This document shows positions 1 through 64,000 of a stretch of DNA of 64,000 bases, piece after piece. The notes beneath the pieces were generated by a model. The model made no database searches and was not told the origin of the DNA. It was given only the letters and a program-made list of their open reading frames with translations. Every line of letters starts with the position of its first letter. Position 1 is the first letter of the stretch. Origin of the DNA: Archangium primigenium (GTDB lineage Bacteria > Myxococcota > Myxococcia > Myxococcales > Myxococcaceae); NCBI RefSeq assembly GCF_016904885.1, contig NZ_JADWYI010000001.1:6138001-6202000 (forward strand), written 5' to 3'. Both the position numbers and the translations under genes were made by a program.

Positions 1-3000
1 CTGGACGGGGGTGATGCCCGGCGGATTGAGCCAGGACGCGCCCGGCACCAGGCCCTGGGCGGTGCGGCCCGGCGAGGCACTGGCTGGAGGCGCCGACGCC
101 TCGGGGAGCATCAGATAGCCGAAGTACTCGAGCGAGCCGGCCTCCACGGGCGCCGCGGAGACGAGCCGCGTGCCGTCCGCGTTCACGGTGGCCAGGCCCA
201 CCGGACGCAGCCGCAGCGCGTCGGGCGCGTAGGCGAACAGCAAGGCCTGGTGGCCGGGAGGGGCCGCGTCGCGGTTGGGCAGGCGCAGCGTCACGGGCGC
301 CACCAGTCGCGTGCCCGCGGGCTGGAGCTGCCACAGCCTCGCGGGGCCCACCGTCCCCTCGAAGGGCACCGGTCGCGCCAGCGCGGGCAGCGCGGTGGCC
401 GTCACCACGCCCCGGGTGGTGCCGTCCGCGAACGTCAGTCCCCCCGCGGGAATGTCCACCTCCAGCGCGCCGTGCTTCCCACCCAAAGCGAGGTGCACGG
501 GCCCCGCCGTGTCCACCGTCTCGGCGGAGGCCAGGTCCACGGGAACCCGCATCAGCGGGGCGTCCACGTTGTCCCGCTCCGCCTCCACCGCGAAGCCGCG
601 CCGCACCGTGGGGTACTGCGTCCCCGGGGCCGCCGCGCCGCCCTCGTAGCGCAGCACCACCGGGCCCGCCGTCACGCCCGCCAGCGCCCAGGTGCCGTCC
701 GGCCCCGTGTGCGTGGACACCCCCTGCCCCTCCACCTCGATCCGCACGTCCGGCTGGGGCTCGTGGTGCTCGTCCACCACGGCGCCACTCAACCGCGTCA
801 GCGGCCGACGCACCGTGAAGCCGCTGCGGAACTCCCCCTGCATCCCCGGCCCCTGGACCGCCTCCACCCCCGCCACGCGCACCTGGAGCGTCGCCGACTC
901 CGGCAGCGGCTCGCGGGCGATGAAGGACACCGTCTGGCCTCCCGGCGCCACCGACCAGCCCCCCGCGAGCGGCAGGCCCTGGGCGAGCACCGTGAAGCCG
1001 CCCCGCACCGACTCCGCCTTCACCGGCTTGTTGAAGGCCACGTTCACCAGCGCGTCCGGCGCCACGCCCTCGCGCTGGTCCGGCGGATCCACGCCCGTGA
1101 CGGTCAGCGGCTCGGTGCGGGCATCCCGGTAGCGCACTCGTACGGAGGCCGTGCCGGTGAGGCCCAGCGAGTCGCGCGCCCGCAGGGCGATGACGTTCTC
1201 CCCGAGCGCCAGCGGCACCTGGGCCGTGTACTCGCCCGGGCCCGACAGGGTGGCGAGGCCCGTGCCGATGTGCACCTCGGCCAGGGGGTTCACGGCCTCC
1301 ACGCGCACCGTCACCCGCACCACCGGCTCGCGCGCCTCCGCGCCCTCCGCCGGCTCCAGCACGCGCAGCCTCGGCGGCATTCCGTCCACGCGCACCGTGC
1401 GGCTCACGTGCGAGCGGTTGCCCGCCAGGTCCACCGCCTCCACGTCGAGCGTGTTGTCCCCGGGCGTCAGCGGCACCGAGGCGGAGAAGTGTCCGCCCAG
1501 CACGGGCGTGGGCTCCCCGTTCACGCTCACGCCCGCCAGGTGCGCATCCCCGGCGAGGCCCTCCACGAGCAAGGGAGACTCGGACACGACCGTCACCGGC
1601 TGCTCGGGTTGGAGCACCTCGAGGAACGGCGGCGTCTGGTCCACCCGCACCGCGCGGCGCGCCTCCGCGCTCCGGCCGAGCGCGTCCACCACCCGCACCC
1701 GCAGCAGGGTGGCGCCCTCGGGCAGGGCCAGCGCGGTGGAGAACTGGCGTCCCGTTACCGCCACGGGCACCTCCTCCACCGTCACCTGGAACGGCGCGGT
1801 GCCCCGCTCCACGCGGCCCAGCACCGGCACGCGCGCCTGCCCCCACAAGCTGTCCTCCGCCGGTGAGACGAGCACCAGCTCCGGCGGCGCCTCCCCTTCC
1901 CCGCCCGCGTCGGGTGGCCCGCCCGCGTCCGGCGTCCCACCGCCCCCGTCGGCCGGAGGCGGCGCTCCCGCGTCGGGCGTCTCGCCCCCGCTGCCCCCGT
2001 CGACGGGCCCCGGCCCCGCGCCCTGGCGCTCCACACGCACGGCGCGCGAGGTGCGCAGGCCATACCCATCCACCGCGGTGACGGACACGGTGTTGGGGCC
2101 CGGGGCCAGCGGCGCCTCCACGGAGAAGCGTCCGTCCGCCCCCACCGCGTGCGTGTGCCCGGACACCTCGAGCGTCACCGCGTCCGTCCGATCCGCCGCC
2201 CGCGCGAAGCCGGACACGGAGATGGAGGACGCCTCGGTCACGGTCCCCGAGGCCGGTGCCGTCAACTCCAGCCGCGGCGGCGTGGTGTTCACGCGCACGG
2301 CGAGCACCCGCCGGGTGGCGTTACCCGCCGCGTCCGTGGCCACCACCTCCAGTGACACGGCCCCCGGCGCCACCGCCACCGGGAGCTGGAAGTGCCCGTC
2401 CGGATCCACCGCCGCGCGCTGGCCGCCCACCCGCACGGTGAGCGGCGTGGCGTCCTCCGCGCGCCCCTCCACGCGCACCGAGTCCCCGGCCACCTTCGCG
2501 CCCTCCTCGGGCGCGGTGAGGGTGAGGCGGGGCGGTGTCGAGTCGCGCGTCACCTGCCACGGCAGGCGCGTGCCATTGCCCGCCACGTCCCGCGCGAGCA
2601 CCACCAACACGTTGCCCCCCTCCTCCAGCATCACCGTGCCCCGGAAGTGCCCGTCCGCGTCCTGGGAGAAGGACTGGCCGCCGAGCCACACGGTGCTCCC
2701 CGGCTCGTCCACCGCCACCACCAGTTCCACGGACGCCTCGCGCGTGACGGAGTCCGGCGCCGGCGACAGGACCGTGAGCCCCGGCGGCGTCAGGTCCAGC
2801 GTGAAGGCGCGCCGCGCCTCGGTCCGATGGCCCACCGTGTCCGTGGCCACCACGCGCCAGACGTGCTCGCCCTCCGCCGACACCGTGTCCCCAACGGCCA
2901 CCGGCGCGCCGTCCAGCGTGGCCTCCACCGGGCCCGGGTGCGCCTCCTCCACCGTCCAGCCGAGCACCACCGGCGTGTTGCGCCGCTCGCCCTCCTCCAC

Positions 3001-3384
3001 CCCGGACAAGGTGATGCGCGGCGCCGTGGTGTCGATCGCGAAGCCCACCCGCGCCCGTGCCTCCCGGCCCAGGCCATCCCGCGCCGTCACCGCCAGCGCG
3101 TGCGTGCCCTCGGCGCCCACCTCCGCCCCCTGGGCGAAGTCCGCCCCGTCCAGCCGGGCCTCCACCGTCAGCGGCTCGCGCCCCGTCACCCGCCAGGTGG
3201 GCCGCAGCGGCTCGCGCGACACCTGGCCCTCGGCCACCCCCTCCACGTCCACGGTCGGCGGAGGGCCCTCGGCGGGCACCTCCGGCGGGCCCGGGGGCGG
3301 CGGGGACGGCGTGGGCTCGCACCCGGCGGCCCAGAGCGCCAGGAGCACGGCGAGCCACGCCCGGAGTCGAGGCGCGCCGTTCAT
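1..3384 (-). CDS. Ig-like multi-domain lipoprotein, C-terminus outside window
   Basis: The frame is open from an ATG at 3384 to the left edge, giving 1,128 codons with no stop, so the 3' end is missing. The N-terminus is a lipoprotein signal (AVLLALWAAGC, acylated Cys at about residue 22) followed by a Pro-rich linker. The body is a chain of roughly 85-90 residue Ig-like repeats, each opening with TPP or APE-type strands and ending in VARDVAGN or AVDLAGN-type motifs. They are interrupted at about residues 455-490 by a low-complexity PDAG/GG linker typical of myxobacterial surface proteins. Near residues 755-855 there is an SbsA-like domain (VDPPDQREGVAPDALVNVAF), then a carboxypeptidase-regulatory-like domain (SGAVVDEHHEPQPDVRIEVE). 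The start overlaps the stop of the upstream PpiC gene by 4 bp (ATGA), so it is probably translationally coupled to the giant-protein operon. The role is not known; an outer-membrane-anchored partner of the giant protein is an inference. Confidence 0.85.
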   Translation of the reverse strand, partial: MNGAPRLRAWLAVLLALWAAGCEPTPSPPPPGPPEVPAEGPPPTVDVEGVAEGQVSREPLRPTWRVTGREPLTVEARLDGADFAQGAEVGAEGTHALAVTARDGLGREARARVGFAIDTTAPRITLSGVEEGERRNTPVVLGWTVEEAHPGPVEATLDGAPVAVGDTVSAEGEHVWRVVATDTVGHRTEARRAFTLDLTPPGLTVLSPAPDSVTREASVELVVAVDEPGSTVWLGGQSFSQDADGHFRGTVMLEEGGNVLVVLARDVAGNGTRLPWQVTRDSTPPRLTLTAPEEGAKVAGDSVRVEGRAEDATPLTVRVGGQRAAVDPDGHFQLPVAVAPGAVSLEVVATDAAGNATRRVLAVRVNTTPPRLELTAPASGTVTEASSISVSGFARAADRTDAVTLEVSGHTHAVGADGRFSVEAPLAPGPNTVSVTAVDGYGLRTSRAVRVERQGAGPGPVDGGSGGETPDAGAPPPADGGGGTPDAGGPPDAGGEGEAPPELVLVSPAEDSLWGQARVPVLGRVERGTAPFQVTVEEVPVAVTGRQFSTALALPEGATLLRVRVVDALGRSAEARRAVRVDQTPPFLEVLQPEQPVTVVSESPLLVEGLAGDAHLAGVSVNGEPTPVLGGHFSASVPLTPGDNTLDVEAVDLAGNRSHVSRTVRVDGMPPRLRVLEPAEGAEAREPVVRVTVRVEAVNPLAEVHIGTGLATLSGPGEYTAQVPLALGENVIALRARDSLGLTGTASVRVRYRDARTEPLTVTGVDPPDQREGVAPDALVNVAFNKPVKAESVRGGFTVLAQGLPLAGGWSVAPGGQTVSFIAREPLPESATLQVRVAGVEAVQGPGMQGEFRSGFTVRRPLTRLSGAVVDEHHEPQPDVRIEVEGQGVSTHTGPDGTWALAGVTAGPVVLRYEGGAAAPGTQYPTVRRGFAVEAERDNVDAPLMRVPVDLASAETVDTAGPVHLALGGKHGALEVDIPAGGLTFADGTTRGVVTATALPALARPVPFEGTVGPARLWQLQPAGTRLVAPVTLRLPNRDAAPPGHQALLFAYAPDALRLRPVGLATVNADGTRLVSAAPVEAGSLEYFGYLMLPEASAPPASASPGRTAQGLVPGASWLNPPGITPVQ

Positions 3385-4229
3385 TTCGCCTCCCCGGGCA
3401 CGGCGAGCCGCTCGGGATGGCGGCGAATGGAGATCTCCCCGCGCAGCCGCTCGAGCAGTGCCGTCCGTGCCTCCTCGCGCGCCCGGGTCTCGAGCTTGCC
3501 GCGCACCTCCTCGAAGGGCGGCACCACCGCGCGGGGCGCCTCGAGCGCCTTCACCACGTGCAGCCCGAAGGGGCTCTCGAAGGGCTTGGACCAGGCCCCC
3601 GCGACGAGCCCCACCGCCTGGGTGAAGAAGGCCGCGTCCACCTCGCCCTCGCGCACCACCCCCAGGTCCCCCCCGCGCTCGGCGCTCACCGCGTCCTCGG
3701 ACAGCTCGCGCGCCACGGCCTCGAAGGACTCCCCGCCCGCGAGCCGCGCGTAGGCCCGGTGGATGCGCGCCTGGGCCTGGCGCCGCGTGGCCTCGTCCGC
3801 GTTCTCGGTGAGCCGGGCGAACACATGCGCCACGTGCACCTCGCGGCGCTCCAGACGCGCGCGCTCCTCCGCGTACCGCTCCCGCAGGGCCTGCTCCGTC
3901 ACCCGCTCCGCCACCGTCCGCTCGAACAGCGCGTTCGCCAAGAGCGCGCGCGACTGGGCCGCGAGCCGCGCCTTCACCGTGGGCTCGTCCGTGAGCCCTT
4001 GCCGCCGCGCCTCCTCGGCCAGGAGCGCCTCGTCCACCAGCACCTCGAGCGCCTGCTCGGGCGTGGCGCGCACGGAGGGGCTCTGCCCCGCGCGCGCGAG
4101 CCCCACGTCCTCGCGGGTGAGCGACGCGCGGCCCACCCGGGCCACGGTGTCCGCGTCCTCGCAGCCGACGAGCCCCACGAGCCCCACGAGCCAACCCAGG
4201 CGGCGGCGAACGAGAAATCCAGACGTCAT
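3381..4229 (-). CDS. PpiC-type peptidyl-prolyl isomerase lipoprotein (1 of 3)
   Basis: A 282-residue parvulin-family foldase. The ATG at 4229 is chosen because it gives a lipoprotein signal with a repeated LVG core ending LVGC, and because it overlaps the stop of the giant gene in an ATGA. The N-terminal helical region resembles the SurA/PrsA chaperone arm (SLTREDVGLARAGQ and following). The rotamase domain lies at about residues 140-250, with the family marks GGDLGVVREGEVD and PFGLHVVKALE. The expected role is cis-trans isomerisation and chaperoning of Pro-rich exported proteins at the outer membrane or in the periplasm. It sits directly after a giant Ig-repeat gene rich in Pro-Pro boundaries, which suggests a dedicated client. 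The family call is firm; the client is inference. Confidence 0.92.
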   Translation of the reverse strand: MTSGFLVRRRLGWLVGLVGLVGCEDADTVARVGRASLTREDVGLARAGQSPSVRATPEQALEVLVDEALLAEEARRQGLTDEPTVKARLAAQSRALLANALFERTVAERVTEQALRERYAEERARLERREVHVAHVFARLTENADEATRRQAQARIHRAYARLAGGESFEAVARELSEDAVSAERGGDLGVVREGEVDAAFFTQAVGLVAGAWSKPFESPFGLHVVKALEAPRAVVPPFEEVRGKLETRAREEARTALLERLRGEISIRRHPERLAVPGEAK

Positions 4230-7200
4230 GGGCGGGGGGCGCTCCTGGTGGTGTCGCGGCTCGACGGAGAAGAAGACTCGAGGACGTAGCGCTTGGACTG
4301 GACCACCGCGTGTCCGTGGGTGTCCAGGGCCTCCACGCTCACGTCCACGTGGGGCGCGGCGGGCACGGTTGCGGAGACGCACTGGCGCCAGGTGGTGCAC
4401 GCCTCCGTGCACTCCCAGACGAGCGCCCCGTCCACCCGCAGGCGCAGGGCCGAGACGCCCACGTCATCCACCGCGCTGGCGCACGCCTTGAACGGCGCGC
4501 CGACGACGAGCGGCTTGCCCTCCACCCACGGCTCCACCCGGGGCGGCTGGTCCGTCCCGACGGCGTAGGTGCTTGAGGCGGTGACGGTGTGGCCCAGGGA
4601 GTCGGTGGCCTCGGCGCTCAAGACGAGGGCGTCCGCGTCGGGGGCGACGGCCTCCAGGCAGCGCTGGGCGGTGTACGAGCAGGCCGCGTCCTCGCAGCTC
4701 CACAGCGGGGTGTCGCCCAGCCGCAAGCGCACGTGCGTGAGCCGGGCGTCATCGACCGCGCTGACACAGGCCTCGAAGGGCGCGCCTCGCAGCAGCGGGT
4801 CGCGCGGCGTCCAGGCCCGCACGCTCGGGGGCCCATCGGCCTGGAGGGGGAACTCTGGCGATGACTGGTTGGCGACCTGGCCCTCGGCGTCCGTGGCTTT
4901 CACGCGCACGACGACGTGGTCCGCGTCGGGGGCGGTGAGCATCAGGCATTGCTGATGGTATTCGTAGCTCGGGTGGATTTCCTCGGCGAGCGTGTCGTTC
5001 AAGAAGACCTGGACACTCTCCAGCGCCTCATAATCCACCGCGACGTAACACAGCTCGAAGAGCCCCCCCCGGGCGAGGGGGGGGCGCGGAATCGCGAAGC
5101 CAAAGATCTCTGGAGGTCTATCCGGCAGTTCACGCGTTTGCGAGACGTTGTTCGTGGCCCCCAAGGTGTTCGTGACCTCGGCGCTCAGGACCATCTCGGC
5201 CGCATGCGGCGCGGTGGCGGGGACGCAGTACCCCCAGTCGGGGATGACGCAGGAGGCGCCCGCACACTCCCAGAGCAGCGTCCCGTCCAGCCGTAGCTTG
5301 ATGCTCGCGAGCCCAAGGTCGTCCTCCGCGTAGACACACGCGTTGAACAAGGAACCCCGTTTGAGCCACCCGAAATCAGACCGGATCGAAACGTACGCGT
5401 CGGGCGGACGGTGGGCCAGGACCGGGTACTCGCGTGAGTCGGTGACGGTCCGACCGAGACTGTCCGTGGCCTCGGCACTGACGACGACCTGGTCCGCGTC
5501 GGGGGGAGGGAGCGACTCGTAGCGCGAGATCTGGCGAGGGCACTCCGCCCCCTCGCACTGCCAGACCAGCACTCCGTTCGCCCGCAGCCGCACGCTCGCC
5601 AGCTTCACGTCGTCGTTCGCGGTGATCTGGGCATAGAAGGAGGCGCCTCGCACCACGGGCCCTCCCGCGGAGACGCTGACCGTGGGCGGCAGGTCGGGCC
5701 CGAGGCCGTAGGTGCGCGAGGCGGTGGCCGTCTGGAACCGGTCCGTGGCCTCGGCACGGACGATGACCTGCTCCGCGGCGGGCGCCGTGACGTCCATGCA
5801 CCTAGTGGCCTCGCTGGAGCAGGCGGCGTTCTCGCACTTCCAGACCAGCGCACCGTCCACGAACAGTCGCAGGCCCTTCATCTCGACGTCCTCCTTCGCC
5901 TCGACGCAGGCCACGAAGGCGCCTCCGCGGGTGATGGGCTCGGAGTAGGTGGGGACGAACACCCTGAGGCTCGGAGGCTGGTCCTTCTGGACCATCACCG
6001 TGCGCGAGTCCCGGCCCTCGCGCCCAAGGTGGTCCACCACCACGGCCTCGAAGATGACCGGGCCCACCCCGGCGAAGAGATAGGAAGCGCCCACGGAGAG
6101 TTCCTTGGTCGTGGAGGCGAGCTCGACGCCATTGGCCAGCAGCCGCATCGAGCGGAGCTGATGGCCCGGGGGCAGGTTGGCGTACGCCTTGATCCCATGC
6201 GAGGTCCGCTCGAAAGGCGCGAGGGGGGCGGTCACGGCCACCGCGGGCTTGAAGTCGTCCGGTTGGACGACGTATTCGCGCTCGGTCCGGGCCCTTCTGC
6301 CCAGGACGTCCTCGGCCACCGCCGCCAGCTTCACCCGCGTGCCCACCGGGTACTTCGCCGTGGGCAGCACGAGCCTCGAGGTCAGGACGAACTCGGACAT
6401 CGCCCGGCCCATGGGGACGCCATCGAGTTCCAGCCAGAGGATGAGCGGACGCGGCCCGGAGGCGATGCGGAGTTCGAGCTCGTGGAGGTAGGGCGCGGCG
6501 TAGAGGACCGCGGGCAGCCCGGTGGGGGCGCTGGGGGCCGGGCCCGGGGCGGTGATCTCGAGTGGGAGGGAGCGGCTGAGGGTCCGGCCCTCGGCGTCCA
6601 CCACCACCACCTCGAGGGGCGCCGTGGTGTCCGCCGTCACCACGGGCAGCGTCAATCGCGTGGTGAACGAATAGATGGAGAGATTTTCCAGGACGCCCAC
6701 CTCCTGGCCGCCCCAGCGGATCCGCGCCGAATAGGGCGGGCGTCCGCCCGAGATGGAGCCATTCAGCTGGAAGACCGAGCCGGAGGCGTACGTGCCCAGC
6801 GAGGACGAGTACCACGGCAGGGACAGGGAGAGCGCGGACGGCTCCGTGGCCCGGACGACCCGGACGCGCCGGACCTCGGAGAGCGCCTGGGCCCCCGACA
6901 CCGAGCGCACCCGCAACTGGAAGCCCAACGCATGGCCGATGGAGGCCTGGGACGAGACGCGGTAGCGCATGCGGGCGGCGGTCGGATCCACCTGGCCCAC
7001 CACCTGACCATCCACCAGCAGCTCGGCGTCATCCAGCCCCACGCCGGAGGCCAACGCCGGCACGTCCACCATGTCCCCGGGCTGGGCCTCCTCCACGCCG
7101 GGCAGCAGGCGCGCCACGAGCCCGAGCGCCGCCGCGGGCAGGGGGAAGGTCCTCACCCCGCCCCCGCCGTCGGCCACCACCACGAGCCCGGCCGCGACGA

Positions 7201-10200
7201 CGGCGTCCTCGGCGCGCGGCACGGGCAGCAGCGCCAGTCGCACCGGCGCGCCAGGCGCCGTCACGTCCCAGAGCTCGACACCGGCGGCGCCCTCGCTCAC
7301 CAGGGCCAGCCCGCCCACCAGCCGCACCCGGCGCACGGGCCCCGCGGTGGGCACGGAGGCCCGACGCACCGGCGCCGTCACGTCGCTCACGTCCACGAGC
7401 GCCAGGCCCGAGTTGCCGCCCAGCACCGCCAGGGGCCCGTCGAGCGCCACCGCGTCCACGGGGGCGTCCGCCACCAGCGCCGCTTGCCGCAGCGTCCCCA
7501 CGGCGTCCAGACCCACGATCGCCGCGCCCGCGCCGCCCAGGGCCACCACCGCGCGGGACTCGTCTCCCGCCACGTCCACCGTGCCCGAGCCGAGCAGCAG
7601 CGAGGCCGGGGAGAGCGCCTCGGGCAGCGTCACGGTGGACACCTTGCCGCCCGCCACCGTCCACAGCCGGCGCGGGGACACGGCGAAGCGCTCGGTGTTG
7701 CCCAGCGCCCGCACCCGCGCGGTGCGCGTCGAATCGGCGGAGAGGCTCCCATCGGTCACCTCCCGGCTCACCGTGAGCGTCTGGTTGTCCAGGGTGAGCA
7801 CGTCCAGCCCCGCGCGCTCCACCTGACGCGACGCCAATCCGGCCACGGCCTGGCGGGTGCGCACCGGCGCGGCGGGGTTGTCGAGGGACACGGCCTGCAC
7901 GCCCGTCAGTCCGGAGGCCACCAGGACGCTCCGGCGGAAGGCCGTCAGACCCCGGGCCGCGTCGTCCAGGGTCACGCCGCCCAGCGCCACCGTCAGCGCC
8001 GCGCCCGAGGCGCCCTCGGAGGGCAGCCGCCGCGTCACCAGCCCCTGGGGCGTGGAGAGGATGAGCACGCCTCCGGACACCTCGACGCCGGTGACCGCGA
8101 GCGCCTCGGAGGCGATGAGCTGGGGCGTGGAGGGGTCGCGCACGTCCACCACCCGCAGCCGGTCATCCTCGCACGCCAGCCACACCCGGCCGTCCACCAC
8201 CGCCATGGCGCGCACGCTCGCTGGCAGCGGGAGCGAGGTGGACCCGTTCAGGGTGTCGTCCTGGCGCGGCAGCACCACGAGCGAGTTCGCCGTGCCGACC
8301 AGCAGTCGCCCGTCATGCCACCGCATCACCCGCGGAGAGGCCGGCGGGTACCACACGTTCAAGAGGCCCTCGCGGCCATCGCTCTTCACGGAGCGCAAGA
8401 AGAACCCGCCCGTGCCAGGAATCCACGCGAGGCCCTCCGGCATCCCGAACAGGGCCGTCAGATTCTCGTAGTAGCGGTTGTCGTTGTACGAGGGCGAGAG
8501 GAAGACCGTGGAGGGTGACGAGGGGGTGTCCAGGTTCAAGCGATAGAGCGAGCCGCTGTACATCGAGGCGTAGAACTCATCCCCCGCGACGACGTCGGTG
8601 ACGTTCGAGAGCGAGCCGACCGCCCTCGGACGGGCCGGGTCCGAGACGTCCACCACCCACGACAGGCCGTTGGACAGCACGAGCACCGCCAGGCCGCCAC
8701 GCACTGCCAGCGCGGTGGGCGCGGCCCCGGTCGGCAGGAAGCCGAGGGGCTCGACTCGCGGCGAGGCCTCGTCCACCACCTCACCCACCGCCAGTCCCGC
8801 CGGGGTCGTCGCGTACACGGTGCGGCCCACGCGCGCCAGCCGCAGGGCGCCCACGAAGGAGCCCCCGGTCACCGAGCCCGGGCCCGCGTGCACTCCGGAC
8901 ACCACGGTGCGCCGCGCTCGCGCCACCGCCGCGTTGCCCCCCAGGTCCTTCGCGCTGGCCACCACCTCCAGCTCCACTCCGGGCGGCGTCGACGCGGGCA
9001 CGGTGAAGGCCAGCGAGGTGCCGCCGCTCGCCACCTCCACGCCCGCCACCGTCGCGCGCAAGCCCCAGGACTCCAGCTCCGCGGCGTCCGTCACCGTGAG
9101 GCTCGCGCGCACCCCGCCCCCCGCCGCCACGAGCGTGCCCGAGGGCTCCAGGGTGAGCGTCAGCGCGGGCGGCGTCAGGTCATCCACCACCGTGAGCGAC
9201 AGCGCGACCGGCGCGGACTCGCGGCCCTCGGCATCCACCGCCACCGCCTCCACCCCGAGCGTGCGCGAGCCCGTGCCCACGGGCAGCCGCAGCAGCGCCT
9301 CGTGGGGCGGCAGGCTCGCGCGCTGGAACTCCACGCCCTCCACCCGGAAGCGCACCTGCGCGCTCGTGGGCGTGGGCGTGGCCCGCAGCCGCACCCAGGC
9401 TCCCTCGATCAGGGGGCCGCTCCCCACGCGCGCCAGGGTGAGCGAGGGCGAGAACACGTCCGGACGCACGAGCACCGTGCGCGTCAGGGGCGGACCCCGG
9501 CGGCCCGCGGCATCCACCGCCACGGCGCTCAGCGTCACCGGCGTGTCCAGCGCCACCGTGGGCATGCGCGACTCCCACGCCAGCGCCGGCGCCCACGCAT
9601 GGCCCGGCACTCCGCCGTCCAGGGTGTACTCCACGTGCGCCACGCGCGAGGGCTCCGCCGCCACCGCCACCACCGGCAGCAGCGCGCCCGAGGGCACCTC
9701 GCTCCGCGCGCGCAACTCCACCAGCGCGGGGCCCGAGGCGTCCTCCTCCAGGCGCACCTCGGCGGAGGCGGTGGACGCGTGGCCGGCCAGGTCCACCACC
9801 CGCAGCTCCACGCGCGCCCGGGTGCCCGTGCGTGGCAGGTCCACGAACTCCGGCGGCCGTCCGTCCCGCGTCTCGACGCGGTGGCCCTCCACGCGCAGTT
9901 CCGCCTCGTAGCTGTCCCGTGAATCCGTGAGGCCCGTCACCGACGCGCCCAGGGCCACCCGCGCGCCCGGGGCCGCCGCGACCGGCGGGGACAGGTGCGG
10001 CGTGAGCGGACCCGCGCTCCGCTTGAGGTCCAGCCACGACACCTCGCCGCGCGCCACGGCGAAGAGCCGTCCCGCCGAGGCCCGCACCTCGCCCCGCATC
10101 GCGCGGTAGTGCCCCACCGTCACGGGCGCCGCGCGCGTGTCCACCACGGACAGCCCGTCGCTCGTGCCCACCAGCAGCCAGGGGCCTTGGCCCTGGGCGG

Positions 10201-13200
10201 AGGTGGCCCGGCCCGGCAGCGGCGTCTCCCCCACCAGGCGCAGGCTCGCCGGCTCCACCTGGAAGCAGCGCGCCGTGTCCCCCACCCCGCAGCGTCGGCC
10301 CCCCGCCAGCGCCGCCACCGCGACGACCCCCGGCACCGGCACCGAGGCCACCACCACGGGCGCGTGCGGCGTGTGGGCGTCCACTTCGTACAGGCTCCCG
10401 GCGGAGAGGACCGCCAGGCGCTCGCCCTCGGCCGACAGCGTCTGGAGGGGCCCCAGCGCGAGCCGGCCCGCCACCCGCCCCGCCGCGTCCCACAGCTCGA
10501 GGCCCTCGTCCGTGCCCACCGCGAGCCCGGCGCCCACGGGCTCCAGCGCGCGGGGCGGACGGGCCACGGGCCAGGACGTCACCGCCTCCAGCGTGGGCAG
10601 CGCGAGCACGTCCAGCCGTCCCCCCGTGCCCGCGCGCAGCGCCACCACCACCCGCTCGCCCACCAGGGCGACGCCCGCCGCGACCCCCTCCAGCGTCTGC
10701 TCGGCCACCTTGAGGCGCGTGGCCGCGTCGAACAGCTCCACCCGGGTGAGACCGCCGCGATCGCGCAGCACCACCCGCCACGGGCCCCGCGCGTGGACGC
10801 CCACCCCAGGCTCGTCCACGTCCGGCGTCCGCGCCACCGGGCCCGCGGCGAAGGCCGTCAACGTCCCCTGCCGCTCGTCGAACAACCACCCGTCGTCTGG
10901 CGTCTCGTGGGCGGCGGACAGGCGCACCGGGGCCCCGTCCGGCCCGAGCGGCAGGGTGTAGCCCCCCTCCACCTCGGGGGTCAGCCGCGTGCCCCCCACG
11001 CGCACCGCCACGCCCGCCACGGGGACACCCGCCGCCGTTCGCGCACGCAGCCCCGAGCCGCCCAGCCACTCGGGCCCCACGGGGTGCACGAGCGGCGAGG
11101 TGCCACTGGACGACAGGCCATCGTCCTTCACGAGGTACGACTTCACGTCCTGCGTGCCCTCGCGGTCGCTCGCGTCCCAGACCCGGGCGCGCGCATGAAG
11201 GACGGTGGGCACGTTGTCCACGAGCCGGGGGGCGCGGAAGGTGTGCTGCCACGGGGGTCGGGTGAGCGTCACCTCCGCGTCGCCCAGGGACAGCCGCACG
11301 CGCGACACCCCCGTCGTCGATTGGACGAGGGCGGACAGGGTGAGCCGCGCGCCCTCGGTGATGGAGCCATAGGTGTAGTCGTTCTCGAGGGTGATCACGG
11401 GCGGCGGTGCCGAGGCCGGCACCAGCATCACCGGCACGCTCACCGTGGACTCGTTGCCCCGGCCATCCCGGGCCCGGGCCACCACCGTGCGCGGGGTGTC
11501 CTCGGTCACGGCGGGCGGAGTCCACGCCACGCGCCACGGAGGCGCCACGAGGGTCTTCAAGGGCACGCCGTCCACCGAGAAGCTCACGCGCTCCACGCCG
11601 CTCGTATCCCGCGCGTTCACGCCGAGGGAGGTGGGCACTCCGCCCGTCAGCCGCTCGCCCGAGGCGGGCGTATACCAGGCCAGCTCGGGGGGCGCGGTGT
11701 CCGGGGTCACCGTCAGCGTCACGCTGCCCGAGGTGCCGATCTGCCCGCGCTCGTCGATGGCCAGGGCGCTCAGCACGTGCTCGCCCGGTGTGTCCACGCG
11801 CAGCGAATGGGCGAGCGTGGTGGAGGCGGCGGACAGGCCCGAGGCGCGCTTGAATGGCACGCCATCCAACCGCAGCTCCACCACCGTCACGGTGTGGTTG
11901 TCCCGGGCCGACATCGCCACGGGCACCGCCGTGCCCTGCTCCACCTGGACGTGGGCGGTGGCGGGCTGGGTCAGGGTGACCGTGGGCGGCGTGTCGTCCA
12001 CCACCTGCACCGTCACCTGGAACTCGCTGGCGTTGCCCGCCCGGTCCACCGCGCGCGCGCGCAGCGTGGAGATCTGGGCCCGCATGCTCGCGGGCCAGCG
12101 GTGCACCGCCCGCCCCTGCGGAGTCACGGCCTTCTCCACCCCATCCACCCACAGCAGGAGCTCGCGCAGGGCGCCGCCGTCATCCGCGGCCACCAGCCGC
12201 AGCGCCCAGTCCACCTCCGCGGCCAGCAGCGTGCCCGGGGACAGGGGCTGCGTGGCGTCCTCCAGCCGCAGGGACACGCTGGGAGGCACCACGTCCCGCG
12301 AGGAGAAGGCGCGCCGCGACGCCTCCGAGTCCCCGAGGGCATTGCCGTAGCGGTCCGCCACGCCCGCGGCCGTGAGGACGAAGTCCTTCGTCGAGGGCAG
12401 CGCCGCGGCCGGGGTGAAGGTGACACTCCGCTCGTCCGCGGCCACCGAGACCGTGCCGGGCTCGACGCCCGCCCCCCGCAGCAGCCGCACCGACGCGGCG
12501 GTGGCCGGATCGATGGGCTCGTCGAAGCGCAGGGTGAAGACGGTGTCGAGCGGCACCGGGCTCGTGCCGAGCAGGTCCAACGGCTCCCAGGCGACGACGC
12601 GGGGCGCGACGCTGTCCGCGCGCAGCACGGCGCGCGCCAGCGACACCGGCGGCGTGCCAGCCTGGGACACCTCGAGGTCCAACCATCCGCTCGGCCCCGG
12701 AGGCACCCGCAGCGTGAAGCGCGTGGGGGTGAGGTCGCTCACCGAGGTGCCCAGCCCGTCCAGCCGCGCCTGGAGGCCGAGGTGGAAGCCCGTGCCCTCC
12801 ACCGCCACCGTGCCGCCCGTCAGGTCCACCCGTCCGGGTGGCGTCACGCGCGCGAGCGACAGCGGCGCCACGTAGACGAAGCCTCCGGGCACATCCACCG
12901 GCGTGCCTCCGGCGCCCGAGCGCACCCGCACCCGCACCGGGCCCGGCAGGGCCGAGGGCGGAGCGCGCACCTCGAGCGTGTCCGCCATCACCGGCCCCTG
13001 GACCGGGGCCGCCCGGGTGCCGAAGAAGACCTCGGTGCTCGCGTCGAAGCCCGCGCCGTGCAGCACCACCGGGAAGCCGCCCGCCACGCCGCCATGGCCG
13101 GGCGTCAACGCGTCCACCCGGAGCGCCGTCCCCCCCTCCGCCTGGGGCACCACCGACCAGGTCCAGGGCGCGCGCACCGTGCCGCCCACATACGGCGTGG

Positions 13201-16200
13201 GCGCGAAGGCGACGCGGGCGAGCACCGACGCGCCGGGTGTCAGCGGCGCCGTGGGTTGGAAGACCACGGCCGCGCCCTGATGCGTGAGCGTGCCCGCGAG
13301 CGGTCCCCCCGCGCCCACCAGCTCCAGTCCCGTGCCCTGGGAGACGGAGGGCGGCAGACGATCCGCGAGCGTCACCGACACGGCGGCGCCCCACGGCAGC
13401 GCACCGCCCGGCGCGGGCCCTTGCGCGAAGAGCGTGGGATAGGGCAGCTCGAAGGTGCGCAGCTCGTGCTCCCGGGCCGCCACCGCCACGCCCGCGCCCA
13501 CCGCCAGCAGCGGCGCGTCACCGAGCGTGATGCTCCGGGTGCGCCGCGTCACGCCCTGGGTGGTGTCCAGCCACGCGAGCCCGTGCGCTCCCGAGGCCAG
13601 CGCCCACGGGCCCGCCAGCGTCACGGCCGCCGAGGCGCCCTGGCCTTCCCACGCGCCCAGGAGGAAGGGCCGCGCGGGCTCCACCGTCTCGAACAGGCGC
13701 ACGCCGGCCGTCGAGGCCACCGCCACGCGCGTGCCCTCGGCGGAGAGGGCGGACAGGGGCCCGGGCAAGCCGGAGACCTGGCCCACGAGCGCGAGCGAGC
13801 CATCCGCCACGTCGCGCAGCTCCAACCGGCCCTTCCACGTGGCCGTGTCCTCCACCAGCACCGCGAGCACCGCACCCGCCATGGCCACGCCCCGCACCAC
13901 GCCGGGCCCCACGCTCACCTGGGCCACCACGCGCGTCGCCCCGTCCACGCGGCCAAGCAGCACCACCTCGCCGCCGCCCGCCACCGTCACATAGGCCGTG
14001 CCCGGCCCCACCGCCACGCGGCTCGGCGCCGAGGACACGAGCGGGATGCGCTCGAGCAGCCGCGGCGAGCAGCCCACCGGCAGCCCCGCGCCACAGTCGT
14101 CCAGCGCGTAGCGCGCCACCTGTCCGCCGCCCGCGAGCCAGGCCTCGTCCCCCGCCACCGCCAGGCCGCTCGCCTTGGACACGCCCTCCACGTTGGCCAG
14201 CTCGGGCAGGTCTCCCGGACGCGTCAGGTCCATCGCCACCAGTCGCCCCGCCCGCGCCACCAACAGCACCCGGCCCGCCACCGCCAGGGCCTCGGCGCCG
14301 CCCGCGCTGCCCAGGGGCTTGAGCGTGTAGGTGAAGGCCCCGGGGGCGGTGGCCACCCGGGCGCCGCCCGCGGTGGGCGTCGCCACCGCCACGTCCACGA
14401 CGCCCGTCACCTCGTCCGGCACCTCCACGGAGAGCGCCCCGTGCGCGTCCAGCAGCGGGTGCAGCGCCGGCCGGCCCCCGAAGGACACCTGGGTGGTGGC
14501 CGAGAAGCCCCGGCCCGTCAGCGTCACCCGCTCGCGGCTCTGGAAGGGCGCGTGGGCGGGGGACACCTTCGTCAACGCGGGCGGCACCAGGTAGCGGTAC
14601 AGGCCCAGGCGCATCGCCTCCAGTCCGTTGGGGTTGCGCACGCGCACCGCCGCCGGCCCCGCCACGCCCGGGGGCACGGTGAAGCGCACCCGCGTGCCCT
14701 CCGCCGACACCGTCACGCCCGGGGCCAGCGCATCCCCCACCCACACCTGACAGCCCGGCAGGAAGCCCGCGCCGGAGAGCACCGCCGCGTCCCCACCTTC
14801 CTCCAGGCCCGAGGCCGGCACCAGCGCGTGGAGTTCCGGCCGCTCGGGCACCGCGCTCGGGCCCGTGCGGAAGCGCACCGCCACCTCCGCCCCCAGCGCC
14901 CGGCCTCCAAGGTCCGCCAGCGTCGGCCCCACGCGCAGCACGTACGGAGTGTCCACGTCCAACGACGCCTGCGGCAGCAGCCACATCCGCGCGCCCTCGG
15001 GCTCGGCGCGCACCTGCCGCGCCACGCGCACCTCGGTGCCATCCCCCCGCTCCAGCCGCACCGCGCCCGCGGTGGCCATGTCCGGCAGCGCGCTGAGCGC
15101 CACCTCCGGCGCCACCCCCACCGGCACCGTCTCGCCCGCGCGCGGCAGGGTGCCCCGCAGCTCCAGGTGGTCCACCGCCACCGACACGAGCCCGCCGGTC
15201 AACGATGCGTCCCGCCCATTGCCCTGCGCGGCCGACAGGGGCATCTCCACCGCCTCGCCCAGCAGGTCCAGCAGCAGCGTGCCCGTCAGCAGGTAGCGTC
15301 CCGCGCGCGCCACGGCCTTGGCGTCGCCGGGCACCGCCGCCGTCTCCAGCCAGCGCGGCGTCTGGCCCACCGGCGCCACGAAGCGCTGCACCTTGCCCCC
15401 TCCCGCCGCCACCCACACCACGTCTCCCGCCACCAGCGCCTGCTCGGCGGAGACCCAGCCCTGCTGGAGCTCGTCACGCAGCACCAGCGTGCCCGCCGGC
15501 GCGGGCCGCGCGGGATCCGCCAGCTCCACCAGCGCCACCTGGCCGGCGCGTCCCAGCGACACGAAGGCCCGCGTGCCCTCCGCGGTGATGTGCCGCGCGG
15601 GCGCGGACAGCCCCAGCGAGGCGTCCGGCCCCAGCATCGCCAGGTCTCCGCGTCGCGCGTCCAGCACGTACAGCCGCGCGTCCGTGGGGCTCGCGTTGGA
15701 GACGAGCAGCAGGCCCCCGTGCAGCGCCAGCGCGCTCGCGCCTCCGGGCAGGGCGCGCTCGGCCACGAGCAGGGGCTGCTCCGTCTCGCCCGTGCGGAAC
15801 ACCTGCACGCCCACCGCGTCCGCCACGAAGATCAAGCTGTCCGCGACCACCACGTCCGCCGCCTCACCCCGCGAGAGCCGCTCCCACAGCTTCGTCGCGT
15901 TGGCCGGCTGGGTCACGTCCACCGCCACCACGCCCTTCGAGCCCGCCGCCAGGTACAGGGTGTTGCCCGCTCGCGCGATGCGGCGCACGCCGCCGCGCAC
16001 GGGCACGTCCACCCGCTTCACCTCGCGCGCCACCGTGGGCTCGCCGATGTCCGCCACCATCAGGCCGCCCTCCTCCGAGCGGCGGCCGGCCTCGTGGGTG
16101 ACGAGGTGGCCCTCGGCGTCCAGGCCGACGATGTCCGACTCGCCCCCGAGCGCCACATAGGCCACCGAGCCGTCCACCCGCACGTCGCGCACCGGCGGCG

Positions 16201-19200
16201 TGGTCAGCCGGGCCACCGCGCCCGTGCCATAGAGGAAGGCGCGCGTCTTGCGGGAGGACTGGGCGCCGAGCACCCCCTCCACGTCCACCAGGCCCTGCGC
16301 ATGCGGCGGCGCCACCGCCACCGCGCGCTCCATGCGCGTCACGTCCACCTGGAAGGATGCCGTGCCGCCGAACTTCACCTCGAGCCCGGGCATGAAGCCC
16401 GTGCCCCGCAGCTCCACGGCCACCCCGCCCTGCTGCGGCGAGCGATCCGGCGCCAGCAGCGTGAGCCGCAGGGGCTCGCGGTAGAGAAAGCCCCCGAGCC
16501 GCACCGCGGACAGGCCGCTCGGGTCGCGCACCTCCACCGCCGCCGGACCCGACGTGGAGAGCGACGGCGGGACGACGAGCTCCAGCGCCTCTGGCTCCAC
16601 GGAGAGCACCGTGGCCTCCTGTCCGGCCACCTTCACCGTCACGCCCGGACGGAAGCCCGCGCCGCGCACCCGCGTGACGGTGAAGCCGCCCACGAGGCCC
16701 GAGGAGGGCTCGAGCCGCTCCACCACCGGCTGGAGCGCGTCCTCGGGGGCCACCTGGAAGGCGAAGGACACGGGCCGCGCGAGGAGCCGGGTGTCGAAGG
16801 CGCGCACGCCCTCCACCTCCACCTCGATGCGCGCGCCGGGCGGGAGCGGCGCCGCCGGGGTGAACACGAGCGAGGAGCCCCGCGTGGCGAACACCACCTC
16901 GCGCGCACCCGCCACCGGCTCGGGGCCGCCGGGGCCCACCCGCATCACCTGGAAGGTGTCCGCCGTCACCGAGTCCGGCTGCACGGGCAGGCTCATGTCC
17001 ACGCGCACGGAGGCGAAGGGCGAGGCGAGCGCTCCGTCCTCGGGCGCATGGCCCACCCCGAGCAGCTCCGAGGGCGGCAGGGTGACGAGCGTGGCGCCCT
17101 CCCCCGCCAGGGACACGAGCAGCGAGCCGCCCGACCAGGTGAGCCCCCGCGCCGGCGCGCCCAGCTCGGTGGAGTGCAGGACACGCGGCGCGGCTTCGTC
17201 GCTCACGTCGAACACGTACAGGCGCGAGCCCAGGGTGACGTAGGCGCGATCGCCCCGCACGGTGAGCCGGCTGCGCACCAGCTCCGCGTAGTCGCGCGGG
17301 GTGGCGTCCACCACGATGCCACCCAGGCGCTGGCCCTGGCGCGAGAAGATGGACAGGCGCAGGGCATCGCGCGCGCCCTCGCGCACGTTGGAGGTGAGCG
17401 CGTAGAAGCGCCCGGGCGTGGGCTCCAGGGCGAGCGCGTCCTCGGTGAGCGGCGTGGTGGCGACGAGCGGCAGCGAGGGCTGGGAGACGTCGAACGTCTG
17501 CACGTACCCGGCGCCCGCGTCCAGCTGCGTCACCGAGACGTGGGCGAGCCCGCCCTCCAGCCGCACCCCGGTGGCGAGGCCCGCGGTGACGGCCCGGCCC
17601 ACGAGGAAGGGATGCGCGGGATCCTGCACGTCCACCGCCACCAGGCCGAACGCGTCCGTGGCCAGCAGCGCCAGCGCGCCCCGGGCCTCCACGCCCCGCA
17701 CCGGGCCGTCCGTGCGCAAGCCGCCCAGGCGGATGGGGGACTCGGGCACGCGCAGGTTGAACAGCTCGAGCCCCTCATGGCCCAGGGTGGGCACGCCCGC
17801 GTACAGCAGCTCTCCCGCGAGCACCACCTCGGACGTCTCGCGAGGCGGGAAGCCCGGCAGCTTCACCGTGGTTCCGGTGGGCAGGTCATACGAGAAGAAG
17901 CCCACCGTCTCCGGCGCCTCGCCCGGGCGCACGAGCCGCACCGGCACCAGCCCCGCCCCCTCCGGCCGCGGCGTGGTGAAGCGCACCGAGGACAGGCTCA
18001 CCACGTCCACGTCCACGCCGTCCCGGTCCCCGACGAGCACCCGGGTGCCCGGCGCCACGGGCGAGGCCGCGCCGAAGTCCACCGTCACCGCGGTGCCGCC
18101 CTCCACCGAGCCATGGTCCGGCGTGAGGACCGCATGCGCGCCCGCGAACGGAGACAGGTAGAGCAGACCGTGCGGCAGCACCGCCCACGGTCCGCCCGCG
18201 TCCTCCACGCGCACGTCCACCGGTCCCGCGCGGCTCGAGGCCGGCGCCGTGACACGCAGCTCCGAGTCCCCCACGGCCTGGAAGCTCGCCTCCGCGCCGC
18301 CCACGCGCACCCGGCCCACATGGCCCAGCCCCGCGCCCCGGAGCACCACCTGCTGGCCCCCCCCGAGCGACACGGCGGTCGGCCGCACCGTGTCCACCCT
18401 TGGCTGGAGGCTGCCCGTGGCGCCCGTGCGGAACGAGGTGCTCAGGGGACGGATCATCCCCCCGCCCCGTTGATCCGCCACGGTGGACTCGACGCGCAGC
18501 GCGTAGGTGGCGCCGGGCGCGAGGCCCGCCTCGGGGAGCCGGGCGCGCAGCGCGTAGGTGAGCGTGGCGGGCTCGGCCACCACGGACAGCGTCAGGGGCA
18601 CCGCGCCCTCGGGCCCCGTCAGGGTCACGCTCGTGGCGTTGACGGTGGCGGGCGCCAGGGGGCGGTTGAAGCGCACCTCGAGCCAGGCCAGCCCCGGCGG
18701 CACGAGCGCGTCCCGCTCGGGTGAGGTGGACAGGGGCATGAGGAAGGGCACCGCCAGCTCGGTGAGCTCGGTGCGGCCCGCCACGAGCAGCCGGTCTCCC
18801 ACCGGCATCACGTCCAGGGCGCGCTCGGTGTTGCCCCCGCTGATCCACTCGGGGTGACGGGGGTCCGCCACGTCCAGGATGTAGACCCCGCCCGAGGAGG
18901 CGGCCACGAAGAGCAGATCTCCCACGAGCCGCAGGCGCAGGGGCTGGCCGGGCGTGTTGGACAGCGTGTGATCGAAGGGCAGGCGCAGCAGCTCGCGCGG
19001 CGCCTGGGGCTCGTCGGCGCGCACGTCGAAGAAGAGCAGGCCGTACTCGGCCGCGGCGGCGATGGCCACGTCGCGCACCACCACCACGTCCGTGAGGCTG
19101 TAGGGATAGGGCCGCCGGGCGAGCCGCCGCGCCCCCACGCCCGCGCCGTCATACAGCTCCAGCGAGCCATGGGGGCCCGCCATGTTTTCGATGTCCGTGC

Positions 19201-22200
19201 CCTCGGCGGTGTAGTCGTGGCTCTTGCCCACGAACTTCGTGCGCGGGCCACTCTTGAGCGAGGCCCATGGCGGCGGAGGAAACGCCTGGTCCGTGCAGTG
19301 CATGAGCCCCTCGTGGTTGCCCATGGCCACGAGCAGCCGACCCCCCGCCACCGTGGCGCCATACGGCTCCTGGGCGATCGCGCCACTCCCCACGTGGCCC
19401 ACGCGCACCGGATCCGCCGGGTCGCGGGTGTCGAAGAGCACCAGCTCACCGCCCTCGCCCGCCGCCGCGTAGGTCGGCGAGTTCACGCAGATCCGTTCAT
19501 CTTCCTCGACGTTGCCCGCCAGGGAGTGGGTGAGCACCCAGGCGCCCGTGGGCGTGGGCAGCAGGCGCGTGGCGTACGAATCACCGTGCACACTGCCGAT
19601 GCCGCCCCGGCCCCGCAGCGGCCACTGCTCCTGCGTGGTGCCGGACACGTCGATCACCGACAGGCCGCTGGCGCCGTTGGCCACCAGGAGCTGGGCGCCG
19701 CGCGCCGCCACGTCCATGGAGTCCGGCATCAGCTCCACCTCGGGCAGGGGCAGCCCCTTCTCCAGCAGCTCCGCCAGACGGCCCACGAGCTCGTCCACCC
19801 GGTGATCGGGCGGATCCACCACCGAGGCCCCGACCAGCTCGGGACGGCCCGCGCGGCTCACGTCATAGGCCACCATGCGGAAGGACTCGGGCACCGTGCC
19901 GCCCCCGGTGAGGGGACCGGTGTACGGCTGGGGGAAGCGGTTGCCCTCCATGGCCGCGCCCGCCGCGGCGAACGGCAACAGGGGCTGCTCGGCGTTGGAG
20001 GCCAGCGCCACCGGCGCGACGGAGGCGCCCACGCTCTTGCCGGAGAACGGCAGCCCGTAACCCAGGGGCGAGGGCGCGCTCGCGCGGGGCGACCCCTCCG
20101 CCGCCACCACCTCCACGTCCACGTCCCCGAAGGAGCCGGGCCCCGCCACCGCCGTCAGGGACGTGGTGGACTCCACCCGCACCTCGCGCGCGGGCAGGCC
20201 GCGCAGCAGCACGCGCGTGGAGCCCAGCGGGCTGGACCAGGACGGCAGGAAGCCCCGTCCGGTGAGGCGCACGCCGCTGCCCCCCCGGGGATCGAGGAAG
20301 CGCGGCGCCGCCGAGTCCACCCACAGGGGCGCCGCGTAGAAATAGCCGCCCGCGCGCCACGCGCTGACGCCCGAGGGGTGTGTCACCCGCACGTCCGCGA
20401 GGCCGGGCGCGCCGGGGGGCACCCGCACCGTCATCCGCTGGGAGGCGAGCGTGAGCATGGGCGCGGGCACGCCGCCGATGTGCACGAGGGTCCCCGGCAC
20501 GAAGCCCGCGCCGAGCAACTCGCACGCCGTGCCGCCCGCGGACGGGCCCACGCGCGGCACCACCTGGGAGAGCACCGGCCGCTCTCCCGCGCTCGCCGCG
20601 GCCCGGAAGCGCACCTCGTGGGGCGCCACCAGGGCGTCTCCCAGCAGCGAGCGCAGCGACGTGTTCAGCGCCACCTTCAAGAGCGCCCCCGCGGGCAGCG
20701 GCGCCGAGGGGCGGAACACCAGCGTGCTCACGGGCAGCTCCGCCGTGCCCGCCTCCAGGGTGCCCGGCACGGGGACGCCCTCCGCCGTGAACGAGAACGC
20801 GCCCGGGGCCGAGGACGGCAGGAGCGCGGCGGACAGCGTCACCGTGACCGAGGGCAGCGACAGCGGCACCACCTCGCCCGGCGCCACGCTCGCGGAGACC
20901 ACCGCCAGCTCCGCCGGCCGTCCGAAGTCCACGGACCAGCCCCGTACGCCGCGATCCCGCAGGCTCACCAGCCGCCCGCCCCAGGACAGCTCCACGAGCT
21001 TCGCCTCGCCGCCCTGGGCCCCCGTCACGTGGTAGAGCACCACCGGGTGGGCGGGATCCGTCAGGTCCACCACCGCCACGCCCGCGCTGCCCGCGGCCAC
21101 ATAAGCCAGGTCCCCCTGGAGCCGCACGTCCCACGCGAAGCCGCCCACCGGCACCGTGGCGAGCACCCGGGGCGCCATCAGGTCCGCCGCGTCCACCAGC
21201 ACCAGGCCCGCGCTGCCCGCGGCCACCACCGCCACCTCGCCCTTCCACCGCGTCCGCTGCGCGTCGAGCAGCGGCACCGCCCCGCGCGCCACGGGGGCCG
21301 CCTCGGTGGACACCAGCCGCAGCTCGCCCTGGGACACGGCGAAGGTGGCGTCGCGCTGGCCCAGACCCAGCGCCGCCCGTTCCCCGGAGGCGGCCACGGT
21401 CTGCGCGGAGCCCGTCACGGACATGCCGCCCACGAGGAACGCCTCATGGGAGACGTCGAGGCTGCTCAAGCCCTGCTCTCCGGTGGCGGCCAGGAGCCGC
21501 TCGTCCCGCGTCTCCAGGCCGAACACGGGCGCCCGGGCCGCGCCCGTGCGGGCCACCACGGCGGGCCGGGCCAGGTCGCCCAGGTTCACCTCCAGCACCT
21601 CGCCTGGCGTCCAGCGCTGCGCCCGCGCGTCCCAGCCGCCCGTGCCCACGAAGAGCCGGTGGCCCCACGAGGGCGGATAGGCCAGGGACAGGGCGTCGGG
21701 AATCGCGAGGAAGGAGACGAACCGGTCATCCACGCCGTCGCGATCCTCGTCCACCAGGCCATCCGCCAGGTCCGGGGGAATGGGCGTGTCGCGCAGGGGG
21801 CCCTTGCGGTAGAGCCCGGACAGGTCCACCACCGACAGCCCATCGCGCTGGAGCACGAGCGCCGAGTCGCCCACCACCACCACGTCCACGGGCCGGTTCT
21901 TGAGCGCCACCGAGGCCCCGCCCGGCTGATCGAAGACGTAGCCCTTCGTCAGGGTGGCCCGCTGCCCGTCCGCCTGGAGAACCTGGATGTCCACCGGACC
22001 GCGCAGGCCCCGGGGCGTGTACACCTCGAGCCTGTCCAGGCCGAGCACCCGGGTGCGCAACGCCGGCACGCCGCCGAAGCGCACCTGGACGCTCCCCTCC
22101 GAGGAGAAGCCGGTGCCGGTGAGCAGGACCCGCGTGCCACCCGAGGCGGGACCCCGCGCCGGAGTGGCCGCGAGCAGGGAGAGCGGCTGGGTGAAGAGGA

Positions 22201-25200
22201 ACGCGCCCAGGCGCCGCGCCACGCTCCCCGAGGGATTGAGGACCTCGAGCGTCGCGGCCCCCGCGACATTGGCGGGCGTGCGCGCCGTCAACCGCGTGCC
22301 ATCCGGCGACACCCCCACCTCGGTGGCGAGCACCCCGCCCAGGCGCACGTTGGCGCCGGCCTCGAAGCCCGTGCCCGTCACGCTCACGAGCGTGCCCCCC
22401 GTGGCGGGGCCCTCGCGCGGCGTGAGGCCCACCACGGACACGGGCAGGGCGTGGGGCCCGCTGGCCGTGGAGAACTCCAACGTGAAGGGGCCCGCCATCC
22501 GCGCCTGGGTGTCGGCATCCGTCAGCGCCTCGGCCACCACGCGGTAGCGCGTCGCGGGGGCGAGCGGTTGCCCGGGCAGCAGCAGCACGGTGCGCCCGAG
22601 CACCTGGACTCCCGCCGACTCCACCACGCCGTTCACCGAGCCATCCTGGCGGATGAGTCGGACCGTCTCGGCCGAGGCCCCCGCCACCTCGCGGTTGAAC
22701 TCCAGCCGCAGGGGCGTGGAGGTGGGCACGTCGGTGTCGCCATCCGCGGGTTGGCTGCCCACGCCCATGAGGAAGGGCATGCGCACCACGGCCAGTCCAT
22801 CCGCGGGCGGCACCGGTCTGTTCGGATCCTCCGGCATGGGGCCCTCGGACACCGTGAGCCTCCCGGTTCCGGGTTCCCGCATCAGCGTGGCGGACACGGA
22901 GACGACGGCCACGTCCCGCTCCACCGCGACGCCCCCGAAGCGCGCGGCGGGAAGGAGATCCACCGCGTCCACCGCCCGGGGCCGGGAGGGATCCGCGCTC
23001 AGGGAGACCTCCAGCGTGCCCGAGCGCGAGCCGCCCTCGGCGCCCACCGCGCCTTCGGCGCCCACCGCGCCCACGTGGGGGCCCACCGCGACGACCTGGG
23101 GCGAGTTGCCAACGAGCGAGGTCATGCCCACGAGGGTGCGGGGCCACGTGGGCGGCGAGAGCGAGAGCGTGTGGATCCGCCCGCCCGAGAGCGCGAGCCC
23201 CCGCGGGCCCTGGAGCGCCACGGGGCCCAGGTCCCCCGCCTCGCCGATGACCTCGAGGCCGGGCGCGGCCAGGTCCAGCACCAGCGAGGACCCACCGGCG
23301 CTGGTGGCGACCCTGACGAGGGCATGGCGCCCGGAGACGGCCACGTCGAGCACGTCCACCGCGCGCACCTCGCCCCGCACGCGCATGCGCTGCACGGCGC
23401 GCACGAGCACCGGCCGCGAGGGCTCGGCCACGGAGAAGAGAGCGAGGCCCCCCGGGCCCGCGGCCACCAGCAGCAGATCATCCGCCAGGGCCACCGCGCG
23501 CGCCTGGCCCTCGAAGGGCACCGCCGTCACCACGCGTGGCGCCTGGAGCACCGCCCCGTCCACCACCAGCAGCGAGGGCCCGCCCTCCCCCACCACGTCC
23601 ACGAAGGGCAACTCCTTGGCGTCCGCCACCACGTACGCCAGGGCGTCACGCACCGCGAGCGCGCGGGGCTGGTAGGGCGGCGAGAACGACACCCCTCCGC
23701 GCACCACGGCGTTCTCCGGCACCGTCGCGTCCACCACCGTCAGGGCCGCGTGCAGGCTGCGCTGGAGCAGCTCCTCGGGAGAGCGGGCGTTCTCGAGCAC
23801 CCGGCCCTCGCTCAGCAACCACGCGAGGCCATTCTTCAGGACCACGGCCCGGGGCACGCCGCGCGGCAGCTTCTCGGCGGGGCGCACGGGGCCGTCGTGG
23901 TCCGGCAGGGGAACGTGGCGTCCGAGCACCCGCGACACGACGAGGTTCGAGTAGAGGAAGGCGTCCGGCTTCACCACGTACCGGCCGTCCGCGTTGTCCA
24001 CCCGCACGTCCACCGTGCCAAAGCGCCCCGGCGGCGTGCGCGCGGAGAGGCGGCCCGGCGACAGCACCCGGACGTCGGTGGCGGGCACCCCGTCGAAGTG
24101 CACCGAGGCGCCCCGCTGGAAGCCCGAGCCGGACAGCTCCACGAGCTGGCCTCCGCCGACGCTGCCCGTGGCGGGCACCACCGCCCCCACGTCCAACACC
24201 TGGAGGTAGAGAAAGCCGCCCAGCAGCGAGCCCTCCAGCCCGTCCGGGTTGAGCACCGACACCACGCTCGCGCCCTCCAGGCCCGGCGGCGAGAGGGCCT
24301 CCAGGCCCCGCCCGTCCGCGTCCACCTTCACCTGGGTGGCCTCCTGGCCGGAGAAGAACACCTTGGCGCCCGGGGCGAAGTGCTGGCCCCACACCCGCAC
24401 CCGCGTGCCGCCTTCCACCGGGCCTGCGGGCGGCCGCACATCCGCCACCCGGGGGGGTTCACCCGCGGCCGTGCGCGTGCGCAAGCGCGACACGAAGCGC
24501 TCGCCCAGCGCGAGTCCCCCCTCGGCGGAGACCGAGGGCAGTACGGTGACGAAGTACTCGGTGTGGGGCGCCAGGGGCGCTCGGGGCGTGAGGCGCACCT
24601 GGGTCTCGTCCACCGTCACGCTCGCCGACACCACCGGGCCGAGCACGGCGTCGCGCGAGCGCAGCACCACCGTCTGCTCCGTCACGGTGGCCGCGTCCAG
24701 CGGGCGCGAGAAGGTCAGCCGCACGGGCGCGTCGAGCGCCACCTGCTCGGCCCCCGCCACGGGCTCCATCCCCGTCACCGTCAGGCGCGGGAGCGTGAAG
24801 ACGCCGAGCGCCGCGTCTCCCAGCAGCGCCACCGGCCGCCCCTGACTGAAGGCCACGTCCCGGGCCCCGGGCAGGTTCGCCCGGACGAAGGTGGAGGCCG
24901 TGCCGTCCTCCTTCACCCACGCGGCGGACAAGAGGCCCTTCACGGGCTTGGACTCCTGATCCGTGAGCGCGGTGGCCACCAGGGCCACGCCGCCGGAGAC
25001 GGCCACGTCCGTCACGTCCCGGGCGAGCAGGTCGGCGCGGCGCGGCGCGTGCGAGAGCAGGGACAGCAGCCGGGGCCGCGAGGGCGTGGACAGGTCCACC
25101 ACCGCGAGCGGCGCCTGGGCGCTGGAGCACCCCACGTAGGCGCGCGAGCCCACCACCTCCACGCGGGTGGCCTCGCCGGGCAGCGCCACGAAGCCCAGCT

Positions 25201-28200
25201 CGCGCAGGGTCGGGTCCCGCACGTCCAGCACGCGCAGGCCCCCCGACCCCGCGGCCACCAGCAACCACTTGTCCGCCAGGGCCACGCCCCGCGCCGACCC
25301 CACCATCGGCCGGGTGAAGGCGCGCTGGGGCGCGTCCGGATTGCCCAGCTCCACCACGGTGACACCCGCGCTCCCGTTGGCCACGAAGGCGAGCCGATCC
25401 CGGGCGACCACCTCGTGCACGTCGGAGCCCGGCAGCTCCACCGAGCCCCGGATGCGCGGAATCGCCAGGTTGGACAGGTCCACCACCTGGAGCAGCGAGG
25501 GCGTCGTCTGCTTGTTGTCCGGATTGAAGACGGGGCGGGTCGCCACCAGCGCCAGCCGTCCCAGCATCGTCGTGCTCACCGGCTCCCCGGGCAGCTTGAC
25601 CGACCCGAGCCGCGCGAGGCCGTTGGCGTCCAACCGCCCCAGCGCGAGTCGTCCCCGGGGCCAGGGCGGCGGCAGCTCACCCACCCGCTCGACCGTCACC
25701 CCGTGGAGCACGAGCCCCTCGCCATCCCCCGAGAGGCCCCGCTGCCGCTGCGAGGAGGACTCCGGCACCAGCGCCAGCGCGGGCTCGGCGCGCAGGCCCA
25801 GCTCCACGGTGACGGGCTCGGAGCGGCCCGGGTTCTGCGAGGGGTCCACCGCCTCGGCGACGATCGTGCGCGGCTGGCCCGCGAAGCCCGAGGGCGGCAG
25901 CCACGTGCCGTCATACAGCGGGCGCTGCGAGGGGCCCGGGCGCGGCACGGTGGAGGGGGGACCCACCTGCGTCCCCTCCACCCGGAAGCTCACGCCCACC
26001 ACGGCCGATTCATCGATCGCCGCGGCGCTCAGGAGCACGGGCTCCGCCTCGGTGACGACGTCTCCGGCGAGCGGCTGGGCGAGCTGGGTCTCGGGTGGCA
26101 CGGTGTCGCGCACGGTGCCAATCACCACTGGGGCGGACTCCGTCTCCTGCCCCACCGCGTCCACCGCCACCGCCGTGAGCCGCAGCAGCCGGTTGCCCGT
26201 GCCCACCGGCGGGCTGTAGTGGGTGGCGAAGCGGTTCGGCGCCCCTGGAATGCCCGCGGGCTGGGTGGCCACGTGCACCTTGCGCCCGTCCACGAAGAAG
26301 GTCACCTGCCGCAAGGGCCCCTCCTCGTCCGTGGCCTCGGCCTCCAGGCGCAGCCGCTGGCCCTCGAAGATGGACTCGCCCGGCAGGGGCCTGGTGAGCG
26401 CGACGACGGGCGGCTGGTCCGGCACCACCTGGATGGAGGCGGGCAACGACCAGGCCTCGTGCCCGGCGAGATCCCGCGCCCGCGCCCGCAGGGTCAACAC
26501 CGTGCCCACCTCTTCCTCGGTGGCGGTGTAGCGGACCTCGTGGGGCAGCAGGTAGCGCCGCGCCACCTCGCGCGAGGTGGCGGCGTCGGCGCCCAGGTGG
26601 AAGCCCACCTCGGTGATGGCCACGTCGTCACTGGCGCGCGCGCGCAGCAGCGCGGGACTGCCCACGACGATCCGCGCGGGCGCGGTCACCGCCACCGTGG
26701 GGGGCTCGTCCTCCACCACCTCCAGGCGGCGGGTGGCCACGGTGGTGTTGCCCGAGGGATCCCTCGCGGTGGCGGAGAACACCAGGGCCCGGCCACTGGC
26801 GCTCGCGGGCACGTGGTACGACAGCCGGAAGGGCGCCGCGGGCATGAGGGCGAGCGGCTGATCATCCAACTTCAGCTCCACGCTGGTGACGGCCACGTCG
26901 TCGCGCGCGTCCACCTCCAGCTCCAGCACCGAGCCTTCCAGGGCCTGCGCGCCCGCGACGGGACGCAGCCACGACACGGTGGGCGGCGCGGTGTCCTTCA
27001 CCACCAGGGCGGAGACCTCGGGGGACACGGACTCGTGGCCCGCGGAGTCGCGGGCGCGGGCGGTTACGCGCAACGTGCGCCCGGCGGAGCCCGGAGGCAG
27101 GGGCACCCGGAAGGAATAGGGAGGGCTCGAGGCCACGAAGCGCTGCGGGCCCGACAGGCCCCCCTCCACGAGCACCTCGACGCTGCTCACCGCCACGTCG
27201 TCCTGGGCGGCCACCACCAGGGCGAAGTCGCGGCCCTCGGTGAGGTGCTGCTCCGGACGGGGCTGGGCCACGGCGACGGTGGGGGCTTGATCTCCCCGCA
27301 GCGGGAGCACCAGCACCTGGGAGCCCACCTCGTGGCCCCCCGAGTCCACCGCCACCGCGCGCAGCCGCAACTCGCCCGAGCGGTCGGGCACGGGCACCTG
27401 GAAGCTGAAGGGAGGCGCTTGCAGGGTGAGGGGCAGGGGCGTGCCATCCACCTCGAGCCGCACGTTGCCCACGGCCACGTCGTCCTCGGCCAGCACCACC
27501 ACGGTGAGCCGGCTGCCGGCCACGGCGGGCGAGCCGTCCGCGGGCGAGAGGATGGACACCCCGGGCGGCTGGTCCGGGACGATGTCGATGGGTTGCAGGA
27601 GGATGTCGGCGGGCGCCGTCCAGTGGCCGCTGAGGTCCCGGGCGCGCGCGGCGATGAAGTAGGGCACGGGCAGCGGGGAGCCGAGCTGCGCGAGCGTGGG
27701 CACGGTGAAGGCGTAGCGCACCACGGGCGCGTACACGTCGAAGGGAGAGTCCGGGACGGCGTTGGTGGGCGGGAAGCCCGCGGCCACGTGCACCACCCGC
27801 AGCGCGCTGGCGCTCGGGCCGGCCAGCAGCTCCACGCGATCCACGAGCACGTTGTCGTGCGCCGCCACCTCGATGAGCACCGAGGTGCCCTCCACCACGT
27901 TGCGGCCCGGCGTGGGCCGCAGCAGGTCCGCCAGCGGCGGCGTCACGTCCGCCTCGATGCGCAGCGGCTGCTCGAGCACCGTGCGATGGCCCTCCTGGTC
28001 GATGGCGACGGCGCGCAGGTGCAGGGCCTCGTCGGTCTGGCCCGGCCGCAGGGAGACGAAGCCCGGAGGCAGCTCCACCCGGCCACGGAAGTGCTTCACC
28101 CGCTGGAGGTCCGCGACGTCGGCGGGCAGCGACTCGAAGGCGCGCCGGAGCGCGGGATCCGTGATGACGACGTGGCCGGCGCCGTCGTCGGTCCAGGGGA

Positions 28201-31200
28201 TGTCCAGTCCCCGCGAGAGGCTCAACGCGGGCTGGCCGTTGAGGAACAGCTCCACCCGGGCGATGCCGGTGTCGTCCACGGCCACGGCGTCGAAGAGCAG
28301 CTGGATGCTGCCCTCGGCGAGCGTGGCGCCGGGCGTGGGCGCGGCCAGGGCCAGCGCGGGGGCACGGGGCCGGCGCGACTCGATGATCAACCGCCCCTGT
28401 TTCGTCTGGCCCGCGGTGTCGGTGACGGACACGAGCAGGACATAGGGGGCGCCGTCCCGGCCCACGGGCGGGGTGAACGTCACCTGCTGGGTGAGCCGTC
28501 GCGGGGCGCCGGTGAAGGCCGCCTCCTTGATCACCTGGTCGCCGAACAGCACGCGCAGGGAGGCCAGGCCCGCGTCGTCCTCGAGCAGCAGGTCCAGCGT
28601 GGCGGCGGCCCCCTGCAGCATGAGGACGTAGCCGCTGTCGAGCTCGGCGCGGGTGAACTGCTCCACCGGGGACGAGAGCGCCTGGAAGGCCACCGTCGGC
28701 GCCCCATCCGGCTTCACGTTCACGTAGGTGATCGCGGACGCGGTGGCGTTGCCCGCCCCGTCACGCGCCACCACCGACAGCTCCGCGGGCTGCCCCGAGG
28801 CCCGCGGCGGCAGCGAGAGCGAGAAGGCATGGGAGACGGCCGCGCCCGTGGCCCCCACGCGCACCGCCTGACGCGACACCCCATCCACCCACAGCTCGAG
28901 CTGCTCCAGGCGCGCGTTGTCCTCGGCCTCGGCGCGCACCTCGAAGACGGTGTCCTCCACCACCACCGCGCCACTGCCGGGCGAGCGGATGGACACGCGG
29001 GGCGGCTCGGTGTCCGCGCGCGTGGCGAACACCGTGGAGGCGACGCCCACCCGGCCGCCCGTGTCCTCGGCGAGCACCGTCAGCCGCGCGTCGCGCGGGG
29101 CCATCCCGGCGGGCACCCACACCGTCTCCTCCACCCGCCGTGCCTCACCGGGACGGGTGACGGGCGAGGGCGACCAGCGCTGCAAGGCCACGCGCTCCCC
29201 GGCGGCCTCGGCGCGCAGTTGCAACCGGGGCGAGCCCCAGCCCCGCAGGCCCAGCCGCGTCACCGCCAGCGCCCGGGCCTCCTCGGACACCTGGGTCAGT
29301 TGGATGTCCACCTCCTCCAACTCGATGTCCTGGGCGGGAAAGAGCAGCGCCGTGGCGTACGTGGGCGCGGCGAGCGGGCGCCGGGCGGTGCCCTCGGGAT
29401 AGGCCTGACGAAAGGCCTGGAGGGCGGCGCTGTCCTCGCGGCCCGCCTTCACCGTGTAGCGCCAGCGCACCTGCGCCTGGGCGCCCTCCCCTTCCGGCGA
29501 GGGCTCCACGCTCAGCAGCAACCGCCCCTCCGTGCTCCCCTCGCCGCCCTGCCCTTCCGCGGCGGGCGTCACCCGGAGCCGCCCCTCGCGGGCCTCCACG
29601 GAGAAGCCCGTGCCCCCGCCCAGCACCAGGGTCGCGCGCGGCACGCCCAGGCCCGTGTGGGCCGCCGGCGCCTCGAGCTCGAGGTCCGCGAGGCCCGGCA
29701 CCGCCACCGCCGAGGTGGACAGCACCCGCAGGCCCCGCCGGACGCCCACGTCGTCCTTCACCTCCACCTGCACGGGCTCGGTGCGCTCCTCGGTGAGGAC
29801 GCTCCCCGCCCCGGGCCCCACCCACCGCACCTGGGGCGGCGTGTCCGGGCTCAACCGACAGGTGCGCCGCACCACGCTCACGTGCTGGGCCCCATCCGTC
29901 ACCCGCGCGAGGAAGGTCACGTCGCGTCGGTCCTCCGCGCCGAGCGCGGGCAGGACGAAGGAGACCTCCTCGCTCCAGCGCGTGGGCGCGCCGCGCGGAG
30001 GCTTCACCAGGGGCACCGGCACGCCCTCGAAGCTGAGCGCCACCTCGTGGATCGCCACGTCGTCCGAGGCCTCCACCTGGAGCTTCACCCGCGCGCCGGC
30101 CACGCACGTGAGCTCGTCCGGCACGTCCACCAGGGCCAGCGTCACCCGGGGCGGGAGCAGGTCACGCACCTCGAGGATCTCCACCGACAGGCTCGGGGTG
30201 GTGGTGGTGTTGCCCGCGGCGTCCTGGGCGCGGACCGCGAGCGTGTGGAGCCCCGGCGCGAGCGCCCCCAAGCCCACCGTGCCGGCGAAGGTGCCCAGGT
30301 AGCGGCGGCTGACGAGGAACTCCCCGGGCAGCGAGGGGTGAGGCTGGCGCACCTCCTCGAAGCGCTCGGATTGAGGGCCGAGCGGCTCGCGGCCCTCCAC
30401 CGCCGCGACCTCCTGACCATCCACCACCGCCGCGACGCGCACCACCCGCACGTCGTCCTGGGTGTCCACGCGCAGCGAGAGCGCCCCGCCCTGGTTCACC
30501 TGGAGCCGACCCGTGGAGGGCGGCAGGGGTGAGGTCAAGACCACGGTGGGCGCCTCGGTGTCGCGCGCCACCTGGAGCATCACCTGGGCCAGACCCGTCT
30601 GGCGGGCGGTGTCACGCGCCTCCACGCCCACGGTGGGGGGCTCGCCCCGGCTGATGGACGGCGCGCGGACGGTGAGCGCGAGCGGCTTGGACACGTCCAC
30701 GAGCGGCCCCGTCTCGGGCAGCGGGCCCTGGCGCTTGCCACCGGAGAGGCCCACGAGCCCGACGACGCCGTCGTCCTCCGCCACCGTCACCACCAGGCGG
30801 ACGTCCTCGCCTTCCTTGTAGGCGCTGTGGGGCGCGGGCGAGGTGAGGGAGACGGCGGGGGGCTCGTCACGGCGGGCGCGCACCTCCAGCGCGCGCGAGC
30901 GCGTGAGGCCCGAGGTGTCCGTGGCCACCGCCTGGAGCGACAGCGTGCGTCCGGCGGCCTCCAGGGCGATGGGCACCCGCCAACTGAAGAGCCGGTAGAG
31001 GCCCTCGGCCACGCCCCCGCTCCGGGTGCCGAGGGAGCGACCCTCCAAGGACAGTTGCACCTCGCGCACGCCCACGTCGTCCGTGGCGGCGACCTCCACC
31101 ACGAGCTCCCGGCCCGCGAAGGCGAAGGCCCCCTCGGCGGGCGCGCGGAAGGCGACCAGGGGCGGCTCGGTGTCCTCGTTCACCTGGACGGTGCGCTCCA

Positions 31201-34200
31201 CCGCGCTGGACTGCCCGCCCGAGTCCGACGCCACGGCGCGCAGGACGAGGGTGCGCGCGGCCCCCGCGAGCGGCAGGGCGCAGCGGTAGGGCGGCAGGAC
31301 GGCGCGGCACGCGGACTTCCCGTCGGCGAAGAACTCCACGGCCGCCACGGCCACGTCGTCCTCGGCCTCGGCGCTCATCTCCAGCACGGTGCCGAGGGTG
31401 GCGCGCGCCGGGACCCCGGGCGTCACGAAGCGCACGGTGGGGGCGGTGTCGGGCAGCACCTTGACGAGCACCTCGGGCGAGGTCCCCACGTTGCCGGAGG
31501 CGTCCTGGGCCCGCGCGCCCAGGCGCACCTGCTGGCGCCCGCGCAACTGGGCGGAGCGCAGCAGCGTGTGGGTGAGGAAGGAGCCCGGCAGCGCGCCGTT
31601 GGGCCCGGGGGCGGTGTCGGTGAACAGCAGCTCGCCGTCGAGCAGGACCTCCACGCGCGTGACCGGCGCATCGTCCTGCCCGGCCACCGTCACCACGAGA
31701 TCCTGCGTCTCGGGCGCCTCGGTGAGGGGGCGTGGCACGACGAGCGACACGGAGGGGCGCGAGGTGTCGGAGACGACGAAGACCTCGCCTTGGGCCTGGG
31801 CCTCGTTGCCCGCGGAGTCCCGCGCGGTGGCGCGCACCTGGAAGGTCCGGCCCGCGGCCGAGACGGGCACCGTCCAGGCGACGCGGTAGGGGGGCGCGTT
31901 CGAGGCACCCACGGGCACCCCGTCGATGCGCCACGTCACCTCCACGGGCCCCGCGCTGTCGTCCACCACCGAGGCGGTGAGCCCCGGCGACGTCCCCGCG
32001 AGCACCTGTCCCCCGGGCACCGGGGTCAGCAGGGCCACCTGGGGCGGAGCGTCCGCGACGACGCTCGCCTCCAGCGAGGCGCGCGTCTCGTTGCCCGCCG
32101 CGTCCCGGGCCACCAGTTGCAAGCGCACGAGGCGGCCCACGCTCGCGGCGGGTGGAACCCACTCGAGCGAGAAGGCCGAGGAGCCCGCGCGGGAGCCCGC
32201 GAGGCCCGCGCCCACCAGCCGGGTCCGGCTCGCCTGGGCGCCATCCGCCAGCAAGGACAACTCCACGCCGAGCGTGATGGCGTCGTCCTCGACGAGGCCC
32301 TCCAGCCGCACGGGACGGCCCACCGTGGCGTGGACACGGGGCCCCGAGGGCTTGCGGACGGAGACGAGCGGCGGCCCATCCCGCGCCACCCGGGCCAGCA
32401 CGGTGGGGCCCCGCGCCGTGGCGCCGCGGGCATCCACGACCTCGGCGTAGAGCGGCACGACGGTGCCCGCGGTCCCCACGCGCGGCACGAAGCTCACCTC
32501 CCAGACGGGCACGGCGATGAACTCCTTCGGCGCGGGGGGCGGCGGCTGGAACTCGCGCAGCTCCACGCGCGCCGCCCGGCTGGTGCCCAGGAGAACCCCA
32601 TCCGCGTAGAAGCTCACGAGCTGGAAGTCCTGGGGGGAGAGCAGCCCCTGCGTCCAGTCCCCGCTGGTGACGCTCACCGTCTGGGGCAGGCCCTCGAGCA
32701 TCAGGGCGCCGGGCAGGGGCAGCTCGGGGACGACGGGCGTGGTGCTGGGCACCTGCCCCGGCAGGACCTTCACGGTGACGTCCGCCGCCCGGGTGCGGTT
32801 GCCCCGCGAGTCCACGGCCACCGCGCCGAGCACCATCGCCGCTCCGGCCACTGGCGGCGCATGCAGCTTGAGCACGAAGGGCGGCGCGGTCAGCCGCGAG
32901 GCGGCCACGCCGTTGACCAGGAACTCCACGTGGGCCAGGGCCACGTCGTCCTCGGCGCGGGCGCGCAGCTCGAAGGAGGAGCCGGCCCGCACCGTGCCGG
33001 GCGCGGTGAGGACGATCTCCGGAGGCCCGTCCCGCACCTCCACCAGGCGCTGGGCCGAGTAGCCCGCGTGATGGGCCTCCACCCGGGCGGTTCCGGGACG
33101 CAGGCCCACGGCGCGGCCGTCCGCGGCCACGGTGAGCACACCCGGATCCAGGCTGGTCCACGTGGTGCCCAGGGCGCGCGAGGACAGGTCCACCCGCCGG
33201 CCATCGCTGAGCACCCCCTCGAGCCCCAGCCGCAGCACGTCCCCCACGCGGGGGATGACCGCGGAGACGGGCAACACCTCCCACTGAACCACCTCCACGT
33301 TGGAGTCCACGAGCACGTGGGCGGTGGTGGTGAGCCCGGCGTAGACGACCTCGATGTCCGTCTCGCCGTTGGCGCGCGCCACCACCTGTCCGTCCTCGGT
33401 GACCGAGGCCACGCCCTCATCCAGCGAGCGGTAGCGCACGCCGCGGTGGGGCCCGGACAGGTCCACCTCGCCCGCGAGGACGAACGCGCCCGTCACCTGC
33501 AGGGGCACGCGCTGGCCGAAGCCCTCGGAGAGCAACAGGGGCGAGGGCTGCACGGACACGCCCACCACGGGATCGAACGTCGTGGACTGGGTGAACTCCA
33601 CGGCAGAGGCGTGCACCGTGCGGCCAAAGGCGTCCTCGAGCGACACGTCGGCGATCACCACGCCGTCATGCGGGAGGGGCTCGGCGGGAAGCGGGACGGA
33701 GAAGAAGACACGGCCCGGGGTGGCGGAGGACGGACGCGCCGTGAGGCGGTGCACCTGGACGAAGGCCACGGGTCCCACGTCCTCCAGGCTGCCGTGGACG
33801 CGGCGCAGCGCCTCGGCGGAGGCGCCCACCACGGAGGCGCGCGCGGCCACCACGGCGCCCTCGTAGGCCAGCTCCAGGGTGAGCACCTGGCGCGAGGGCT
33901 CGGCGCGCACGCGCACCGGTACACCCCCGAAGCGCGGCGGCGGGGCCGAGGCCTCGAAGCGCGTGGTGAGTGCCTCGCCCTCCCCTTCCCCCACCGGCCG
34001 GGCCACCACCTCCAGCACCCCGTCCTCCGGGAAGGGTTGGGAGAGCGGCACGAGCACGTGGAAGGACAAGGCCCCCGCGTGGTCGCGATCCACGACCACG
34101 TCCGTCAGCGCGGCGAAGGCGCCCCGCGAGGCGGACAGCCCACGCACGGACATCAACACCTGCTCCGTGGGGCCCCGCACCTCGACCCCCACCTCCACGG

Positions 34201-34330
34201 CCTGGAGTCCCGGCGCGAGCGGCACCACGGGGAAGGTGGACGTCACCGTCGCGGACCAGGCCGTGAGGGGCAGCACGAGGGCCAGCAGGACCCCCCACCC
34301 CGCGCCCCGAGCCCTGAGCGTGCGGCTCAT
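4226..34330 (-). CDS. Giant (10,034-residue) secreted Ig / IPT / propeller repeat protein
   Basis: One uninterrupted frame of 10,035 codons including stop, roughly 1 MDa. The ATG at 34330 is preferred over upstream in-frame starts because it gives a signal peptide (GVLLALVLPLTAWSA, cleavage near residue 27) and an ATGA overlap with the upstream gene. Layout by residue: N-terminal beta domains with two Big_2-like repeats, about 258-440; about 21 Ig-like repeats (APTV..P..G....G..., DDVAV..VE, AVD..GN), about 444-2850; seven modules of LVIVP-like propeller, SbsA-type Ig (Big_5), IPT/TIG, IPT/TIG, about 2865-7240; an extra SbsA domain to about 7345; Ig repeats to about 7740; propeller 7825-8105; Ig 8105-8480; propeller 8480-9080; C-terminal Ig repeats 9080-10034, the last six (from about 9460) mostly carrying Cys pairs (LVWKCENAAC type). 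No LPXTG, T9SS tail, autotransporter barrel or TM anchor is visible. Adhesin or surface-fibre function is inferred from architecture; the secretion route is unknown. Confidence 0.93.
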   Translation of the reverse strand: MSRTLRARGAGWGVLLALVLPLTAWSATVTSTFPVVPLAPGLQAVEVGVEVRGPTEQVLMSVRGLSASRGAFAALTDVVVDRDHAGALSFHVLVPLSQPFPEDGVLEVVARPVGEGEGEALTTRFEASAPPPRFGGVPVRVRAEPSRQVLTLELAYEGAVVAARASVVGASAEALRRVHGSLEDVGPVAFVQVHRLTARPSSATPGRVFFSVPLPAEPLPHDGVVIADVSLEDAFGRTVHASAVEFTQSTTFDPVVGVSVQPSPLLLSEGFGQRVPLQVTGAFVLAGEVDLSGPHRGVRYRSLDEGVASVTEDGQVVARANGETDIEVVYAGLTTTAHVLVDSNVEVVQWEVLPVSAVIPRVGDVLRLGLEGVLSDGRRVDLSSRALGTTWTSLDPGVLTVAADGRAVGLRPGTARVEAHHAGYSAQRLVEVRDGPPEIVLTAPGTVRAGSSFELRARAEDDVALAHVEFLVNGVAASRLTAPPFVLKLHAPPVAGAAMVLGAVAVDSRGNRTRAADVTVKVLPGQVPSTTPVVPELPLPGALMLEGLPQTVSVTSGDWTQGLLSPQDFQLVSFYADGVLLGTSRAARVELREFQPPPPAPKEFIAVPVWEVSFVPRVGTAGTVVPLYAEVVDARGATARGPTVLARVARDGPPLVSVRKPSGPRVHATVGRPVRLEGLVEDDAITLGVELSLLADGAQASRTRLVGAGLAGSRAGSSAFSLEWVPPAASVGRLVRLQLVARDAAGNETRASLEASVVADAPPQVALLTPVPGGQVLAGTSPGLTASVVDDSAGPVEVTWRIDGVPVGASNAPPYRVAWTVPVSAAGRTFQVRATARDSAGNEAQAQGEVFVVSDTSRPSVSLVVPRPLTEAPETQDLVVTVAGQDDAPVTRVEVLLDGELLFTDTAPGPNGALPGSFLTHTLLRSAQLRGRQQVRLGARAQDASGNVGTSPEVLVKVLPDTAPTVRFVTPGVPARATLGTVLEMSAEAEDDVAVAAVEFFADGKSACRAVLPPYRCALPLAGAARTLVLRAVASDSGGQSSAVERTVQVNEDTEPPLVAFRAPAEGAFAFAGRELVVEVAATDDVGVREVQLSLEGRSLGTRSGGVAEGLYRLFSWRVPIALEAAGRTLSLQAVATDTSGLTRSRALEVRARRDEPPAVSLTSPAPHSAYKEGEDVRLVVTVAEDDGVVGLVGLSGGKRQGPLPETGPLVDVSKPLALTVRAPSISRGEPPTVGVEARDTARQTGLAQVMLQVARDTEAPTVVLTSPLPPSTGRLQVNQGGALSLRVDTQDDVRVVRVAAVVDGQEVAAVEGREPLGPQSERFEEVRQPHPSLPGEFLVSRRYLGTFAGTVGLGALAPGLHTLAVRAQDAAGNTTTTPSLSVEILEVRDLLPPRVTLALVDVPDELTCVAGARVKLQVEASDDVAIHEVALSFEGVPVPLVKPPRGAPTRWSEEVSFVLPALGAEDRRDVTFLARVTDGAQHVSVVRRTCRLSPDTPPQVRWVGPGAGSVLTEERTEPVQVEVKDDVGVRRGLRVLSTSAVAVPGLADLELEAPAAHTGLGVPRATLVLGGGTGFSVEAREGRLRVTPAAEGQGGEGSTEGRLLLSVEPSPEGEGAQAQVRWRYTVKAGREDSAALQAFRQAYPEGTARRPLAAPTYATALLFPAQDIELEEVDIQLTQVSEEARALAVTRLGLRGWGSPRLQLRAEAAGERVALQRWSPSPVTRPGEARRVEETVWVPAGMAPRDARLTVLAEDTGGRVGVASTVFATRADTEPPRVSIRSPGSGAVVVEDTVFEVRAEAEDNARLEQLELWVDGVSRQAVRVGATGAAVSHAFSLSLPPRASGQPAELSVVARDGAGNATASAITYVNVKPDGAPTVAFQALSSPVEQFTRAELDSGYVLMLQGAAATLDLLLEDDAGLASLRVLFGDQVIKEAAFTGAPRRLTQQVTFTPPVGRDGAPYVLLVSVTDTAGQTKQGRLIIESRRPRAPALALAAPTPGATLAEGSIQLLFDAVAVDDTGIARVELFLNGQPALSLSRGLDIPWTDDGAGHVVITDPALRRAFESLPADVADLQRVKHFRGRVELPPGFVSLRPGQTDEALHLRAVAIDQEGHRTVLEQPLRIEADVTPPLADLLRPTPGRNVVEGTSVLIEVAAHDNVLVDRVELLAGPSASALRVVHVAAGFPPTNAVPDSPFDVYAPVVRYAFTVPTLAQLGSPLPVPYFIAARARDLSGHWTAPADILLQPIDIVPDQPPGVSILSPADGSPAVAGSRLTVVVLAEDDVAVGNVRLEVDGTPLPLTLQAPPFSFQVPVPDRSGELRLRAVAVDSGGHEVGSQVLVLPLRGDQAPTVAVAQPRPEQHLTEGRDFALVVAAQDDVAVSSVEVLVEGGLSGPQRFVASSPPYSFRVPLPPGSAGRTLRVTARARDSAGHESVSPEVSALVVKDTAPPTVSWLRPVAGAQALEGSVLELEVDARDDVAVTSVELKLDDQPLALMPAAPFRLSYHVPASASGRALVFSATARDPSGNTTVATRRLEVVEDEPPTVAVTAPARIVVGSPALLRARASDDVAITEVGFHLGADAATSREVARRYLLPHEVRYTATEEEVGTVLTLRARARDLAGHEAWSLPASIQVVPDQPPVVALTRPLPGESIFEGQRLRLEAEATDEEGPLRQVTFFVDGRKVHVATQPAGIPGAPNRFATHYSPPVGTGNRLLRLTAVAVDAVGQETESAPVVIGTVRDTVPPETQLAQPLAGDVVTEAEPVLLSAAAIDESAVVGVSFRVEGTQVGPPSTVPRPGPSQRPLYDGTWLPPSGFAGQPRTIVAEAVDPSQNPGRSEPVTVELGLRAEPALALVPESSSQRQRGLSGDGEGLVLHGVTVERVGELPPPWPRGRLALGRLDANGLARLGSVKLPGEPVSTTMLGRLALVATRPVFNPDNKQTTPSLLQVVDLSNLAIPRIRGSVELPGSDVHEVVARDRLAFVANGSAGVTVVELGNPDAPQRAFTRPMVGSARGVALADKWLLVAAGSGGLRVLDVRDPTLRELGFVALPGEATRVEVVGSRAYVGCSSAQAPLAVVDLSTPSRPRLLSLLSHAPRRADLLARDVTDVAVSGGVALVATALTDQESKPVKGLLSAAWVKEDGTASTFVRANLPGARDVAFSQGRPVALLGDAALGVFTLPRLTVTGMEPVAGAEQVALDAPVRLTFSRPLDAATVTEQTVVLRSRDAVLGPVVSASVTVDETQVRLTPRAPLAPHTEYFVTVLPSVSAEGGLALGERFVSRLRTRTAAGEPPRVADVRPPAGPVEGGTRVRVWGQHFAPGAKVFFSGQEATQVKVDADGRGLEALSPPGLEGASVVSVLNPDGLEGSLLGGFLYLQVLDVGAVVPATGSVGGGQLVELSGSGFQRGASVHFDGVPATDVRVLSPGRLSARTPPGRFGTVDVRVDNADGRYVVKPDAFLYSNLVVSRVLGRHVPLPDHDGPVRPAEKLPRGVPRAVVLKNGLAWLLSEGRVLENARSPEELLQRSLHAALTVVDATVPENAVVRGGVSFSPPYQPRALAVRDALAYVVADAKELPFVDVVGEGGPSLLVVDGAVLQAPRVVTAVPFEGQARAVALADDLLLVAAGPGGLALFSVAEPSRPVLVRAVQRMRVRGEVRAVDVLDVAVSGRHALVRVATSAGGSSLVLDLAAPGLEVIGEAGDLGPVALQGPRGLALSGGRIHTLSLSPPTWPRTLVGMTSLVGNSPQVVAVGPHVGAVGAEGAVGAEGGSRSGTLEVSLSADPSRPRAVDAVDLLPAARFGGVAVERDVAVVSVSATLMREPGTGRLTVSEGPMPEDPNRPVPPADGLAVVRMPFLMGVGSQPADGDTDVPTSTPLRLEFNREVAGASAETVRLIRQDGSVNGVVESAGVQVLGRTVLLLPGQPLAPATRYRVVAEALTDADTQARMAGPFTLEFSTASGPHALPVSVVGLTPREGPATGGTLVSVTGTGFEAGANVRLGGVLATEVGVSPDGTRLTARTPANVAGAATLEVLNPSGSVARRLGAFLFTQPLSLLAATPARGPASGGTRVLLTGTGFSSEGSVQVRFGGVPALRTRVLGLDRLEVYTPRGLRGPVDIQVLQADGQRATLTKGYVFDQPGGASVALKNRPVDVVVVGDSALVLQRDGLSVVDLSGLYRKGPLRDTPIPPDLADGLVDEDRDGVDDRFVSFLAIPDALSLAYPPSWGHRLFVGTGGWDARAQRWTPGEVLEVNLGDLARPAVVARTGAARAPVFGLETRDERLLAATGEQGLSSLDVSHEAFLVGGMSVTGSAQTVAASGERAALGLGQRDATFAVSQGELRLVSTEAAPVARGAVPLLDAQRTRWKGEVAVVAAGSAGLVLVDAADLMAPRVLATVPVGGFAWDVRLQGDLAYVAAGSAGVAVVDLTDPAHPVVLYHVTGAQGGEAKLVELSWGGRLVSLRDRGVRGWSVDFGRPAELAVVSASVAPGEVVPLSLPSVTVTLSAALLPSSAPGAFSFTAEGVPVPGTLEAGTAELPVSTLVFRPSAPLPAGALLKVALNTSLRSLLGDALVAPHEVRFRAAASAGERPVLSQVVPRVGPSAGGTACELLGAGFVPGTLVHIGGVPAPMLTLASQRMTVRVPPGAPGLADVRVTHPSGVSAWRAGGYFYAAPLWVDSAAPRFLDPRGGSGVRLTGRGFLPSWSSPLGSTRVLLRGLPAREVRVESTTSLTAVAGPGSFGDVDVEVVAAEGSPRASAPSPLGYGLPFSGKSVGASVAPVALASNAEQPLLPFAAAGAAMEGNRFPQPYTGPLTGGGTVPESFRMVAYDVSRAGRPELVGASVVDPPDHRVDELVGRLAELLEKGLPLPEVELMPDSMDVAARGAQLLVANGASGLSVIDVSGTTQEQWPLRGRGGIGSVHGDSYATRLLPTPTGAWVLTHSLAGNVEEDERICVNSPTYAAAGEGGELVLFDTRDPADPVRVGHVGSGAIAQEPYGATVAGGRLLVAMGNHEGLMHCTDQAFPPPPWASLKSGPRTKFVGKSHDYTAEGTDIENMAGPHGSLELYDGAGVGARRLARRPYPYSLTDVVVVRDVAIAAAAEYGLLFFDVRADEPQAPRELLRLPFDHTLSNTPGQPLRLRLVGDLLFVAASSGGVYILDVADPRHPEWISGGNTERALDVMPVGDRLLVAGRTELTELAVPFLMPLSTSPERDALVPPGLAWLEVRFNRPLAPATVNATSVTLTGPEGAVPLTLSVVAEPATLTYALRARLPEAGLAPGATYALRVESTVADQRGGGMIRPLSTSFRTGATGSLQPRVDTVRPTAVSLGGGQQVVLRGAGLGHVGRVRVGGAEASFQAVGDSELRVTAPASSRAGPVDVRVEDAGGPWAVLPHGLLYLSPFAGAHAVLTPDHGSVEGGTAVTVDFGAASPVAPGTRVLVGDRDGVDVDVVSLSSVRFTTPRPEGAGLVPVRLVRPGEAPETVGFFSYDLPTGTTVKLPGFPPRETSEVVLAGELLYAGVPTLGHEGLELFNLRVPESPIRLGGLRTDGPVRGVEARGALALLATDAFGLVAVDVQDPAHPFLVGRAVTAGLATGVRLEGGLAHVSVTQLDAGAGYVQTFDVSQPSLPLVATTPLTEDALALEPTPGRFYALTSNVREGARDALRLSIFSRQGQRLGGIVVDATPRDYAELVRSRLTVRGDRAYVTLGSRLYVFDVSDEAAPRVLHSTELGAPARGLTWSGGSLLVSLAGEGATLVTLPPSELLGVGHAPEDGALASPFASVRVDMSLPVQPDSVTADTFQVMRVGPGGPEPVAGAREVVFATRGSSLVFTPAAPLPPGARIEVEVEGVRAFDTRLLARPVSFAFQVAPEDALQPVVERLEPSSGLVGGFTVTRVRGAGFRPGVTVKVAGQEATVLSVEPEALELVVPPSLSTSGPAAVEVRDPSGLSAVRLGGFLYREPLRLTLLAPDRSPQQGGVAVELRGTGFMPGLEVKFGGTASFQVDVTRMERAVAVAPPHAQGLVDVEGVLGAQSSRKTRAFLYGTGAVARLTTPPVRDVRVDGSVAYVALGGESDIVGLDAEGHLVTHEAGRRSEEGGLMVADIGEPTVAREVKRVDVPVRGGVRRIARAGNTLYLAAGSKGVVAVDVTQPANATKLWERLSRGEAADVVVADSLIFVADAVGVQVFRTGETEQPLLVAERALPGGASALALHGGLLLVSNASPTDARLYVLDARRGDLAMLGPDASLGLSAPARHITAEGTRAFVSLGRAGQVALVELADPARPAPAGTLVLRDELQQGWVSAEQALVAGDVVWVAAGGGKVQRFVAPVGQTPRWLETAAVPGDAKAVARAGRYLLTGTLLLDLLGEAVEMPLSAAQGNGRDASLTGGLVSVAVDHLELRGTLPRAGETVPVGVAPEVALSALPDMATAGAVRLERGDGTEVRVARQVRAEPEGARMWLLPQASLDVDTPYVLRVGPTLADLGGRALGAEVAVRFRTGPSAVPERPELHALVPASGLEEGGDAAVLSGAGFLPGCQVWVGDALAPGVTVSAEGTRVRFTVPPGVAGPAAVRVRNPNGLEAMRLGLYRYLVPPALTKVSPAHAPFQSRERVTLTGRGFSATTQVSFGGRPALHPLLDAHGALSVEVPDEVTGVVDVAVATPTAGGARVATAPGAFTYTLKPLGSAGGAEALAVAGRVLLVARAGRLVAMDLTRPGDLPELANVEGVSKASGLAVAGDEAWLAGGGQVARYALDDCGAGLPVGCSPRLLERIPLVSSAPSRVAVGPGTAYVTVAGGGEVVLLGRVDGATRVVAQVSVGPGVVRGVAMAGAVLAVLVEDTATWKGRLELRDVADGSLALVGQVSGLPGPLSALSAEGTRVAVASTAGVRLFETVEPARPFLLGAWEGQGASAAVTLAGPWALASGAHGLAWLDTTQGVTRRTRSITLGDAPLLAVGAGVAVAAREHELRTFELPYPTLFAQGPAPGGALPWGAAVSVTLADRLPPSVSQGTGLELVGAGGPLAGTLTHQGAAVVFQPTAPLTPGASVLARVAFAPTPYVGGTVRAPWTWSVVPQAEGGTALRVDALTPGHGGVAGGFPVVLHGAGFDASTEVFFGTRAAPVQGPVMADTLEVRAPPSALPGPVRVRVRSGAGGTPVDVPGGFVYVAPLSLARVTPPGRVDLTGGTVAVEGTGFHLGLQARLDGLGTSVSDLTPTRFTLRVPPGPSGWLDLEVSQAGTPPVSLARAVLRADSVAPRVVAWEPLDLLGTSPVPLDTVFTLRFDEPIDPATAASVRLLRGAGVEPGTVSVAADERSVTFTPAAALPSTKDFVLTAAGVADRYGNALGDSEASRRAFSSRDVVPPSVSLRLEDATQPLSPGTLLAAEVDWALRLVAADDGGALRELLLWVDGVEKAVTPQGRAVHRWPASMRAQISTLRARAVDRAGNASEFQVTVQVVDDTPPTVTLTQPATAHVQVEQGTAVPVAMSARDNHTVTVVELRLDGVPFKRASGLSAASTTLAHSLRVDTPGEHVLSALAIDERGQIGTSGSVTLTVTPDTAPPELAWYTPASGERLTGGVPTSLGVNARDTSGVERVSFSVDGVPLKTLVAPPWRVAWTPPAVTEDTPRTVVARARDGRGNESTVSVPVMLVPASAPPPVITLENDYTYGSITEGARLTLSALVQSTTGVSRVRLSLGDAEVTLTRPPWQHTFRAPRLVDNVPTVLHARARVWDASDREGTQDVKSYLVKDDGLSSSGTSPLVHPVGPEWLGGSGLRARTAAGVPVAGVAVRVGGTRLTPEVEGGYTLPLGPDGAPVRLSAAHETPDDGWLFDERQGTLTAFAAGPVARTPDVDEPGVGVHARGPWRVVLRDRGGLTRVELFDAATRLKVAEQTLEGVAAGVALVGERVVVALRAGTGGRLDVLALPTLEAVTSWPVARPPRALEPVGAGLAVGTDEGLELWDAAGRVAGRLALGPLQTLSAEGERLAVLSAGSLYEVDAHTPHAPVVVASVPVPGVVAVAALAGGRRCGVGDTARCFQVEPASLRLVGETPLPGRATSAQGQGPWLLVGTSDGLSVVDTRAAPVTVGHYRAMRGEVRASAGRLFAVARGEVSWLDLKRSAGPLTPHLSPPVAAAPGARVALGASVTGLTDSRDSYEAELRVEGHRVETRDGRPPEFVDLPRTGTRARVELRVVDLAGHASTASAEVRLEEDASGPALVELRARSEVPSGALLPVVAVAAEPSRVAHVEYTLDGGVPGHAWAPALAWESRMPTVALDTPVTLSAVAVDAAGRRGPPLTRTVLVRPDVFSPSLTLARVGSGPLIEGAWVRLRATPTPTSAQVRFRVEGVEFQRASLPPHEALLRLPVGTGSRTLGVEAVAVDAEGRESAPVALSLTVVDDLTPPALTLTLEPSGTLVAAGGGVRASLTVTDAAELESWGLRATVAGVEVASGGTSLAFTVPASTPPGVELEVVASAKDLGGNAAVARARRTVVSGVHAGPGSVTGGSFVGALRLARVGRTVYATTPAGLAVGEVVDEASPRVEPLGFLPTGAAPTALAVRGGLAVLVLSNGLSWVVDVSDPARPRAVGSLSNVTDVVAGDEFYASMYSGSLYRLNLDTPSSPSTVFLSPSYNDNRYYENLTALFGMPEGLAWIPGTGGFFLRSVKSDGREGLLNVWYPPASPRVMRWHDGRLLVGTANSLVVLPRQDDTLNGSTSLPLPASVRAMAVVDGRVWLACEDDRLRVVDVRDPSTPQLIASEALAVTGVEVSGGVLILSTPQGLVTRRLPSEGASGAALTVALGGVTLDDAARGLTAFRRSVLVASGLTGVQAVSLDNPAAPVRTRQAVAGLASRQVERAGLDVLTLDNQTLTVSREVTDGSLSADSTRTARVRALGNTERFAVSPRRLWTVAGGKVSTVTLPEALSPASLLLGSGTVDVAGDESRAVVALGGAGAAIVGLDAVGTLRQAALVADAPVDAVALDGPLAVLGGNSGLALVDVSDVTAPVRRASVPTAGPVRRVRLVGGLALVSEGAAGVELWDVTAPGAPVRLALLPVPRAEDAVVAAGLVVVADGGGGVRTFPLPAAALGLVARLLPGVEEAQPGDMVDVPALASGVGLDDAELLVDGQVVGQVDPTAARMRYRVSSQASIGHALGFQLRVRSVSGAQALSEVRRVRVVRATEPSALSLSLPWYSSSLGTYASGSVFQLNGSISGGRPPYSARIRWGGQEVGVLENLSIYSFTTRLTLPVVTADTTAPLEVVVVDAEGRTLSRSLPLEITAPGPAPSAPTGLPAVLYAAPYLHELELRIASGPRPLILWLELDGVPMGRAMSEFVLTSRLVLPTAKYPVGTRVKLAAVAEDVLGRRARTEREYVVQPDDFKPAVAVTAPLAPFERTSHGIKAYANLPPGHQLRSMRLLANGVELASTTKELSVGASYLFAGVGPVIFEAVVVDHLGREGRDSRTVMVQKDQPPSLRVFVPTYSEPITRGGAFVACVEAKEDVEMKGLRLFVDGALVWKCENAACSSEATRCMDVTAPAAEQVIVRAEATDRFQTATASRTYGLGPDLPPTVSVSAGGPVVRGASFYAQITANDDVKLASVRLRANGVLVWQCEGAECPRQISRYESLPPPDADQVVVSAEATDSLGRTVTDSREYPVLAHRPPDAYVSIRSDFGWLKRGSLFNACVYAEDDLGLASIKLRLDGTLLWECAGASCVIPDWGYCVPATAPHAAEMVLSAEVTNTLGATNNVSQTRELPDRPPEIFGFAIPRPPLARGGLFELCYVAVDYEALESVQVFLNDTLAEEIHPSYEYHQQCLMLTAPDADHVVVRVKATDAEGQVANQSSPEFPLQADGPPSVRAWTPRDPLLRGAPFEACVSAVDDARLTHVRLRLGDTPLWSCEDAACSYTAQRCLEAVAPDADALVLSAEATDSLGHTVTASSTYAVGTDQPPRVEPWVEGKPLVVGAPFKACASAVDDVGVSALRLRVDGALVWECTEACTTWRQCVSATVPAAPHVDVSVEALDTHGHAVVQSKRYVLESSSPSSRDTTRSAPRP

Positions 34331-35958
34331 TGGATCCTCCAGGCGGCCGTGCCCCCACAAGACGCGGAGCCGAAGCAGCCGGCGCGGACCCGGTACTCGC
34401 CACCGCCTTCCGGGGGAACGGTGTAGGTGAGATTGCCTCCACTGCCCGGGCTGCTGCAGGTGTAGCTCGAGGACACCTCGGACCCCGAGGGTCCCTCCAG
34501 GCGGAGCACGGCGCCGCCCCAATCCCTCGCGCCTGGAACACCACAGGTGCCCAGGACCAGGTGTTGCCCGGCGAAGAGACGGAGGGTCCAGTTCACGGTG
34601 TTCCTGGAGGCGCTGTTGGTATCGCTCGCGCTGTAGTCCCGGCTGCCATGGGCCGAGGACTTGCTCCAGGCGACGGTGCCGCCACAGGACTCCTCGCCGT
34701 GGCAGCCCGCGCGCACCTCGTAGTCGCCCGTCTCGGTGGCGAAGAACTCGACCTGGGAGCCACGGCTGTCGCAGGCATCGTCATTGAACGCGAGCTCCGT
34801 GCCGGAGGGGGACATCAGCCGCAGGCTGGTGTCGCCGTGGGCGGAGGCGAGCGGCACGCCACAGGTGCCGAGCAGGACCCGGTCTCCCGCCGTGAAGCGC
34901 ACCGTGTAATTGAAGGTGTCGTGTCGCGCCGAGCCAGTGCCGGTGGCGGTGAAGTCCTGGGCCTCCGGCGAGGGGGTCGCCTCCGGGGGCGGACACAGGC
35001 GGGGGTTGGACTCGGCCTGGCAGTAGGCCTCGAGGGCCGGGCGCACGTAGGTGACGTCCTGGCCCCGGCACCCCACGGGCCCGGTACACACGCGCTCCGT
35101 CCAGCAGTCACGTCCCGGGGCGAGGACATGGTCCAGCTCGCCACGCGCCAGGACCCCCGCGAGCCCGTGGCCCCGCAGCTCGTAGACCCCCGCCCCCGCG
35201 CTGCCCACGGCCATGTCCGCGTCGACGACGAAATAGTCCCGGACCTCCGCGCGCGCCGAGAGCACCGTGCCGCTCGCGTCGAGGGTGAGCGCGGTGCCAC
35301 CACTGGTGCCGATGACCGCCACCGGCTCGCGTGCCGCCATGGGGCGCGCGCCCGCGCGCAGGGGGGCGGAGGCGAAGCGCGGGGTGGCGGGACGATCCAA
35401 CCGGAGGATGGCGTAGTCCAGGTCACGCCCGGCCACCTGTCCCCGGGCGCGCACGACGACGTCCTGGCATTGGAAGACATCCTCGTGCGTGCGGGGCGCG
35501 AGGCCGTAATAATCGGCCCGGTAGAACGTGAAGACGAGGCGGGTCTGGGCACAGGCCTCGGCGGTGGGCACGCAGTGGCCGGCCGTCAGCACCAGCGCGT
35601 CATCGATCAAGGTTCCGGAGCAGAATGCCGGGGCGAGGTCGCGGGTGGTGCTGTAGGGCGGATCGCACAGCCGATGAACGTCCCACACGCTCCGCGCGAG
35701 GAACTGGATGTTCTCGGGATCGCGGGCATCGAGCGCGTTCGCGTGGACCAGCGCCACGCTGGAGCGCATGGCCCGCTCGCGCAGGGTGTTGTCGGCGACC
35801 TGGAACACGTCCTGGCGGCCCGATACGCCGTGAATGATGGCGTCACGCACCTGGGCCGTCTTCCCGGGCGGCGGATCCTCCCTGGAGGAGGGCGTGTCGC
35901 GACATCCGCCCCCGAGCAGGACGAGCGCAACGCCGAGCCATGTGACCCAGGACCGCAT
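34327..35958 (-). CDS. Trypsin-fold lipoprotein with two C-terminal beta domains; catalytic Ser position is Ala
   Basis: 543 residues. The lipoprotein signal is ALVLLGGGC (Cys19). The chymotrypsin-like domain spans about 65-285: the His motif LTAGHC (His128) and the Asp motif DLDYAILRL (Asp181) are intact. At the nucleophile, where related proteins read GGNSGSGV, this one reads VGSAGAGV, putting Ala254 at the Ser position. The neighbouring Ser253 aligns with the Asn/Asp before it. Two tandem copies of a roughly 100-residue PPC-like beta domain follow, about 331-437 and 440-543. Each has a LLGTCGVP or LVLGTCGVP core and a YEVRAGCHG or YRVRAGCFG end with paired Cys. The gene's TGA overlaps the giant gene's ATG (ATGA). 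Its ATG is preceded by a purine-rich GGGGAGGG ribosome site. It is probably a non-catalytic binding homologue, or has an unusual nucleophile. Confidence 0.88.
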   Translation of the reverse strand: MRSWVTWLGVALVLLGGGCRDTPSSREDPPPGKTAQVRDAIIHGVSGRQDVFQVADNTLRERAMRSSVALVHANALDARDPENIQFLARSVWDVHRLCDPPYSTTRDLAPAFCSGTLIDDALVLTAGHCVPTAEACAQTRLVFTFYRADYYGLAPRTHEDVFQCQDVVVRARGQVAGRDLDYAILRLDRPATPRFASAPLRAGARPMAAREPVAVIGTSGGTALTLDASGTVLSARAEVRDYFVVDADMAVGSAGAGVYELRGHGLAGVLARGELDHVLAPGRDCWTERVCTGPVGCRGQDVTYVRPALEAYCQAESNPRLCPPPEATPSPEAQDFTATGTGSARHDTFNYTVRFTAGDRVLLGTCGVPLASAHGDTSLRLMSPSGTELAFNDDACDSRGSQVEFFATETGDYEVRAGCHGEESCGGTVAWSKSSAHGSRDYSASDTNSASRNTVNWTLRLFAGQHLVLGTCGVPGARDWGGAVLRLEGPSGSEVSSSYTCSSPGSGGNLTYTVPPEGGGEYRVRAGCFGSASCGGTAAWRIQ

Positions 35959-36008
35959 CCCGCCCTCCCCTCTGTCGTTGACGGTTCGTGACTGTCCGCC
36001 GCCCCCAG

Positions 36009-36029
36009 GGCTTCACGGAAAGTGAAGCC
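36009..36029. terminator. Intergenic stem-loop between PpiC 2 and the trypsin-fold gene
   Basis: A perfect 8-bp inverted repeat, GGCTTCAC and GTGAAGCC, with a 5-base loop. It lies in the 102-bp gap between the minus-strand genes ending at 36061 and starting at 35958. It has no T-run, so it could be an attenuator or processing site rather than a strong terminator. Confidence 0.5.
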
Positions 36030-36060
36030 AACCTTACGCACAGGAGGTTCTGGGTGGCAA

Positions 36061-36966
36061 TCAGGGCGTCGGTGTCAGCTCGACCTGGACCTCCGCCGTG
36101 CTCCGCAGCCGCGCGCGCAGGGCATCGAAGACCCCGCGCTGACGCGTGGGCGCCAGCCGGCCCTCCACTTCCGAGCGGACCTCCTCGAAGGGCGGTGTCC
36201 GACCTGGCAGCCGCTCCACGAGCTGGAGCACCGCGAAGCCGTCCTCGAGCTCCACGACGGGCGACACCTCGCCCGGCCGGGTGAGCGCGAACGCGGCCCG
36301 CTCCAGCCGGGGGTCCCGCCCCGCGCCCCGGACGAGCAGTCCCAGCTCCCCCTGGCGCGCCCGCTCCGGCCCCTCTCCTTCCGAGGACACGCGTGCCATG
36401 GGCTCACCCGCGCGCAGGCGCCGCGCGAACTGCTCCGCCCGGACGCGCGCCCGGGCCTGCTCCGCCGAGCCCCGCCCCGGCCCCACCGCGGCCAACACCC
36501 GTGTGACGCGAAGCCGCTCGGGCTGTCGGAAGCTGTCCTTGTTCGCCTCGTGATAGGCGCGCAGCTCCGCCTCGCTCGGGGGCCCCAGGTTCCGCTCCTC
36601 CTGCGCGAGCAGGGCCTGGACCACGAGCCGCTCCTCCAACTCCCGCACCTGCCGGACGATCTCCGGCTGTTCGGCCAGGCCCCGCCGCCGGGCCTCCAGC
36701 ACCATCAGCCGCTTGTCCACCAGGGCCCCCACGAACTCGCGCCGTCCCGCCTCGCTCTCGAACTGCTCGCGCAAGGACGGGGGCAAGCGCTGAGACTCGC
36801 GCCGCAACTCCTCGAGCGAGAGGCTTCCTCCCACGAAGCGCGCCACCTGGGGGCCGTCGGCGGACGAAGGAGGGGGGGCCACGGGCGGGGTCGTCCCCGC
36901 TCCACAGCCACTTCCCAGGACAAGCAGGACAAGTCCCCTCGATACGATGGACCGACGCAGACGCAC
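36061..36966 (-). CDS. PpiC-type peptidyl-prolyl isomerase lipoprotein (2 of 3)
   Basis: 301 residues from a GTG start at 36966. The signal LVLLVLGSGC places the acylated Cys at about residue 21, followed by a Pro-rich linker. The helical chaperone region (LRRESQRLPPSLREQFESEA) runs to about residue 150. The parvulin domain follows: LRVTRVLAAVG, then ARQGELGLLVRGAG in place of the usual GGDLG segment, then FAVLQLVERLPGRTPPFEEV. It is more divergent than the copy at 3381-4229. It is the first minus-strand gene of the giant-protein locus, 102 bp before the trypsin-fold gene. It faces another ppiC gene across a 115-bp divergent intergenic region. Expected role: periplasmic or outer-membrane folding of Pro-rich exported proteins. 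Confidence 0.9.
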   Translation of the reverse strand: MRLRRSIVSRGLVLLVLGSGCGAGTTPPVAPPPSSADGPQVARFVGGSLSLEELRRESQRLPPSLREQFESEAGRREFVGALVDKRLMVLEARRRGLAEQPEIVRQVRELEERLVVQALLAQEERNLGPPSEAELRAYHEANKDSFRQPERLRVTRVLAAVGPGRGSAEQARARVRAEQFARRLRAGEPMARVSSEGEGPERARQGELGLLVRGAGRDPRLERAAFALTRPGEVSPVVELEDGFAVLQLVERLPGRTPPFEEVRSEVEGRLAPTRQRGVFDALRARLRSTAEVQVELTPTP

Positions 36967-37081
36967 ACCCCAGGTGAAGACCCGCGGTGGATTGTGACGC
37001 GGGCTCCCCGGAGGGACAAGCCGCGCGCTTTACTCCGGGTTGAATGGCGAGAAGGCCCCTGGGTAGACTGCGTCCCCGCTC
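36967..37081. promoter_or_regulatory. Divergent intergenic region between two ppiC genes
   Basis: This 115-bp region separates the minus-strand PpiC gene (GTG at 36966) from the plus-strand one (ATG at 37082). A possible plus-strand promoter is TTGAAT at 37040-37045 and TAGACT at 37064-37069, spaced 18 bp, each matching the sigma-70 consensus at 4 of 6 positions. The second hexamer ends only 12 bp before the ATG. No convincing ribosome site precedes that ATG. No minus-strand promoter stood out. Confidence 0.35.
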
Positions 37082-38032
37082 ATGACTCCGTCGAAGACCG
37101 CCATGGCCGCCGCACTGATGCTCCTGCAGGCCTGCGGTGGGCGGGCTGGGAACGAGACCTCCGGCGTGGCCCCCGGGGAGACCCTTGTCGCCCGGGTGGG
37201 TGACGGCGCCATCACCGCCCGCGCGTTCAAGGCGAAGCTGGAGGAGCAGCCGGCGTTCATCCGCTCGCGCTACACCTCGCTGGAGTCCAAGAAGGAGTTC
37301 CTGGGCGGCATGATCCGCTTCGAGGTGCTCGCCCAGGAGGCGCGGCGTCAGGGGTTGGACCAGGATCCCGAGGTGAAGGCCACGCTGGAGAAGCTGATGG
37401 TGCAGAAGCTCATCCAGAAGCAGGCCGCGGCGGCCGGGACGGTGAGCGAAGCGGAGCTGAAGGCGTACTACCAGGACCACCTCACCGAGTTCGTGCGGCC
37501 CGAGCGCGTGCGGGTGGGCCAGGTGTTCCTGGCCTCGGCCCGTGGAGATGCCCGGCGGGCCCAGGTGCAACAGGAGGCGGCCCGCCTGCTGGCGGACGCG
37601 CGGCGGCGGGAGGCCGGCGGAGACACGCGGGCCTTCGGCGAACTGACCCGCGCGCGCTCGGACGATGCCGCCACCCGGGAGGTGGAGGGCGACCTCGGCT
37701 TCAAGACGCGCGAGGAACTCGCCGCCCAGTGGGGCGCGCCGGTGGCGGAAGCCGCCTTCGGGCTGAAGTCGGTCGGTGAGCTGTCGGAGGTGGCCTCGGA
37801 GCGGGGACTGCATCTGCTCAAGCTGCTGGCGCGGCAACCGCGACAGGAGCAGAGCCTGGAGAGCGCCCGCGCGCGCATCGAGAACCGGCTCCTCCAGGAG
37901 AAGCGCTCCCAGGGCCTGGACGCCTTCACCGCCGCCCTCAAGCAAAAGGGCGAGATCCGGATCGACGAGCAGGCGCTCGACGCCGTCACGCTCCAGGGAG
38001 ACGACGCGGGCAACGCCCGGACGGTTCCCTGA
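37082..38032 (+). CDS. PpiC-type peptidyl-prolyl isomerase lipoprotein (3 of 3)
   Basis: 316 residues. The short lipoprotein signal is MAAALMLLQAC (Cys at about residue 18). The helical arm (TARAFKAKLEEQPAFIRSRY, then LGGMIRFEVLAQEARRQGL) is the PrsA/SurA-type chaperone region. The parvulin domain at about 135-260 has RVRVGQVFLASARGD, VEGDLGFKTREEL and ERGLHLLKLLARQP. It diverges from the other PpiC gene and converges on the SDR gene, with only 12 bp between the stops. Three foldase lipoproteins clustered around one giant secreted protein are unlikely to be coincidental, but client specificity is inference. The ATG at 37082 is the only start giving a signal peptide. Confidence 0.92.
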   Translation: MTPSKTAMAAALMLLQACGGRAGNETSGVAPGETLVARVGDGAITARAFKAKLEEQPAFIRSRYTSLESKKEFLGGMIRFEVLAQEARRQGLDQDPEVKATLEKLMVQKLIQKQAAAAGTVSEAELKAYYQDHLTEFVRPERVRVGQVFLASARGDARRAQVQQEAARLLADARRREAGGDTRAFGELTRARSDDAATREVEGDLGFKTREELAAQWGAPVAEAAFGLKSVGELSEVASERGLHLLKLLARQPRQEQSLESARARIENRLLQEKRSQGLDAFTAALKQKGEIRIDEQALDAVTLQGDDAGNARTVP

Positions 38033-38044
38033 CGCCCGTGGGGG

Positions 38045-38851
38045 TTACTTGGACAGCAGCGCGGCCATCTGCTTCGCGATGAAGCCCGCGGCGCGCTGGG
38101 GGTTGAGCCGGTAGAGCGCGTCCATGAACCGGGCATCCGAGCCCACCAGCACCCGGTAGCGGTTGTGCTCGATGCCCTCGAGGATGAGCCGCGCGGCCGT
38201 ATCCGGCGCCAGCGTCTTGATGGCGCCCGCGTCGCCCTGCGCGGAGGGCCCGGACGTCAGCCCCGAGTTCACCATGATGTTGGTGTTCATGGCCCCCGGG
38301 AAGACGACCATGACGCGGACGTTCGTGTCCTGGAGCTCCGAGTGCAGCCCCTCCGTCAGGAGCTTCACCGCCGCCTTGGTCGCGCCGTAGATGGTCTGCC
38401 CTGGCACGGGCAGGAAGCCGCCCATGCTGGAGATGTTGGTGAGGTGGGCCTCGGGGCGCGCGAGCAGGTGGGGCAGGAACGCCTTGGTCATGTAGAGCGT
38501 GCCGAACAGGTTGACGTTCATCACCCGGTCGATCGCCGCGTAGTCCAGGTCCTTGAGCTTGACGAAAGGCTGGATGACGCCCGCGTTGTTGATGAGGCCA
38601 TCCACCGCCCCGAAGCGGGCGATGACCTGCTCGGGAAGCGCCTCCACCTGGGCCCGCTCCGCGACGTTGACCGTGAAGGGGGCCACCCGATCCCGCCGCG
38701 CGCCCGCCTGCGTGAGCGTCTCCTCCAGGGCGGCCGCGTTGATGTCCACCGCGGCGACCCGCGCCCCCTTGGCCAGCAGCGCGTGCACCAACGCGCGGCC
38801 CATGCCACTGCCGCCCCCCGTCACGACGAACACCTTGTCCTGGATTCTCAT
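38045..38851 (-). CDS. Short-chain dehydrogenase/reductase
   Basis: 268 residues, the full length of a classical SDR. The Rossmann dinucleotide motif is TGGGSGMGR at about residues 11-19, with an Asp (VAAVDIN) after strand 2 favouring NAD(H). NNAG is at about 88-91. The catalytic set is Ser in NISSMGG, then Tyr and Lys in YGATK. The tail KQMAALLSK is unremarkable. It lies 42 bp downstream of the TetR gene on the same strand and is probably co-transcribed and regulated by it. The substrate cannot be told from sequence. Confidence 0.93.
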   Translation of the reverse strand: MRIQDKVFVVTGGGSGMGRALVHALLAKGARVAAVDINAAALEETLTQAGARRDRVAPFTVNVAERAQVEALPEQVIARFGAVDGLINNAGVIQPFVKLKDLDYAAIDRVMNVNLFGTLYMTKAFLPHLLARPEAHLTNISSMGGFLPVPGQTIYGATKAAVKLLTEGLHSELQDTNVRVMVVFPGAMNTNIMVNSGLTSGPSAQGDAGAIKTLAPDTAARLILEGIEHNRYRVLVGSDARFMDALYRLNPQRAAGFIAKQMAALLSK

Positions 38852-38893
38852 GGTCTTCTCACGGCCTCTCTCGTCACGGTCATCCGCTCGGGC

Positions 38894-39568
38894 TCAGCGT
38901 CGGGAGGTGTCGGGGGCCAGCCACAACCCCACGAGCGCGTCGACCAACACGTCCGCGGTGGCGGCCCACGTCGCGTGGGGCGCGGCGGTGCCCTGTTGCA
39001 GCTCACGCTCCCGCTCGGCGCACAGCTGCACGATGAGCAGCCGGCACATGACCCCGCGCTGTTGATGCACATGCTCGGGAAGCCGCGGCACCAGGCGGAA
39101 CATGCCCTCCACGAGCCGCTGGAGCGTGCTCGAGGCGAAGGCCTCCTGGGTGACGCGCTCGCGCAGCGTCGGGTTCGTCGTCACCTGGGCGATGAAGCGC
39201 GCGTACCAGGTCGGACTGCCCAGCGACTCCAGGTGCTCGATGGTCGGCCGCACGAGGCACGACACCCAGTCGCGCAGGTCGGTCGAGCCGGCGAGCGTCT
39301 CGAACATCTCCGCGCGGCGCCGCTCCACCGACTCGGCGTGCCGCCGCACGATCGCCAGCACCAGCTCGTCCTTGGAGCCGAAGTGATAGCCCACCGCGAA
39401 GTTGTTCGACTGGCCCGCCGCCTCGCTCACCTGTCGGTTGGAGACGGCCTCCACGCCGTGCTCGGCGAACAGCCGCTCCGCGGTGATCAGGATCTGCTCC
39501 CGCGTCTCGCTGCCTCGGTCGGACTTGCTCGGGCGCACGCCACCACCTCCGGAAAGGGTCTCTCCCAT
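38894..39568 (-). CDS. TetR/AcrR-family transcriptional regulator
   Basis: 224 residues. The N-terminal TetR DNA-binding domain (about 22-68) is clear: TREQILITAERLFAEHGVEAV, then SNRQVSEAAGQ as the first part of the helix-turn-helix and VGYHFGSKDELVLAIV as the canonical YxHFxSKxxL segment. The C-terminal ligand-binding half (about 90-224) is divergent. It is the first gene of a two-gene operon with the SDR gene. A strong palindrome sits 19 bp upstream of its start, so autorepression and control of the SDR are likely. The inducer is unknown. Confidence 0.93.
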   Translation of the reverse strand: MGETLSGGGGVRPSKSDRGSETREQILITAERLFAEHGVEAVSNRQVSEAAGQSNNFAVGYHFGSKDELVLAIVRRHAESVERRRAEMFETLAGSTDLRDWVSCLVRPTIEHLESLGSPTWYARFIAQVTTNPTLRERVTQEAFASSTLQRLVEGMFRLVPRLPEHVHQQRGVMCRLLIVQLCAERERELQQGTAAPHATWAATADVLVDALVGLWLAPDTSRR

Positions 39569-39586
39569 CCACCCACGCCGACACGA

Positions 39587-39621
39587 TTAAGTCGGACGAC
39601 TGATGAAGTCAACCGACTTAA
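39587..39621. promoter_or_regulatory. Palindromic operator upstream of the TetR-SDR operon
   Basis: An imperfect 35-bp palindrome. The outer arms TTAAGTCGG and CCGACTTAA are perfect 9-bp complements, two mismatched positions follow, and the inner arms GACT and AGTC pair again around a 5-base centre (13 of 15 positions symmetric). Its A/T-rich ends stand out from the surrounding G+C. It starts 19 bp upstream of the TetR ATG at 39568, the usual place for a TetR autorepression site. Confidence 0.8.
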
Positions 39622-39653
39622 AACGCGGCACGAGGGGGAGGACGCGGGCCGGG

Positions 39654-40748
39654 TCAGCAGGCGGGCTGCTCCGCGCCGTCCGAGACGTCGGGAGACATCG
39701 GGGCGCGTCCCTCCAAGGCCCGCCAGGTGAGCGGGCCCACCACCCCATCGGCCATGAGGCCGCGGACGCGCTGGAAGTTCAGGACACACGCATGGGTCGT
39801 GGGGCCGAACTCGCCATCCAGGAGGAGCACGTCCCCCCACGCGCTCAGCCGCTGCTGCAGGTAGAGGACATGAGGGCCGCTGTCGCCATAGCGCACGGTG
39901 GGCCGGACCGTTGGGGACTCGCTCGGGGCCGCGCGCGTGAAGGGCCGCTGGGCCTCGAAGCGCGGGTGGGGGACGCCAGCCGTCGCGAAGTGGGGGGTCT
40001 GCGACGCGGGCATGCGCGAGACGATCGCCGCGTGGAAGCTCCGGTAGTCCCCGGTGAAGCCGCCGCTGTTCCAGACCTGTTTGAGCTTCTCGGTGAAGAG
40101 GCCGTTGGCCGCGCCGTCCAGCGAGAGTTGATGGTCCATGCAGCCGGAGATGAGCAGCACGCTCGCCTGGACGGGCGCGCGCTCCGCCGGTCCGGCCACC
40201 CACTGCGCCGTGGCGAGCCCGGCCGCGTCTCGCGCGGCGAGGGCCTCGCGGACGTCGAGCGGCATCGTCCGCACGGCCTCCAGCCGGGGCGAGGTCTCCA
40301 TGCCCGGCGGCGCCTCGCGCATCCGCAGGACGGTGCCGCTGTGGCAGCTGTCCGACAGGAGGACGATGCGCACGCCCGGGGCGAAGCGTGACCAGAGCGC
40401 GTAGAGCTCGTCATCCACCAACTGCCGATCCCACAGCACCCACGTCTCGTCCTGGCCGTCCGCCTCGTCGCCGTTCACGTCCGGCGTCTGTCCGCCGTGC
40501 CCCGAGTAGGTCACCAGCAGGATGTCGCCCGAGGTGAGCCGCCGCGCGGCCAGACCCAGCTCCTGGACGACGCGGGCGGAGGTGGCCTGGTGCTCGACGA
40601 GCAGCAGGGAGCGGTAGCCCAGCCCGTCGGCGATGCGCTGCATGTCCCGCGCGTCGTTGATGCAGCCCGCCAGCGCGCCGTCCCAGCCGCCGTAGGCCGC
40701 GGGATTGACGTGGTTGAGCCCGATGTGGATCGAAAGGCCTGTCGCCAT
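39654..40748 (-). CDS. Caspase-family (C14-like) protease with peptidoglycan-binding domain
   Basis: 364 residues from the ATG at 40748. A long upstream extension of the frame has no protein-like features and crosses the divergent promoter region. The caspase fold covers about 1-265: the His dyad residue is in VTYSGHGG (His84) and the Cys in LLSDSCHSGT (Cys135), the arrangement of bacterial metacaspases/orthocaspases. There is no signal peptide. Near the C-terminus (about 285-350) is a PG_binding_1-type domain: RYGDSGPHVLYLQQRLSAWG, then DGEFGPTTHACVLNFQ and DGVVGPLTWRALEG. Such fusions are known, but the substrate is unclear, and the peptidoglycan module is hard to reconcile with a cytoplasmic location. 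It is divergent from the dienelactone hydrolase gene. Confidence 0.9.
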   Translation of the reverse strand: MATGLSIHIGLNHVNPAAYGGWDGALAGCINDARDMQRIADGLGYRSLLLVEHQATSARVVQELGLAARRLTSGDILLVTYSGHGGQTPDVNGDEADGQDETWVLWDRQLVDDELYALWSRFAPGVRIVLLSDSCHSGTVLRMREAPPGMETSPRLEAVRTMPLDVREALAARDAAGLATAQWVAGPAERAPVQASVLLISGCMDHQLSLDGAANGLFTEKLKQVWNSGGFTGDYRSFHAAIVSRMPASQTPHFATAGVPHPRFEAQRPFTRAAPSESPTVRPTVRYGDSGPHVLYLQQRLSAWGDVLLLDGEFGPTTHACVLNFQRVRGLMADGVVGPLTWRALEGRAPMSPDVSDGAEQPAC

Positions 40749-40901
40749 GGGAACTCCCGTCGCCCTGTGTTCGTCTCCGTGGGTCGTCCGGAGAGAGACG
40801 GCCCACGCCGCTTGTGACGTCCCGCGAACACCCCGGTGGATCCGCTTGCCTCGTCCGTGCCGTTGGGCGAACGATGGGCCTGGCTCAACCGAAAGGCACC
40901 C

Positions 40902-41645
40902 ATGGCCCGGCAGGACGTCGAGATCCCCACCGCGGATGGCACGATGGACGCGCAGTTGTATCGCCCGGAGGGCGCGGGTCCGTGGCCGGCCGTGCTCCTG
41001 CTCACGGATGCCGGGGGCACCCGGCCCGCGTTCGAGTCCATGGCCCAGCGGCTGTCGGACGCGGGCTACGTGGTGCTGCTGCCCCACGTCTACTACCGCG
41101 AGGGCCGCGCCCCCCTGCCCAACATGCAGGGCTCCTTCCAGCACGACGAGGCCTTCCGCAAGCGCATCTTCGGCCTCATGGCCACGCTGTCCCCCGAGCG
41201 CGTGCGCCTGGATGCCGCCGCGTCGCTGGACTTCCTCGCGCGCCAGCCGGGCGTGGTGGGCAAGGCGGGCGTGGTGGGCTACTGCATGAGCGGCGGCATG
41301 GCCGTGCACATCGCCGCGACCTTCCCCGAGCGCGTCGCCGCGGCGGCCTCCTTCCATGGCGGGCGGCTGGCGACGGATGCGCCCGAGAGCCCCCACCGGG
41401 TGGTGGGACAGGTGCGGGGCGAGCTGTACTTCGGCCACGCGGATCAGGACGGCTCCATGCCCGCGGACGCCATCGCCCGGCTGGAGGCGGCGCTCAAGGA
41501 GGCGGGCGTCAAGCACCGCTCCGAGCTCTACGTGGGCGCGCGCCACGGCTTCGCGGTGGAGGGCTCGGAGGCGTATGACGCGGACGCCGCCGCGCAGCAC
41601 TGGACGCGGATGCTGGAGCTGTGGGGCCGCACACTGCGCGCCTGA
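40902..41645 (+). CDS. Dienelactone hydrolase family protein
   Basis: 247 residues from the ATG at 40902, preceded by GAAAGG at 40891-40896. An in-frame ATG at 40836 would add 22 residues with no homology features. The alpha/beta-hydrolase is of the dienelactone type: the nucleophile elbow is GYCMSGG, with Cys as nucleophile; Asp is in GHADQDGSMP; His is in GARHGFAVEG. It probably hydrolyses an ester or lactone; many members of this family have unknown natural substrates. It is divergent from the caspase gene (153-bp gap) and lies 169 bp upstream of the LanC-like gene. The gap and different theme suggest it is a separate unit. Confidence 0.9.
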   Translation: MARQDVEIPTADGTMDAQLYRPEGAGPWPAVLLLTDAGGTRPAFESMAQRLSDAGYVVLLPHVYYREGRAPLPNMQGSFQHDEAFRKRIFGLMATLSPERVRLDAAASLDFLARQPGVVGKAGVVGYCMSGGMAVHIAATFPERVAAAASFHGGRLATDAPESPHRVVGQVRGELYFGHADQDGSMPADAIARLEAALKEAGVKHRSELYVGARHGFAVEGSEAYDADAAAQHWTRMLELWGRTLRA

Positions 41646-41814
41646 CCGACCCCGTCACACATCCCCGCATCACCCTGGCGGAGTGCCCCTCCGCCGAGGC
41701 CCCGACACCGACCGACGCTCGCCCGCCCAATTCAAGACGGAGCCGGGGCGCGGGGCCTGCGCGAGCCGCCAGGCGAACCGTAATGTGCCCCCCTCCTTTC
41801 GGAAGCGGGTGCGC

Positions 41815-43065
41815 ATGAACCACTCCTGGAAGCCATTGTTGTCGGGTTCCCTGCGGAGTCAGGCCTTGGAAGTCGCCGAGGCCATCGTCGAGGACACCGC
41901 GGCCTTTCCCCTGGGCAAGACGCCTGGACTCATCGCGGGCCACACGGGCTACGCCCTCTTCTACGAGGCCGCCGCCCGCTCGCTCGCCCCCAAGTGGCTC
42001 GACCACGCCGCGCGCAGCCTCCAGCGCGCCGCGGCGCTCTTCACCCGCCGGGCGCGTCCGCCCCTGAGCCTGCACGAGGGACTGGCCGGGGTGGGCTGGG
42101 CGGCGTCCCACCTGGCCGCCCGCCACCCCGCGCTGGAGGTGGAGGAGCTGTGCGTCTGGGTGGACGAGTCCCTGGACGTGGAGATGAACCGCTCGCCGTG
42201 GCCCCACCCGTGCGACATCCGCGATGGGCTCGCGGGCATGGGGCTGTACGCCGCCAAACGCATGCCGCACCCGAGCGGGCGGCGGCTGCTCGAGCGCGCG
42301 GTGGCGCGGGCCCACGAGGCCGCCGAGCGCTCGGCCCTGGGCGCCACCTGGCCCATGCCCCCGAGCCGCTGGTCGCTCTACGGCGCGGACGCCACCTTCC
42401 CCCAGGGCCTCTACACGATGGGCCTGGCGCACGGGATTCCCGGCGCCCTGTGCCTGTTGAGCCTGGCGCACGCGCATGGCGTGTCGCGCGAGCACACGCG
42501 GCCCCTGCTGGAGGAGGGCTTCCGGTGGGTGGCGAACCACGCCGCGCCGGGCCACCCGCGCTTTCCGCACTACCTCAACGGCGCCGAGCCCGTGACGGAC
42601 ACGCGCTTCAGTTGGTGCGTGGGCAACCCCGGCATCACCGCGGCCCTGTGGTGGGCGGCGCATACCTGGAAGGACGCCGCGTGGGAGGCGCGCACCCTGG
42701 ACTGGGCCACGCGCGTGGCGTTGGAGGCGCTGGAGCGCGCGCCCTCGCACCCCAGCGCCAACCTGTGCTGCGGCACGGCGGGCACCGCCCACGTCTTCCT
42801 GCGCCTGTACCAGGCCACCGGGCAGTCCGTCTTCGGGGAGGCCGCGCGGCGGTGGATCGAACACACGCTGGCCCTGCGCCGGCCGGGCGTCGGCCCCGGG
42901 GGGTACTGCCACGAGCAGGATCCCAACGCCCCCGTCACCGACGTGCAGTTCGGCGCCGCGGGCATCGCGCTGATGCTGATGGCGGCCGCCACGGACCAGC
43001 CCCCCGACTGGGACGAGACCTTCCTCTTCTCCCTCGACTCTCCCCCCACCCCCCCGGAGGTCTGA
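41815..43065 (+). CDS. LanC-like lanthionine cyclase with Cys-Cys-Gly zinc motif
   Basis: 416 residues forming the alpha/alpha toroid of the LanC family, with repeated GLAGVGWAAS, DGLAGMGLYAA, GLAHGIPGAL, GNPGITAAL, GTAGTAHVFL and GAAGIALMLM turns. The catalytic His is in GLAHG (His206). Zinc ligands are Cys268 (SWCVGNPG) and Cys318-Cys319 (NLCCGTAG). The NisC-type protein has Cys-His-Gly at the last position, while Cys-Cys-Gly is the form known from the relaxed-specificity ProcM class of LanM cyclase domains. The expected reaction is addition of a peptide Cys thiol to a dehydrated Ser/Thr to form (methyl)lanthionine. The gene is followed after 5 bp by the LLM gene and then by a precursor-peptide gene. 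The ATG at 41815 is the only start fitting the domain. Confidence 0.92.
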   Translation: MNHSWKPLLSGSLRSQALEVAEAIVEDTAAFPLGKTPGLIAGHTGYALFYEAAARSLAPKWLDHAARSLQRAAALFTRRARPPLSLHEGLAGVGWAASHLAARHPALEVEELCVWVDESLDVEMNRSPWPHPCDIRDGLAGMGLYAAKRMPHPSGRRLLERAVARAHEAAERSALGATWPMPPSRWSLYGADATFPQGLYTMGLAHGIPGALCLLSLAHAHGVSREHTRPLLEEGFRWVANHAAPGHPRFPHYLNGAEPVTDTRFSWCVGNPGITAALWWAAHTWKDAAWEARTLDWATRVALEALERAPSHPSANLCCGTAGTAHVFLRLYQATGQSVFGEAARRWIEHTLALRRPGVGPGGYCHEQDPNAPVTDVQFGAAGIALMLMAAATDQPPDWDETFLFSLDSPPTPPEV

Positions 43066-43070
43066 CGCCC

Positions 43071-43991
43071 ATGCGCCTGGGAATCCTCGACTTCTGTCCG
43101 ATGCGTGAAGGGCTCAAACCCTTTCACAGTCTCCACGAGACCCTCTTCCTCGCCCAGGAGGCGGAGAAGCTCGGCTACTCGCGCTTCTGGATGGCCGAGC
43201 ACCACGAGTTGGAGTACGCGCAACACGCGCCCGACATGATGGTGCCGCTGGTGGCGGGCTCCACCGAGCGCATCCGCGTGGGCGTGGCGGGCATGCTGCT
43301 CAAGCTGCACAGTCCCCTGCGCGTGGCCAAGGCGTTCCGGCTGCTCGAGTCCCTCTTCCCGGGCCGCATCGACCTGGGCGTGGGCGGGGGCGAGGCCGCG
43401 CCGGACGTGGTCGCGGCGCTGCGCGACGGGGGCCCGCCCCTGGCCGAGGTGCGCGAGGCGCATGCCCAGCGCACCCTGCACCTGCTCTCGCTCATGCGGG
43501 GCGAGGTCGCGCCGGCCTTCCAGCCCCTGGGCACGCCCGCCCCTCCCTTCTGGATGCTGGGCCTGTCGCGTCCCGAGACCGCGCGCCTGGCGGCCGAGCA
43601 CGGCGCCAGCTTCGGCTTCTCGCTCGCCCATGCCCAGAGCAAGGACGATCCGAGCATCGCCGCGCGCTACCTGGACGCGTTCCGCTCCAACCGGTGGCTG
43701 GCGCGGCCGGAGCTGGTGGTGGCCGTCAGTGGCCTGTGCGCGGAAACGGAGGAGGAGGCCCGGGCGCTCGCGGTGGAGCACGTGGGCAACGCCGCGCCCC
43801 ACCTGTCCGTGGTGGGCAATCCCGAGCAGTGCCGCCAGAAGCTGGAGGCCATCGCCCACCGCTACCAGACAGACGAGCTCGTCTTCCACGACCGCGCCCC
43901 CGACAGCGCCTCGCGGCTGCGCTGCTACCGGCTGCTGTCGGCCGCGCTGGGACTGACCACGTCGGCGCCCCCGCTCCAACAGACGGCGTGA
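43071..43991 (+). CDS. LLM-class (luciferase-like) flavin-dependent oxidoreductase
   Basis: 306 residues. It carries the luciferase-like TIM-barrel marks of the MsnO8-type group: MRLGILDFCP at the N-terminus, AEKLGYSRFWMAEHHELEYA, TERIRVGVAGMLLKLHSPLR, GRIDLGVGGGEAAP and a C-terminal CRQKLEAIAHRYQTDEL segment. FMN or F420 use cannot be decided from sequence. It starts 5 bp after the LanC-like stop with a GGAGG at 43056-43060, so the two are co-expressed. LLM-superfamily F420 enzymes are known as dehydroamino-acid reductases (LanJC type) in some lanthipeptide pathways. A tailoring role on the peptide encoded at 44169 is inference; an independent oxidoreductase is possible. Confidence 0.88.
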   Translation: MRLGILDFCPMREGLKPFHSLHETLFLAQEAEKLGYSRFWMAEHHELEYAQHAPDMMVPLVAGSTERIRVGVAGMLLKLHSPLRVAKAFRLLESLFPGRIDLGVGGGEAAPDVVAALRDGGPPLAEVREAHAQRTLHLLSLMRGEVAPAFQPLGTPAPPFWMLGLSRPETARLAAEHGASFGFSLAHAQSKDDPSIAARYLDAFRSNRWLARPELVVAVSGLCAETEEEARALAVEHVGNAAPHLSVVGNPEQCRQKLEAIAHRYQTDELVFHDRAPDSASRLRCYRLLSAALGLTTSAPPLQQTA

Positions 43992-44005
43992 AGTCAGGCT
44001 CGGTC

Positions 44006-44067
44006 CCCGAGAAATCCCAGACACCTTTCCAAGAGAATGGAAATTGTCAGGGCAATGGTTTCTCGGG
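44006..44067 (+). promoter_or_regulatory. Long segmented stem-loop ahead of the precursor-peptide gene
   Basis: Starting 14 bp after the LLM stop, four nested helices stack: CCCGAGAAA with TTTCTCGGG (9 bp), CCC with GGG, GACA with TGTC, and TTTCC with GGAAA, closed by an 8-base loop. Total 21 bp with small internal loops. It could separate the enzyme genes from the precursor gene (partial terminator) or stabilise the precursor transcript. No T-run follows. Confidence 0.55.
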
Positions 44068-44168
44068 ACGGGTTCAGGAATCCGTGTGCCGTCACGAATA
44101 TTCCTTCACCGGCGGCGATGAGGACAAACCTCCTACTGACCGGCGCGAAAGCGAACACGGAGAAGACC

Positions 44169-44369
44169 ATGAGCGACGACACCAAGACCCAGACCGAGCC
44201 CCAGACCCTGAAGCTGTCCTTCAAGAAGGAGACGCTGCGCACGCTGGACGACAGCCAGCTGGATCTCCTCGACGGGGTGGTGGGTGGCAACAAGAAGGGC
44301 CGCTGCCAGTGCCTCTTCACCCGCGGCGGCGGCTGCAACACCACGGGCCACGACAACGACAACGACTGA
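44169..44369 (+). CDS. Double-Gly-leader RiPP precursor peptide (lanthipeptide-like)
   Basis: 66 residues. The ATG at 44169 has GGAGAAG 6 bases upstream. The leader (1-40) has the form seen in class I lanthipeptide leaders of Bacteroidetes and myxobacteria: KLSFKKETLRTL, then DDSQLDLLDGVVGG, ending in the double-Gly cleavage site for C39 peptidases. The 26-residue core begins NKKGRCQCLFTRGGGCNTTG and ends in an acidic HDNDND tail. It has three Cys (core 6, 8, 16), three Thr (11, 18, 19) and no Ser, so at most three methyllanthionine rings could form. Neighbours are a LanC-like cyclase and LLM enzyme upstream and a C39 ABC exporter downstream. If no dehydratase acts on it, a disulfide-bonded or unmodified peptide is the alternative. 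Confidence 0.85.
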   Translation: MSDDTKTQTEPQTLKLSFKKETLRTLDDSQLDLLDGVVGGNKKGRCQCLFTRGGGCNTTGHDNDND

Positions 44370-44400
44370 GCCCGACACGAAGGCGGAGCAGCGATGAATC

Positions 44401-44421
44401 CCGGGGAGAACACCTCCCCGG
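44401..44421 (+). terminator. Stem-loop between precursor and exporter genes
   Basis: A perfect 8-bp inverted repeat, CCGGGGAG and CTCCCCGG, around a 5-base loop, 31 bp after the precursor stop. There is no T-run. The position fits a partial terminator or 3'-stabilising hairpin that lets the precursor be made in excess over the exporter. Confidence 0.5.
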
Positions 44422-44516
44422 AGTCATGAAGTCGAGTTGAAAGCCATCCATGAGGGATGACCGGCAGGTCGTCCCTCTCGCTGTCTTGACACATCCCTCA
44501 AACCCTCACGGATTTC

Positions 44517-45452
44517 ATGACACCGCGAGACCTGTTCCGGCGGGAAGCGCTCGAGCACTACACCTTGAGCGAGGAGAAGGGCAGTCTGCTCAAGCTGACG
44601 CCGTTCTGGGTGCGCTTCACCTATTGGAACCTGGTGGCGCTCGCGCTCACGGCGGCGGTGGTGCTCGCGGTGGTGCGGGTGCACGAGTACGCGCAAGGGC
44701 CCCTGCTCATCCAGGTGGCGGGCGTGGAGGACATCCCCGCCACGGCGGGCGGACGCATCAGCCGGGTGCACGTGCAGCGGGGGCAGCGGGTGCGCGCCGG
44801 CGAGCCGCTGGTGCAGCTGTACGCCCGGGGCGAGACGGCCGAGCGCGAGCGCGTGGCGCAGGAGTACCGCGCCCAGCTCGCGGTGCGGCTCACGGATCCC
44901 CTCAACGCCACGGCCCGCCAGTCCCTGGGCACGCTGCGCGCCCAACTGGACTTGAACGACGCGCTCGTCTCCGAGCGCACCCTGGTGGCGCCCTTCGACG
45001 GCGTGGTGCGCGAGGTGCGGGTGCACGAGAACCAGTACCTGGGCGCGGGCGAGGTGGTGGCCACGCTCGCCAAGGAGGACACCGAGGTGAAGGCGCTCCT
45101 GCTCGTGCCGGGCCAGTACCGGCCCCGGCTCAAGCCCGGCCAGCCCCTGCGCCTGGAGTTGCAGGGCTTCTCCTACCTCTATCAGGACGTCACCGTGACG
45201 GCCGTGAGCGACGAGCTGCTCGGCCCCACCGAGGTGCGGCGCTACCTGGGCGCGGCGCTCGGGGACATCCTGAAGATCGACGGGCCCATGGTGCGCGTGG
45301 AGGCGCGGCTGCCGGACGCGGGCCTGCGCGCGCACGGGGACTCGTTCCAGTACTACACCGGCATGGTGGGCACCGGACGCGTCCAGGTGCGCAGCCGGAG
45401 TGGATGGATGCTGCTCATCCCGGCGCTCGACGCGCTGTGGGGGACCCCGTGA
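44517..45452 (+). CDS. HlyD-family periplasmic adaptor of a peptide exporter
   Basis: 311 residues. One N-terminal membrane segment lies at about 35-55 (WNLVALALTAAVVLAVV) after a cytoplasmic head with an REALEHYTLSEEKGSLLKL motif, as in type I peptide-export adaptors. The lipoyl half-motifs are split: GGRISRVHVQRGQRVRAGEP at about 79-98 and APFDGVVREVRVHENQYLGAG at about 161-181. A short helical hairpin lies between them and beta-barrel segments follow. It overlaps the ABC exporter gene by 4 bp (GTGA), so it is coupled to it. It would link the inner-membrane exporter to the outer membrane; no TolC-like gene is in the window. Confidence 0.9.
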   Translation: MTPRDLFRREALEHYTLSEEKGSLLKLTPFWVRFTYWNLVALALTAAVVLAVVRVHEYAQGPLLIQVAGVEDIPATAGGRISRVHVQRGQRVRAGEPLVQLYARGETAERERVAQEYRAQLAVRLTDPLNATARQSLGTLRAQLDLNDALVSERTLVAPFDGVVREVRVHENQYLGAGEVVATLAKEDTEVKALLLVPGQYRPRLKPGQPLRLELQGFSYLYQDVTVTAVSDELLGPTEVRRYLGAALGDILKIDGPMVRVEARLPDAGLRAHGDSFQYYTGMVGTGRVQVRSRSGWMLLIPALDALWGTP

Positions 45453-47671
45453 CGGACACCCTCTCCTTCTCCTCGTTGCTCGAGCGGTATCCCGCGCTGC
45501 GCGCGTTGGGCCAGCGGTGGAGGGGTCGGCGGCTGCCCTTCGTGGCCCAGGTGACGGCGGTGGACTGTGGCGCCGCGTGCCTCACCATGGTGCTCGGCTA
45601 TTGGGGCCGGAAGATGACGCTGGACGAGGTCCAGCGCGTCACGGGCCTGGTGAGCACCGAGGGCGTCAGCGCGCGCGCCATCCTCACCGCGGGCCAGTCC
45701 TTCGGGCTCAGGGGACGCGCGGCCCAGGTGGACGTGGAGGAAATCCACCTGCTGCCCATGGGGGCCATCCTCCACTGGGAGTTCGCCCACTTCGTCGTCT
45801 TCGAGGGGAGGACGCGCCGGGGCGTCACGATCCTGGATCCCTCGCATGGCCGGCGCTACGTGACGCTGGAGCAGTTCCGCAAGGCCTTCACCGGCATCGC
45901 GCTCGTCTTCGAGCCCACGGAGACCTTCGAGACGGGGGACGCGCCCCGGGGCTCCCACCGCTACCTGCGGCTGCTCCTGGAATCGCGGCCATTGCTCGGG
46001 CGCATCCTCTTCACGTCCCTCTTGCTCCAGGTGCTCGCGCTGGGGCTGCCCGTGCTCACCGGCGCCGTGGTGGATCAGGTGCTGCCCACCGGGGACGCGT
46101 CCCTGCTGGCCGTGATGGGCGCGGGCATGGCGGTGCTGCTCGTCTTCCAGGTGCTCTCCCTGCTCGTGCGCACGCACCTGCTCCTGCACCTGCGCACGCA
46201 CCTGGATGCCCGGCTCACCATCGGCTTCCTGGATCACCTCATCCACCTGCCCTTCTCCTTCTTCCACGTGCGCTCCACGGGGGATCTCATCGCCCGGCTC
46301 AACAGCAACACCACCATCCGGGAGATCCTCACCTCGGGCGCCCTCTCCGCCGTGCTGGACGGCTCGCTCGCCTCGCTCTACCTCGTGGTGCTCCTGGCGA
46401 TGAACTGGCAGATGGGGCTGCTCGCCGTGGGGCTCGCCGCGCTCCAGGTCGTGGTCTTCCTGGGGGCGCGCGAGCGGCAGCGGGAGCTGCTCGCCAAGGA
46501 TCTGGAGGTCTCGGCCGCTGCCCAGAACTACCAGGTGGAGATGATGACGGGCATCCAGACCATCAAGGGCATGGGCGTGGAGGGCCGCAGCGTGCAGCAC
46601 TGGTCCAACCTCTACGTGGACACGCTCAACGTGTCCCTGGAGCGCGGCCGGCTGGAGGCCAGCGTGGAGGCGCTCAACGGCGCTCTGCGGATGATCTCCC
46701 CGCTGGTGCTGCTGCTCGCGGGCACGCTCCAGGTGCTCCACCAGCACCTCCAGTTGGGGCAGATGCTGGCGCTCAACGCCCTGGGCGTGGGCTTCCTCAC
46801 CCCCATCGCGAGCCTGGTGGCGGCGTGCTTCCGGCTGCAACTGGTGGGCAGCTACCTGGAGCGCGTGGACGACGTGCTGGAGGCGCCACCGGAGCAGGCA
46901 CCCGGGGGGCCGCGACGGCCGCACGCGCTCGAGGGGGGCATCGCCCTGGAGAACGTCTCCTTCCGCTATGGGCCGCTCGCGCCGCTGGTGGTCAAGGACG
47001 TGTCCCTGCAGGTGCGGCCCGGGCAGTTCGTGGCCATCGTCGGCCGCTCGGGCGCGGGCAAGTCCACGCTCGCCCACCTGCTGCTGGGGCTCTACCTGCC
47101 CAGCGAGGGCGCCATCCGCTACGACGGCCATTCCCTGGTGGAGCTGGACCTGTACGACCTGCGCGGACAGATGGGCGTGGTGATGCAGAACCCCATGCTC
47201 TTTCGCGGCGACATCCGCCGCAACATCGCCTACCACGACACGGACCTGTCCCTGGACGCGGTCATCGAGGCGGCGCGGCGCGCGCAGGTGCACGACGACA
47301 TCATGGCGATGCCCATGCAGTACAGCACCCTGCTCAGCGAGATGGGCGGCTCCATCTCCGGCGGGCAGCGGCAGCGGCTCGCCCTGGCCCGCGCGCTCGT
47401 GCACGACCCGGCCATCCTGCTGCTCGACGAGGCGACCAACGCCCTGGACGTGAAGACCGAGCGCGCCGTGCAGGAGGCGCTCGAGCGGCTGCGCTGCACC
47501 CGGGTGGTCATCGCCCACCGGCTGAGCACCATCCAGGACGCGGACCTCATCCTGGTGATGGACAAGGGCCGCCTGGTGGAACAAGGCACCCACGCGGAGC
47601 TCATGGCCCTGCGGGGGCACTACTTCGGGCTGGTCTCCGCCCAGGAGCACCCCGCCGCCCCCACGGGCTGA
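45449..47671 (+). CDS. Peptidase C39-containing ABC exporter (double-Gly leader processing)
   Basis: 740 residues from a GTG at 45449 that overlaps the HlyD stop. The N-terminal C39 peptidase (about 28-160) has the oxyanion Gln and catalytic Cys in QVTAVDCGAACL (Cys40), His in FAHFVVFEG (His114) and Asp in ILDPSHGRR (Asp130), so the triad is complete. The transmembrane domain covers about 180-470. The nucleotide-binding domain has Walker A GRSGAGKST (about 532-540), signature ISGGQRQRLALARA, Walker B ILLLDEAT and the switch His in VIAHRLST. It should cleave after the VVGG of the precursor and export the core. The gene organisation with precursor and adaptor supports one export unit. Confidence 0.95.
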   Translation: MTDTLSFSSLLERYPALRALGQRWRGRRLPFVAQVTAVDCGAACLTMVLGYWGRKMTLDEVQRVTGLVSTEGVSARAILTAGQSFGLRGRAAQVDVEEIHLLPMGAILHWEFAHFVVFEGRTRRGVTILDPSHGRRYVTLEQFRKAFTGIALVFEPTETFETGDAPRGSHRYLRLLLESRPLLGRILFTSLLLQVLALGLPVLTGAVVDQVLPTGDASLLAVMGAGMAVLLVFQVLSLLVRTHLLLHLRTHLDARLTIGFLDHLIHLPFSFFHVRSTGDLIARLNSNTTIREILTSGALSAVLDGSLASLYLVVLLAMNWQMGLLAVGLAALQVVVFLGARERQRELLAKDLEVSAAAQNYQVEMMTGIQTIKGMGVEGRSVQHWSNLYVDTLNVSLERGRLEASVEALNGALRMISPLVLLLAGTLQVLHQHLQLGQMLALNALGVGFLTPIASLVAACFRLQLVGSYLERVDDVLEAPPEQAPGGPRRPHALEGGIALENVSFRYGPLAPLVVKDVSLQVRPGQFVAIVGRSGAGKSTLAHLLLGLYLPSEGAIRYDGHSLVELDLYDLRGQMGVVMQNPMLFRGDIRRNIAYHDTDLSLDAVIEAARRAQVHDDIMAMPMQYSTLLSEMGGSISGGQRQRLALARALVHDPAILLLDEATNALDVKTERAVQEALERLRCTRVVIAHRLSTIQDADLILVMDKGRLVEQGTHAELMALRGHYFGLVSAQEHPAAPTG

Positions 47672-47698
47672 CGGGGTGCTCCCTCTTTTCGAGCGACG

Positions 47699-50125
47699 TC
47701 AGCGCAGGTCGAGGTAGTCCACCGAGAAGATGGCGCCCTCGGGGTGCGGCACGCCCACGAGGCACAGCGTGCCGGTGCCGCTGGCCGACAGGGCCACGGG
47801 CACGTTCGTGAGGTTCGCGCTGGTCCAGCCGCCCGTGGCCTCCGCCAGGAGCAGCGAGCACAGCTCCGTGTCGTTGAAGCGCACCCGGGCCTGGCCCTGG
47901 CCGTGGGCCGAGCCCACACGCGCCGTCACGTGGGTGATGCCCGTGAGGTCCACGCCGCTCCAGCAGATGGAGTCACCGCCCTTGAAGTCCGTGACGATCG
48001 CGCCGCCGTTCTCGTCGGCCTCGACCTTGGCGCCCACGAGCGTGGCGGCCTCGGCCTCCAGGCGCTTGGGCCGCAGGCTCTCCGCGGAGGGCGCCACGCA
48101 CTGGCCCCACTCGCCACAGGACGTGCCCGCGCGGCACGTGCCGCAGGTGCCGCCGCAGCCGTCGTCACCGCACAGCTTGCCCGTGCAGTCCGCCTGGCAG
48201 GAGCGCGCCACCGTGCCCAGGTACATGTTGTCGATGTAGGCCTCGGTGTTGCTGTAGGTGCCCGCGTAGGTGCCCAGGTCGATCTCGAACTTGTAGGTGT
48301 CCGTGGTGCGCACGGTGAAGTTCGGCGCGGCGCACGTCGTCCAGACCGAGTCCACCTCGCAGTCGAGCGCGGCGATGATCGTCCAGGGCTCGTGGGCCTG
48401 GACGATCTTCACCGGCACGGTGCGCGGCGTGCTGGACTTGAGGTCCACCTTCCACGCGTACGTGGTGTCGGCCGTCAGGGTGATGGGCTCCTGACGCACC
48501 TGGACGCTGTAGCTCTCGCGGCCGCTGTTGTCCACGCGCACCCACTGGACATGTCCGTGCTCGCCGCCCTCGTCGACCACGTCCGTGAGGCCCCCGCCGC
48601 CCTCGAAGAAGAGGTCCGTGCGGTGCGAGGTGAAGTCCTCGTTGAAGCCGCAGTTCTGGATGAGGTTGTCCGGCTGGCCATCCCCATCCCCGTCCTGGCA
48701 CGCGGCCGCGGGCGTCTGGGGATAGCCCGCGTCGCGGTGGAACCAGCGCACGTAGTCCACCTCGAGCCCCGCCATGGCGCCCTGGGTGGCCCAGTCCACG
48801 TTCACGCACGTGCTGGCGGTCTCCTGGCACCGGCCGCCCACACACGCCGCGTTGTTGGCGCACTCGGCGCTGGTCGTGCAGGTGCGGTAGTCCCAACCGG
48901 TGCAGCCCAGCGTGCCGCCCACCGCGTTGTTGAGGATGAGGTACATGGGCTGGTTGAACTCGGTGGCACCATCCCCGATGGAGAAGCGGGCCACGGGCGT
49001 GCCCCCGTTCTGCGGCAGGTCATCGACGTAGATCTGGAAGCCCTTCTCGTCCCAGAGAAAGCCCCAGGTGTGCCACTGGTGGTAGTCGATGGCGAACCCG
49101 TTCCAGGTGGCGCGCGCGCCGCCCACGTCCCCGTCGCACTTGGCATCGCCGCCGTTGGGCCAGGAGCTGCACGCGTTGGGCTCCCAGGCGCCCGGCCGCG
49201 CCGCCGCGTCGCCCGCCTCGGGCTTCTCGCGCCACAGGACGTTGAGCCCCATGGAGTCGTTCTGCGCGTAGAGCGCCTTGTTCTCCTTGATCTGGCTGTA
49301 CTCCATGATGTCGACCTCGCCGATCATCGGCCAGTCGGCGCTGTCATCGCGGCCACCATTGGTGATGGCGCCGTTGGCCCCGAGCATCCAGATGGCCGGC
49401 CACAGGCCGCCCGGAGGCGTGGCGCCCGCGGGCAGGTCCGCGAAGGGCATGCGCGCGCGGAACTCCACGTAGCCGTAGCGGAACTCCACCCGCTCGTCGC
49501 TCTTGATGCGGCCCGAGGTGTAGAGCCGATCGTTCTGCGGCGCGTTGCCCGTGCCGTTGAAGGCCGCGCACTCCTCGTGGTCCCAGACGCCGTTCTTGTT
49601 GCGGTCGTTCAGGCAGTAGCCCGTGTTCGCGCACGTGCCGCCGTTGAAACAATCGCTGCTCTGGGTGCACTGCTGCCAGACGACACAGTCCAGCCGCTCC
49701 TCACGCGCCAGCAGGGTGAGCCGGCCGTTCTCCACGCAGTAGTTCCAGTCGTTGGGATGATCCGGACACTCGCGGTTGGTGTAGGCCTGCTGCTCGTTGT
49801 TGACGCCCAGGTTCTCCTTCACCCAGAAGTCCTTGTTGAGGAAGTCGCGGGGCTGGCCTTCCCCCAGCGGGCCGCCGAAGTCGTCCTCCCACGTGAGGGA
49901 GTAGGGCTGTCCCGCCATCATGAGCGGGGGCAAGGGCGGGGGCTCCGCGGGCGGCGCCGCCTGGCACAGGGGAACCACGGGCGGCTGCTCGGGTCCGGGC
50001 TGCTCGGGTCCGGGCTGCTCGGGCCCGGGGGGCGGCGTCTCGGTGTTGCCGCACGCCCCCAGCAGCGCCCAGAGCGCCGCGCCCAGCACGCCCCGCGTCC
50101 AGGTGCTCTTCCTCGTCCACGTCAT
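47699..50125 (-). CDS. GH16 beta-glucanase lipoprotein with carbohydrate-binding domains
   Basis: 808 residues. The lipoprotein signal is ALWALLGAC (Cys25), then a three-copy GPEQP linker. The GH16 catalytic domain at about 60-450 contains the signature GEVDIMEY near residue 270 (E-x-D-x-x-E, nucleophile and acid/base Glu present) and GFLWDEKGFQIYVDD. Two Cys-rich inserts (DCFNGGTCANTGYCLNDRN and SAECANNAACVGGRC) look like EGF- or calcium-type loops. A CBM4/9-like domain (NLIQNCGFNEDF) covers about 480-625, followed by a Cys-rich linker (CGDDGCGGTCGTC) and a C-terminal CBM6-like domain (LEAEAATLVGAKVEADENGG). The probable activity is endo-beta-1,3-glucanase (laminarinase) or a related GH16 activity on prey or plant/fungal glucans at the cell surface. 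It converges on the ABC exporter gene, 27 bp apart. Confidence 0.92.
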   Translation of the reverse strand: MTWTRKSTWTRGVLGAALWALLGACGNTETPPPGPEQPGPEQPGPEQPPVVPLCQAAPPAEPPPLPPLMMAGQPYSLTWEDDFGGPLGEGQPRDFLNKDFWVKENLGVNNEQQAYTNRECPDHPNDWNYCVENGRLTLLAREERLDCVVWQQCTQSSDCFNGGTCANTGYCLNDRNKNGVWDHEECAAFNGTGNAPQNDRLYTSGRIKSDERVEFRYGYVEFRARMPFADLPAGATPPGGLWPAIWMLGANGAITNGGRDDSADWPMIGEVDIMEYSQIKENKALYAQNDSMGLNVLWREKPEAGDAAARPGAWEPNACSSWPNGGDAKCDGDVGGARATWNGFAIDYHQWHTWGFLWDEKGFQIYVDDLPQNGGTPVARFSIGDGATEFNQPMYLILNNAVGGTLGCTGWDYRTCTTSAECANNAACVGGRCQETASTCVNVDWATQGAMAGLEVDYVRWFHRDAGYPQTPAAACQDGDGDGQPDNLIQNCGFNEDFTSHRTDLFFEGGGGLTDVVDEGGEHGHVQWVRVDNSGRESYSVQVRQEPITLTADTTYAWKVDLKSSTPRTVPVKIVQAHEPWTIIAALDCEVDSVWTTCAAPNFTVRTTDTYKFEIDLGTYAGTYSNTEAYIDNMYLGTVARSCQADCTGKLCGDDGCGGTCGTCRAGTSCGEWGQCVAPSAESLRPKRLEAEAATLVGAKVEADENGGAIVTDFKGGDSICWSGVDLTGITHVTARVGSAHGQGQARVRFNDTELCSLLLAEATGGWTSANLTNVPVALSASGTGTLCLVGVPHPEGAIFSVDYLDLR
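49983..50027. repeat. Three 15-bp tandem repeats coding a GPEQP linker
   Basis: The unit GGCTGCTCGGGTCCG occurs three times in succession, the last with one T to C change. It encodes the Pro-rich spacer between the lipid anchor and catalytic domain of the GH16 protein, a likely site of length variation. Confidence 0.85.
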
Positions 50126-50258
50126 GTCGTACGACCTCTCGGAATACAGTGAACCTTGGGCATGAAATGACTTCACGCCGGGACCGGGGGATATCCCAGG
50201 ACGCAGCCGGTTTGAAAGGCCTCCCCGAGACGGAGCGTGTGGGAAATGCTCTATCGTC
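50126..50258. promoter_or_regulatory. Divergent intergenic region, GH16 and Ig lipoprotein genes
   Basis: This 133-bp gap between divergent starts must hold both promoters. It contains a perfect 10-bp palindrome, GGGATATCCC, at 50188-50197. I could not assign convincing -35/-10 or -24/-12 elements. Confidence 0.3.
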
Positions 50259-51914
50259 ATGGGCATGCGCCCGCTCCGCTCCTGGTTGCTCCCGCTGCTC
50301 GTCCTCGTCGGGGGCTGTGACCCCGGCCTGAGCGTGACCCTCGTCACCCCCGAGCACGCCACCTCCACCCGCGACACCGTGACCGTCCAGGTGAAGACCA
50401 CCGGGCAGCCCGAAGAGGTCGAATTGTGGGTGGACGGCGCGCTGCTCACCCCCCTGTCCGCTCCGTACACCCATGACTGGGACATGCGCGCGCTGCCCGA
50501 GGGCAGCTACGTGCTCACCGCGCGGGCCCGGCGCGAGAAGCAGGAGGCCTTCAGCCTGGGCCACGAGGTGATCGTGGACCGGACCGCGCCTCGGGTGATC
50601 AAGCTCACGCCCGACCCGGTGAACACCCACGTCTCCGTGCGCGCGGACTTCGAGGTGCGCTTCTCCGAGGCGATGCGTCCGGAGTCCTTCACGCGCGAGA
50701 CGGTGCGGCTCGAGCGGGACGGCCAGCCGGTGGAGTCCACCTGGGCGCTCGCCGAGGACAACACGGTGCTCAAGGTGCATCCCGCGGTGCTCACCGCACC
50801 GGCCTCCCTGACGCTGCGCCTGGACGCGGGCCTCACGGATCGGGCGGGCAACGCGCTCGTGCGGCCCACGGAAGCCTGGACGTGGCGCGTCACGTCGATG
50901 TTGCGCCTGGACAACGGTTTCAACGTTCAAGGGATGGCGCTCGACCCCACGGGCGCGCCCGTGATGGTGCAGCAGCCGTCGCATGGGTCGCTGAACGTGG
51001 TGGTCCGCCGGTGGACGGGTGCCCTCTGGAAGCCCCTGTTCGCGCCCGCGCCCGGCGCGCAAGCCTTGTGGGACACCGCCCGGGCCGTGCTCCAGTTCGA
51101 TGGCGTCGGCCTCCCGGTGCTGGCGCTCTTCGCGGAGAGCGCCTCACCGCACACGGGCCACAGCCAGACCACCACCACGCAGCGCTGGACGGGCTCGGCC
51201 TGGGAACCCCTGGGGCCGGAGCGCAGGGACGCGCGGCTCGTCGACCTGTTCCTGGACTCCACGGGCGCGCCCGTGTTGGCCTGGACCCAGACGGAGTGGG
51301 AGGACGGACGTTTCCTGGGGCGGAACATGCCGCGCGTGCAACGCTGGCGGGACGGCGCCTGGACCTCCCTGGGCACGCTGGACACGCCGGTCGTGGGGTT
51401 CAAGTTCGCCCTGGGCGCGGACGACGCCCCGGTCATCGCGCGCGTCGAGCGTCCCGTGGCCAACGAGGGCACCGCCTTGAAGCTGTCGCGCTGGACGGGC
51501 TCGGACTGGGCGCCGCTGGGCGCGCCGGTGTGGACGGACGGACCCCCGCCGCTCGACACCCCGCCCTTCGAGCTGACGCTGGATGCCGCGGGGCTGCCGG
51601 TGGTGGCCTGGCTGGAGGGCACCACGCTGCATGTCGTGCGCCTCGAGCAGGGCACGTGGGCGCCGCTCCCGGACCTGCGGGAGGTCGCCGACCTGTCGGT
51701 GCTCCGGCGCGACCGCACGGGCGCGCTGGTCGTCCTGGTGCACCGGCGCGTGAGTGACGTCGCGGTCTTCCAGGTGCTGCGCTGGACGGGCGCGGCGTGG
51801 GAGGATCTGTCCGGGGCCGTCAAGTGCGGCTCGTGGAAGCCGGTGGCCCTGGAGTTCGATGCCCGGGGCCGTCCCATCGTCCTGTCCGACGACCTCTGGG
51901 TCCCCAACTTCTAG
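50259..51914 (+). CDS. Ig/SbsA-domain lipoprotein with W-rich repeat domain
   Basis: 551 residues; a second ATG at 50265 is equally possible. The lipoprotein signal is LLPLLVLVGGC (Cys at about residue 20). Domain 1 (about 23-108) is Ig-like (PEEVELWVDGALLTPLSAPY). Domain 2 (about 109-213) is an SbsA-type Ig, with PRVIKLTPDPVNTHVSVRAD and VRFSEAMRPESF. Domain 3 (about 215-551) has about six repeats ending in W-T-G-x-x-W-x-x-L, such as RWTGSAWEPLG and RWRDGAWTSLG, probably a beta-propeller. The domain set echoes the giant protein at 4226-34330. It diverges from the GH16 gene. Function is unknown; an outer-membrane surface protein is expected. Confidence 0.85.
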   Translation: MGMRPLRSWLLPLLVLVGGCDPGLSVTLVTPEHATSTRDTVTVQVKTTGQPEEVELWVDGALLTPLSAPYTHDWDMRALPEGSYVLTARARREKQEAFSLGHEVIVDRTAPRVIKLTPDPVNTHVSVRADFEVRFSEAMRPESFTRETVRLERDGQPVESTWALAEDNTVLKVHPAVLTAPASLTLRLDAGLTDRAGNALVRPTEAWTWRVTSMLRLDNGFNVQGMALDPTGAPVMVQQPSHGSLNVVVRRWTGALWKPLFAPAPGAQALWDTARAVLQFDGVGLPVLALFAESASPHTGHSQTTTTQRWTGSAWEPLGPERRDARLVDLFLDSTGAPVLAWTQTEWEDGRFLGRNMPRVQRWRDGAWTSLGTLDTPVVGFKFALGADDAPVIARVERPVANEGTALKLSRWTGSDWAPLGAPVWTDGPPPLDTPPFELTLDAAGLPVVAWLEGTTLHVVRLEQGTWAPLPDLREVADLSVLRRDRTGALVVLVHRRVSDVAVFQVLRWTGAAWEDLSGAVKCGSWKPVALEFDARGRPIVLSDDLWVPNF

Positions 51915-51943
51915 GGGTATACAGGCAGGACCCAAGGAGGCGC

Positions 51944-52825
51944 ATGGCGGAGCGACAGAGGGGCATCCGGATCGAGGACGCGCGAGGAAAGGGCCGGCCG
52001 GTCTTCGTGTCGCGCTGGGCCCTGCACAAGGCCCACGAGCCGGCGCCCCGGGCCGTCACGCACGACTACGCGGTGCTCGGCTACTGCACCGCGGGCACCA
52101 CCACGCTCGAGCAGCGGGGACACTTCACGCTCCAGGCGGGTGAGGTGCTGCTCATCCCCGCGGGCGAGCCCCACCGGCACCTGGACGTCCAGCAGCCGGA
52201 GTTCTGGATGCTGGGCTTCTGTCCCGTGTGCCTGCTGGCCGACGAGGCCAGCGCGGAGCTGCTCACGCCCTTCGAGCACGTGCGCTCGGGGGCCTCGGCG
52301 GTGGTGAAGATCCCCGAGCCGCGGCGCGCCTTCCTCGAGCACCTCTTCGAGGAGCTGCGCGACGAGTCCGAGCGAGACGGGGGCGCCTCGCCCGCCGTGG
52401 AGCGCAGCCTGCTCACGCTCATCATCTCCGAGGTGTCCCGGGCGGCCGACTGGCAGGCGCGCTCGGGCGCGGCGGATGGCCTCGTCACCGAGACGCTGCG
52501 CTACATCGAGCGGCACTGCCTGGAGCCCTTGTCCCCCCGGGACGTGGCGGCCGCGATGCACCGCTCGCCCGCGCACCTCACCACGGCGGTGCGGCGGGCC
52601 ACGGGGCGCTCGGTGCAGGAGTGGATCATCTCCGGGCGCATGAGCGAGGCGCGGCGGCGGCTGTTGCACAGCGATGAGATCGTCGCCGTCATCGCCGAGC
52701 GCGTGGGCTACGCGGATGCCACCCACTTCATCCGGCTGTTCCGGCGCGCCCATGGCGTCACGCCCACCGCGTGGCGCGCCCGCTACCGCCACGGCACCGG
52801 AGGCGAAGCTCCTCCCGAGGCGTGA
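51944..52825 (+). CDS. AraC-family transcriptional regulator with cupin domain
   Basis: 293 residues. The ATG at 51944 follows a near-perfect AAGGAGG at 51934-51940, though with only 3 bases of spacing. The N-terminal cupin sensor (about 25-110) has LQAGEVLLIPAGEPHRHLDV. The C-terminal AraC DNA-binding domain (about 180-285) has two helix-turn-helix units: LSPRDVAAAMHRSPAHLTTAVRR-type residues (positions about 199-221), and VIAERVGYADATHFIRLFRR closing with GVTPTAWRARY. It starts 29 bp after the Ig lipoprotein stop and may be co-transcribed with it, and with the envelope protein that follows. The ligand, possibly a sugar given the nearby glucanase, is inference. Confidence 0.92.
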   Translation: MAERQRGIRIEDARGKGRPVFVSRWALHKAHEPAPRAVTHDYAVLGYCTAGTTTLEQRGHFTLQAGEVLLIPAGEPHRHLDVQQPEFWMLGFCPVCLLADEASAELLTPFEHVRSGASAVVKIPEPRRAFLEHLFEELRDESERDGGASPAVERSLLTLIISEVSRAADWQARSGAADGLVTETLRYIERHCLEPLSPRDVAAAMHRSPAHLTTAVRRATGRSVQEWIISGRMSEARRRLLHSDEIVAVIAERVGYADATHFIRLFRRAHGVTPTAWRARYRHGTGGEAPPEA

Positions 52826-52857
52826 AGGTTGGTCCTCCGATTGCAATCGGGCGAGGC

Positions 52858-53514
52858 ATGACCCGCCCTCCCCTGTCGTTCCCCGCTGTCGTGCTGTCCC
52901 TCGTCCTGCTCGCGCCCGGAGCGGGCCTCGCCGCCGAGGATGCGCCCCTGCGCGCGCGGCTCCTGTCCGCGGACCCGGTGACGGAGCAGGACGTCCCCGC
53001 CCCAGCGCCCCCGCCCTCCGCGCGCTGGCGAGCCCCCCGGAGCGTGCGCATCCTGGGCGAGCTGGGGGGCGGCGGCCTCACGGCCTTGGGCGCGGGCCTC
53101 GTCGGCTACCTCGGAGGCGCCGCGTTCTGCTACGCCACGGGCGTGGGCTCTGGGGTCCTGGGGTGTGGCGCGGGGGCCGCGTCCGTCCTGGGCGGGACCG
53201 CGGGCCTGTTGGTGGGCTACCCCCTCGGCGTTTGGGGCGGCGGCGAGCTGTTGGGCGGAGACGGCCGGCTGTGGGCCGCGATGCTCGGCACGGGCGTGGG
53301 CGTCGCCGCCGGACTGCCGTTCTCCCGGCGGGGCAGCTCCATCCTCCAATCGCCCTACACGCCCTGGGTGCTCGGCATCGCGGGCGGCGTGGTGGGCTAC
53401 GAGCTGTCCCAGCGCACCCCGCCCGCGTCCGTGGACTTCGCCCGTCCCCGCTTCCAGCCCCTCGTGTCCGTGTCCCGCGAGGGCGCGCTGCTCGGGCTCG
53501 GCGGACGCTTCTAG
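52858..53514 (+). CDS. Hypothetical Gly-rich envelope protein with signal peptide
   Basis: 218 residues from the ATG at 52858. I do not recognise the family. The signal peptide is VVLSLVLLAPGAGLAAED, cleaved near residue 26. A Pro-rich stretch (VPAPAPPPSARWRAP) is followed by several Gly/Ala-rich hydrophobic segments between about 62 and 190 (LGELGGGGLTALGAGLVGYL, GGTAGLLVGYPLGVWGG, VLGIAGGVVGYELS), giving a glycine-zipper look. An outer-membrane or periplasmic membrane-associated protein is plausible. The C-terminus LLGLGGRF ends in Phe, as many outer-membrane proteins do. It follows the AraC gene by 32 bp and ends at a strong bidirectional terminator. Confidence 0.75.
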   Translation: MTRPPLSFPAVVLSLVLLAPGAGLAAEDAPLRARLLSADPVTEQDVPAPAPPPSARWRAPRSVRILGELGGGGLTALGAGLVGYLGGAAFCYATGVGSGVLGCGAGAASVLGGTAGLLVGYPLGVWGGGELLGGDGRLWAAMLGTGVGVAAGLPFSRRGSSILQSPYTPWVLGIAGGVVGYELSQRTPPASVDFARPRFQPLVSVSREGALLGLGGRF

Positions 53515-53517
53515 AGC

Positions 53518-53569
53518 GCGCCTGTGCAGGACGCCGCACCGCGCTGCACAGGCGCGTGCAGCGCGGTGC
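53518..53569. terminator. Bidirectional terminator with two mutually exclusive hairpins
   Basis: Hairpin 1 is a perfect 14-bp repeat, GCACCGCGCTGCAC (53536-53549) with GTGCAGCGCGGTGC (53556-53569), loop of 6. Hairpin 2 is a perfect 12-bp repeat, GCGCCTGTGCAG (53518-53529) with CTGCACAGGCGC (53544-53555). They share 53544-53549, so only one can form at a time. The site lies between convergent genes ending at 53514 and 53574. Confidence 0.75.
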
Positions 53570-53573
53570 ACGC

Positions 53574-54455
53574 CTAATCGCCCGGAGACAGGGCGCCGGT
53601 GGGCGTGGGGGGCGCCCACTCCACGGGCACCACCGCCCCCAGGGGCAGCGCTTCCCGCGCGCGCTCGGGCAGGTCCAGGCGCGCCTCGGCCTTGAGCTGA
53701 CGTGACGTCGCATCCAGCTCGGGCGAGATGCGCTCCACCACGCCCCGGAAGGCCGGCGCGCCCTCCACGCGGACCCAGACCTCGTGCCCCGGGCGGATGG
53801 CGCCCACCCAGGCCTCCGGAATGGCGAAGCGCAAGAGCCGGTCCTCGCTCACCAGCCGGACAATGGGCGTGGTGGGGCCCGCCACCATGCCGGGCTGCAG
53901 GTACTCCTCGGACACCACGCCCCGGAAGGGCGCGCGCAGGCTCGCCCGCTCCAGGTTCTCGCGCGCCAGGGACGCCTCCGCCTTCGCCGCGCCGAGCCGC
54001 GCCCTGGCCAGCGCCACGTCCGCCTCGGCGAGGGACACGGCGTGCTGGGCCTTCTCGTACTCCTCGGCGGCCGTGAACTGGCGCACCTGGCGCTGGCGCT
54101 CCAGGAACTGGCGGGCCTGCTGGAGCAACAGGGTACAGCGCCGGTGCTCGGCCTCGGCCGCGCGCACCTGCGCCTGGTGGGACGCCAGCTCCCATTGGCG
54201 CGTGCGCGTGTCCAGCGAGGCCAGCAGTTGTCCGGCCTCCACGTGCTCGCCCAGGTGCACGTCGAGCGACTCCAGGCGGCCCTCCACCTGGGCGAGCACA
54301 TCCAGCGCCTGCGTCGCCGACACCACCCCCACGAGCGAGGGCGCGGCCCGCGGGGGCCGGACGGGCACGGGCCCCGGTGCCGAGGCCGCGCGCGGTACTT
54401 CCGCGGCCAGGGCACTCCCGGCCATCCAGCCCACGAGGATGATGGTGCGTCGCAT
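53574..54455 (-). CDS. RND-type efflux adaptor (membrane fusion protein), orphan
   Basis: 293 residues from the ATG at 54455; a GTG one codon earlier is also possible. Signal peptide ILVGWMAGSALAAEV. The lipoyl domain is split by a long alpha-hairpin: ALDVLAQVEGRLESLDVHLG (about 51-70), coiled coil at about 85-165 (ELASHQAQVRAAEAEHRRC and on), then LRAPFRGVVSEEYLQPGMVA. A beta-barrel (IVRLVSEDRLLRFAIPEAWV) and membrane-proximal segment follow. This is the periplasmic adaptor of a tripartite RND pump, but no RND permease or TolC gene is adjacent; the next gene on this strand is a hydrolase. It either serves a pump encoded elsewhere or has another role. Confidence 0.88.
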   Translation of the reverse strand: MRRTIILVGWMAGSALAAEVPRAASAPGPVPVRPPRAAPSLVGVVSATQALDVLAQVEGRLESLDVHLGEHVEAGQLLASLDTRTRQWELASHQAQVRAAEAEHRRCTLLLQQARQFLERQRQVRQFTAAEEYEKAQHAVSLAEADVALARARLGAAKAEASLARENLERASLRAPFRGVVSEEYLQPGMVAGPTTPIVRLVSEDRLLRFAIPEAWVGAIRPGHEVWVRVEGAPAFRGVVERISPELDATSRQLKAEARLDLPERAREALPLGAVVPVEWAPPTPTGALSPGD

Positions 54456-54582
54456 CACGATGGAATTCCCTCCGCCCTCTCAAGAGCTGGGAATCTGGCA
54501 CCACCGTTGGGAACCCGAACCCTGCCCTCCGGGCCAAGGGACATGTCCACGGCCGGGCGCGAAGACGGCTCGGAAAAACGGC

Positions 54583-55119
54583 TCAGGACGTCTCGCCGAG
54601 CACCCGCGCGCGCAGGGCCCGGGTGACCTCGGCGTCCCAGCGCACGGACACGAGCTCCACGGGGGTGCGGCGCCAGCGCAGGGCGCAGGCGAGACAGGCG
54701 AAGGTGGCCGCCATGCCGATGACGCTGTTCTGCCACGAGGCCAGGTTCCACTGGCCCGACCAGAACCACTCGTGCATGGACGTGGGCCAGAAGTAGTGGA
54801 TGGGCCAGCCCGGGCCGCTGCCCACCAGGTCACACGCCAGATGCAGGTGGAAGGCGAGCGCGGCGAGCAGCCCCACCGCCAGGCGCTGGCGCGCGAGCGC
54901 GGTGCACACGCCCACCACCACCAGCGCCCCCACGTAGCCGTGGAAGAGCACGTGGTGGTACTGGCCGTAGAGGTCCACGCCGCCCAGCAGGGACAAGCCA
55001 TCGAGGTCCGGCGCCAGTCCCGCGAGCGTGACGAGCACCCGATCCCGCCGCTCGCGCAGGCCTTGGGCCAACAACCAGGACAGCTCCGCGTGGACGATGG
55101 GGTTCATGGTGTCGAGCAT
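54583..55119 (-). CDS. YdjM/LexA-regulated-type integral membrane metal-dependent hydrolase
   Basis: 178 residues. It resembles the DUF457/YdjM group: an N-terminal HAELSW motif, LAGLAPDLDGLSL, HHVLFHG and FHLHLACDLVGSG supply the conserved His/Asp set of a putative metal site. Several hydrophobic segments surround these motifs (ALVVVGVCTALA, VIGMAATFACLACAL). The ATG at 55119 is used; the ATG at 55107 (MNPIVHAELS) would also keep the whole domain. The biochemical activity of this family is poorly known. It diverges from the aldo/keto reductase gene with 74 bp between starts. Confidence 0.75.
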   Translation of the reverse strand: MLDTMNPIVHAELSWLLAQGLRERRDRVLVTLAGLAPDLDGLSLLGGVDLYGQYHHVLFHGYVGALVVVGVCTALARQRLAVGLLAALAFHLHLACDLVGSGPGWPIHYFWPTSMHEWFWSGQWNLASWQNSVIGMAATFACLACALRWRRTPVELVSVRWDAEVTRALRARVLGETS

Positions 55120-55193
55120 AGCGCGGAGCGCGCCTCCGGATTGTTGCCCGCGCCAACGAAGCGGAGGAGAGTCCCCGGCGAGAGGAACACGCG

Positions 55194-56159
55194 ATGAACT
55201 TGCGAAGACTGGGTCGGTCGGACGTCGAGATTTCCCCCATCGGGCTGGGGTGCTGGCAGTTCTCCGAGGGCTCCGGCCTGGTGGGTGCCTTCTGGGAGAC
55301 CTTGCCCGCGCCGCTCGTCGAGGAGATCGTCGACGCGTCGCTCCAGGGCGGCATCAACTGGTTCGACACCGCCGAGGCCTATGGCGATGGCCGCTCGGAG
55401 CGGGCGCTCGCCGCCGCGCTGTCGCGCCTGGGCAAGAAGCCCGGGGACGTGGTCGTCGCCACCAAGTGGCAGCCCTTTCCCCGCACCGCCGCGAGCATCG
55501 GCGCCACCATCGGGGCGCGGCTGGCGGCGCTCAACCCCTACCCCATCGACCTGCACCAAATCCACCAGCCCTTCGCGCTCGCCACGGTGGAGGCCCAGGC
55601 CAACGCCATGGCGGACCTGGTGGAGGCCGGGAAGATCAAGACGGTGGGGGTGAGCAACTTCTCCGCCAGGCGGATGCGCGCCATGCACGCCGCGCTCGCG
55701 CGCCGGGGCGTGCCGCTCGTGTCCAACCAGATGCGCTACAGCCTGATGGACCGGAAGATCGAGTCCAACGGCGTGCTCGCGGCCGCCAAGGAGCTGGGCA
55801 TCACGATCATCGCCTACTCGCCGCTGGCGCAGGGCCTGCTGTCGGGCAAGTTCCACGAGGATCCCTCGCTCATCAAGAGCCGCGTGGGCCCGCGCAAGTA
55901 CCTGCCGGCCTTCCGGGCCTCGGGCATGGAGAAGAGCCGCCCGCTCATCGAGGAATTGCGCGCGTGCGCCCAGGCGCATGGCGTCACCTCGTCGCAGGTG
56001 GCGCTCAACTGGCTGGCCACGTTCCACGGCGACACGGTGGTCGTCATCCCCGGCGCGACCAAGCGGCGCCACGCCGAGGAGAACGTGGGCGCCATGGGCT
56101 TCACGCTCACGCCCGAGCAGTCGCGCCGGCTCGAGGAGCTGTCGCGCGGCTACCTGTAG
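55194..56159 (+). CDS. Aldo/keto reductase
   Basis: 321 residues, full length for the NADPH-dependent aldo/keto reductase family. The catalytic tetrad is Asp and Tyr in WFDTAEAYGDGRSE, Lys in VVATKWQP and His in IDLHQIHQP. The family turn VGVSNFSARRM and the cofactor segments AYSPLAQGLLSGKF and VVIPGATKRRHAEENVGA are present. The N-terminus is MNLRRLGRSDVEISPIGLGC, as expected. It is most like the general oxidoreductase (YajO/voltage-gated-channel beta-subunit-like) group. The substrate is unknown. It is monocistronic as far as can be seen. Confidence 0.94.
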   Translation: MNLRRLGRSDVEISPIGLGCWQFSEGSGLVGAFWETLPAPLVEEIVDASLQGGINWFDTAEAYGDGRSERALAAALSRLGKKPGDVVVATKWQPFPRTAASIGATIGARLAALNPYPIDLHQIHQPFALATVEAQANAMADLVEAGKIKTVGVSNFSARRMRAMHAALARRGVPLVSNQMRYSLMDRKIESNGVLAAAKELGITIIAYSPLAQGLLSGKFHEDPSLIKSRVGPRKYLPAFRASGMEKSRPLIEELRACAQAHGVTSSQVALNWLATFHGDTVVVIPGATKRRHAEENVGAMGFTLTPEQSRRLEELSRGYL

Positions 56160-56367
56160 CGCGGGGCGGGAGACCAGGGAGCCGACCGCCTGGAGGCACC
56201 CCAGGTGGATAAGCCCTTCACTCCTCGCGTGGACCCCGGCGCACGTGTCATCCGCACGACGGGAGACGACCTGTCGCGTCGGCTCGGGGAGGTGCCCGTT
56301 GTGGTTCAGTGCCGATCTGGAGAAAATCGAGCGCCGCCCGCGATGACGGGCTCCTGACGTGGGACTC
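56160..56367. other. Intergenic region upstream of the LOG-prenyl synthase-HAD operon
   Basis: A 208-bp gap that must contain the operon promoter. No consensus sigma-70 or sigma-54 element, repeat or small reading frame stood out. Confidence 0.4.
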
Positions 56368-56946
56368 ATGACGAATTCCGTTTGCGTGTTTTGTGGCTCC
56401 GCTCCGGGGGTGCATGGGGAGCACATGAAGGTGGCCTCCGAGCTGGGAGCGCTCCTGGCCGAGCGCGGCCTGCAGGTGGTGTACGGCGGTGCCCGGGTGG
56501 GGTTGATGGGCGCGGTGGCGGATGGTGCGCTGGCGCGGGGCGGCCGGGTCGTGGGGGTGATGCCCCGGGGCCTGGAGCGCTACGAGGTGGCCCACCGGGG
56601 ACTCACCGAGCTCATCTGGACGGAAGACCTTCACGAGCGCAAGCGCTGCATGGCCGAGCGCTCCGACGCCTTCGTGGTGTTGCCGGGAGGCTACGGCACC
56701 CTGGAGGAGATGCTGGAGATCATCAGCTGGAAGCAGATGCGGATGATCGACAAGCCCATCGTGCTGCTCGACACCCAGGGCTTCTACCAACCGTTCGTGG
56801 CACTCGTCGCGGAGATGACCCGTCAGGGTTTCGCGCACGCGCGTGCCGACACGCTCTTCACCGTCACGTCTCGGCTCGAGGATGTCCTCCGCGCGCTGGG
56901 GGTGGCCACTCCGCCCCCGCCCGCGGGCGACGAGGTCCAGTCATGA
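56368..56946 (+). CDS. LOG-family protein (cytokinin riboside monophosphate phosphoribohydrolase type)
   Basis: 192 residues from the ATG at 56368; a GTG three codons earlier is possible. The Rossmann-like fold opens with SVCVFCGSAPG. The substrate-binding motif is ERKRCM (about 90-95) and the family signature is PGGYGTLEEM (106-115) with the catalytic Glu. LOG enzymes release free base from nucleoside 5'-monophosphates; in bacteria many do this on AMP or on isopentenyl-AMP. Its stop overlaps the next start (ATGA), making it the first gene of a three-gene operon with an isoprenyl-synthase homologue and a HAD phosphatase. The pairing of LOG with a prenyl enzyme is suggestive of cytokinin-like or prenyl-nucleotide chemistry, but this is inference. 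Confidence 0.92.
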   Translation: MTNSVCVFCGSAPGVHGEHMKVASELGALLAERGLQVVYGGARVGLMGAVADGALARGGRVVGVMPRGLERYEVAHRGLTELIWTEDLHERKRCMAERSDAFVVLPGGYGTLEEMLEIISWKQMRMIDKPIVLLDTQGFYQPFVALVAEMTRQGFAHARADTLFTVTSRLEDVLRALGVATPPPPAGDEVQS

Positions 56947-58052
56947 GTGAACTGCCGCCGCTGCAATACCCCAAGATGTTCCAGGGCATCTTCGCGCGCC
57001 GCCAGGAGCGCTTCGCCCCGCTCATCGACGAGGCCCGCCACGTGCTCCAGGGGCTGGAGGTGCCCGAGGCGCTGCGGCCCTATTACGACACGGTGGTGCG
57101 CGACAACGCCCAGCCGTCGTTCCTGCTGGTGCCGCTCATCTTCCTGGCCTTCGCGGAGGCCTCGGGGGGGATCCAGGCCGCGCACCGCCGCTACCTGCCG
57201 GCGATGATGCTGTGCATGGAGGCGTGCGCCACGGTGGACGACACGGTGGACCGCACGCCCATGCGCTCGGGGCGGCGCACGTTCGCGCTGCGCTTCGGCG
57301 ACATCAGCGCCACGCCCTTCGTGGGGGCCCTGGGGGCGATGTCCGCGCAGATGGCCGCGCGCGTGGATCCGCGCCTGCTCGACGGCATGCTGCACCTGAC
57401 CACCGAGCTGTACGCGCGGCAGCTCTGGGAGAAGCAGAACCTCTACCCGCTGGAGGGCATGTTCGACCGCTGGCTGCACAACCGCTACGAGGAGACGCGC
57501 GTGGCGGTGTGCTACTGCATGGACGCGGCGCTGCTGCTCAACGGCCACCCGCCCACGCCCCTGCCCATGGCCGAGGCCTTCTCGCGCGTGTTCCAGGACG
57601 TGGATGACCTGGTGAGCATCCTCGAGGACCGGCGCGCCGACGGCGAGAACGACGACGTGCTGATGGGCACGGTGACGCGGCCGTTGATGGTGACGCTCGC
57701 GCGCTACCCGGCGCTGCGCGCCGACGTGGCCAACCTGTGGCGGGTGTGCCGCGCCATGACGGGCTCGTCCGCCATGGCGGTGCACAAGATGCCCGCGCAC
57801 ACCCAGCCCACCATCGAGCGGCTCTACCAGCCGCTCTACCAGGCCATGCGCGAGGTGGGCATCCCCGGCACCGTGAAGCTGATGATCGACGACTACCGCG
57901 AGTGCGTGGCCACCGCCCCGCCCTCCTTGCGGCCCCTCATGCGGGACATGACCCACACCTGCATGGACCGGCTGCGGCGCTGCGCGGGCAACACGCTCTT
58001 CACCGAGGAGCAGTTGGAGAGCGCCCTGGAGGGCCTGGAGCAGGCGGCGTGA
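56943..58052 (+). CDS. Divergent isoprenyl-diphosphate-synthase-fold protein
   Basis: 369 residues. The trans-polyprenyl synthase fold is shown by the first Asp-rich motif DDTVD (99-103) with the downstream RSGRRT phosphate-binding Arg, and the second motif FQDVDDLVSILED (217-229). The N-terminal GGKxxRP element that binds isopentenyl diphosphate in chain-elongating enzymes is not present: the matching region (about 53-75) reads DNAQPSFLLVPLIFLAFAEA. This points to a substrate other than IPP plus an allylic diphosphate, for instance a terpene-cyclase-like or prenyl-transfer reaction. It overlaps both neighbours by 4 bp (ATGA at its start, GTGA at its end), so the three proteins are probably made together. 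An AraC- or Tet-type regulator is not adjacent. Confidence 0.85.
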   Translation: MSELPPLQYPKMFQGIFARRQERFAPLIDEARHVLQGLEVPEALRPYYDTVVRDNAQPSFLLVPLIFLAFAEASGGIQAAHRRYLPAMMLCMEACATVDDTVDRTPMRSGRRTFALRFGDISATPFVGALGAMSAQMAARVDPRLLDGMLHLTTELYARQLWEKQNLYPLEGMFDRWLHNRYEETRVAVCYCMDAALLLNGHPPTPLPMAEAFSRVFQDVDDLVSILEDRRADGENDDVLMGTVTRPLMVTLARYPALRADVANLWRVCRAMTGSSAMAVHKMPAHTQPTIERLYQPLYQAMREVGIPGTVKLMIDDYRECVATAPPSLRPLMRDMTHTCMDRLRRCAGNTLFTEEQLESALEGLEQAA

Positions 58053-58690
58053 CGGGCGCGGTCATCTTCGATCGGGACGGGGTGCTGGCCGAGTTCGACC
58101 TGGAGGGCGTGCGCCAGGAATTGGGGCACCTGCTGCCCTTCGGGCTGGAGCAGCTCGGCACCCACCTGCGTGACTGGGCGCCCCGCTCCGGACGGCGCGT
58201 CACCTGCGCCACGAGCGAGCGGGCCTTCTGGAACGCCTTCTGGGAGGAGCTGTGCGACGCGCACGGCCTGGACGCGGACGCGCGCGCGGGGCTGCTGCGC
58301 TTCGAGCCGTGCCGCACGCTGCGGCTCTTCGCGGACGCGCGGCCGGCGATCGAGCGGGCGCGGCGCCAGGGCTACCGGGTGGGCGTGCTGTCCAACTTCG
58401 CGCTCTTCGATCTGCCGGGCTCGCTGGCGTGGCTGGGCCTCACGCCGCTGCTGGACGCGGCCCTGTCCGCCGCCATGCTGGGCGCCTCCAAGCCCGCGCC
58501 GGAGACCTACCTGGCCATGGCGCGCGCGCTCGGCCAGCGGCCCGAGGACTGCCTCTTCGTGGATGACCGTCCGGACTGCGTGGAGGGCGCGCGGCGGGTG
58601 GGCATGCGCGCCTGGCTGCTGGACCGGGCGGGCAAACGCCCGGGCGGCGAGGGCGTGATGCGCGACCTCACCGCCCTGCTGGCCGACTGA
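58049..58690 (+). CDS. HAD-superfamily phosphatase-like hydrolase
   Basis: 213 residues from a GTG at 58049 overlapping the upstream stop. HAD motif I is IFDRDGVLAE with nucleophile and acid/base Asp. Motif II is LSNFAL (Ser), motif III the Lys in GASKPAPETY, and motif IV VDDRPDCVEGARRVGM. The alpha-helical cap (residues about 18-95) makes it a subfamily I, beta-phosphoglucomutase/phosphatase-like enzyme. In the operon it could dephosphorylate a prenyl phosphate or diphosphate product; that is inference. The gene ends at a perfect palindromic terminator. Confidence 0.92.
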   Translation: MTGAVIFDRDGVLAEFDLEGVRQELGHLLPFGLEQLGTHLRDWAPRSGRRVTCATSERAFWNAFWEELCDAHGLDADARAGLLRFEPCRTLRLFADARPAIERARRQGYRVGVLSNFALFDLPGSLAWLGLTPLLDAALSAAMLGASKPAPETYLAMARALGQRPEDCLFVDDRPDCVEGARRVGMRAWLLDRAGKRPGGEGVMRDLTALLAD

Positions 58691-58708
58691 GGGCCCCTCG
58701 AGGGGCCC
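58691..58708. terminator. Palindromic terminator between convergent genes
   Basis: A perfect 18-bp palindrome, GGGCCCCTCGAGGGGCCC, begins directly after the HAD stop and lies 17 bp before the chemoreceptor stop. No T-run; a symmetric GC-rich hairpin can stop either transcript. Confidence 0.65.
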
Positions 58709-58724
58709 CCCCCTCCCGCGCGCC

Positions 58725-60188
58725 TCAGGCCGAGGTGCGCGCGTCGAGGATGGCGGTGAGCTGCTGGGACAGCTGCGAGAGCCGGTTGGCCGTCTGCAGC
58801 GTCTGCGAGGAGCTCACCTCGGACTGCTGGGCCGTCTGCGCCACCTCGAGGATGGCGATGTTCACCTGCTCCACCGCGGTGGTCTGCTGCTGGGTGCTCA
58901 GCTCGATCTCCCGCACCACGTCCAGGTTGGTGCGCACCAGCTCGGAGATGCGCCGGAAGCTGCCGGCCACCTCGGAGAACTGCTTGGCGCTGCTCTGCAC
59001 CGCCTTGGAGCCGTCCTCCGTGGCCATGATGGTGGTGTTGGACGCGGCGCGGATTTCGTCGATGAGGGCGCGGATGTCCTTGGTGGCGCCGCCCACGCGG
59101 TCGGCGAGCTTGCGGATCTCCTCGGCCACCACGGCGAAGCGGCGGCCGTGCTCGCCCGCGCCCGCGCTCTCGATGGTGGCGTTGATGGCGAGGATGTTCG
59201 TCTGCTCGCTCAGCTCGTTGATGATGTCCAGGATGCCGCCGATCTCCTGCGAGCGCTTGCCCAGCTCCAGCATGTGGGTGACGACGGAGTCCACCTGGCG
59301 GCGCACCGCGTCGATGGCCTCCTGGGAGCGCTGCACGGTGTCATTGCCCTGACGCGCCGCGCCCGCGGTCTCGTCCGCCACGCGCGACACCTGCTGGGCG
59401 CTGGTGGCGATCTGCCGCGAGGTGGACAGGAGCTCCTTCACGGTGGTGGAGATCTCCGTGGTGGCCGAGGCCTGCTCGCGCGCGCCCGTCACCTGCTGGG
59501 TGGCGGCCGAGTGCAGCTCGGCCGAGGAGTTCTGCACCTGGGAGATGGCCGTCTGCAGCTTGCGCTCCAGGGCCCGGCCGATGAGCAGCGCCGTGGTGGT
59601 GATGACGAGCATGATGCCGAGCCCGTCGATCCAGAAGAAGGTGCCGAACGCCTTGAGCTCCTCCTCCTGCTGCAGCTCGTTCTTGCTCAGCACCGCCTCC
59701 TCCGCCTCGCGCGCCTTGCCCACCGCCTCGCGCACGCGCTCCTGGCGCTGACGGCTCTGGGCGTTGCTCGCGGAGGGCGAGTCCAGCGAGCCCTGGACGC
59801 GCCGCGCCTCGAGGCTCTCGTCCATCCGCTTGAGCTCCTGGGCGACGGTCTCCTGCAGGGCCGTGATGCGCTTCTGGTGCTCGGGGTCCGGCGAGGACGT
59901 GAGCGCCTGCAGCTCCGTGTCCACCATGGCGCGCGCCTGCTGGAAGGACAGGGCCGCGGCCTCTCCGCCCGTCAGGAGGTAGTCGCGGTGCGCGCTCTCC
60001 GCGTCCTTGAACTTGGAGTGGATGCGCTCGAGCTGCCGCAGCGTCTTCTGGCTCGTGGACACGAGCGTGGCCGCGCCGGAGAAGGCCTGCACGCGCATGC
60101 GGGTCAGGTAGACGAAGGTGCCAATCATCAACGCCAACAGGAACAAGCCCACCAGGAACTGCCGGCCCACGGTCCATCTCGAGAACAT
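58725..60188 (-). CDS. Methyl-accepting chemotaxis protein with CHASE3-like sensor
   Basis: 487 residues from the ATG at 60188, which has GGAG upstream. TM1 is at about 10-28 (FLVGLFLLALMIGTFVYL). The periplasmic domain (about 32-180) looks like a CHASE3/four-helix sensor: LERIHSKFKDAESAHRDYLL is its typical motif. TM2 is at about 184-204 (WIDGLGIMLVITTTALLIG). A HAMP domain is not apparent: the sequence goes from TM2 directly into coiled coil. The signalling hairpin tip is intact (ILAINATIESAGAGEHGRRF). There is no CheW-binding pentapeptide at the C-terminus. No che genes are adjacent, so it is an orphan receptor. It would regulate motility or another chemosensory pathway. Confidence 0.93.
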   Translation of the reverse strand: MFSRWTVGRQFLVGLFLLALMIGTFVYLTRMRVQAFSGAATLVSTSQKTLRQLERIHSKFKDAESAHRDYLLTGGEAAALSFQQARAMVDTELQALTSSPDPEHQKRITALQETVAQELKRMDESLEARRVQGSLDSPSASNAQSRQRQERVREAVGKAREAEEAVLSKNELQQEEELKAFGTFFWIDGLGIMLVITTTALLIGRALERKLQTAISQVQNSSAELHSAATQQVTGAREQASATTEISTTVKELLSTSRQIATSAQQVSRVADETAGAARQGNDTVQRSQEAIDAVRRQVDSVVTHMLELGKRSQEIGGILDIINELSEQTNILAINATIESAGAGEHGRRFAVVAEEIRKLADRVGGATKDIRALIDEIRAASNTTIMATEDGSKAVQSSAKQFSEVAGSFRRISELVRTNLDVVREIELSTQQQTTAVEQVNIAILEVAQTAQQSEVSSSQTLQTANRLSQLSQQLTAILDARTSA

Positions 60189-60316
60189 CGTCAGGTCTCC
60201 TCGGCCGAGGGAACGCTCCGCCCCGGCTGCGCGGCGCCAGTCTACGTGAGTGCCCGCCTTTCTCCACGGACTCACTGCCCCTGGCCGTGCCGGGCGGCGC
60301 CTGTCAGGCTGGAGGC

Positions 60317-60733
60317 ATGACGCCGCCGCTGCTGCCCGCCCTCCACCACGTGGCCCTCATCTGCTCGGACTACGCCCGCTCCAAGGCGTTCTACAGCCAG
60401 GTGCTCGGCCTGCGCGTCGTCCGGGAGGTGTACCGGGAGGCCCGCGACTCGTGGAAGCTGGACCTGGAGGTGAGCCCGGGCGTGCAACTGGAGCTGTTCT
60501 CCTTCCCGGACCCTCCGCCCCGGGCGACCCGGCCCGAGGCCCGCGGTCTGCGGCACCTGGCCTTCGCCGTGCCGGTGCTCGACGCCGTGGTGGCGGAGCT
60601 CCACCGGCGGGGGGTGCCCACCGAGCCGGTGCGCGTGGACGAGCACACGGGCAGGCGCTTCACCTTCTTCGCGGATCCAGACGGCCTGCCGCTGGAGCTC
60701 TACGAGATGGGCGAAGAGCCCACTACGAGGTGA
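60317..60733 (+). CDS. yaeR: VOC-family glyoxalase-I-like metalloprotein (YaeR type)
   Basis: 138 residues. It closely matches E. coli YaeR in remembered sequence: LHHVALICSDYARSKAFYSQ, VYREARDSWKLDL, LRHLAFAV and FTFFADPDGLPLELYEM. Metal ligands of the VOC fold are the His in HHVAL, the Glu in LELFSF, the His in LRHLAF and the Glu in LELYE. The true substrate of the family is not settled. The ATG at 60317 has GGAGG only one base upstream, so a GTG at 60287 is a possible alternative. Its last 11 bp overlap the 3' end of the convergent gene at 60723. Confidence 0.9.
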   Translation: MTPPLLPALHHVALICSDYARSKAFYSQVLGLRVVREVYREARDSWKLDLEVSPGVQLELFSFPDPPPRATRPEARGLRHLAFAVPVLDAVVAELHRRGVPTEPVRVDEHTGRRFTFFADPDGLPLELYEMGEEPTTR

Positions 60734-61211
60734 GCGAGGACTCGGCCACCATCGACACCGCCGTGGCGCACACGTCTTCCACGGAGAAGTCCTGATCCAA
60801 CACGACGCCGCCGGGGATGCGCGCCATGCGCGCGCGGAGCTTGGCGTTGGTGAAGGCGCTCACCAGCAGCACGGACACCTGGGGGTGCGTCTGGCACCAG
60901 CGCTCCAGGAGCGCCAGGCCCGCGTCGCCCAGCATCCGCGCGTTGCACACGAGCAGGTCCACCTCGGTGCGCCGCGCGAGGTTCTCCGACAGCCACCGCA
61001 GCGCGTCCGGCCCGTCCTCCAGCAGCCCCACCTCGAAGCGCTCCTGGGTGAGCCGCTCGTGCAGGAAGTGGCCCCGCTCGCGCAGGTTCTCCATCACCAC
61101 CACCCGGGGCGGCCCGCCGTCGACACCATCGCGCCGCGGCCGACGCTCCGCGCGTGAGCCCGAGGCGTTCTTGTTCTGCGCTGACACCGGAGGCGAATGC
61201 GTGACGGCCAT
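60723..61211 (-). CDS. Degenerate receiver (REC-like) domain protein
   Basis: 162 residues from the ATG at 61211. After a basic, disordered N-terminus (ERRPRRDGVDGGPP, about 1-33), a receiver-like fold follows: RVVVMENLRERGHFLHERL for strand 1/helix 1, VDLLVCNARMLGDAGLAL for strand 3, VSVLLVSAFTNAKLRARM for strand 4 and GVVLDQDFSVEDV for strand 5. The acidic pair reads EN, the phosphorylated Asp position reads Asn, and the Lys-Pro pair reads Gln-Asp. Only the Ser of strand 4 is kept. It is probably a pseudo-receiver working by binding rather than phosphorylation. An upstream extension to 61382 has no support. The 3' end overlaps yaeR by 11 bp tail to tail. Confidence 0.8.
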   Translation of the reverse strand: MAVTHSPPVSAQNKNASGSRAERRPRRDGVDGGPPRVVVMENLRERGHFLHERLTQERFEVGLLEDGPDALRWLSENLARRTEVDLLVCNARMLGDAGLALLERWCQTHPQVSVLLVSAFTNAKLRARMARIPGGVVLDQDFSVEDVCATAVSMVAESSLTS

Positions 61212-61747
61212 GGAGTCCTTCCGATGAACCGGTTTAGCAGAAGTCGTGCCGTTGCGTTCCACGTATCTTCCCACGAGCGGCCCGAGGAAGGACACCTCTA
61301 TTGTCGGAGGGCCGACGAATGAAGTGGGGCGGGGCGGGCCGCCGCATGAGGCATTCCGCCACATGCCCCTGACGCCTCCCACCCCCTACTTCGTCACGCC
61401 GGGCCTGTTTGCCAACGGGAGGGCGCTCGGGCCGCGTCGCCGTATCGTCTCTTGGACGACATGCCCTCACGTGTCGGCCACCGGACATGTGGAGCAAACG
61501 GACAAGGCCCGGTTCGCGCCTGTTCCTCTGCTCCCCAACCCTGCCGCGCCGCGCCAGGGACCGGCTCGGCCCAACCTCACCGCAAGTGCGCCAAATCGTT
61601 TGAACGCCAACCAGTTGCCGCACGTCCCGTGGGGGAAACCCGCGTAACTCCTGGAGACCCGGGGCAAACCGGCCGCTTGGCACGCGGGCTGCTTAGCCCC
61701 GGCGCGGGTCGGTCCATCGACACCCTTTTTCCAGGAGGAGCGCCGAG
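61212..61747. other. 536-bp intergenic region upstream of the glucan operon
   Basis: Lies between divergent starts at 61211 and 61748. Short frames here show no conserved protein features and no good ribosome site, so I call it non-coding. Apart from the candidate sigma-54 element at 61678-61692 I see no repeat or RNA gene, although a length of over 400 bp leaves room for a small RNA or enhancer sites. Confidence 0.5.
61678..61692 (+). promoter_or_regulatory. Candidate sigma-54 (-24/-12) promoter for opgG
   Basis: TGGCACGCGGGCTGC carries the invariant GG and GC separated by exactly 10 bases, as in TGGCAC-N5-TTGC; it departs only in CTGC for TTGC. It ends 55 bp before the opgG start. Sigma-54 promoters with activator sites upstream are common in myxobacteria. 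Confidence 0.5.
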
Positions 61748-63259
61748 GTGAGGTCAACGATGTGGGCGCGAGGCGCCTGTGCGCTGGGACTGATGTGGAC
61801 GCTGACGGCGTGTGCCGGCCCCCGGGCCACCACGGCGCCCTTTGGTCCGGAGACGGTGCGCGAGCGGGCCCGCGTGCTCGCGCGCACCCCCTACCAGAAG
61901 CCCGTGGCCTCGCTGCCCCCGGCCTACGCGCAGCTCACCTATGATCAGTACCGCGACATCCGCTTCCGCCCGGAGCGGGCGCGCTGGCGTGACGCGGGGG
62001 TGCCCTTCCAGGCGCAGTTCTTCGCCCCGGGCTTCTACTACACGTCGCCGGTGCCGATGCACGAGGTGGACGCGGGCCGCGCCGAGCCCATCCGCTTCTC
62101 GCCGGAGCTCTTCAGCTATGGCCCGCTGGTGAAGGAGCTGCCCGCGGCGCCCATCGCGGGCTTCGCCGGCTTCCGGCTGTCCCATCCGCTCAACCGGCCC
62201 GACTACTACGACGAGCTGGTCGCGTTCCTGGGCGCCAGCTACTTCCGCGCCCTGGGCCGCGGCAGTGTGTACGGCCTGTCCGCGCGCGGCCTCGCCATCG
62301 ACACCGCGCTGCCCGAGGGCGAGGAGTTCCCCGTCTTCCGCGAGTTCTGGCTGGAGAAGCCGACGGCGGGGGCGGATCGGGTGGTGGTGCACGCGCTGAT
62401 GGACAGCCCGAGCGTCACCGGGGCCTACCGCTTCGTCATCGTCCCGGGCGAGCGCACGGTGATGGAGGTGGACGCGGAGCTGCACGCGCGCAAGGCCATC
62501 AAGCGCCTGGGCGTGGCGCCGCTCACGAGCATGTACCTGTTCGGCGAGAACGACCGGGGCACGCTGGAGGACTTCCGGCCGGAGGTGCACGACTCGGACG
62601 GGCTCGCGCTGTGGATGAAGAACGGCGAGCACCTGTGGCGCCCGCTGCGCAACCCCTCCCACCTGAGCGTGTCCAGCTTCCAGGTGGACGGCCTGCACGC
62701 CTTCGGGCTGATGCAGCGCGACCGGGACTTCCGCTCCTACGAGGACCTGGAGGCGCGCTACGACAAGCGGCCCGGCGTGTGGGTGGAGCCGGTGGGCGAC
62801 TGGGGCCGGGGCGCGGTGCAGCTCGTGGAGATTCCCTCGCACCAGGAGTTCGACGACAACATCGTCGCCTACTGGGTGCCCGAGACGCCCGTCACCGCGG
62901 GCACCACGCTGCGCCTGGGATGGAAGCTCACCTGGGGCAGCGGCTCGCCCGAGCGGGCGCGCGAGGCGCTCGCCACCGCCACGCGCGTGGCCCCGGGCAG
63001 CACGCCGGGCGCCCGGCGCTTCGTGCTCGACTTCTCCCCGGGCGAGGGCACCCCGACGCAGGCCCCCGTGGAGGCCGTGGTCTCCACGACCTCGGGCCGC
63101 ATCGTGCACCCCATCACCCAGCGCAACGAGATGACCGGAGGCTGGCGCGCCACCTTCGAGCTCGTGCCGGAGGGCCACACGCCCGCCGAGCTGCGCTGCT
63201 TCCTTCGTAGCGGATCCGACACCCTGACCGAGACCTGGAGCTATCCATGGACGCCGTGA
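61748..63259 (+). CDS. opgG: Periplasmic glucan biosynthesis protein OpgG/MdoG family
   Basis: 503 residues from a GTG at 61748, with AGGAGG at 61733-61738; an ATG at 61760 is a valid alternative start. The family core is clear: [20 protein letters not shown] near the N-terminus, [60 protein letters not shown] and [11 protein letters not shown]. The Asp/Glu-lined cleft residues of OpgG are expected within these. The C-terminal Ig-like domain begins near residue 385. Unlike E. coli OpgG it has a lipoprotein-type signal (MWTLTACAG), so it may be membrane-anchored. It acts in building osmoregulated periplasmic (beta-1,2/1,6) glucans with OpgH. Confidence 0.95.
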
Positions 63260-63762
63260 TGACGCAGACCTTCACCTCCACCTCCCCGTCCCTGCACGCC
63301 GTCTCCGCCGGGACGCGCGCGGCGCTCGATGGGTTCTTCCGCTCCTTCGGCTTCAGCGCGCCCGAGGACTTGTCGCGCCTGGCCGACTGGGCGCTCGACA
63401 CGCGCCCCGGTGTGGAGCCGCACGAGGCGCTGGTGCTTGCCCGGGTGCGCATGGAGGGCTGGCTGATGGCGGTGCTCGGCCCGGCGCTCGTGGGCGGTCA
63501 GGGCTCGCCCCTGGCGCGGGGCCGCGCGGCGTTCGTGCTGAGTGACGGCGCGCGCTGGGGCGCGCGGGCGGTGACGCAGGGCCTGGGCGCGTTGTCGCTC
63601 GAGCAGGTGCGCGTCTTGCGCGACGCGGTGCCGGTGCCCGCGCCGCGCCCCATGCCCACGACCATGCCCGAGCAGCAGGTGGTGCTCTCGCCCCTGCGCG
63701 AGCTGCTGCGCCGCTTCGGGTGGCGTGCCGTGGGCACGCCCGACGTCTCCGTTTCCCGCTAG
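63247..63762 (+). CDS. Hypothetical protein between opgG and opgH
   Basis: 171 residues. The ATG at 63247 is preceded by GGAG at 63236-63239 and overlaps the opgG stop by 13 bp; an ATG at 63259 would give a TGATG overlap instead. No signal peptide or membrane segment. I see no family motif: a helical N-terminal part (AALDGFFRSFGFSAPEDLSR) is followed by RGRAAFVLSDGARWGARAVT and a Pro-rich linker (VPVPAPRPMPTT) before a short C-terminal helix (LRELLRRFGWRA). Its place between two glucan-synthesis genes suggests a regulatory or assembly role in the cytoplasm, which is inference. Confidence 0.8.
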   Translation: MDAVMTQTFTSTSPSLHAVSAGTRAALDGFFRSFGFSAPEDLSRLADWALDTRPGVEPHEALVLARVRMEGWLMAVLGPALVGGQGSPLARGRAAFVLSDGARWGARAVTQGLGALSLEQVRVLRDAVPVPAPRPMPTTMPEQQVVLSPLRELLRRFGWRAVGTPDVSVSR

Positions 63763-63780
63763 GCCCCTTCCGGAGTCCCC

Positions 63781-64000
63781 ATGCACGCGCATTCCTTCTC
63801 GCCCACGACGGCCGGGCTCCGGCGGGCGGGCGTCCTCGTTCCGGCCGCGCTGTCGACCCTCGCCGCGACGTGGGAGATGTCGCGGCTGCTCAGCGCCCAG
63901 GGCACGTCCGTGCCCGAGTGGGCGATGCTGGGGCTCTTCACCCTGTGCTTCGCGTGGATCGCCCTCTCCTTCTGGGCGGCCGTGGCGGGCTTCGTCCAGT
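63781..64000 (+). CDS. opgH: Glucan biosynthesis glucosyltransferase OpgH/MdoH, 5' part
   Basis: Starts at the ATG at 63781 with GGAG at 63772-63775, and runs off the right edge after 73 codons. The visible part has an N-terminal cytoplasmic tail and two hydrophobic segments: VLVPAALSTLAATWEMSRLL (about 19-38) and MLGLFTLCFAWIALSFWAAV (about 49-68). This matches the start of the OpgH membrane glycosyltransferase. The identification rests mainly on its place after opgG. Confidence 0.75.
   Translation, partial: MHAHSFSPTTAGLRRAGVLVPAALSTLAATWEMSRLLSAQGTSVPEWAMLGLFTLCFAWIALSFWAAVAGFVQ

Follow-up and report, generated by a model that had tools for sequence, protein, structure and literature searches.

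Gene content of the cluster

The window, that is, the whole stretch of 64,000 nucleotides of the Archangium primigenium genome analysed here, carries at positions 41815-47671 five co-oriented genes, all of them real, which encode a LanC-like cyclase, a luciferase-like (LLM) flavoenzyme, a double-Gly precursor, an HlyD protein and a C39-ABC exporter. The features, in window coordinates, are as follows.

41815..43065, + strand: LanC-type cyclase, 416 aa (PF05147, E 1.1e-30)
43071..43991, + strand: luciferase-like flavin oxidoreductase (LLM, MsnO8 family; PF00296, E 4.2e-33; TIGR03558)
44169..44369, + strand: precursor peptide, 66 aa (from translation; NF038153, 21.7 bits, cut-off 22)
44169-44288, + strand: precursor leader, ending in VVGG
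44289-44366, + strand: precursor core NKKGRCQCLFTRGGGCNTTGHDNDND, 26 residues
44370..44516, + strand: 147-bp gap between the precursor and HlyD genes, the position of LanB in 3/5 relatives
44517..45452, + strand: HlyD-type membrane-fusion protein of the exporter (PF13437, E 9.8e-17)
45449..47671, + strand: C39-peptidase ABC transporter (PF03412, PF00664, PF00005; Peptidase_C39, E 1.9e-31)

The GTG at 45449 is the likely start of the ABC transporter gene as predicted from the sequence, and the encoded protein is predicted to cleave at the double Gly and to export the peptide. A scan for promoters and terminators returned nothing useful. SDR, TetR and caspase-like genes, whose names were assigned by eye, neighbour the cluster at 38-41 kb.

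By its sequence, the cyclase is a stand-alone zinc LanC with the catalytic His and all three ligands present, the third ligand being a Cys that replaces His. The predicted acid is His206 (AHGIPG) and the zinc residues are Cys268 (SWCVG) and Cys318-Cys319 (NLCCGTAG); these motifs align with those of NisC and 8byk, and a Val occupies the position of NisC Tyr285. The LanC tree places the protein in a clade of six members (support 100/100), all of which have CCG and WCVG. A Cys-Cys-Cys cyclase beside a LanB is rare, with 2 predicted peptides given for this 'B-CCC' configuration in the table of PMC11251773. The LLM protein scores 211.6 bits against NCBIfam TIGR03558 (MsnO8 family; cut-off 166.95), and it has matches at E <= 1e-60 in 5/145 genomes (the window's own included), four of the five lying in this cluster type; a PF00296 enzyme is found in the window cluster and in the clusters of 3/5 relatives (see below). 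An LLM enzyme (LanJC) has a reported role in lanthipeptides (PMC7268733), and the window protein is proposed here, from its sequence, to be a LanJC-like reductase of dehydro-residues, an activity defined as the reduction of Dha/Dhb to D-Ala/D-Abu. Its dependence on F420 was considered as well; the PF01933 search was uninformative on this point because E. coli matched too.

The precursor core contains three Cys, three Thr and no Ser. Against the class I lanthipeptide leader model NF038153, the window precursor and that of the nearest LanB-bearing relative score almost identically (21.7 vs. 21.8 bits), both just below the cut-off of 22.

Absence of LanB from the window and its presence in orthologous clusters

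The sequence-only reading had remarked that the five genes lie together with neither a LanB nor a LanM nearby, and this was confirmed by Pfam and tblastn searches. Genome-wide Pfam searches with both LanB domains found two places each, none inside the window. When 42 LanBs were compared to the window by tblastn with the low-complexity filter off, only one of the 380 rows (all sorted) fell below E 0.01, i.e., a match of one LanB at 39149-39622 (27% over 194 aa, E 4.4e-4) in a frame antisense to the TetR-like gene, which we take for chance given this frame and that a second LanB matched there only at E 0.13. The best E values within 44151-44700 were 0.12-0.20, so no LanB remnant was found there. 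None of the four LANC_like proteins of the genome is a LanM, LanKC or LanL in the cluster; two of them, for which a LanM identity had been considered, are class III LanKC according to NF038151 and are located outside the cluster, at 6.05 and 8.55 Mb.

A LanC 57-59% identical to that of the window occurs in 5 other genomes among 145 of the order, and all five orthologous clusters contain a full LanB. In three of them this LanB sits immediately between the precursor and HlyD genes, a position taken up by 147 bp in the window. The subfamily to which the cluster is assigned is made up of a Cys-Cys-Cys-zinc LanC, often an LLM enzyme, LanB, HlyD and C39-ABC. (The loci compared were those fetched, 20 LanC places and 8 LanB places, a subset of all matches; genes of the relatives were called with a simple codon-position-GC script, and the loci were read apart from the last part of L061 and the first part of L062.) The window HlyD and ABC proteins are each sister to the copy of one relative, G046 (support 97/95 and 97/97, respectively), a grouping of the window ABC with the G080 copy is rejected (p-AU 8e-5), and the LanC tree leaves the pairing of the window with G046 unresolved.

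Two LanBs elsewhere in the genome

The genome of the window holds two LanBs, the first at 8.159 Mb within a complete (canonical) class I cluster, the second standing alone at 3.756 Mb. The latter (C1:3,755,565-3,758,774), hereafter the solo LanB, is 2.42 Mb from the window cluster and is an open frame of 1070 aa (PF04738, 542.9 bits; PF14028, 187.6 bits). Together with 14 other LanBs it forms a group supported at 100%. Of these 14, 13 share their locus with an HlyD/C39-ABC pair (located beyond LanC, on its other side, in G059 and G061), the remaining one being the solo copy of a congener. The LanBs of the five orthologous clusters are 53-58% identical to the solo LanB, closer than to the canonical LanB of the window genome. 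Within this solo-LanB subfamily, Cys was present in the precursors of all 13 LanC-bearing clusters (window included) vs. 2 of the 16 LanC-less loci, after exclusion of one spurious motif match (L055:737), and hence LanC goes with Cys.

The 19.5-kb locus of the solo LanB (9 kb upstream, 7 kb downstream) contained no LanC, and no precursor by motif search or leader HMM. At the corresponding site, from rodA to the next gene, no LanB was present in the five relatives examined (G073, G074, G075, G046 and G043) out of ten genomes with rodA; the gene names rodA, mreC/D and hemA were assigned by eye. A separate candidate for a dispersed LanB/precursor pair, in G105, was rejected because the motif search found a precursor at that LanB locus; G105 also has an extra orphan precursor, at C34.

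The solo LanB is the closest relative in this genome of the LanBs of the orthologous clusters, yet it does not appear to be the cluster's own gene that merely moved. A clade of the solo LanB and the G046 LanB is rejected (p-AU 0.002) even though ABC and HlyD pair the window with G046, which argues against descent from the cluster; a six-row clade is weakly rejected (0.037). Of the 42 LanB sequences collected, 30 and 18 went into these trees. The solo LanB has also changed more than its counterpart in the congener (138 vs. 88 unique changes, p 0.001), and it deviates at 8 of the 122 columns that are invariant in 40 other LanBs (41 sequences > 900 aa in this test), among them R826H and Y827L (numbered as in NisB). 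It keeps R784, R786, E823 and H961, with His at R826, by hand count along the 4wd9 alignment. Its stretch RYLARMAGRATPFG matches, by eye, the spacing of NisB Y80/R83/R87/T89, as read from an alignment to other LanBs rather than to NisB. Arg826 has been described as facilitating elimination and as conserved in normal lyases (PMC9486935), and NisB Y827F is reported to have kept dehydration (PMC4341554).

A probable class I lanthipeptide cluster dehydrated in trans

We favor the hypothesis, at a probability of roughly 0.6, that the cluster belongs to a myxobacterial subfamily of class I lanthipeptide clusters, that its LanB gene has been lost and that its precursor is dehydrated by a LanB acting in trans, probably the solo enzyme and otherwise the one at 8.16 Mb; that either one acts on the window precursor is what we infer from homology and from the synteny of the relatives. 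Under this hypothesis, the solo LanB, alone or aided by the other LanB, would bind the leader and convert core Thr to dehydrobutyrine in a glutamyl-tRNA-dependent manner, the zinc LanC would add the Cys thiols to the dehydrobutyrines to form methyllanthionine rings, the LLM enzyme may reduce a leftover dehydro-residue as LanJC does, and the C39-ABC/HlyD pair would cleave after Gly-Gly and then export the product. A further point in favor is that the class I system at 8.16 Mb also has unlinked precursors. These are six L1a precursors (three at 2.889 Mb, two at 1.338 Mb and one at 1.732 Mb); they had been considered as substrates of the solo LanB, but the cores of all six, when read, resemble the precursor at 8.154 Mb, and they were therefore assigned to the canonical cluster. 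What counts against the favored hypothesis is R826H/Y827L in the solo LanB together with its excess of unique changes, the sub-cut-off leader match, and the fact that the solo LanB does not descend from the cluster. The sequence-only reading had left two branches, a dehydratase acting in trans or other chemistry amounting to a distinct RiPP class, and had called for a genome search; with two LanBs found, one of them from the subfamily of the orthologous clusters, the first branch gains support.

Alternatively, the cluster might be a remnant on its way out that, with its LanB gone, yields and perhaps exports a peptide lacking thioether rings. We consider this unlikely, although it is the most credible of the competing explanations. 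LanB has indeed disappeared from its usual place without a trace, the solo LanB is altered at conserved sites, and a search of three congeners turned up no orthologous LanC. However, the LanC, LLM, HlyD and ABC proteins are intact and have not changed significantly more than their G046 counterparts (p 0.18-1.0), although a recent loss would show no such signal yet, and the precursor, its leader and its double-Gly site are all intact as well.

It is somewhat less probable still that the canonical LanB at 8.16 Mb alone is the trans dehydratase, with the solo LanB decaying or serving another purpose. The canonical enzyme retains the elimination-site Arg (ERYGG), as opposed to the R826H of the solo LanB, and presumably already serves the six unlinked precursors of similar core. 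Yet it belongs to a different LanB clade from the solo LanB, its own leaders (..NLSDE.LDQV.GG) are unlike that of the window (..LDDSQLDLLDGVVGG), and its partner LanC has CHG and falls in another clade than the CCG-bearing window LanC.

We give little credence to a further variant, in which the solo LanB, which seems to retain the glutamylation residues but has His and Leu at NisB positions 826/827, may be functionally changed, so that it glutamylates the core and leaves elimination (or a different geometry) to another protein, e.g., the second LanB, while the Cys-Cys-Cys-zinc class I LanC closes the rings. If true, a class I lanthipeptide pathway would be split over distant loci, with the labour shared by two LanBs.

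A distinct RiPP class, in which LanC and LLM modify the three-Cys core without dehydration, is highly improbable. The lack of a dehydratase in the cluster, the unusual Cys-Cys-Cys zinc site and the Val at the position of NisC Tyr285 would fit such chemistry, but a LanB accompanies the same LanC clade in 5/5 relatives, so the zinc site is not tied to the lack of a dehydratase, and the three Thr of the core match its three Cys. A neighbouring LanB whose position is conserved in close relatives was what the sequence-only reading had itself named as evidence against a distinct class, and 5/5 orthologous clusters show it; the near-identical leader scores and the role reported for an LLM enzyme in lanthipeptides (PMC7268733) point the same way. 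Finally, that the organism's cluster does contain LanB and the assembly dropped it can practically be dismissed, since the genome is in three contigs at 98.6% completeness and the precursor and HlyD genes are separated by 147 bp of ordinary intergenic DNA.

Comparison with known systems and significance

The cluster shares with nisin-type class I systems (LanA, LanB, LanC, ABC exporter) a putative L1a-type leader, a zinc LanC, a Cys/Thr core and an ABC exporter, as well as, in its relatives, LanB; it differs in having no in-cluster LanB, a Cys-Cys-Cys zinc site in LanC, and a C39 exporter with an HlyD partner. The relatives in the LanC clade pair LanB with a CCG-motif cyclase as in the 'B-CCC' configuration tabulated in PMC11251773, whereas the window itself has lost LanB. 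Class IIa systems of the ProcM/SyncM type, as described in PMC10027976 and PMC11251773 (CCG-motif LanM, scattered precursors), have in common with the window the CCG zinc motif and the unlinking of enzyme and precursor, but here LanB and LanC are two distinct proteins, and the unlinked component is the dehydratase, not the precursor. The birimositide cluster reported in PMC7268733 likewise includes a PF00296 enzyme, LanJC; the window LLM is of the MsnO8 subfamily and its activity is a prediction, whereas birimositide belongs to the two-component lanthipeptides of class II type. Lanthipeptide enzymes encoded away from their cluster are described in PMC8960859, the enzyme being the leader protease in that account and the dehydratase here.

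When a genome scan turns up a LanC and an exporter but no dehydratase, new chemistry is not a necessary conclusion, since the missing gene can be traced through synteny in relatives and through its subfamily elsewhere in the genome. The solo LanB represents a natural LanB without the conserved elimination Arg. The LanB-linked clade of Cys-Cys-Cys-zinc cyclases, whose zinc site has elsewhere been described in promiscuous enzymes of class II, provides a candidate enzyme pair.

Results

The cluster in question and a stand-alone gene for the class I dehydratase LanB (solo LanB) lie in the genome (9.49 Mb, 3 contigs) as follows.

Window 41815-47671, + strand: five genes, for a LanC-type cyclase; a luciferase-like (LLM) flavoenzyme; a 66-aa precursor whose leader ends in Gly-Gly; HlyD; and a C39-peptidase ABC transporter
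C1:3,755,565-3,758,774, 2.42 Mb from the window cluster: solo LanB, between rodA (named by eye) and the next gene, with a PMT_2 glycosyltransferase

That the window cluster has no LanB, as the sequence-only reading held, is borne out, since genome-wide domain searches gave no match in the window to either of two LanB domains and tblastn of 42 LanBs (low-complexity filter off) gave no convincing match. Specifically, one of 380 tblastn rows reached E < 0.01 (E 4.4e-4, 39149-39622); it lies antisense to a TetR-like gene and was taken for chance rather than a LanB remnant, and around the precursor-HlyD gap the best E was 0.12. The precursor core, NKKGRCQCLFTRGGGCNTTGHDNDND, has three Cys, three Thr and no Ser. 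Elsewhere in the window, one 10,098-aa open frame (4226-34522, - strand) is probably a giant surface-type protein, given the many bacterial Ig-like domains (Big_7, Big_5, TIG) and LVIVD repeats among the 9,600 residues scanned.

The window LanC found matches in 38 of 145 genomes of the order, own genome counted, with only five other genomes having a LanC at 57-59% identity (next best, 41%); at phylum level, a profile search across 195 genomes returned the same six LanCs at 741-774 bits and all else at ≤305 bits. A full LanB lies inside the orthologous cluster of all five relatives, placed between precursor and HlyD in three (G046, G096, G105) and after the precursor in two (G059, G061), where HlyD-ABC is on LanC's other side; an LLM gene is present in three of the five. 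With LanB so placed, which is the outcome that the sequence-only reading itself had set as refuting, the earlier suggestion of a distinct RiPP class does not hold.

All six members of this LanC clade carry NLCCG and SWCVG motifs, vs. CHG and WCYG in 16 of the 17 other LanCs of the tree (G047_4013 fits neither pattern), which suggests a Cys-Cys-Cys (CCC) zinc site with Val at the position of Tyr285 of the nisin cyclase NisC. LanB with a CCC cyclase is a combination already known but rare, since the relevant table of PMC11251773 gives two predicted peptides for it. LanMs with a CCG motif are described in PMC10027976 as highly promiscuous, and no experimentally tested class I CCG cyclase was found in the open-licence papers searched.

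Relative-rate tests of the window LanC, LLM, HlyD and ABC proteins against those of G046 (two outgroups per protein, one for LLM) revealed no significant acceleration in seven comparisons (p 0.18 to 1.0), nor did an eighth, of LanC against G061 (p 0.26); a slight excess of unique changes in LLM, HlyD and ABC and a shortfall in LanC were all non-significant. These results count against simple decay. The precursor leader is closely similar to that of G046, and with 21.7 bits (window) and 21.8 bits (G046) both fall just under the class I leader model's cut-off of 22.

The window is sister to G046 in the ABC (97/97) and HlyD (97/95) trees; the LanC tree leaves the branching order inside the six-row clade unresolved. 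In the LanB tree, however, solo LanB, which falls inside one subfamily shared with the relatives' LanBs (15 rows, 100% support), groups with G075 and G080 (85/91); a clade of solo LanB and G046 LanB is rejected (p-AU 0.002), and one of all six LanBs weakly so (p-AU 0.037). Given this disagreement, the window cluster probably lost its own LanB, and solo LanB probably arrived separately. Solo LanB also looks inserted at its present site, since none of five relatives examined (of 10 with rodA) has a LanB there: rodA is directly followed by the same next gene in G073, G074, G075 and G046, and G043 has a different, 218-aa ORF in between. The adjoining PMT_2-type glycosyltransferase (L008:12385-13923) is part of the same apparent insertion; of eight genomes searched for it, two (G075, G096) have relatives (73% and 69%), in a different gene context.

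Solo LanB differs at 8 of 122 columns invariant across 40 other LanBs; in a leave-one-out control, 30 of the 40 rows showed 0 or 1 departures and five showed 6 to 10, including G080 LanB of the same subfamily (6). The changes include R826H and Y827L (NisB numbering; codons read), with H961, E823, R784 and R786 retained. Arg826 is stated in PMC9486935 to be highly conserved in anti-eliminating lyases, and Table 1 of PMC4341554 lists normal dehydration for Y827F and none for H961A. In relative-rate tests, unique changes in solo LanB outnumber those in the G075 copy (138 vs. 88, p 0.001), are fewer than those in G046 LanB (118 vs. 152, p 0.04), and do not differ significantly from those in G080 and G061 (p 0.20 and 0.11); G046 LanB is itself faster than G061 LanB (149 vs. 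84). Rate by itself is therefore no mark of decay.

Whole-genome searches gave four LANC_like proteins, two being class III LanKC, and two LanBs. A complete (canonical) class I cluster occupies 8.154-8.162 Mb and accounts for one LanC and one LanB; it also encodes an HlyD, an ABC transporter and a precursor. The precursors of this class I system are dispersed: one (G000:C1 8154293; L013) lies in the cluster, and six unlinked copies of similar core (NGDSAGVIC... type; G000:C1 2889174-2890215, 1338287 + 1338637, and 1731967; L021, L022, L023) lie elsewhere.

Discussion

Among the 14 other members of the solo LanB subfamily, 13 share their locus with an HlyD/C39-ABC pair; the exception is the solo LanB of the congener G075 (L104, G075:C1:6280078; 62% identical, different locus), which stands beside a precursor-like gene whose product lacks both Cys and Gly-Gly and ends SFTRPPTWSRPPTW. 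Precursors of this subfamily contain Cys in 13/13 cases from LanC-bearing clusters (window included) vs. 2/16 in loci without LanC (after removal of one spurious motif match; the 16 include an unlinked precursor from G105, a genome with a LanC at another place). Such co-occurrence would fit dehydration followed by LanC ring closure, and dehydration alone where Cys is absent. Four LanB-HlyD-C39 loci without LanC (L105 to L108; G080, G107, G100 and G105:C8) carry Thr-rich precursors, up to seven of them and mostly lacking Cys, which are candidate sources of peptides that are dehydrated but not cyclised. One further locus (L071, G076:C2) has a tandem pair of LanB-like genes, a LanC and two ABC transporters.

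The window LLM enzyme may, by analogy, fill the role of LanJC, the name proposed in PMC7268733 for luciferase-like enzymes such as that of the birimositide cluster, for which the masses given are consistent with conversion of one Ser to D-Ala.

Taken together, the window cluster is genuine and represents a pathway of an ordinary kind whose arrangement is unusual. Of the two earlier alternatives, the dehydratase acting in trans is retained: in the most probable reading, the product is a class I lanthipeptide whose dehydration would fall to solo LanB or to the LanB of the canonical cluster.
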